From IMG/VR virus record IMGVR_UViG_3300034072_001434, positions 1-25,098 of that record: a stretch of 25,098 nucleotides of DNA, one strand, 5' to 3'. The position numbers were made by a program, and so were the translations under genes. Shown in pieces: positions 1-25,098 of the stretch; within the stretch, counting starts at the first letter, position 1; every line of letters begins with the position of its first letter. This DNA comes from a virus. The notes beneath the pieces are model-generated. The model ran no database searches, was not told the origin of the DNA, and was given only the letters and a program-made list of their open reading frames with translations.

Positions 1-1168
1 AGAAGGCGAGCGTATGCACCGTCTCCATGTCGAGATAGGCGGTATCGTCCAGCCCGGCCGCGTTGGTCTGCCACGTCGTGATGGCGCGCTCGATGCGCAC
101 GGTGCCGTCCTGGTCGGTCGCATAGGTCGCGATGCCATCGCGCAGCAGCAGCTCGCGCTCGGCCCGCGTGAAGCGCGCGCCTTCCTTGGGTCCGATGACC
201 AGCGGCAGGGTGAGCGTGTGGAGCGGCCGCGCCGGATCGATATGCGAATAATAGCCACAGATCGCGCCATAGCTGGCCGCGAATTCCCAGGGCGGCGTCG
301 GGCTGGCGCCGGTGCCGATCACGCTGATCAGCTGCGAATTGAGCGCGCCGCCAAAGGCCGAGGCGGTCGCCTGGTTGCCGGTCTTCGCCCCATAGGCCAT
401 GCTTTCGAGCATGCGCACCGGACCCCAGCGATCGTCCAGTTCGGTCTTGGCCGCGCCTAGGATGGTCGCCGTCGCGGTGCCCAGGATGATCGTGCGATAG
501 TTGCTGTCGCCGACCACCGGCCAGACGGTCGCATAGTCCGGATCGCCAGCGCCGTTCGCCATGGCGACGATCGCGAGCGCGATTCCTGCAGGCAGCGTCT
601 CGCCCTGATAGTGGCTGTGGCGGACATCGATTTCGTTGCCGCACGTGCCCTTGTGCCGCGCGGTCAGCGTCACGACCGCCGCATTGACCGAAGCGGTCAC
701 CGGCAGATCGGTCGCCGCGTTGATCGCCGCGCCGATCGCGGTCGCGGTGTTGTTGGCCGTCACGCCGCTGGCGATCGTCACCGGCACGCGCTGGCCTGCG
801 ATCATCAGCGCGATCGTGCCCGCCGCCGTCGAGGGGCCTGTTACCGTGATCGTGCCGGTCGCTGCGGTGCCCGCTTCCAGATCGGCCAGCGGAATGACGG
901 TCAGCTCCGAATAGCGGTCTGCCGCCTTCACCATCCGGACCATGCGCGCGAGCATCGATCCGCGACCGAACAGCGCGATCGCCTGATCGGCCTGGGCGAC
1001 GACGACCGGCGCGAGCGCGGCGGCGGTGCCCGCTGCCAGCTTCTGGCCGACGACCAGGATGCGGTTGGGCAGGATCGGCAGGCCGTTCGTGGCGCGGCTC
1101 GAATCGAACTCGATATACTGGCCGGGAACGCGCAGGCCCACCGGGATGCTGTTGAAGCTGATCGTCAT
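1..1168 (-). CDS. Tail sheath protein, Mu gpL-like (partial, C-terminus off the left edge)
   Basis: Structural protein that polymerises around the tail tube and contracts during infection. I translated this frame directly. It opens with MTISFNSIPVGLRVPGQYIE, and the last codons in the window give a segment reading DDTAYLDMETVHTLAF, typical of the C-terminal half of Mu-type sheaths. About 389 codons are present; Mu gpL is roughly 500 residues, so the last quarter is missing. The ATG at 1168 overlaps the stop of the upstream gene (ATGA), with AGGAG a suitable distance before it. It is the last gene of the head-to-tail run seen here, in the same place as in Mu (after gp37). Tube, tape-measure and baseplate genes would be expected beyond the edge. 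Confidence 0.9.
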   Translation of the reverse strand, partial: MTISFNSIPVGLRVPGQYIEFDSSRATNGLPILPNRILVVGQKLAAGTAAALAPVVVAQADQAIALFGRGSMLARMVRMVKAADRYSELTVIPLADLEAGTAATGTITVTGPSTAAGTIALMIAGQRVPVTIASGVTANNTATAIGAAINAATDLPVTASVNAAVVTLTARHKGTCGNEIDVRHSHYQGETLPAGIALAIVAMANGAGDPDYATVWPVVGDSNYRTIILGTATATILGAAKTELDDRWGPVRMLESMAYGAKTGNQATASAFGGALNSQLISVIGTGASPTPPWEFAASYGAICGYYSHIDPARPLHTLTLPLVIGPKEGARFTRAERELLLRDGIATYATDQDGTVRIERAITTWQTNAAGLDDTAYLDMETVHTLAF

Positions 1169-1788
1169 GCAGTGGCTCCTTCAAGGGTGACTGTGTCGGT
1201 TGCGTCTGCCGCTTCGTCGTCGGGCAGATCGGGGCCGATGCCGCCGAACGGCGGCACGTCCCAATTGGCGTGGAAGGTCTCGAAATCGGCGAGCTCGCCG
1301 TCGAGCATCAGCGCCACGATCGGCACGCGGACCTCCCACTCGAACGCAATGAGCGAGATCTTCGCCTTTCGCGTTTCGGGGGTGCGGCGGACCAGCGCCA
1401 GGCGTCGCGGCTTGATCGGGCCAAGGCCGATCAGGCCGAGGTCATTGCCCGCGAGCAGGCCGATCGCGTCGAACGCGAGCTGGTAGCTTCCGGGTTCAGC
1501 CCCGCTGCCGTGACGTGTCGCCTGCTCGTTGCCGAGATGCTCTGCACCCATCACCAGGGCGAAGCGGGCGAGGCCATAGGTCACGCCTTCGTCATCCTGC
1601 TCCATGCTCACCATGCCCAGAAAAACGCACCAGGCACCGGGGCACCGCAGGGGTCCTTTCAGGTCCTTCAGATACTCGTCCCATTCGTCGGGATAGGTTT
1701 CGAGCGTGCGATAGACATAGCCCAGCCGGCCGTCGGCTCCCGCGTCGCGCAGCACGTCGATGACAGCATTCTCGATCGCGGCGATCAT
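1165..1788 (-). CDS. Mu gp37-like protein (DUF1834)
   Basis: 207-aa protein assigned to the DUF1834/Mu gp37 family by its position directly upstream of the sheath and by its N-terminal pattern, a helix (MIAAIENAVIDVLRD) followed by a YVYRTLETYPDEWDEYL segment. The biochemical role is not established; genes here are thought to act in joining head and tail or terminating the tail. Both ends are coupled by ATGA overlaps, to the small membrane protein upstream and the sheath downstream. The C-terminus is acidic and Ala/Thr-rich. Confidence 0.8.
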   Translation of the reverse strand: MIAAIENAVIDVLRDAGADGRLGYVYRTLETYPDEWDEYLKDLKGPLRCPGAWCVFLGMVSMEQDDEGVTYGLARFALVMGAEHLGNEQATRHGSGAEPGSYQLAFDAIGLLAGNDLGLIGLGPIKPRRLALVRRTPETRKAKISLIAFEWEVRVPIVALMLDGELADFETFHANWDVPPFGGIGPDLPDDEAADATDTVTLEGATA

Positions 1789-1985
1789 GACCTGTCACTC
1801 CTGGCCGCGTCGGTCAGCGCCTCGACAAACGCGAGCGCGATCAGGCCGACCAGGCCGAACGGCCAGAAGATGGCGGCGAGTGCCCGGCCGACCGGCTGGT
1901 CGCTCATCAGCGGGCCGAAGATGGACCACAGCATTGCGCCGATTACAGCCCAGGCGATGGCTGCGAAGATCAGGGCGGCGGTCAT
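1785..1985 (-). CDS. Small membrane protein between gpG-like and gp37-like genes
   Basis: 66-aa protein with two clear hydrophobic segments, about residues 2-25 (MTAALIFAAIAWAVIGAMLW) and 35-53 (RALAAIFWPFGLVGLIALAF), and a charged C-terminal tail. The start ATG overlaps the stop of the gpG-like gene and its stop overlaps the gp37-like start, both as ATGA, so it is translated as part of the operon. It occupies the slot of a small gene often found in Mu-like phages. I recognise no domain. A lysis-related or envelope role is possible but unsupported. Confidence 0.75.
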   Translation of the reverse strand: MTAALIFAAIAWAVIGAMLWSIFGPLMSDQPVGRALAAIFWPFGLVGLIALAFVEALTDAARSDRS

Positions 1986-2494
1986 CCCTCGATCTCCGGA
2001 ACCGCGTCGCGCTCATAGTCCTCGGCGAGCGCGAGGATCTCGGTTTCGTCCTCGTCGCTCAGGCCGAGGAACGGCCGGGCGGGCATGGTGACTTGGCTGA
2101 CGCGGCGAAAGCCCAGACCGCCCGGCAGCGCGAAGGTCAGGTACTCGCCGTTCTTTGGACGGATCGTGCCGCCATATTGGTGGATGCGGGCATAGATGAC
2201 ATTGGTGCCGACCTCCGCCTCGGTGGCGCTGGAGCGGTGGCTGATCGAAGACTTGAGCCGCGCGCTATCGGTCAGCGTCTTGCCGCCCTGCTCGCGGGCG
2301 CGGCGCGACGGCGTCCATTTCGACCCGTCAGGCGCGGTCTCGGTATCGAACCGCTCGATCGTGCTCGACTCGAGATAGAGGCCGAGGATGTCCATCAGGT
2401 CGGACAGGTCGCCATTGGCAGCGGCCAGCGCCGCCAGCCTGGCGTCGATCGCGGCCGAGCCGGACACCCGCATCGAGAAGGAAGTGCCCGCCAT
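1982..2494 (-). CDS. Virion morphogenesis protein, Mu gpG-like (Phage_tail_S family)
   Basis: 170-aa protein of the family that includes Mu gpG and P2 gpS, tail completion/morphogenesis factors. Diagnostic features are the segment SSTIERFDTETAPDGSKW (about residues 43-60), the helix with LTDSARLKSSISHR, and VGTNVIYARIHQYGGTI (about 98-114), which matches the family's VGtnv-YA-iHqfGG signature. The ATG overlaps the last base of the gp36-like stop (TGATG). In Mu this gene sits next to gpF; here it lies between the gp36-like and gp37-like genes, a rearranged order. Confidence 0.88.
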   Translation of the reverse strand: MAGTSFSMRVSGSAAIDARLAALAAANGDLSDLMDILGLYLESSTIERFDTETAPDGSKWTPSRRAREQGGKTLTDSARLKSSISHRSSATEAEVGTNVIYARIHQYGGTIRPKNGEYLTFALPGGLGFRRVSQVTMPARPFLGLSDEDETEILALAEDYERDAVPEIEG

Positions 2495-2916
2495 CAGAAG
2501 CTCTGCAGGCTGTCACGGCCGAACGTGTTCGGCTGGCCGGAGGAGAAGATCGCATCGGGGCGCGGCTCGGCGATTTCCTGCCCGCCATCGAGCACGATCG
2601 TGCCCGCGCTGATATCGGCCAGGCGCTTCATCGCGTCCTTGTGGCGATCCTTGACATGGTCGGGGCGATCGCTGCGCCACAGCTCATGGAACGCAAGGTC
2701 GCAGGCGATGTCCTGGAGCAGTTGGTTGCCCGCAAGCAGCGCCACGTCCTTGTGGCGGCGCGCGACATAGCCAGTGATCATCGCATCGGCGCGGGTTAGC
2801 GCGGCATCGACGCGCGCGGCATCGATGTTGCCGGTGCCCGCCTCGTCGGTCAGCTGGACCAGGTCCCGCTCCTCGAAGCGAGCCTGCATGGCGGCAAGGG
2901 TCGCGAAGAGAGGCAA
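2494..2916 (-). CDS. Mu gp36-like protein (DUF1320)
   Basis: About 140 aa. The N-terminus PLFATLAAMQARFEERDLVQ followed by LTD fits the DUF1320 opening (ATLADMxxRFGEEELIQLTD), followed by a helical body with DAALTRADAMITGYVARR. Probably a head-tail connector component. I chose the TTG at 2916 because GAAAGGA lies 8 bases before it and it places the family motif right at the N-terminus. A TTG at 2937 would add seven residues, and an ATG at 2889 would cut into the motif. It shares one base with the gpG-like start. Confidence 0.82.
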   Translation of the reverse strand: MPLFATLAAMQARFEERDLVQLTDEAGTGNIDAARVDAALTRADAMITGYVARRHKDVALLAGNQLLQDIACDLAFHELWRSDRPDHVKDRHKDAMKRLADISAGTIVLDGGQEIAEPRPDAIFSSGQPNTFGRDSLQSF

Positions 2917-2948
2917 GAGCGGGGTCCTTTCGTTCAATTAGGGCAAAT

Positions 2949-2989
2949 GCCGGGTGCGTTCATGTGAAGCGGGCAAGAGCGCACCCGGC
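2949..2989 (-). other. Inverted repeat between gp35-like and gp36-like genes
   Basis: A perfect 10-bp inverted repeat, GCCGGGTGCG at 2949-2958 and CGCACCCGGC at 2980-2989, with a 21-base spacer. It fills most of the 87-base gap between the two genes. On the minus-strand transcript it would form a GC-rich stem without a following U-run, so it is not a textbook terminator. It could be an mRNA processing or stability structure or a partial terminator separating head and connector expression. Confidence 0.5.
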
Positions 2990-3003
2990 TGGAGCGGGCC
3001 GCG

Positions 3004-3516
3004 TTAGGACGCGGCCTTGGCCTCGGACGCCTTCGGCTTCGCAGCCTTGGACGCGCGACCCGAGGGCTTTTCGGGTTCGGAAGCGGGTGCGGCGACCGGT
3101 GCGGGAGCCGAGTCCGCAGCCGGTTGTTCTTCTCCGGAAGGCGGGGTCGCCGCTTCCGTCTCGGTCTTCGAAGCATCATCACCCTGCGCCGCCGCAGCGC
3201 CGGGTGCCAAACTGGGCTCAAGCGGAGTTTGACTATCAGCGCCGCCCTCCTCGCCCGTTCCGGTCATGAATTCCTGATAATGGACGACAGCCGCTTGGCG
3301 CTCATCCATCGGGACGCGCTTGAAGCTGACGCCGTCTTCCGATGCTGCGATTTCGACGGCCGCATCAGCGAGCAGCTTGGCCACACGGTCGTGGCCCAGC
3401 TCGCCGAACTCGTCGGCCGACAGCAGCGTCGGGCTGGCGGCCGTCCCGATCACCAGACCGGCGCGGCGATAGGCCGACCGACTGGTGGTCAGGCGGATGA
3501 ACGCTGGCCGGATCAC
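3004..3516 (-). CDS. Mu gp35-like protein with Ala/Pro/Glu-rich tail
   Basis: 170 aa. The N-terminal 45 or so residues (FIRLTTSRSAYRRAGLVIGT, then a segment SADEFGELGHD) match the small folded domain of Mu gp35/HI1506-type proteins, which follow the major head gene in Mu-like phages. Residues from about 85 onward are low complexity: Ala, Pro, Glu, Ser, then Lys-rich at the end, probably disordered. The GTG start overlaps the capsid stop (GTGA). Role not known; it is expected with the capsid or connector. Confidence 0.75.
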   Translation of the reverse strand: MIRPAFIRLTTSRSAYRRAGLVIGTAASPTLLSADEFGELGHDRVAKLLADAAVEIAASEDGVSFKRVPMDERQAAVVHYQEFMTGTGEEGGADSQTPLEPSLAPGAAAAQGDDASKTETEAATPPSGEEQPAADSAPAPVAAPASEPEKPSGRASKAAKPKASEAKAAS

Positions 3517-4406
3517 GGCAGGCGATCCGCTTCGACGATGATGACCTCGCCAGCCAGCGTGTTCGATTCGCCGTTGGTGAGGTTGGGCTTGAAGGTGTCC
3601 TTGGCCTTCTGCTGGTTGGACACGCCGACGACCAGATGGGTCGGGCGGATGCCGCGCGGCTCGTCATTGTCGTCCTTGAAGCCCTTCATCGCATCGCGCG
3701 CCAGGATGTAGTTGGCGGCGTTGAGCACGCGGGTCGAACGATAGGCGAGGAACGGCAGCGTGTAGCCGACTGCACCGCGTGCCTCGCCATAGGCCATCAT
3801 GATGCCGGTCTTCGCGACCTCACTGTCCATGAGGTCGTTGATCCACCAGAAATACGGGGCCTTGCGCTCCTGGCTGATCAGCGGCTTGAGCGGCTGCGAG
3901 CAGTCGAGCAGGTACCAGGGCTCGCCGCCAGCGGTGGCGTCGATGTTCGACCAGGTCGAACCCGCTTCGTCGAACGAGGGGTGCTCGTCGTCGAAGAAAT
4001 TCTGGCCGTCGAAGCATGGCAGCGTGTGCCCCAGCGCCAGCGCCTGGAAGCGCAGCCGGTCCATCCACTGCTTGCCTTCGCGGCCCCAGCCCTGGAACAT
4101 GGCCGGATAAAGGCCGATCTGATCGTCCTCGACCTGCGTGCGCTTGATGCCGAGGGTGGCCTCGTAATCGTCGTTGATCAGCTGGTAGACCTTCTCGATC
4201 ACCTGCTTGATGCGCTTCTCGCCGACCCATTTGCGGAAGATCGGCAAGTCGCCGAGGAAGCCATAGGTGTTGATCGCGGTCGAGGACGGGATCGGCGTCG
4301 ACATGAATTCGCCGACGATCTGGGCTTCGGTCTTGCCCTGCTCGAAGGCCTTGCTGAAGGTGACGCGGAGCGCGTCGAGCAGCGCCTGGGTGACTACACG
4401 TGCCAA
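3513..4406 (-). CDS. Major head subunit, Mu gpT-like
   Basis: 297-aa major capsid protein. Family features include the N-terminal segment ALRVTFSKAFEQGK, the STAINTYGFLGDLPIFRKWVG region (about residues 42-62) typical of gpT, the central NFFDDEHPSF and SQERKAPYFWW segments, and C-terminal PTHLVVGVSNQQKAKD. It sits downstream of protease/scaffold and decoration genes, the standard order. The start is a TTG at 4406. AAGGAG lies 8 bases upstream and there is no ATG in frame before the previous gene's stop at 4419, so the rare start codon appears real. Confidence 0.93.
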   Translation of the reverse strand: MARVVTQALLDALRVTFSKAFEQGKTEAQIVGEFMSTPIPSSTAINTYGFLGDLPIFRKWVGEKRIKQVIEKVYQLINDDYEATLGIKRTQVEDDQIGLYPAMFQGWGREGKQWMDRLRFQALALGHTLPCFDGQNFFDDEHPSFDEAGSTWSNIDATAGGEPWYLLDCSQPLKPLISQERKAPYFWWINDLMDSEVAKTGIMMAYGEARGAVGYTLPFLAYRSTRVLNAANYILARDAMKGFKDDNDEPRGIRPTHLVVGVSNQQKAKDTFKPNLTNGESNTLAGEVIIVEADRLP

Positions 4407-4418
4407 GGGGGGAACTCC

Positions 4419-5228
4419 TTACTTGAGGGCGATTTCGAGGACGCCCGACACCGCACCGGCAGTGTTGAAGGCGGCAGCGGGGATGATCTGGATGCGATCG
4501 CCCGCATTGACGGCGGCGCTGGCATGGCCAGCTGTCGGCACGTCGGTTACGACCGTGCCCTTGGTGGCAGCGTCCGCGATCGTGCAAGCCAGGCCGTCGA
4601 CGGCGGTGCCGTTGACCGAGGCGGTGACATCGCCGCCAGTGGTGACCGCCTTCTGGACGATGACGCTGTTGCGCACGATCCGGCCAGCAGCAGGGGCGAC
4701 CATCTCGTAGGATGTGCCCGCGAGCGTATCGGTTTCGTTGATCGACCAGGGCAGGAAGATGCTGCGCGTGGTGTCGGTCAGTGCGGCCGGTGAGATATCG
4801 ACCCAGACGCCATCCTGGCCGACCTCGCGCACGATGCCCGCAATCGGGCGGGTGCCGCCTGCGGAGCTGAGCGCGACGGTCTCGTCATCGACGACATGAA
4901 CCAGCTTGCCGATCGCCGCGACCGTAATGGCATCGGCCCCGGCCGAGTTCTTGAACAGGAAGGTCCCGAACTCGACCTCGACCTGCTTGTCGCCATCGGC
5001 CGCGCCGCCGACGACGCTTTCGAGCGCCATGCCGACCACGCGATAATCGGCCTGGTCGTTGATCTTGAGCAGATCGGTGCCGCCCTGGCCAGCGCGCGCG
5101 GCGCGGGCATATCCGGCATCAACCATTACCAGGCCGCCCTGGTGGATCACGGCGGCGGCGGCGACCGCCAGGACGAGCAGGTTACCGCCCGCGAATTTCT
5201 GGGTGCGCTTGGGTGCGGCAAGAGCCAT
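4419..5228 (-). CDS. Head decoration/cement-like protein with extra C-terminal domain
   Basis: 269 aa, placed between protease/scaffold and major head protein, where DUF2190-type cement proteins occur. The first ~155 residues contain IGKLVHVVDDETVALSS followed by GGTRPIAGIVREVGQDGVWV, a pattern typical of capsid decoration proteins. Residues from about 160 form a second Thr/Ala/Gly-rich, beta-looking domain (FLPWSINETDTLAG to the end), perhaps displayed on the capsid. The ATG follows AAGGGAA and lies just after the protease stop. The family assignment of the C-terminal half is uncertain. Confidence 0.72.
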   Translation of the reverse strand: MALAAPKRTQKFAGGNLLVLAVAAAAVIHQGGLVMVDAGYARAARAGQGGTDLLKINDQADYRVVGMALESVVGGAADGDKQVEVEFGTFLFKNSAGADAITVAAIGKLVHVVDDETVALSSAGGTRPIAGIVREVGQDGVWVDISPAALTDTTRSIFLPWSINETDTLAGTSYEMVAPAAGRIVRNSVIVQKAVTTGGDVTASVNGTAVDGLACTIADAATKGTVVTDVPTAGHASAAVNAGDRIQIIPAAAFNTAGAVSGVLEIALK

Positions 5229-5229
5229 G

Positions 5230-5772
5230 TCAGATGTTCCCTTCGTTCTTCGCCGCGAGGTAGTCTTCCGGGCTCATCCCGGTCATCTCGCAGGCGATGG
5301 CTTCGTCTTCGGTCAGCGCGGTGAACTTGCCCGCGTTTTCCGGCTGATTGTTGAGGACGTCGCCAGCAGCGAACGGAGCCGCCCCGGCGAGGAAGCTGTG
5401 GAAGCTAGCCTGATCCTTCTTGACCAGGGCCAGTGCCCAAGCGCGCTGAGCGGGCAGCACCTTGCCGTCGGCGATCGCCTGGTCGACAGCGGCGATCGCC
5501 GACTTCTCGGCATCGTCCTTCATTTGCTTGGCAAGCGCGTCATAGCTGGCGCGCGGAACGAACTGGGTCAGATCGACAGCCGCCGACTGCTCGACCAGGG
5601 CGCTGGCGATCGCCGCGCCATCGGCATCGTCGGCCAGGCCGAGCGCAGTGCGGGCAGATGCCAGCGCCGACGCCTGCGCAGTGGACTTTTCCATCATGTC
5701 CTTGATGGCGGCGAGGACTTCCTCCTCGCTGGCGTCTTCGGCAAGGCCGAGCGCCGATGCTATGGATTTCAT
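5230..5772 (-). CDS. Putative internal-start scaffold protein (Mu gpZ analogue)
   Basis: An in-frame ATG at 5772 inside the protease gene would give a 180-aa product covering only the scaffold part, beginning MKSIASALGLAEDASEEEV. AAGGAG occurs at 5784-5789, 11 bases upstream, a better ribosome site than the one at the full-length start. In Mu the scaffold gpZ is made from an internal start within gpI, so the same arrangement is inferred here. The protein is acidic and helical. The spacing is slightly long. Confidence 0.55.
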   Translation of the reverse strand: MKSIASALGLAEDASEEEVLAAIKDMMEKSTAQASALASARTALGLADDADGAAIASALVEQSAAVDLTQFVPRASYDALAKQMKDDAEKSAIAAVDQAIADGKVLPAQRAWALALVKKDQASFHSFLAGAAPFAAGDVLNNQPENAGKFTALTEDEAIACEMTGMSPEDYLAAKNEGNI

Positions 5773-6315
5773 GGAATTCGTAACTCCTTCATCGTCATCC
5801 GCCTCGTCGGCATCCATGTCCGCAGACGCGATGGCGGCCAGGTCGAGATTGGGGGAATTGGTGAGCCCTGCGTTGACCAAGCGCGTGACGCGGCCGTCCT
5901 TCAGGTGCCGGAAGAATGGGCTGATATAGCGATACTCGCCCGCCTCCAGGGCGGCGGTCGCAGCGGCGGTCCATTCGACATCGCCATAGATACCGTCCGC
6001 CTCGACATGCAGCTGCTTGATCCAGCCAGCGGCCTTCGCCGTGCCGCCCTTGGGCACCGCAAGCACGCTCTGGTGATCATAGTCGATGAACAGCTCGGTG
6101 CCGCGCTGGATGGCAGCGGTGGTCTCGATCACCTGCTGCGCATGCGCCGCGTCGGCCAGGCGATAGGGTCCACGGCCATCACGCCCGAAGAACGGATCGC
6201 CGAACGGCAACAGCTGCACGCGGGTGCGGACCTTGCCCTCGGCATCGAGCGCGGCTTGCGCTGCCGCAATTGCGACCTGGGTGCCAGCATCGGGGGAGGT
6301 TTTGCGCTTCGTCAT
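5230..6315 (-). CDS. Prohead protease with scaffold domain, Mu gpI-like
   Basis: About 361 aa. The N-terminal protease domain (to about residue 165) contains RVQLLPFGDPFFGRDGRGPY, ELFIDYDHQS with a likely catalytic His81, and VNAGLTNSPNLDL with a candidate Ser154. This matches the Mu gpI (gp32) protease. The C-terminal part is acidic, Ala-rich and helical, as in scaffolds. It is expected to process the prohead and then be removed. The ATG at 6315 gives a normal N-terminus (TKRKTSPDAG), but no clear Shine-Dalgarno precedes it; an in-frame ATG at 6342 is an alternative. Confidence 0.88.
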   Translation of the reverse strand: MTKRKTSPDAGTQVAIAAAQAALDAEGKVRTRVQLLPFGDPFFGRDGRGPYRLADAAHAQQVIETTAAIQRGTELFIDYDHQSVLAVPKGGTAKAAGWIKQLHVEADGIYGDVEWTAAATAALEAGEYRYISPFFRHLKDGRVTRLVNAGLTNSPNLDLAAIASADMDADEADDDEGVTNSMKSIASALGLAEDASEEEVLAAIKDMMEKSTAQASALASARTALGLADDADGAAIASALVEQSAAVDLTQFVPRASYDALAKQMKDDAEKSAIAAVDQAIADGKVLPAQRAWALALVKKDQASFHSFLAGAAPFAAGDVLNNQPENAGKFTALTEDEAIACEMTGMSPEDYLAAKNEGNI

Positions 6316-6351
6316 GGTGACAAAGCGATAGGCCAAGGCCATGCGCAAGGT

Positions 6352-6373
6352 GGTGCTGCAGGGCCGCAGCACC
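6352..6373 (-). terminator. Hairpin between MuF-like and protease genes (copy 1 of a shared stem)
   Basis: A perfect 8-bp stem, GGTGCTGC and GCAGCACC, with a 6-base loop. It lies in the ~116-base gap (6316-6431) between the MuF and protease genes, the longest gap in the window. The same stem occurs at 16754-16775 after the Mor gene. There is no U-run on the minus-strand transcript, so it could be a factor-assisted terminator, a stability element or a protein-binding site. I see no gene in the rest of this gap. Confidence 0.45.
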
Positions 6374-6431
6374 CTGAACAGCCCCGCCTAGCCTGGCTTA
6401 ACCGGCTTGGGGGCCGCTGGCAATTGCCGCG

Positions 6432-7589
6432 TCAGCGCTGCCAGACGATCGTGCCGCCGCCTGCCGATCGCAGCGGGGCGGTGCGCCAGCCCGCGCGACC
6501 GATATCGAATGCGGTGTTGCCCGCCAGATAGCGCCGCATCAGCATCATCCGCCCCGACTTGTCGCGCACCCAGACCAGCCGGATCGTGTCGGGCCTGGCC
6601 AGCGCGGCAAGGCCCTGCTCGATGCGTCGGAGCTGCGAGCCGCCCGGCAGCTTCAGATCGCCGCGCGCATCGCGAAACAGCCCCGCGCCGATCGCGAACG
6701 GCCAGCCGGTTTCGTCGCGCCAAATCTTGCCGCGCTGCAGCTGCTCGTCCGTGATCTCAAAGGGCCGCAAAAGCCGCTTCAGCACCCGCTCAGCATCCGC
6801 TGACAGATCGGCGGCGGCGATCGCGTCGCTCTCGCCTGGCGCGCCTGGCATCGGCTTGGGGCTGAGCGGGTCGAGATAGGCCTTGCCGACATTGAACGAG
6901 AAGCCGGGATCGATTCCGCGCTCGGTCCGCGTGATCTCGCCGGTGCGCCGGTTGACATAGTCGCGCTGCGGAAAGCGCACCGGCTCCTCGGTCACCTTCT
7001 CGCCGCGTCGATCGAGCATGCGCTGGTTGACCGGCCGCGCGGTGCACCGGCAGTTCCAGCCGCATGGAGGATAGTGCGTGTCCCACCAGGGATGATCGAC
7101 CGGCAGGATGGTCTTGTGCCAGGCACCATGTTCGGGGCGCTCGCGGCCGTCCTTGACCGATTTGTAGATCAGGAAGGGAAAGACGCGCTTCTGGCGCTGG
7201 ATGCGTTCCCAGCGCCCCGCCGCATAGGCGCTGCGCAAATTGGTGTCGAAAATGGTGCGCAGCCTGGCCGGGCTGCCGAGCTGGACGACGCGCTGCTCGC
7301 CGGTCTGCGGGTCGATCTCAAGGCTCTTGCCCCACCAGCCGCGCGCCATCAGCAGCGAGGTGAGCTGCTGGCGGAAGGTTGCCAGCGTGGTGCCGTTGAC
7401 CAGCGCGTCATCGACCGCCTGGCGAATGTCCTCGAGCAGATCGCGCGACATCGCCTTGGCCACTGTGAACGCCTTGGCATGCTCTTCTTGCCAGACGTCG
7501 CGCCAGTCGAAGCCGAAGGCGATGCCCTTGGCGCGGAAGAACGCGATCGCCTCTTCGGGCAGCAGCAGCGGCGGAGTCTCGTCAGCCAT
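6432..7589 (-). CDS. MuF-type minor head protein with C-terminal nuclease/toxin-like domain
   Basis: 385 aa. Residues 1-~190 are the phage MuF (Mu gpF/SPP1 gp7) domain: DVWQEEHAKAFTVAK near the N-terminus, FDTNLRSAYAAGRWERI (about 114-130), and the hallmark HYPPCGWNCRCTA at about 172-184. This minor head component sits at the portal and may enter the cell with DNA. Residues ~265-385 are a separate domain with PDTIRLVWVRDKSGRMML, MRRYLAG and FDIGRAGWRT, resembling the PBECR-type (Barnase/EndoU/ColicinE5/RelE-like) nuclease domains often attached to MuF. The ATG at 7589 overlaps the upstream stop by one base. Confidence 0.88.
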   Translation of the reverse strand: MADETPPLLLPEEAIAFFRAKGIAFGFDWRDVWQEEHAKAFTVAKAMSRDLLEDIRQAVDDALVNGTTLATFRQQLTSLLMARGWWGKSLEIDPQTGEQRVVQLGSPARLRTIFDTNLRSAYAAGRWERIQRQKRVFPFLIYKSVKDGRERPEHGAWHKTILPVDHPWWDTHYPPCGWNCRCTARPVNQRMLDRRGEKVTEEPVRFPQRDYVNRRTGEITRTERGIDPGFSFNVGKAYLDPLSPKPMPGAPGESDAIAAADLSADAERVLKRLLRPFEITDEQLQRGKIWRDETGWPFAIGAGLFRDARGDLKLPGGSQLRRIEQGLAALARPDTIRLVWVRDKSGRMMLMRRYLAGNTAFDIGRAGWRTAPLRSAGGGTIVWQR

Positions 7590-8110
7590 CACGCACCGAT
7601 CAGCGGCCGGCCGTCCTCGTCGCTCAGCGCGGCGAGCGAGCTGGCAGCGAGCACGCGGGTCAGCGACCAGCTCTGCCTGCGATAGCGGACAAAGCCCGGC
7701 TCGAACCGGCTGCCCTGACGCGCGCGATATCCGGCGATGACGCCGATCGAGACATGGTGCCCCGCGATCGACAGACATGCGTCGATCGTCGCCTTGGCAT
7801 CCTCGCTATACCATGCGCGGCGCACCAGGCCGGTGCCGGTATCGAGCGCATGCAGCACGGTGACACGGGCGGACACAATATCCTCGGGCAGCATCAGCGG
7901 ATCGAGGCGGACGCGATCGGCCTGGCCGAGCTGCTCACCGGGCTCGACCAGCAGGCCGCGGGGCCTGCCGTCTGCCAGATGGTCGAAGCGCGGCGCATCG
8001 ATCGCCGCCTGCACCAGCGCACCTGCGCCGTTGCGATAGGCCGCAGCGGTCGGGCGCGTGAACGCGAACGCGATGTCGAAATCGCCCTGGTTAAGATCGC
8101 CGTCAGCCAT
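7589..8110 (-). CDS. Phage structural protein with FTRPTAAAYRN-type motif
   Basis: 173 aa. Near the N-terminus it has FTRPTAAAYRNGAGALVQAA followed by a segment APRFDH and then GLLVEPGEQL. This repeats a signature common in phage structural and tail-associated proteins (T-A-x-Y-x-d-x-G-x-l-x-x-A, APRFDhd, GLLvE). The rest (about 85-160) looks beta-rich, perhaps a lectin-like fold. It lies between portal and MuF, an unusual place for this motif. The start ATG at 8110 overlaps the portal stop by 8 bases. Function not assigned. Confidence 0.72.
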   Translation of the reverse strand: MADGDLNQGDFDIAFAFTRPTAAAYRNGAGALVQAAIDAPRFDHLADGRPRGLLVEPGEQLGQADRVRLDPLMLPEDIVSARVTVLHALDTGTGLVRRAWYSEDAKATIDACLSIAGHHVSIGVIAGYRARQGSRFEPGFVRYRRQSWSLTRVLAASSLAALSDEDGRPLIGA

Positions 8111-10031
8111 CGGCCTCTTCGCTGCCATCGCCGCGCGCCTCGACATCGCCGAGCAGCCGCGAGCCGAAGCCCGCGCGCGCCAGCACCGATTGCATCTGGC
8201 CAACGTTCATCGCCTGCAGCGCGTTGATCAGGCCGTCGCGCACGTCCTCCAGGCTCTCGGCCGTTTCGAGCAGCGCGTCGATCGGCTGGCGCATCGGTTC
8301 GACCAGTGCCTGCCAGTCATCGAGCGCCTCGTCGATCGCGCGATCGATCCCATCCGGCTCGCGCTCTTGCCGTTCCTGCGCAGCGGCGGTCGCGACCTGT
8401 TCGGCAATACCTGCTGTGGGCGATTTAAGGGGGTCTAAGGGGTCGGTCGCGGGAATTTTAGCGGGGTCAGCGCCTGAGGGCGCTCCCTGGCCTTCTCCGG
8501 GCGAATTTGCGGGGGTCTGTCTTGCCTTGCCAGCACCGGCCACAAGCTCGTCGATTTCAGTGTCGCCAATTGCGGGGAAGCTGGTCTTGATGACAGCGCG
8601 GGCAGCGTCTTCACCCATGGTGCCACCCTCGACCGCCTGGACGATTTCCAGCAGCGATTTGATCTGCGCGCCGTTGAGCGCCAGCTGCTGCACCTGCGCG
8701 CCCGGATTGGTCGTGCCATCCTCGCCATCGGCACCCATCGGCACAGCAGCGGCGACACCTGCTGCTACCAGCGGTTCCTCGCCTTCTTCGGGCGCTGGCA
8801 GGCCTGCGCGTTCGCGCATCTGGTTGCCGCCAATCTTGACGCCCATGGCGACCAGCGTGCTGGCATTTTCAATATCGACCTTGGCATCGACCTCGTCCGG
8901 CCTGCCAATGCGCAGGCGCGGATATTTCTTGCGCGGCCCGCGATTGAGAATGATCATCGGGACGACCACGTCGCGGGTGAGCGTCGCGCTGCTCAGGATT
9001 GCATCGGCATCCGTGATGTCGCCGCGCACGCCATCCTGGACGTTGGCCTGACCCGAACCCATCCCTGCCGCCTGCGCATCGGTGGTCATGGTCTGGCCCA
9101 GCACAGCCTTGCTAAACTGCAGGTCCCAGAACTCGGCCTTGCTGCGCCACAGATCATTGGGCGCGGTGCCTGCCTTGCGGTCGATGAACTCCACCGACAT
9201 TGTCTCGGGGATAGCGCCCCAGGCATCGGCCCCCAGTTGGGTTAGCGCGCTCGCCAGAATGCGCTTGTTGCCCTCGGTCTCGTTGGGGCCGTACTTGCCC
9301 AGGCGCAGCGGATGGCCATAGCCCTCCAGGAAGATCACCCAGTCCTTGATCGCGTAGTTCTTGAACAGATAGCCCCAGGCGAGCGCGCGGGCGAGCCCGC
9401 CCCGGATCGGCAGGCCGCTCTTGGCCTTGTGCTCGTGCACGATGAACTTGGCCGCAGGCAGGCGCTTTGGCCCCTCATTGGTCCGCAGCCGCAGATCTTC
9501 GCCTGTCGTCCGGTCGTATTCGAAATGGCGCGGGTCACGCCATTTGATCTTCTCCGGCGTCCACAGCGACGAGGTCGTTTTCCAGATGATCTCGCAGGCC
9601 GAGCGGCCCTTGCCGATCGCGTCGAGAATGTCGAACAGCGCCAGTTGCAGCACGCCGGTATCCAGCCAGTCGCGCACCAGCTCGGCATCGGCTTGCTCTT
9701 CGGGGCTGTCGCCTGCGGCATCGACCTCGATCGGCAGCGCGCAGATCGCCCGCTTGCGCGTGCCCAGGATCGAGAGGATGTGCAGATCCTTTTCCTCGAT
9801 CTCTTCGGCCAGCTCGAAATAGGCGATCTCGTCGCCGCCTTCTGCTGCGCGCATGATCTGGCCCAGCTTGTACGGGTCCATGCCCTGCGCGGGATGACCC
9901 GACTGGATCGACCGCACCGATCCGACGCTGGGCGCGGCGATCTCGCGACGCAGCGTGTCCATGATCATCGGGCGGCCATCGGCCCATACGAGCGGAGGGG
10001 CGTTCTGCGTAGTGAGCTGGTTCGTTGCCAT
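8103..10031 (-). CDS. Portal protein, Mu gp29-like (DUF935)
   Basis: 642 aa. Portal protein at the DNA entry vertex of the head. Family segments include LHILSILGTRKRAICALPIE, the region around ACEIIWKTTSSLW, HEHKAKSGLPIRGGLARALA, WGYLFKNYAIKDWVIFLEGY and GQTMTTDAQA, all characteristic of DUF935. The last ~150 residues are an acidic, Ala/Pro/Glu-rich linker followed by a helix with DDWQALVEPMRQPIDALLE, a common extension. I chose the ATG at 10031 because AAGGAA lies about 6 bases before it; a GTG at 10049 is in frame. It slightly overlaps the terminase if the GTG is used. Confidence 0.93.
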   Translation of the reverse strand: MATNQLTTQNAPPLVWADGRPMIMDTLRREIAAPSVGSVRSIQSGHPAQGMDPYKLGQIMRAAEGGDEIAYFELAEEIEEKDLHILSILGTRKRAICALPIEVDAAGDSPEEQADAELVRDWLDTGVLQLALFDILDAIGKGRSACEIIWKTTSSLWTPEKIKWRDPRHFEYDRTTGEDLRLRTNEGPKRLPAAKFIVHEHKAKSGLPIRGGLARALAWGYLFKNYAIKDWVIFLEGYGHPLRLGKYGPNETEGNKRILASALTQLGADAWGAIPETMSVEFIDRKAGTAPNDLWRSKAEFWDLQFSKAVLGQTMTTDAQAAGMGSGQANVQDGVRGDITDADAILSSATLTRDVVVPMIILNRGPRKKYPRLRIGRPDEVDAKVDIENASTLVAMGVKIGGNQMRERAGLPAPEEGEEPLVAAGVAAAVPMGADGEDGTTNPGAQVQQLALNGAQIKSLLEIVQAVEGGTMGEDAARAVIKTSFPAIGDTEIDELVAGAGKARQTPANSPGEGQGAPSGADPAKIPATDPLDPLKSPTAGIAEQVATAAAQERQEREPDGIDRAIDEALDDWQALVEPMRQPIDALLETAESLEDVRDGLINALQAMNVGQMQSVLARAGFGSRLLGDVEARGDGSEEADG

Positions 10032-10042
10032 CTGCTGTTCCT

Positions 10043-11581
10043 TCACCACGCGCCGCGCGCGGGCATGCGGGTGCCGCGCGCATCGCGCCGGTCATTCTCG
10101 GGGGGTGGCCTGTGGCCTGGACGGTTCTGCGCTTGGCTTGAGCTACCCTGATATTCGTAGAGCGCACCGCCTAGCTGATAGGCACGCCAGGCAAGGGCAT
10201 AAGCCCAGAAGCGGTCGGCGTGGACGTCGCCATCGTTGACGATGCGGACGCTGCCCGATTCCTCGCTGCCCATTTTCTTGAGCGCCATCAGGTCGGCGCG
10301 GGTAATGGCATCGGGTCGGATGCGAACCTTGCGCTCCTCGAACGCCACCTTCAGCCCGATCGCCAGGTCGTACCGTGTCGGCCCGGTCAGCAGCTCGCCA
10401 TAGACCCGGCTTGCGCCGTGCTTGATGATCAGATCCTCGACCACCTTCTCGCCCATGCCGGTCTGGTCAACGCGGGCCTGGACGACGCGGCGGCGCAGAA
10501 AGAGCCCATCGAAGAAGGCATCCTGGTGCGCGAAGGTCTGGCCGGTTTCCTCATAGGTGTCGCGCTGCCACAGCACATCGCCGATCAGCTCCATGCAATA
10601 TTGCACCTGGCCGTCACGGCGGCGCGCGACGTCGCGGCCGACATAGCAAAGCCCGCCAGCGTAGAAATCGGGGAGGCCGCACTCATCGTGCTCGGCAGCA
10701 ATGATGTCTTCCAGCGAGATCAGGCAGCCCGATCCGGTCGCCGGAATACAGTCAAGCTCTTCTGCCGCATCGTCGCCATAGGCTGCGCGGATGTCCGCTT
10801 CCCACTGCTCTTTGGGCGGAAGCTCAGTGCCCTTGGTGCGCGCGACCAGGGCAACGCGATCGTAAAGGCCTGCCTCCATCGCATCGGCGAAGGTGATCTT
10901 CATCGTCGCGCCGGCGCGCTTGCCCGCCCGGATCTCGTCGAGCAGCACATTGAACGGGTTGGAGACGCCATCGTGCGTGGAGATCACGACGACCTGGCCG
11001 CCCCAGATCAGCAGCGCCATTGCCGATTTGATGACCTCGTTCACGTTCTTGTGGAACGCGGCCTCGTCGATGATCACGATGCCCTGTTTACCGCGCAGCG
11101 CACGCGGAACGCTGGGCAGTGCGGTGACGCGGAAGCCGCTGGCAAAGCGGATGCTGAAGGCCTTGACCCCATGCTCGCGGCCGTTCTCGTCGGTGTAGAG
11201 AACCTCTTCCTCGACCAGCTCGCCCGCGACCAGACCAAAGGACCGCGCCCACATGGCGCAGACCTCGATAAATTCGAGGGTCATGTCCTTGTCATAACCC
11301 ATGTACCAGACATTCTGCCCGCCCGCCTCGATGGAGCTGGCAGCCTTCAGCGCGGCGAACGCGGCAACGCCCCAGGTCAGGCCGATACGGCGGCTCTTCT
11401 CGATGACCAGCAGCGATGCACCAGCAAACAGCTTGTCGACCGTCTTCTGCTGATAGCCCAGCAACAGATCGCCCTTGGGCAGGCGCACGATCGCCGCTTC
11501 GGCAGCGGCGCGGTCACCCTGTATTTCGCGGCGGCGGATCTCGTCGTCGCGCGCCTTCTGGTCAGCCGGGGAGAGCTTCAC
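10043..11581 (-). CDS. Large terminase subunit, Mu gp28-like
   Basis: 512 aa. Packaging ATPase/nuclease. A Walker A-like segment EKSRRIGLTWG (residues 61-71) and a Walker B IVIIDEAAF (168-176) preceded by RALRGKQG are the Mu-type terminase pattern; STHDGVSNPF fits the coupling motif. The C-terminal nuclease half has YVGRDVARRRD, VDQTGMGEKVVEDL and HADRFWAYALAWRAY. The GTG at 11581 overlaps the DUF3486 stop (GTGA) and gives a normal N-terminus (KLSPADQKARDDE). The longer upstream extension of this frame is only the shadow of the neighbouring gene. Confidence 0.94.
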   Translation of the reverse strand: MKLSPADQKARDDEIRRREIQGDRAAAEAAIVRLPKGDLLLGYQQKTVDKLFAGASLLVIEKSRRIGLTWGVAAFAALKAASSIEAGGQNVWYMGYDKDMTLEFIEVCAMWARSFGLVAGELVEEEVLYTDENGREHGVKAFSIRFASGFRVTALPSVPRALRGKQGIVIIDEAAFHKNVNEVIKSAMALLIWGGQVVVISTHDGVSNPFNVLLDEIRAGKRAGATMKITFADAMEAGLYDRVALVARTKGTELPPKEQWEADIRAAYGDDAAEELDCIPATGSGCLISLEDIIAAEHDECGLPDFYAGGLCYVGRDVARRRDGQVQYCMELIGDVLWQRDTYEETGQTFAHQDAFFDGLFLRRRVVQARVDQTGMGEKVVEDLIIKHGASRVYGELLTGPTRYDLAIGLKVAFEERKVRIRPDAITRADLMALKKMGSEESGSVRIVNDGDVHADRFWAYALAWRAYQLGGALYEYQGSSSQAQNRPGHRPPPENDRRDARGTRMPARGAW

Positions 11582-12159
11582 GCATCGCTCCCCAGTACGG
11601 CATGGCGGATCGCTTCCACGGTGTCCTTCGACAGCCCCTTGGCACGCGCGGCCGTGGTCGCCTTTTCTGCCGCCTGCTTTGTGGCCTTCTCGGCTGCCCG
11701 GCGCTCGGCCTTTTCGACGACATCGAGGTCGGTCTTGCGGGCCAGCGCGAGGTTGCGCAGCGCCTCGGAAAGCTCCTTGGCCTCTTTCGTATTGAGCTGG
11801 ACGCCTTCGCCATCCTTTTCGGCAAGCATCAGCCGGAACATGTTGGCGTGCAGAAGCTGGCCGTTCAGGTCGAGCAGCTCGGACTGGCTGGAATCGCCGG
11901 CCTGTTTGGCCAGCGCCTCGGCATAGACCTGCGTTTCGCGCATGGTGTTGCTGATGTCGGCGAGCGAGCGGACATGGCGGCCCAGCGCCGATCGGCTGAT
12001 ATGGCCTTGGCCGATCTTCTGCAGCTGCGCCTTGATCTCGTCGATCGTCCAGCCCTTGTCGATCCGCAGCTCGTTGATCAGCGCGCGGATCTCCGGATCC
12101 AGCCGGTCGATCGTCGACGGCGTGTGCTTTAGCGGCTTGGGACGGGCACGGCGGGCCAT
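11578..12159 (-). CDS. DUF3486 protein, Mu gp27-like (candidate small terminase subunit)
   Basis: 193 aa. The N-terminus has basic residues then RLDPEIRALINELRIDKGWT and a helix-turn-helix-like region around KAQLQKIGQGHISRSALGRH (about 43-62), matching DUF3486. This supports a DNA-recognition role with the large subunit encoded next. The C-terminal half is a long Ala/Lys/Glu-rich helix, probably coiled coil. The ATG at 12159 lies just after the stop of the winged-helix gene; the stop overlaps the terminase GTG. Confidence 0.9.
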   Translation of the reverse strand: MARRARPKPLKHTPSTIDRLDPEIRALINELRIDKGWTIDEIKAQLQKIGQGHISRSALGRHVRSLADISNTMRETQVYAEALAKQAGDSSQSELLDLNGQLLHANMFRLMLAEKDGEGVQLNTKEAKELSEALRNLALARKTDLDVVEKAERRAAEKATKQAAEKATTAARAKGLSKDTVEAIRHAVLGSDA

Positions 12160-12161
12160 GG

Positions 12162-12473
12162 TCAGATGGCTCCAGGGCTGGGCTTCTGGACACCGGGCAC
12201 GTGCGATCGACCGGCTGCGACATCGCCGCCGCGCTCGGCCAGCGTGGCCACCATGATCGCGCTGCCGCCCGGTCGTTGGATGGTCACCAGGCGCTGCTCT
12301 TCCAGCCAGGTCAGATGGCCGCGCATCTGGTCGCGCGTGCACGCCAGGCCATGCGCCTCGACGCCCTGCTGCAACACGCTGTCATTGGCGAAATAGCCCG
12401 GCGCAGCGGCCAGCAGGCGCAGAATGCACAGCCGGATATGCGCGCCATGAAACGCTGCGAATTCATCGCTCAC
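12162..12473 (-). CDS. Winged-helix protein, Mu gp26-like
   Basis: 103 aa. The N-terminal helix GAHIRLCILRLLAAAPGYFA, the segment CTRDQMRGHLTWLEEQRLVTI (recognition-helix-like) and a basic tail ending PGVQKPSPGAI are typical of the small ArsR-like winged-helix proteins that precede DUF3486 in Mu-like phages. The role is probably structural or packaging-related rather than classical repression, but this is not known. The GTG at 12473 overlaps the upstream stop (GTGA). Confidence 0.82.
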   Translation of the reverse strand: MSDEFAAFHGAHIRLCILRLLAAAPGYFANDSVLQQGVEAHGLACTRDQMRGHLTWLEEQRLVTIQRPGGSAIMVATLAERGGDVAAGRSHVPGVQKPSPGAI

Positions 12474-12793
12474 TTGCCGTTCACACCCTTCTCGAGGAAA
12501 AAGTCCTCCAGGCGACGAACGCCTGCAGCCGTGACGTTCACCAGTTCGCGTTGCCCGTCGAGCTTGGTCTCGATCCGGGCGAGGTCCGATTTGGTGGCCA
12601 TGTCACCGACACTTTTGCGCATCTGCTCGAATTCGGATTCGAGCTTGCGCACGTCGCTTTTGAGCGCGTTGACGTCCTTGCTGATCGTGCCCGTGTTCTC
12701 GGGGTTGGCGCGGCCTGCGCGAAAGATCACGACAATGATGCCGATGATGATGAAGGCCATGATGGCCAGTTCAATGGGGCTGGTCGGCGGCAT
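12470..12793 (-). CDS. DUF2730-like membrane/coiled-coil protein, Mu gp25-like
   Basis: 107 aa. One N-terminal membrane segment (about residues 7-26, ELAIMAFIIIGIIVVIFRAG) is followed by a heptad-like coiled coil (KDVNALKSDVRKLESEFEQM and on). This is the shape of DUF2730/Mu gp25 proteins found before gp26 and gp27. Function unknown. The ATG at 12793 lies inside the end of the upstream membrane-protein gene (23-base overlap), showing tight coupling. Confidence 0.8.
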   Translation of the reverse strand: MPPTSPIELAIMAFIIIGIIVVIFRAGRANPENTGTISKDVNALKSDVRKLESEFEQMRKSVGDMATKSDLARIETKLDGQRELVNVTAAGVRRLEDFFLEKGVNGK

Positions 12794-13289
12794 GTCGGGA
12801 ATCCTCGGTGGGCTTGATCTGGTCGAAAAGGTCGGGCTGAGCGGGTGGTGGCTGGGGTGGCTGGCCGATCGCGCGGCGAAGGCCCGCCATGATCTGCGCA
12901 CCGATCAGCTCGATCACGCTGAAGCCTGCGAAGCCCAGCCCGATCGAGACGACCAGGGCGAACAGCAGGCCCGGTTTGCTGTCGATCACCCAGACCAGGG
13001 CGAGCAGCGCCAGGATCGCCGAGACCGCCAGATTGCGACCCAGCGTCAGCGGCGGGTTGCCCCTGGGGCTGAGCGGCCGCGCCAGCAGCACGCCGACAAC
13101 GGCAACCACAGCCGTGACGACCGGCACCGATACGCCGAGCAGATCGGCGCTATACGGTGCGGCCTCGTGCAACGGCTGGGTGGCAGCCGTCGCCGCAAAA
13201 GCTGGCGGCCACAGCGTCATGAATGCGACAGATGCAGGCTTGATGGTCACGCCGACTTCACGCCAAAAGGGTTCGAGAGGATGTGCCAT
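12771..13289 (-). CDS. Multi-pass membrane protein, candidate holin
   Basis: 172 aa with hydrophobic segments at about residues 19-38, 54-73 (VSVPVVTAVVAVVGVLLARP), 86-102 (LAVSAILALLALVWVI) and 106-128 (GLLFALVVSIGLGFAGFSVI). A Pro-rich, acidic, cytoplasmic-looking tail follows. Small proteins of this kind near spanins and endolysin are often holins, so I infer that role, but I recognise no specific family. It is separated from the lysis genes by the fibre-like gene. The ATG at 13289 has a weak ribosome site; a GTG at 13304 is the alternative. Confidence 0.6.
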   Translation of the reverse strand: MAHPLEPFWREVGVTIKPASVAFMTLWPPAFAATAATQPLHEAAPYSADLLGVSVPVVTAVVAVVGVLLARPLSPRGNPPLTLGRNLAVSAILALLALVWVIDSKPGLLFALVVSIGLGFAGFSVIELIGAQIMAGLRRAIGQPPQPPPAQPDLFDQIKPTEDSRHAADQPH

Positions 13290-13310
13290 CTTTTGGTCCA
13301 ACACCTGCGC

Positions 13311-15194
13311 TTACCCATAAAAGGCCTCAGGGTTTGCAAGGATTGTCGCCAACAAGTAGCCCTTTTGACTGTACCCTTTTTTGCTCGGATGCAGCCCGTC
13401 ATAGTAGCGCCCAAGTTCGGGTCGGAAGGTCTGGGAAATCCACATTTCCCTGAGGTCTAGGGCGGGAAGATCATATTCGTCCGCTAGGTCACGGACATAG
13501 CGACTGTATGCAACCTGGCGCTCAATCGGCGCCGTTCCGATGTTGCTGGGAACTCCTACCATTAGGAGAACGTCGCCCTTTACCAAACATGCCTCGATCA
13601 TCGTACGCATCTGGGCTTTGTACGTCGCTTCGGGGACATTTTGTGCCCAGGGATTGATCGTATGGCAAATGATGTGGAGATCGATATCCAGAGCCTGAAT
13701 AGCGTTTATGAAGCTATAAGCCTGATTATCGGCAACCCATATTGCTGGGGTCGTCCCAGACCCCCCCATGTTGTATATGCCGATGGGCTTGTCCGCAGCA
13801 TTGTAAGCTTCAAAGCCCACAAGCGTCAGGTTGAAATCGCTGTCCACCGCTTCTTTCTGAACGGTCCATGGGAGTTCAAAAAACTCAGTTTCGGTGCCTG
13901 TCCAGGCGGGAGCTTCCGGCACTGTTCTTGTAACATCGACGATTACAATACCATCGGGTCCCGTTGTGATGCCAGGACCGGCAAAGTGGACAGCGTCAGA
14001 GCTTATAACTGCATCAGCATAACCAGGGAATCTTACGAAAACTGCTCGCGCCGAATCCGTGGAAACTGAGGCAGCAAAATCGAACCGGGGGCTGCCTGCA
14101 TTGCCAGCTGGATCATGGAATGCGTTACCGCCAAGGACAAACTGATTGCCGATAGAGGGGAGGCTTGTCGTCCATCCCGGTTCAAACGACACCCTGGGGT
14201 CAGCCGCAGTGATGTCTTGGGAATCTCCGAGACCGAACATCCCGTCGCCCCAAACACTTTCTGCCGTGGCCTTGATCCCCGGCATTTGATTAAAGGCCTT
14301 GGCCATAACACTCGGCCAGGAATTGCGCAGTATGTCGATATCGGCTGAGTCCGGGGCTGGATTGCTTCCGACGCCGCGCGTCGTGCTGTCGCCGATACAA
14401 GCAATGTAGGCGCGCGAAATGCCCGCCCGGTGCGCAGCCAAAGCTGACGACCAACGAACCAATGATGTAGCCTTGAAGTTGTAGAAACCGGGACGGCGCA
14501 TCTTAGATACATTGACTTCGAGATTGTCAGCATTTTGGCTAGCAACAGTGCCTAAACTATCGATCACATCCTGTAGCGTTCCACCGCCCGACTTACCCAC
14601 CATCGATGCGCCCATCACGCTGGCAAGCGCCGCTGTGGTTGCCTCAAAAAACAGCACTACAGAGCCTGTCTCGGTTCTTTTCCTCACCTCCACCAACCCG
14701 GTGGCAGTGCTGACAAGCTTGAAAACCATACCAACTGCGATCAACGCCTCTGCAGCGCCGACCGTTTGATCTATGAAAATATTGTCCGGCGTGACGAGGG
14801 CGGCCGCTTGGTCACGAGCGAGTTCCGCAGCTAGGGCGCTGCCCTCAGCTTGCTCGACTAACGCCTGGACTTCCTGTGCAGCGTATGCCGACAGCTTTTC
14901 GAATTGCGCCCAATTTCCGACACCTGACGCTCCTGCTTTGCGATACCACCCATTGAGCTCGGGGGAAGGGTCCGCAAAAACCAGCGCGATGCTGTGCTCG
15001 TCATAATCGAGCAGCTCCTGCAAATCTTCCTCGGTCTCAGTTGCCTCTTCGGTTGAGATCAATCGGCCGATTAGCTGGCTCATTGCAAGCCGCATTAGCG
15101 GACCACCGGGTTCTTGAAACGCGATCAACGCGTTAGGACTGACAGAGCTGGCGACCGGCAACTGGTCTATGGATCTGGTCTCAAATTCGCTCAT
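13311..15194 (-). CDS. Tail fibre/spike-like protein with SGNH hydrolase domain
   Basis: 627 aa. The N-terminal third looks like a virion-attachment region: a phage-type segment SPELNGWYRKAGASGVGNW, an Ala/Glu helix (about 102-132) and GKSGGGTLQDVIDSLGT (about 200-216), as in tailspike head-binding domains. From about residue 262 it is an SGNH/GDSL hydrolase: block I ACIGDSTTRG (Ser270), a Gly block YNMGGSG (about 475-480), Asn514 in HTINPW, and the terminal DGLHPSKKG (Asp599, His602). It probably deacetylates or cleaves esters on surface polysaccharide. Two counted 60-base lines are 26/60 G+C, well below neighbours. Start at 15194 overlaps the Rz1 stop (ATGA) with AAAGGAG upstream. Confidence 0.85.
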   Translation of the reverse strand: MSEFETRSIDQLPVASSVSPNALIAFQEPGGPLMRLAMSQLIGRLISTEEATETEEDLQELLDYDEHSIALVFADPSPELNGWYRKAGASGVGNWAQFEKLSAYAAQEVQALVEQAEGSALAAELARDQAAALVTPDNIFIDQTVGAAEALIAVGMVFKLVSTATGLVEVRKRTETGSVVLFFEATTAALASVMGASMVGKSGGGTLQDVIDSLGTVASQNADNLEVNVSKMRRPGFYNFKATSLVRWSSALAAHRAGISRAYIACIGDSTTRGVGSNPAPDSADIDILRNSWPSVMAKAFNQMPGIKATAESVWGDGMFGLGDSQDITAADPRVSFEPGWTTSLPSIGNQFVLGGNAFHDPAGNAGSPRFDFAASVSTDSARAVFVRFPGYADAVISSDAVHFAGPGITTGPDGIVIVDVTRTVPEAPAWTGTETEFFELPWTVQKEAVDSDFNLTLVGFEAYNAADKPIGIYNMGGSGTTPAIWVADNQAYSFINAIQALDIDLHIICHTINPWAQNVPEATYKAQMRTMIEACLVKGDVLLMVGVPSNIGTAPIERQVAYSRYVRDLADEYDLPALDLREMWISQTFRPELGRYYDGLHPSKKGYSQKGYLLATILANPEAFYG

Positions 15195-15499
15195 TGGTGG
15201 CATAGCTCCTTTGCGTCGTTAATGCGGCTCTCGACGAAGCCCAGATGGATAAGCAGGGCGGACAGCCAGCCCATGCCAGTGTCGTTGCCTTGGATGACGG
15301 CATCGGCAGGCGGCACCGGCCGTGCGGGTAGCGCGGCGGTGACCTCGGGCGGGCAGACGGTGCGGACGATGGTGCGCGTCTCGATCAGCGGATCGGGTTC
15401 GATGACGGGAGCCTTAGTCTGCGAGGTCGCGCAGGCATGAAGCGTCGCAGCGGATAAGGCTGCCAGCATCACGCGAAGCGCCAGCGATGATCTGGGCAT
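15191..15499 (-). CDS. Rz1-like outer-membrane spanin lipoprotein
   Basis: 102 aa. A signal peptide with a lipobox-like end (residues ~10-23, AALSAATLHAC, lipidated Cys23) is followed by a short Pro-rich stretch (CPPEVTAALPARPVPPADA), as in Rz1 proteins. It is expected to sit in the outer membrane and join the Rz-like protein to fuse the membranes at lysis. Its first 86 bases overlap the end of the Rz-like gene in another frame, the overlapped spanin arrangement. The C-terminal ~40 residues are longer than in lambda Rz1. Confidence 0.78.
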   Translation of the reverse strand: MPRSSLALRVMLAALSAATLHACATSQTKAPVIEPDPLIETRTIVRTVCPPEVTAALPARPVPPADAVIQGNDTGMGWLSALLIHLGFVESRINDAKELCHQ

Positions 15500-15938
15500 T
15501 GCGTTGGGCTTTCGTGTTGGCCGTAGCTGAGCGCTGCTCGGCGCGCAGGACGGCGGTGTCGCGACTGTCGATCAGCGCGGCGATGGTTTCGTTGGCCTGG
15601 GCCAGCTCGCCCTGGGCGATCTCGCGGGCGAGGAACTCGCGCTTGACCTCGGCCGAGCAGACCAGGCGGATGGCGGCGCGGCTCTTGACCAGGTCCGGCG
15701 CGGCCAGCGCATGATCGCAAGCATCGGCGCGCCGCTGCGCCTCGATCGCCAGCCGGGTCTGCGGCAGGCATCCGTCGAGCGGCTTGTCGGCAAAGCGTGC
15801 CGCCGTGTTGCAGGCGATCGCCGCATCGGCCTTGGCCTTCTGGTTGAACCGATCGGCAGCCAGGCAGATCAACGCGACGATCGCGACGGCCACGCCGATC
15901 GTGCCGAGAATGCGCCACCAGGGAAACACGCCGGTCAT
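15414..15938 (-). CDS. Rz-like inner-membrane spanin
   Basis: 174 aa. An N-terminal signal-anchor (about residues 9-27, ILGTIGVAVAIVALICLAA) is followed by a periplasmic Ala/Glu/Arg-rich helical region with five or six Cys residues and a coiled-coil-like part (REFLAREIAQGELAQANETI). With the overlapping Rz1-like lipoprotein and the endolysin immediately upstream this is the inner-membrane spanin. The ATG overlaps the endolysin stop (ATGA). Confidence 0.75.
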   Translation of the reverse strand: MTGVFPWWRILGTIGVAVAIVALICLAADRFNQKAKADAAIACNTAARFADKPLDGCLPQTRLAIEAQRRADACDHALAAPDLVKSRAAIRLVCSAEVKREFLAREIAQGELAQANETIAALIDSRDTAVLRAEQRSATANTKAQRNAQIIAGASRDAGSLIRCDASCLRDLAD

Positions 15939-16720
15939 GCCGCACCTCGCGAGAACCTGGCATGGGCGGCGGCGATTTTGTCGTCATACCGATTGGCGGC
16001 AAAGCCAGCGCCGTTATAGCCGCGCGCGAAAGGCTGGCAGTCAATCGCCCTGTTGCTGATCTGCCGAAGCGCTGGAGCCAGCTTCTTGTTGAGGATGAAG
16101 GTCACGAACGCGTCGAGATGGGCGCGCTCGCTGACCTTCATCGCATCCCAAAAAGCCTCGACCGTACCGAAGCCGGCGAGCTTGTGATTGAAGCCCATGA
16201 TCTGCGCGCCGCCAACAGAGGCCGACCGCAGGGCAGCCTGACGATCGAGTTGCATCGCACGGTGCAGCCGCAGCCACTCGGCTTGACCGCCGACATAGAG
16301 CGCGCGGTTCCAGGTCCGGGACGACAAGTTCGGGTGCGAAGCCCGAAACCGCCCGCCAGTCTCGCGATCAAAGACATGCGCCTCGAACAATATCTTCGGA
16401 AGGTTCGGCCCGTCGATGAAACCGCCGGGTCCATCGGCTGCGAGGATGTCGGCGCGGACATCGGTGAACCAGCCGCCACCGCTTTCGACTTCCCACACAG
16501 CGCGGATTTGGGCGACGGTGCACCCCAGCCTGGTTGCGGCGGCAGCGAAGTCTTCGGGTGCAAGCCCGATTTGACGGGAGACCGAGGCCGGAACCTCCAG
16601 CGTATCGAGCAGCCGGTCGATCGACGTGACTTCCGCTGGCGTGAAGGCGCGGTCATTCCGCAGTGCGCGGATCGCCGCAAAGACCGGTTGCCGAACGGAC
16701 AATGATGGGGTGTTTGCCAT
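15935..16720 (-). CDS. Endolysin, N-acetylmuramidase type (DUF3380-like)
   Basis: 261 aa. Cleaves peptidoglycan at host lysis. The muramidase domain covers about residues 70-261: IRAVWEVESGGGWF with likely catalytic Glu77 or Glu79, LPKILFEAHVFDRETGGRF, the segment around SVGGAQIMGFNHKLAGF, and the terminal FARGYNGAGFAANRYDDKIA. The N-terminal ~65 residues are helical, possibly a binding module. No signal peptide is seen, so release would need a holin. I chose the ATG at 16720; the region upstream to 16774 reads into a hairpin. No strong Shine-Dalgarno is visible. Confidence 0.88.
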   Translation of the reverse strand: MANTPSLSVRQPVFAAIRALRNDRAFTPAEVTSIDRLLDTLEVPASVSRQIGLAPEDFAAAATRLGCTVAQIRAVWEVESGGGWFTDVRADILAADGPGGFIDGPNLPKILFEAHVFDRETGGRFRASHPNLSSRTWNRALYVGGQAEWLRLHRAMQLDRQAALRSASVGGAQIMGFNHKLAGFGTVEAFWDAMKVSERAHLDAFVTFILNKKLAPALRQISNRAIDCQPFARGYNGAGFAANRYDDKIAAAHARFSRGAA

Positions 16721-16753
16721 GGCCGAGCCATAGCTTGGGACCGGGCTGTCTTT

Positions 16754-16775
16754 GGTGCTGCGCTCCTGCAGCACC
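16754..16775 (-). terminator. Hairpin just after the Mor gene (copy 2 of a shared stem)
   Basis: A perfect 8-bp stem, GGTGCTGC and GCAGCACC, with a 6-base loop, starting 5 bases after the Mor stop. The same stem with a different loop lies at 6352-6373. It falls in the 60-base gap between the regulatory and lysis genes, where a terminator or the control site of the next transcript would be expected. There is no U-run. A terminator call is therefore tentative. Confidence 0.5.
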
Positions 16776-16780
16776 CCCGG

Positions 16781-17155
16781 TCAGAGGGTGAAGCTCAGTT
16801 GCCTATCACCCTTGTCTTCCGACAGGTAGCTGTAAACGCGGCGTTCGGAAATACCCACTTTTGCAGCAATCTGCCGTCGCGACAGCCCCGTCTCTTTTGC
16901 AAGGTGGAGAACGTAAATCCGCTCGAACTGGCGGGTCGGAAAAAGCACGGGGGTGTCAAAAAAATGCTCGGCGAAGTTGCGAGCAGCGGGCTCGCCGATG
17001 ACGTCAGCGATCTCGCGAAAGAGCGGCCCCGATTTGCTGACCTTTAAACGCTGACCGCGAAAAGCCCGCGCGAGCTTCATCGTATCCTCCAGGCCGATGA
17101 CCTCGGAGATGCTGTCCAGCACTGAGCTGCCAGTTGAAGGACGCGCGGGCTGCAT
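16781..17155 (-). CDS. Mor-type transcription activator
   Basis: 124 aa. The Mor/C family activates middle or late promoters in Mu by binding as a dimer. The central region GPLFREIADVIGEPAARNFAEHF (about 43-65) fits the Mor dimerisation domain; residues ~89-110 form a clear helix-turn-helix (TGLSRRQIAAKVGISERRV). It is the last gene of the regulatory block and is followed by a hairpin and then lysis and structural genes, the expected place. Only one Mor/C-type gene is seen in the window. Confidence 0.85.
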   Translation of the reverse strand: MQPARPSTGSSVLDSISEVIGLEDTMKLARAFRGQRLKVSKSGPLFREIADVIGEPAARNFAEHFFDTPVLFPTRQFERIYVLHLAKETGLSRRQIAAKVGISERRVYSYLSEDKGDRQLSFTL

Positions 17156-17159
17156 GGTC

Positions 17160-17324
17160 TTAGCCGATGGTCGCCAAGGCGAGGCCTAGCGCCAGGCCGA
17201 GGACGAACCACAGCCAGCGACGTGGCGCGGGCCGATCGCGATGCGTGACCAGCGCGGGCAGATCATGGGCGAACTGCAGGCTTTCGCCCCAGCTCTTGCT
17301 GTTGGTCTGGATAAGACGGCTCAT
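17160..17324 (-). CDS. 54-aa membrane protein between GemA and Mor
   Basis: Short gene I translated directly; it begins MSRLIQTNSKSWGESLQFAH. It has a polar N-terminal 35 residues, then Arg-Pro-rich RPAPRR, then a single C-terminal membrane helix (WLWFVLGLALGLALATIG). The start overlaps the GemA stop (ATGA), and the stop lies 4 bases before the Mor ATG, both fitting the operon's compact style. Tail-anchored topology is inferred. Function unknown. Confidence 0.65.
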   Translation of the reverse strand: MSRLIQTNSKSWGESLQFAHDLPALVTHRDRPAPRRWLWFVLGLALGLALATIG

Positions 17325-18010
17325 TGCATGCTCTCCCTCAGAATATTGCCGAACGCCTGGGCCAGGCGCGTCAGCTGAGTGCTGGTGGAAAAGTCGACGC
17401 GGACCAGGTCGATCTCGTCGCCGGTCAGGCGTTGGGCGGCGGTTTCGATATCCCAGCCCGCATCGGCCAGGCCCCGCGCGGCCAGCTTGCGCAGGATCGC
17501 GTTGACCAGGCTGCGTTGGAGCGGAAGGACGGCGAGGTTCTGCTTGGCCTCGGGCCAGCCCTCGCGCGCGGCCATGTCCTTAAGCGCCTCGATCAGCTTG
17601 TAGCCATGGCCCTGATTGGACCATTGCAGGCGCTCGACGCTCAGCTGGCGGCAGGCGAAGGCCTCCAGCGCCTGCTCGTCAGGATTGCGCACCACGCCCA
17701 GGTGATAGAGCGATAGCCACAGCGCGCGGGCCTTACGCGCCACGGGATGATCGGCGCGCTGCTGCCCGGTGCGCGGCGCACGGCTCTTGGGCTTGAAGCC
17801 CTTGGCCTTCAGCGCGCCGAGCACCTTGTCGAGCTCCGCATCGGTGCAGTCCTTGGCCGACAGGTGCCCGGTCTGGTCGACGAGGATCTGGCGATAGTCA
17901 TCCTCGACAATTGCCAGCTCCTTCCGCGCGACGTGGATCTTCGCCAGCATCGCGCGGCGGTGCTGCTGGGTCCGGTCGAACCGGGCCGGAACGGCGCGGG
18001 CGGCGGTCAT
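17321..18010 (-). CDS. gemA: GemA-like regulatory protein, Mu gp16 (DUF1018)
   Basis: 229 aa. The family signature is clear: RRAMLAKIHVARKELAIVEDDYRQIL near the N-terminus, SAKDCTDAELDKVLGALKAKGFK (about 66-88), then ARKARALWLSLYHLGVVRNP and WSNQGHGYKLIEALKDMAAREGW in the second half. In Mu, GemA (gp16) modulates host gene expression and DNA supercoiling. The true start is the ATG at 18010 (TAARAVPARFDRTQ), overlapping the 55-aa gene; the longer frame upstream is a shadow. Confidence 0.87.
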   Translation of the reverse strand: MTAARAVPARFDRTQQHRRAMLAKIHVARKELAIVEDDYRQILVDQTGHLSAKDCTDAELDKVLGALKAKGFKPKSRAPRTGQQRADHPVARKARALWLSLYHLGVVRNPDEQALEAFACRQLSVERLQWSNQGHGYKLIEALKDMAAREGWPEAKQNLAVLPLQRSLVNAILRKLAARGLADAGWDIETAAQRLTGDEIDLVRVDFSTSTQLTRLAQAFGNILRESMQ

Positions 18011-18174
18011 GACTGCGGTCCTCCCATCAGGATGGCGAATGCCGCCCCGCCGACCGAGACGATCAGAGCGGTGAGGCAGATGGCGGCGTCCAGGCGCAGC
18101 GCGGCGGGCGTCACGCCCAGCTCGCGCGAGGCGTGGGCATAGAGCCGGGCGATCTTGGCGAGCATGGCCGTCAC
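18007..18174 (-). CDS. 55-aa membrane protein between MuB and GemA
   Basis: Short gene I translated directly. The GTG at 18174 overlaps the MuB stop (GTGA) and its TGA overlaps the GemA start (ATGA). The sequence begins MTAMLAKIARLYAHASRELG and has one membrane helix at about residues 31-49 (ICLTALIVSVGGAAFAILMG). The perfectly nested overlaps on both sides argue that it is real. Function unknown. Confidence 0.68.
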   Translation of the reverse strand: MTAMLAKIARLYAHASRELGVTPAALRLDAAICLTALIVSVGGAAFAILMGGPQS

Positions 18175-19127
18175 GCCGCCCGTGGCCGCGAGCTGAGCTG
18201 CAGCCAGGCGTCCTGCATGTCGCCGACATTCACGGGACGCTGGTCGGCGGAAGCGATCATCGTGGCCAGCTCAAGCACCATGGTCATCTGCCGCAAAGAG
18301 CCGGGGCGCATGGCAACAGAAATCAGGAACTTAATCTGATCGTCAGCAGAAATGCCCCAAGCATCAATGACCATCCGGGCGTCGATCTCGGTCGCGACCA
18401 ATTGCTCATGGCGCATTGATGTGCGGCTGTAGATCTGGGCATAGGCTGCCTTGCGGTTGCCGCCCTCCATCCGACCGATAACTTCCTTGTTGCCCAACAG
18501 AGCGATGCCGACACCGGTGGAATCGTGCCAGCTGCGAATTTCGTTGATGGCCTTTTCTGAAAGTTCCTGCGCTTCGTCGATCACGATCAGCGCCTTCCTG
18601 CCGCGAACCCGTTCCTTGATACGGCGGGACAAAGCCTGCGGTGTTCCCTTGGCTTCCGGCTCGCCGAGGGCAGCCAAAACCTCGATCTGCATGTTGTTCA
18701 CGCCTGCCGTACTCGGGGCCATGGTGGCGACGAAGCACCCGGTGACGCTATCCCGGTAGTGTTCGACAGTGATAGTCTTGCTAGTGCCTGGGCCCATCGC
18801 GCAAACGGTGATCTTGCCGCGATGCGCCCAGCTGAGAAGGCTCAACACCTTCTGCGCGGTTGGTGTCTTAACGAATGCGGGAATTGTCGGCGCATCGACC
18901 TCGATCTGTGCCTGACTGGTCAGCAGCTGGCGGTAGCGATAGACGTCATTCGCGACGCGCTGGTTGTCGCCTGCATATTTGCCCTGGCACCAGGGGCCAA
19001 GCGTGCCGCCTGCGATGCCGACGCGCTTGCCCAGCGGCTCCCAGCCAAGGCCCAGCTGGGCCTTGTGCGCCACCATCCATGCCCGCATCTCCTCGATATC
19101 GGCGGGTGCATTCTCGGGATTATTCAT
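18171..19127 (-). CDS. MuB-type transposition ATPase (target-DNA activator)
   Basis: 318 aa AAA+ ATPase that in Mu binds target DNA, delivers it to MuA and gives target immunity. The N-terminal ~60 residues form a helix-turn-helix-like domain (WEPLGKRVGIAGGTLGPWCQ). A P-loop-like segment lies at 112-118 (GPGTSKT), with Ser where Gly normally precedes Lys. Walker B is ALIVIDEAQEL (179-189), and an ALLGNKEVI sensor-like segment follows. The C-terminus is a small helical domain. The ATG at 19127 has AGGAG upstream. Confidence 0.92.
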   Translation of the reverse strand: MNNPENAPADIEEMRAWMVAHKAQLGLGWEPLGKRVGIAGGTLGPWCQGKYAGDNQRVANDVYRYRQLLTSQAQIEVDAPTIPAFVKTPTAQKVLSLLSWAHRGKITVCAMGPGTSKTITVEHYRDSVTGCFVATMAPSTAGVNNMQIEVLAALGEPEAKGTPQALSRRIKERVRGRKALIVIDEAQELSEKAINEIRSWHDSTGVGIALLGNKEVIGRMEGGNRKAAYAQIYSRTSMRHEQLVATEIDARMVIDAWGISADDQIKFLISVAMRPGSLRQMTMVLELATMIASADQRPVNVGDMQDAWLQLSSRPRAA

Positions 19128-19210
19128 CTAGTCTTCTCCTGCTTTGAGAGCAGCTCCGCCGGTTCCGCTTCCGTCCAAAGAGCGCGGGGCCGGTGGAGCC
19201 AAAAAGTCAT
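19124..19210 (-). CDS. Possible 28-aa ORF between MuA and MuB
   Basis: An ATG at 19210, 8 bases after the MuA stop, opens a 28-codon frame that begins MTFWLHRPRALWTEAEPAEL. Its TGA overlaps the MuB ATG (ATGA), exactly like neighbouring gene junctions. The DNA also contains a 10-bp inverted repeat with one mismatch (GCTCCACCGG / CCGGCGGAGC), so the gap may instead serve as an mRNA structure. The ribosome site is weak. It could act as a coupling leader for MuB. Confidence 0.35.
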   Translation of the reverse strand: MTFWLHRPRALWTEAEPAELLSKQEKTR

Positions 19211-19217
19211 CAGCGCT

Positions 19218-21170
19218 TCATTCGACCACCCGCAACCGGCTGACACCGGCGGCAAAGCGATCCATGAAATCGGGTTCGGGGGCAGCGCGGCGCGCGACCT
19301 TCGCCGCAGCGGCGGTGCCCCGGTGGTTGACGACGCGGATCACCTTCGGCTCGGGCAGCGCCAGCTCGTCCTCGTAATCGGGAATCATCGCGGCGAGCTG
19401 CTCGGCGGTGAGCAAGTCCTCCATATCGCTGGCCGCACGCACCGCCTTGCGCCATTGCGATTCCTGCTTGGCGCGCTTCTTGGCGCTGGCGATATCGAGG
19501 AAGCCTGCATCCTCCAGCAGCTCGGCGCTTGTCAGATATGCCCCAGCCAGGTCGTAAACGTGCAGCGCCTGGTGCAGATTGTCCGGATCGAACCGCACGG
19601 TGACCTTGCGGCCATGCAGGCTCGACATCGAGGGCGACCAGTAGCGGTTGCCCATGAAGCGGATTTCGCCGGTCTTGCGATCGACATTGACCTGCTCGGC
19701 GGCGAGCAGCGCCATGCGCATGACCTCGGGCGAGGCCTTGCCGATCGGCGCGGTCGCATAGCTTTCAGCAAAAGCCTGATCGAAGCTGCGTCCGCGCGCG
19801 GTCTCGGTCCGACGACCTTCGCGGGCATTGTGCATGGCGATTCCGCGCGTGGCGATCCGCACGAAATCGGCAAACGGGACAGCCCTTGAGCCGTAGCTTT
19901 CCGGCTTCGCATCGGGCTTGTTACCGGTATAGGCACCATCGAACGCGGGGTGTTTGGCAATGCTGTCGCAAAGGTCCCTGAAGCCGCGCTCAATGGGCTT
20001 TGACTGGCCCCTGTAAGGGGTCGCCCAGTGTATCTGGATGCCGAGCGAGGTCAGCAGGCCGGTCGGTTCGTCTTCCTTGATCTTGAACCGGAAGCGGGTG
20101 ACAGCGCCACCCGTAATCCACTTCGATGCGAAGGCCCGGCCATTGTCGAGCAGGCAGTGCTTTGGGATGCCGTAATCGCGGAACAGGTCAGCAAAGGCGA
20201 GCCGGGTCTGCACCGCGCTCTCGGTTTCGCCAATACGCCACGCCAGTATCTTGCGGCTGTACACGTCCTGGATCGCGACAATGATCGGGCGGATGATGCG
20301 GCCATCGTCGAGCGCCACGAACACGTCGAACTTGTGGCCGTCGATATTGACGATCTCCATCGCGTGCAGCCCAGCGACGCTGCGCTTCTGCGCGGGCATC
20401 GAGCGGCGAAGCGCCTCTGCGCCTTCGCGCCGGGCGATGATGACACGCGGGTCGATCTCGCGCTCCAGTCGGCGACTGAGCGCCTTTTCGTGAGGCAGCG
20501 GCAGGCCTGCTTTCTTGGCAAAAGCCTTAGTCTGGCGATACGATTCCGCGAGCGTGACCTTGCTGTCGCGCAGATAGAAACTCTTGTAGAACTGCCATAC
20601 CGCAGGATCGATCGGCGCGGCGCAGCCACCGCCACGGCGGCGCGGAGCCAGGCACGGCAGGCGATCATGCGCGGCGATGCCCTCGACCAGCTTGAGCCAG
20701 GCCCAGAGCGTCGACTGGCCTGCAATGCCTTCCTTTGCCACGGCGCTGACCGCCATCGATCGGGTCAGGCCTGCCGCCTCATAGCGCTCGATCCGCTGCA
20801 CCGCGTCCAGGCGGCGCTCGGCCTCGGCCCTGGTCTTGGCATTCTGCGCCTCGTACCAGCTCCACAGTTGCGAGGCGGCGAGCGCCGATGCGTCATCGGG
20901 CGAGGCGTGAACCTGGCCGTCGATCGAGATACCGCGCCGCACCAGCTCGGCCCGCGCGATCGCGGGCAGCACCCGGATGGAATATTCCAGGCCGCCGCCT
21001 CGGCCAGCACGCGGGCGGGCCAGTGGCGCGCCCCGGCTGTCCACCGCCAGCGCCCAGCGCTCTTCGGCTGCGCGCTCGTTCACCTTGCGCTTGATGCGCG
21101 GCAGACCGGGCAGGGCCAGATCGGCCAGCTCGGCTGCGGTGAACCACGTCTTTGTGCCTGACTGGATCAA
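19218..21170 (-). CDS. MuA-type DDE transposase
   Basis: 650 aa. Cuts and joins phage ends during integration and replicative transposition. The N-terminal ~60 residues (WFTAAELADLALPGLPRIKR and on) form the MuA winged-helix end/enhancer-binding domain; a second HTH region lies at about 130-165. The catalytic core has Asp277 in NIDGHKFD, Asp342 in LLDNGRAF and Glu394 in SKPIERGFRDL. The core is followed by the Mu C-terminal beta-barrel region (RYWSPSMSSLHGRKVTVRFD) and a basic helical tail for MuB/ClpX contact. The start is a TTG at 21170, overlapping the previous stop (TTGA); no ATG follows for over 130 codons. Confidence 0.95.
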   Translation of the reverse strand: MIQSGTKTWFTAAELADLALPGLPRIKRKVNERAAEERWALAVDSRGAPLARPRAGRGGGLEYSIRVLPAIARAELVRRGISIDGQVHASPDDASALAASQLWSWYEAQNAKTRAEAERRLDAVQRIERYEAAGLTRSMAVSAVAKEGIAGQSTLWAWLKLVEGIAAHDRLPCLAPRRRGGGCAAPIDPAVWQFYKSFYLRDSKVTLAESYRQTKAFAKKAGLPLPHEKALSRRLEREIDPRVIIARREGAEALRRSMPAQKRSVAGLHAMEIVNIDGHKFDVFVALDDGRIIRPIIVAIQDVYSRKILAWRIGETESAVQTRLAFADLFRDYGIPKHCLLDNGRAFASKWITGGAVTRFRFKIKEDEPTGLLTSLGIQIHWATPYRGQSKPIERGFRDLCDSIAKHPAFDGAYTGNKPDAKPESYGSRAVPFADFVRIATRGIAMHNAREGRRTETARGRSFDQAFAESYATAPIGKASPEVMRMALLAAEQVNVDRKTGEIRFMGNRYWSPSMSSLHGRKVTVRFDPDNLHQALHVYDLAGAYLTSAELLEDAGFLDIASAKKRAKQESQWRKAVRAASDMEDLLTAEQLAAMIPDYEDELALPEPKVIRVVNHRGTAAAAKVARRAAPEPDFMDRFAAGVSRLRVVE

Positions 21171-21631
21171 TGTCCGCCCCTCGTTATCGGTTTTGCCTTG
21201 GTTTCGATTGTGCGGCGGCGCTCTTTGAGGGCCGCGACCTGCCGGTCGATGTTGCCGAGTTCGGTCAGGATGATCTCTTCGCCGACGACCAGCGCCGCGC
21301 CGATCCGGCGAACAAGTGCGTCGAGCACATCGTGCCGGGATGTCACCGCGATCAGCGCAAGCGCCCGGTGCATCGGGATGTTATGATTGTCCTTCGCCTC
21401 GGACGCATAGGCGTCGAGCATCTGGGCCGAGACTTCCTCGCCCAGCAGCGCCGACACCGCGCCCGCGATCTCGTAGCGCGAGCGCGAATCCTCTTTCAGC
21501 ACCGCGCCGACGGCAGCCGCGATCATCGCGCCCAGCCCGGCCAGTTCGGCAGGCTGGGTCGCAGGCCTAGGCGCTTCGAAGGTGAAGCCCAGCTGGCTGC
21601 TGTCAAAGGAAGGGCGGCGCTTGCGTGTCAC
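21167..21631 (-). CDS. Putative phage regulator upstream of MuA
   Basis: 154 aa. The N-terminal 30 residues are polar. The central region SRYEIAGAVSALLGEEVSAQ, a segment MLDAYASEAKDNHNIP, then RALALIAVTSRHDVLDALVR resembles the helical DNA-binding layout of CII/CP76-like phage regulators. The C-terminus is a coiled-coil-like helix (GNIDRQVAALKERRRTIETK). I infer a regulatory role from fold and position only. The GTG at 21631 overlaps the preceding stop (GTGA); its own stop overlaps the MuA TTG. Confidence 0.7.
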   Translation of the reverse strand: MTRKRRPSFDSSQLGFTFEAPRPATQPAELAGLGAMIAAAVGAVLKEDSRSRYEIAGAVSALLGEEVSAQMLDAYASEAKDNHNIPMHRALALIAVTSRHDVLDALVRRIGAALVVGEEIILTELGNIDRQVAALKERRRTIETKAKPITRGGH

Positions 21632-21927
21632 CTTGCAGCGCTCTCCTGCGGTGCCCAGCGCGAGCAGGCAGGCGAACCCACCTTGATGTCAGTGCCCGGC
21701 CCCTTGGTCCATCGGATCAGAGCGCATTTCGGGAAGGTTTTCGCACCGCCCTGGATGCGGCGGATATGGCGGCACGTCTTGCACGTCTCGCCTTGCGGCC
21801 CGGTGCCAGGCTGCGCGGCATAGCCCGCCTTGCGCTTGCGCTTGCGCTTGCCGCTAACCATGCGGATGCTCGGTTTGTCCTTCAGGGGCAGGTCGAGGGC
21901 CATCTGCAGCTTGGGGTCGATCGGCAT
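21628..21927 (-). CDS. Cys-rich small early protein with a Lys/Arg repeat
   Basis: 99 aa. A basic patch KRKRKRK (about residues 27-33) is encoded by a tandem hexamer (21829-21852). A four-Cys set follows, CKTC at about 49-52, then PKCALI and SPACSRW, consistent with one zinc-binding site. DNA or RNA binding is plausible, but I recognise no family. The ATG at 21927 shares one base with the previous stop (TGATG). Confidence 0.7.
   Translation of the reverse strand: MPIDPKLQMALDLPLKDKPSIRMVSGKRKRKRKAGYAAQPGTGPQGETCKTCRHIRRIQGGAKTFPKCALIRWTKGPGTDIKVGSPACSRWAPQESAAR
21829..21852. repeat. Tandem hexamer repeat (CTTGCG x3 plus a near copy)
   Basis: Three perfect CTTGCG units followed by CTTGCC, inside the Cys-rich small protein gene, where they encode the Lys-Arg run. 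Unit number could vary by slippage in steps of two residues without a frameshift. Confidence 0.7.
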
Positions 21928-22241
21928 CAGCCCTGCTCCTCCATGCCAAGCGCGATCGCGTGTTCGATCACCTGCTCGGCCAGCATCGGCTCGCGCTTGC
22001 CACTGACGCGGTAGCGGCGGACCAGCGCGCTGCGATCGGTGCAGTCGACCAGGATCGCTTTGCTCTTGAGAAACCGGATCGCCCGCTCGATCGCCTCGCG
22101 GCGCTGGGCGATCGGGTCGGTCTTAGAAAGCGGCAATGGCTTGCGCGGGTTGCGCGGCGCGACGATCCGGCGCGGGGCTGGGGTCACGCTGGCCGCGCTT
22201 GCCGGGCGCAGGTCGAGCTGACCCGCAATCTTGCGGATCAT
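21927..22241 (-). CDS. Small early protein of unknown function
   Basis: 104 aa if started at the ATG at 22241. It begins IRKIAGQLDLRPASAASVTP; a basic middle (APRNPRKPLPLSKTDPIAQR) is followed by two helices and a possible wing (AILVDCTDRSALVRRYRVSG). The last 30 residues look like a helical DNA-binding or dimer region. I recognise no family. The same frame is open far upstream to a GTG at 22901, so it might also be the C-terminal part of the chimeric product. Confidence 0.62.
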   Translation of the reverse strand: MIRKIAGQLDLRPASAASVTPAPRRIVAPRNPRKPLPLSKTDPIAQRREAIERAIRFLKSKAILVDCTDRSALVRRYRVSGKREPMLAEQVIEHAIALGMEEQG

Positions 22242-22901
22242 CGCCAGCCGGTCTTGCTTCAGCTCGGCCTTTGCGGTGTCTCGCTTTGCAGCTTGGCGAG
22301 CAGGTCGGGCGGTAGCTCCGCGTCCATCCGGTCGAGGAACTCGGCGAGCCTCGACGTCTGCACCCGCAGCATGTCCAGATCGTCCGCCCTGATCGGGCCC
22401 GGCTGCGACAGCCCCGTCATGCGGGCGGCAAGCGCTAGGTTCTTTTCCGATAACGGCACGAAACGTCCTTTCTGCACCACCGGTGATCAACTTGCTGGCG
22501 AACGATCGGCCATTGTCGGTTTCAACTGGTTGCGCGGTCGGCTCCGGAACGGAAGGAGCCGACCGCGCCTCGTCGTCACAGTCACGAGGGGGTTCAGACT
22601 GTGCGACGGGTTCGAAAGAGGTGGCTTCGTCGATTACGACAAAACCGCGCTTGCCGCGCAGCGAGCGAGCGATCGACGTTTCCGGATAGGAATCGCAATC
22701 GGCCCGCATGCAGGCGGGCACGTCTGCCGGATCGATGCACGGCGGAGGCACGCTGCCCTTGACCTGGTCGGAGAGCCGCACACGCTCCAGCGGCAGATAG
22801 GCCACGTCCGTGCCCGCATGGCGCAGGCCCAGCAGGGCGCGCACGGTGTCGGGCGTGATGCCCTTAGCGCGGCGGATGTTCGGGCGCTGCGGGCTGCTCA
22901 C
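21927..22901 (-). CDS. Chimeric early ORF with terminase-like and transposase-like segments
   Basis: A GTG at 22901 overlaps the previous stop (GTGA), and the frame stays open for 324 codons. Residues 1-~78 look like a normal small protein with three or four Cys (PPPCIDPADVPACMRADCDS). Residues 79-93 (RSLRGKRGFVVIDEA) resemble the Walker-B region of this phage's terminase (11 of 15 identical). Residues 129-143 (DNGRSFASKLITGGA) resemble the MuA catalytic Asp region (13 of 15). Residues ~158-220 run in the shadow frame of the 73-aa gene, and the last 104 equal the downstream gene. It may be a degraded, fused or genuinely chimeric gene; no function assigned. Confidence 0.45.
   Translation of the reverse strand: MSSPQRPNIRRAKGITPDTVRALLGLRHAGTDVAYLPLERVRLSDQVKGSVPPPCIDPADVPACMRADCDSYPETSIARSLRGKRGFVVIDEATSFEPVAQSEPPRDCDDEARSAPSVPEPTAQPVETDNGRSFASKLITGGAERTFRAVIGKEPSACRPHDGAVAAGPDQGGRSGHAAGADVEARRVPRPDGRGATARPARQAAKRDTAKAELKQDRLAMIRKIAGQLDLRPASAASVTPAPRRIVAPRNPRKPLPLSKTDPIAQRREAIERAIRFLKSKAILVDCTDRSALVRRYRVSGKREPMLAEQVIEHAIALGMEEQG
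22259..22480 (-). CDS. Small helical early protein, nested in another frame of the chimeric ORF
   Basis: 73 aa from a GTG at 22480. An internal GTG at 22459 is preceded by AGAAAGGA with 6 bases of spacing and may be the true start (66 aa). The protein is helical and acidic (PIRADDLDMLRVQTSRLAEF, then LDRMDAELPPDLLAKL). Third codon positions are strongly G/C in this frame and much less so in the overlapping chimeric frame, so I believe this is the older coding frame here. Function unknown. Confidence 0.6.
   Translation of the reverse strand: MVQKGRFVPLSEKNLALAARMTGLSQPGPIRADDLDMLRVQTSRLAEFLDRMDAELPPDLLAKLQSETPQRPS
22532..22568. repeat. Perfect 14-bp inverted repeat inside the chimeric ORF
   Basis: GCGCGGTCGGCTCC at 22532-22545 and GGAGCCGACCGCGC at 22555-22568 pair perfectly, with a 9-base loop. 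It is the longest perfect hairpin I found in the window. It lies between the transposase-like segment (22473-22517) and the terminase-like segment (22623-22667). No U-run follows on either strand. Confidence 0.85.
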
Positions 22902-23155
22902 TTCATCCGCTCCCGCGCGATCCGCACCGTCGCGTTCTTTTTCCAGGCGGACAGCAGGCCCTCGTCCTTGGACCAGGTGCATGTCGCGGTGACGCCTGCG
23001 ACGCGCAGGGTGTTCGTGCAAGGCCTGCAGGTGTAGGTCGCGCCATGTCGTGCAACCAGGCTGGCGATGATGTCGGCCGAGCTCTTGCCGACTCGTTTGG
23101 CCAGGGAAATCTGGTCGTAAATGCGCTCAATGCGATCGACAGCTTCAGGCTTCAT
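22898..23155 (-). CDS. Small Cys-containing early protein of unknown function
   Basis: 85 aa. An N-terminal helix (KPEAVDRIERIYDQISLAKR) is followed by a compact region with C-x2-C (TCRPCTNTL) and a further Cys in TATCTWSKDEG, and a basic C-terminus. A small zinc-binding or ribbon-like fold is possible. The ATG at 23155 has GAGG upstream and lies 2 bases after the previous stop. I do not recognise the family. Confidence 0.66.
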   Translation of the reverse strand: MKPEAVDRIERIYDQISLAKRVGKSSADIIASLVARHGATYTCRPCTNTLRVAGVTATCTWSKDEGLLSAWKKNATVRIARERMK

Positions 23156-23157
23156 CG

Positions 23158-23397
23158 TCAGTTCCTCATCATCCAGGGGGCGTCAAAGTCTTCATGAGCC
23201 GGGGCGCTCCGCCGCTCGCTCGGCGGCGACAGATCGCGGGCGGCAAGGCTGCGCTGGGTCTGGGCCATCCGCTGCTCGGCAAGCTGGCGCGCGTCGCGGC
23301 GCAGCATGGCCTTGGCCTCGCGCAGAGGGATGCGGTGCGCGACCGCCAGCTCGAAAGCCCGCCGATGCGCCCGCCACTTATCGCCCTGCGCGCCCAT
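23158..23397 (-). CDS. Small basic helical early protein of unknown function
   Basis: 79 aa. Strongly basic and helical from residue 7 to about 53 (KWRAHRRAFELAVAHRIPLR onward, rich in Arg, Ala and Gln), with a polar, Ser/Pro-containing tail ending APWMMRN. Nucleic-acid binding is plausible from charge alone. The ATG at 23397 shares one base with the methyltransferase stop (TGATG). The longer frame upstream is the methyltransferase's shadow. Confidence 0.62.
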   Translation of the reverse strand: MGAQGDKWRAHRRAFELAVAHRIPLREAKAMLRRDARQLAEQRMAQTQRSLAARDLSPPSERRSAPAHEDFDAPWMMRN

Positions 23398-24080
23398 CAC
23401 GTGCGCACCTTCCGGGCCTTGGGGCGCGGCTCGATCCAGATCGTGCGGGTTTCGCCTGGCTCCAGATCGACATGGCGATCCCAGACCACCCACATGAAAT
23501 CGACCTTGCCATGCTTGAAGGCCTTGCTGCCCAGCGCCTCGACCACATCGCCCGGCGGCATGCTGGGCCGTTCGCACAGGATCATCACGAACCGGGGAAC
23601 ATGCTCGTTGAACAGCTTATGCCGCCCTTCGCTGGCCAGCCATTTGACCGGCAGCAGCGCGGAGACGGTGTTGGCCTCCAGCGCGATCGCCTTGCGAATG
23701 AACCTCTCGGCCAGGCCTTTGACCTTGCGCCCACCCTGCACCGAATAGGGCGGATTGAAGACGATAGACTTGTTCTCGCTCGCGTTGAGCAGGCAGGCCT
23801 GGTCGCCCAGAAAGTCATGCTCGAACAGGAACAAGGGGTCGCGCGTGCGCGCCTCGATGTCCGAACCGGCGACCGGATGACCGCGCTCGATGAACGGGCG
23901 CAGGGTGTTGCCCATGCCGCAGCAAGGGTCCCAGATCAGATCATCACAGAACCAGTCCTCATAGCCGCCGCAAAGCGGACCCTGCAGCGTCTCGATCAGC
24001 TTCTCGGCGCACCAGGACTCGTCGACATACCAGTCCCAAGGGTGGCGCGTCGCGGCGCTGGAAAGCTCGCCGCCGCTCAT
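23397..24080 (-). CDS. DNA N6-adenine-type methyltransferase (NPPY)
   Basis: 227 aa. Motif I is DPCCGMGNT (residues 51-59) for SAM binding, followed by the acidic-loop equivalent AGSDIEAR (71-78). The catalytic motif NPPY lies at 109-112. ALLPVKWLASEGRHKLF and a later FMWVVWDRHVDL segment complete the Rossmann-type core. No target-recognition domain of normal size is visible, and no nuclease partner lies beside it, so it is probably an orphan enzyme protecting phage DNA or affecting regulation. The target sequence is unknown. The ATG overlaps the upstream stop (ATGA). Confidence 0.82.
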   Translation of the reverse strand: MSGGELSSAATRHPWDWYVDESWCAEKLIETLQGPLCGGYEDWFCDDLIWDPCCGMGNTLRPFIERGHPVAGSDIEARTRDPLFLFEHDFLGDQACLLNASENKSIVFNPPYSVQGGRKVKGLAERFIRKAIALEANTVSALLPVKWLASEGRHKLFNEHVPRFVMILCERPSMPPGDVVEALGSKAFKHGKVDFMWVVWDRHVDLEPGETRTIWIEPRPKARKVRT

Positions 24081-24289
24081 AGGTGCACCTCCTGAATGGC
24101 TGCGAGCAACGCGGCCGATCCGGCGCGGATGCTGGCCTCTTGGACGCGCTGGTCTTGGCTGCCGTCGAACGAGCTAAGAATGCGCGCGACATTGTCCCTC
24201 TTGAGACCGGTCTGCGCGGCGATCATCTGCATCGAAAGGCCGCGATCCCAGAGATCGAGCACGGTGCTTTCCTGAGGCGTCAGGCTCAT
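24077..24289 (-). CDS. Small HTH protein, second of a tandem pair
   Basis: 70 aa. Helix-turn-helix of sigma-region-4/LuxR type at about residues 4-42 (LTPQESTVLDLWDRGLSMQM then AAQTGLKRDNVARIL), with a short helical tail. It resembles the gene immediately upstream (shared E-x-x-V-x-D-L-x-D-R-G pattern), so the two look like tandem paralogs with different recognition helices. ATGA overlaps join it to both neighbours. Probably an early regulator; not recognised as a known repressor or Ner. Confidence 0.68.
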   Translation of the reverse strand: MSLTPQESTVLDLWDRGLSMQMIAAQTGLKRDNVARILSSFDGSQDQRVQEASIRAGSAALLAAIQEVHL

Positions 24290-24513
24290 ATCCGCAGCTC
24301 CGCTTTCTTCTCCGGGTGAGCGCGATGGATCGCCTTGCGCAGCTTGCGGCTGCCCTCGCGGATGCCGTCCTCGAAGCCGCTGTCGCCTGTGCCGTATCGG
24401 CTGACGATAGTGCCGACCATGAAGGGCTTCATGTCGAGCAGCAGCGCGATCTCGCCATTGCGGAAGCCCCGGTCGTGCAGGTCCATCACCCGCTGTTCGC
24501 GTTGGGTCATCAT
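24286..24513 (-). CDS. Small HTH protein, first of a tandem pair
   Basis: 75 aa. Helix-turn-helix at about residues 4-40 (REQRVMDLHDRGFRNGEIAL then LDMKPFMVGTIVSRYG), followed by a basic tail (SRKLRKAIHRAHPEKK). The start at 24513 overlaps the upstream stop; a second ATG directly follows it. Similar to its downstream neighbour. A transcription-regulating role is inferred from the fold. Confidence 0.68.
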   Translation of the reverse strand: MMTQREQRVMDLHDRGFRNGEIALLLDMKPFMVGTIVSRYGTGDSGFEDGIREGSRKLRKAIHRAHPEKKAELRI

Positions 24514-24767
24514 GCCGCGCTCTCCCGCGCCAGAGCCTGCTTGGCCGCGTCGATCCACGCGGGCAGCAGCTTCTCTTCGCCCTTGTCATGGGTGACCACG
24601 CCGGACACCCCGGCGATGCGCAGGTTGAAGCCCAACTCGCCCGCGCGAACTGTCGCGCCGAGCGAGAGCTGCACTTCGCCCATGGCGCTGATCCACGGCA
24701 TCGCGCGCACCAGCGCCTCGACATAGCCGAGCGACCAGACCAGCTTTTCGCGTTCGGCGCGGGTCAT
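24510..24767 (-). CDS. Small early protein of unknown function
   Basis: 85 aa. A helical N-terminus (TRAEREKLVWSLGYVEALVR) is followed by a beta-like middle (GEVQLSLGATVRAGELGFNL then RIAGVSGVVTHDKGEEK) and a helix at the end. I recognise no family. The ATG at 24767 overlaps the upstream stop (ATGA); the longer upstream frame is a shadow. Confidence 0.62.
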   Translation of the reverse strand: MTRAEREKLVWSLGYVEALVRAMPWISAMGEVQLSLGATVRAGELGFNLRIAGVSGVVTHDKGEEKLLPAWIDAAKQALARESAA

Positions 24768-25024
24768 CGGGCAACCCCCAAATTCTGCGGGATCACCCAG
24801 CGCGGCGGCAGCGGTGCTAACACGTCCTCGAACGTGCCGTCGGCCAGATCGAGATAGTTGCGCGCCGCGTCGAACGCCTCGGCATAGGCCTGGCAATCGC
24901 GTGCGCGCCACGCGCCCTGGATCGCCTTGCGCGTGCGCTCCGGCACGCGGTCCCAATGCTCGCGGCAGAACAGCATGCCCTTAGGCACACGCGCGTGGCA
25001 GCAGGTTGCAGAGCAGCGCTTCAT
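24764..25024 (-). CDS. Small Cys/His-rich early protein
   Basis: 86 aa. The N-terminus has Cys4, Cys8, Cys9, then Cys20 and His23 (RCSATCCHARVPKGMLFCRE then HW), a likely single zinc-binding site. It is followed by VPERTRKAIQGAWRARDCQA and an acidic helix. Small proteins of this layout occur in phage early regions; the function is unknown. The ATG at 25024 overlaps the previous gene's stop (ATGA). Confidence 0.62.
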   Translation of the reverse strand: MKRCSATCCHARVPKGMLFCREHWDRVPERTRKAIQGAWRARDCQAYAEAFDAARNYLDLADGTFEDVLAPLPPRWVIPQNLGVAR

Positions 25025-25098
25025 GCCTGCCTCCGCGCAATCGAGAACTCGAAGACCCACCGGCCCCAGCGCAGGTAAACGGCAAAGCCTTCGGCTTC
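25021..25098 (-). CDS. C-terminal end of an upstream early gene (partial)
   Basis: The last 25 codons of a gene entering from the right edge, reading EAEGFAVYLRWGRWVFEFSI and ending ARRQA. The TGA overlaps the next ATG (ATGA), as at neighbouring junctions. Too short to identify. Confidence 0.5.
   Translation of the reverse strand, partial: EAEGFAVYLRWGRWVFEFSIARRQA

Follow-up and report, generated by a model that had tools for sequence, protein, structure and literature searches.

In-frame pieces of transposase and terminase active-site regions in small early genes of Mu-like phages: a possible footprint of recombination between phages

Introduction

Mosaic genes that arise by illegitimate recombination are well known in tailed phages. 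The locus described here resembles them in having short foreign segments with abrupt borders, lying between or inside genes, and in the existence of orthologues free of the pieces. It differs in the independent recurrence of one pair of active-site segments in different genes, always in their original frame and sense. One segment corresponds to the MuA transposase (PF02914, phrog_310): 15–25 residues at the second catalytic Asp are shared, with up to 91% nucleotide identity, but the early ORF has no other MuA parts and no catalytic triad. The other corresponds to about 15 residues of the Walker-B strand of the terminase large subunit (phrog_2, PF03237/PF17289), whereas the ORF in our window has neither a Walker A motif nor a nuclease domain. 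Phage mini-CRISPR arrays and short self-immunity DNA elements of the BstA/aba type (BstA: PMC8585504) are likewise phage-borne short sequences that match other phages. Here, in contrast, there are no repeats and no associated effector, and all copies are sense, in frame and within protein genes. A limited search of open-licence papers returned no description of such repeated, independent in-frame captures of one pair of active-site segments by different tiny genes.

Results

An early ORF carries pieces of two core genes

The window, that is, the whole stretch of DNA analyzed, is a 25,098-base virus record from a Mu-like phage whose genes are encoded on the minus strand (Table 1). In the early region, upstream of MuA, an ORF starting at GTG 22901 contains both pieces; it had no family match in Pfam or PHROGs. 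The MuA part comprises residues ~343–357 alone rather than a DDE catalytic domain, and the terminase part comprises about 15 residues of the Walker-B strand rather than an ATPase and a nuclease. The frame stays open from 22901 to 21927 in the window, and correspondingly in relatives. Genes A and C share this single open frame in the window and in loci L002, L003 and L010, with gene B overlapping in another frame; a single A–C protein may be translated from it (22901–21927). By inspection, a Shine-Dalgarno-like AAAGGAC of gene B follows directly after the MuA piece. AlphaFold predicted no structure for the early ORF (pLDDT 55, pTM 0.16; the model was too poor for a fold search), and both pieces sit in a variable, predicted-disordered stretch of it.

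Table 1. Features of the window that bear on the captured pieces
Feature	Coordinates	Strand	Basis or remark
MuA gene	21170-19218	-	PF02914, E=4.6e-54
MuB gene	19127-18171	-	
Terminase gene	about 11593-10043	-	phrog_2, E=4e-29
Gene A, conserved N-terminal part	22695-22901	-	GTG overlaps preceding stop; ends in linker motif DPADVPACMRADC (22695-22733)
Terminase Walker-B coding piece, probably captured (RSLRGKRGFVVIDEA)	22619-22667	-	Matches to own and L124 terminase, DNA profile, positional equivalents in L006, L002, L010
Hairpin 1 (CGTCGCACAGTC...GACTGTGACGACG)	22571-22608	-	11 pairs; in all four relatives
Hairpin 2	22531-22569	-	14-bp perfect stem in the window; conserved
MuA coding piece around second catalytic Asp, very probably captured (DNGRSFASKLITGGA)	22473-22518	-	Matches to own and L069 MuA, DNA profile
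Gene B (GTGCCGTTATCG...), next early gene, different frame	22259-22459	-	66-70% aa identity in all four relatives
Gene C / C-terminal domain, frame of gene A	21927-22262	-	
Own MuA counterpart of the MuA piece	20103-20147	-	Within MuA 19218-21170
Own terminase counterpart of the Walker-B piece	11060-11104	-	Within terminase 10043-11593

Both pieces are closer to genes of other Mu-like phages

At 22473–22517, the MuA piece agrees with the phage's own MuA at 33 of 45 nt and 13 of 15 residues; the similarity is confined to 46 nt and ends abruptly, and the second-best 45-nt match within the window reached 26. A DNA profile HMM built from 95 MuA genes scored the piece at 36.9 bits (E=3e-9), against an E value of at least 2.6 for the best reversed-sequence control. 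The phage's own MuA ranked only 40th of 94 in similarity to the piece. The closest was the MuA of L069 (42/46 by blastn, 91%; 41/45 in codon register), and that of the sphingomonad prophage L029 was about 90% identical over 42 nt. Since the L069 match lies far above that to the phage's own MuA, the donor appears to be foreign, and we conclude that the piece was very probably captured from another Mu-like phage. When the 45-nt piece was searched by blastn against 2.3 Gb of phage records, the single significant match was to the same MuA position in the transposase of Microcystis phage Mwe-Yong1 (41 nt, 87.8%, E=1e-5).

The Walker-B piece (22623–22667) agrees with the phage's own terminase at 32 of 45 nt and 11 of 15 residues. 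Again the similarity stops sharply, being confined to 49 nt. The second-best 45-nt matches in the window, the MuB Walker B among them, reached 27, and MuB was rejected as the source on this count (27 versus 32). The terminase DNA profile (70 genes) gave 25.7 bits (E=1.3e-5; reversed control 0.13), and the terminase of L124 was 81.6% identical over 49 nt. Searched alone against the same 2.3 Gb of phage records, the piece gave nothing significant; among named phages, Rhodovulum phage RS1 and Rhodobacter phage RC1 provided the best Mu-like matches (E=0.9), in both cases at the Walker B of the terminase. Taken together, capture from a foreign Mu-like phage is likely for this piece as well.

We also considered that the Walker-B-like piece might be the native last strand of a gene A module (GFDxA...D...RGRxGxVIxDEA) that is terminase-like by convergence, with the MuA piece alone being captured. 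The equivalent stretch in L010 and L006 follows a GFDxA motif and reads as a single module, the L010 version (RGRNGQVIISEAGQF) is hardly Walker-B-like, and protein matches this short carry little weight by themselves (19.0 bits in the window, control maximum 15.3). However, the terminase matches in the window and in L006 are found at the DNA level (E about 1e-5, far from the reversed control), and the segment occurs apart from any GFDxA in three other small genes described below (gene Z of L109 and L124, and an ORF of L121). We therefore regard a native module as unlikely.

These results reproduce the coordinates, strand, frame and identity counts of the original prediction. Both pieces exceed chance, with MuA and terminase as their best matches, and the results bear out the prediction's view that the pieces originated in protein-coding genes of other Mu-like phages. 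Its suggestion of a BLAST search with each 45-nt segment succeeded for the MuA piece but not for the Walker-B piece. Its remark that most differences fall at third codon positions holds only against the phage's own genes: the four mismatches to the L069 MuA within 45 nt all fall at first or second positions.

Relatives of gene A share an N-terminal part and differ in the pieces

The first ~70 residues of gene A are 70–80% identical to their counterparts in L002, in L006/L003 (a prophage of Blastomonas natatoria DSM 3183) and in L010 (grouped with L049). In the window and these three relatives, the proteins diverge after a linker motif, DPADVPACMRxDC. Fragments were found at corresponding places: the Walker-B-like piece is present in all four phages, only weakly so in L010; a terminase-nuclease-like GxDxA piece is present in L006, L010 and L002; and the MuA piece is present in the window and L010 only, with none at the corresponding place in L006 and L002. 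Between the window and L010/L049, the MuA piece is 88% identical over 84 nt. No gene A relative lacking the Walker-B piece was found among the relatives examined. The original prediction had named as its counter-case a full-length protein conserved across phages whose segments matched terminase or transposase genes no better; instead, the N-terminal ~70 residues are conserved in the four phages and the fragment region is variable, with both pieces matching MuA and terminase best. An assembly artefact of the contig was rejected, the pieces being common to independent contigs and an isolate genome (L006). In L006, the MuA match is limited to about 140 N-terminal residues, so that this prophage appears to be transposition-deficient.

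The same two segments recur in other small genes

Ectopic copies were sought with strand-unbiased DNA profiles over 96 Mu-like loci; relatives were drawn from one public viral collection and a sample of prokaryote genomes, and named phage records were searched by BLAST only. Different small genes in other phages carry the same two segments. Outside MuA itself, the MuA segment was found in six loci (L084, L104, L121, L072, the window and L010; E from 9e-11 to 3e-6), with a weaker match in L031/L095 (0.007). Besides gene A, the recipients are gene Z (ending WMMRD) in L084 and L104, the start of a DnaA-like gene in L121, and the start of a zinc-ribbon gene in L072. When events are told apart by the recipient gene and the position in it rather than with a tree, these six loci amount to about four independent ones. 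All ectopic copies are on the sense strand, and the best antisense match had an E value of 0.83.

The terminase Walker-B segment was found in small genes of about seven loci, which by the same reckoning represent three to four independent events. Recipients include gene Z in L109 and L124 and a 69-aa ORF in L121 (L121:10350-10521), about 300 nt before the terminase match of that locus; L060 probably also belongs here, by a 43-nt blastn match alone (E=3e-3). L121 thus carries both segments in two different small genes.

For several recipients, orthologues without the piece exist, indicating that the piece was added. Those of the L121 DnaA-like gene start at residue 33, past the piece; in the L072 zinc-ribbon gene, the piece lies between MNAP and PAPLCYHEGE, and orthologues do without it; and gene Z has no piece in L085, L138 and L133.

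The choice of segment is narrow. In sliding-window profiles, the catalytic-Asp segment is one of four equally conserved MuA windows, yet it is the source of all catalytic-domain matches, and the other equally conserved MuA windows gave no ectopic matches. Within terminase, ectopic matches came from the Walker-B window alone, and for MuB or portal fragments nothing convincing was found beyond their own loci. Thirteen further prophages had no ectopic copies, which puts such pieces in roughly one-tenth of the Mu-like loci examined. The 36 named Mu-like phage records showed no second copies at BLAST sensitivity, a class-wide genome search for the pieces yielded weak leads only, and a broad blastp of early ORFs against core genes returned mostly out-of-frame overlaps.

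Several other observations were made in these loci. The Trp of the MuA SKW motif is replaced (L, S, Q, Y or V) in the ectopic copies of the window, L049, L084, L121 and L072; it also varies in some genuine MuA proteins. In gene Z of L087, which ends about 2.57 kb upstream of MuA, the slot that holds MuA or terminase pieces elsewhere is occupied by a segment resembling Walker A (CGRGQGKSVATEAAL), with a weak match in Pfam to YuA_Gp49 (E=0.014). A tRNA-like sequence of about 120 nt (Rfam RF00005, 40–48 bits), enlarged in the region of the anticodon arm, lies on the plus strand at L084:1773-1892, L104:5180-5299 and L133:5044-5163, and a similar one at about 5320-5470 in L087. It falls within an early-region ORF, between the DPADVPACMRPDC motif and the gene C domain, and ARAGORN did not call it in L084, L087 and L104. 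In L084, L104 and L133 it occupies the corresponding linker, which suggests that other DNA was captured there too. Longer early-region fragments of the MuA DNA-binding domain (I-beta/I-gamma), up to 55% identical to MuA, occur in small ORFs (L087:3940-4092, L064:2497-2670, L086:2839-3000 and L057:5840-5960), and a 63-residue early-region piece at L070:2386-2574 resembles a Mu F-like head protein. Small genes resembling the C-terminal beta-barrel of MuA lie about 4.4–5.5 kb upstream of MuA in L076, L102, L100, L032, L038, L036, L113 and L127; they are probably a real gene family and not captured pieces.

The captured pieces do not evolve as proteins

Compared with their nearest genuine genes, the captured pieces have mismatches spread 26:22:23 over the three codon positions; 11 changes are synonymous and 42 non-synonymous. 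Some of the codon alignments are short (L072 and the Walker-B piece of L121), but the pattern is the same in the longer ones. For genuine MuA and terminase segments, compared with their nearest relatives, the spread was 78:43:526, with 504 synonymous and 83 non-synonymous changes. The even spread and the 11:42 ratio indicate that protein-level constraint on the pieces has been lost, and the codon data are most simply read as neutral decay following capture.

A different view is that the pieces are, or were, selected as peptides, be it as putative dominant-negative or decoy peptides against rival phages or as decoys for host sensors that recognize conserved phage enzymes, with an arms race turning them over so quickly that they never look conserved. 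Every copy is sense and in the original frame, the segments are active sites of the enzymes that move phage DNA, and the sequence is foreign and not the phage's own. Also in its favor are the number of independent sites, roughly four for MuA and three to four for terminase, the presence of both segments in two small genes of L121, and the early-gene location in the window. On the other hand, the codon data show no purifying selection on the peptide, and motif residues are gone in some copies: L010 has DTG for DNG and SEA for DEA, and the Asp is absent in L084 and L072. In addition, AlphaFold predicts no structure, and peptides of 15–25 residues have no established mechanism of this kind. We consider selection as peptides rather unlikely. 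Of the explanations offered by the original prediction, the maintained decoy peptide is accordingly disfavored, antisense seeds find no antisense copy in the profile scan, and recombination debris fits the absent codon-level constraint.

The pieces of the window flank two hairpins, raising the alternative of a guide, sponge or decoy transcript whose sequence matches rival MuA or terminase. The hairpins are kept in all four phages while their surroundings vary, the local RNA fold is strong (z = -5.5), codon periodicity is absent, and the third-position identity of the MuA piece between the window and L010 is 0.84, versus 0.56–0.66 in neighboring genes. Nevertheless, a sense copy cannot pair with its target mRNA, the original frame would be needless for an RNA, and no such hairpins are known for the copies in gene Z, L121 and L072. 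None of the 25 hairpin pairs scored (0/11 in hairpin 1) had a double compensatory change, and no Rfam family was matched at the window hairpins. An RNA function is thus very unlikely overall, and a guide or sponge RNA is possible for hairpin-flanked copies only. Two related candidates were rejected: an antisense RNA against MuA or terminase, as every ectopic copy is on the coding strand, and a CRISPR-like array, as the repeats in the window are short, imperfect, probably due to chance, and not CRISPR-like direct repeats.

Discussion

The reading that we prefer, and to which we give about an even chance, is that the pieces are a footprint of short-patch recombination between phages in small early genes, followed by neutral decay, and not a working part. 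Capture is argued for by the foreign origin, the sharp borders at ~45–50 nt, the recurrence, the piece-free orthologues, the lack of codon periodicity and a host region for which no structure is predicted. In the proposed course of events, two Mu-like phages would meet in one cell by co-infection, and microhomology or strand-annealing short-patch recombination would carry 40–80 nt of a conserved core gene into a small early gene, landing in a tolerant, disordered linker or at a terminus of the recipient. Out-of-frame products would be lost because the recipient gene is broken, while an in-frame insert might be tolerated and then decay neutrally.

By itself, neutral capture accounts neither for why the same two segments recur nor for all copies being sense and in the original frame. 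Retention in frame is expected if the recipient gene matters, and about four of the six frames would be open for the MuA piece of the window. If orientation were random, an all-sense outcome in about seven to eight independent events would have a probability of about 0.01, a figure limited, as are the frame statistics, by the few copies. The recurrence of active-site segments in sense and original frame leaves room for a selected, fast-turning-over peptide role. A bolder form of this idea is that small early genes serve as a sampling board, on which active-site segments of rival transposases and terminases are repeatedly acquired in frame and used, through putative short, fast-turning-over peptides or their transcripts, to hinder competing phages or deceive the host's sensors of those enzymes; we think this unlikely.

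If the captures are neutral, the pieces record sensitively which phages encounter one another and recombine, and they caution annotators that an active-site motif in a small phage ORF may be a scrap. If they are selected, they would indicate an unrecognized form of competition between phages, testable by simple laboratory assays.
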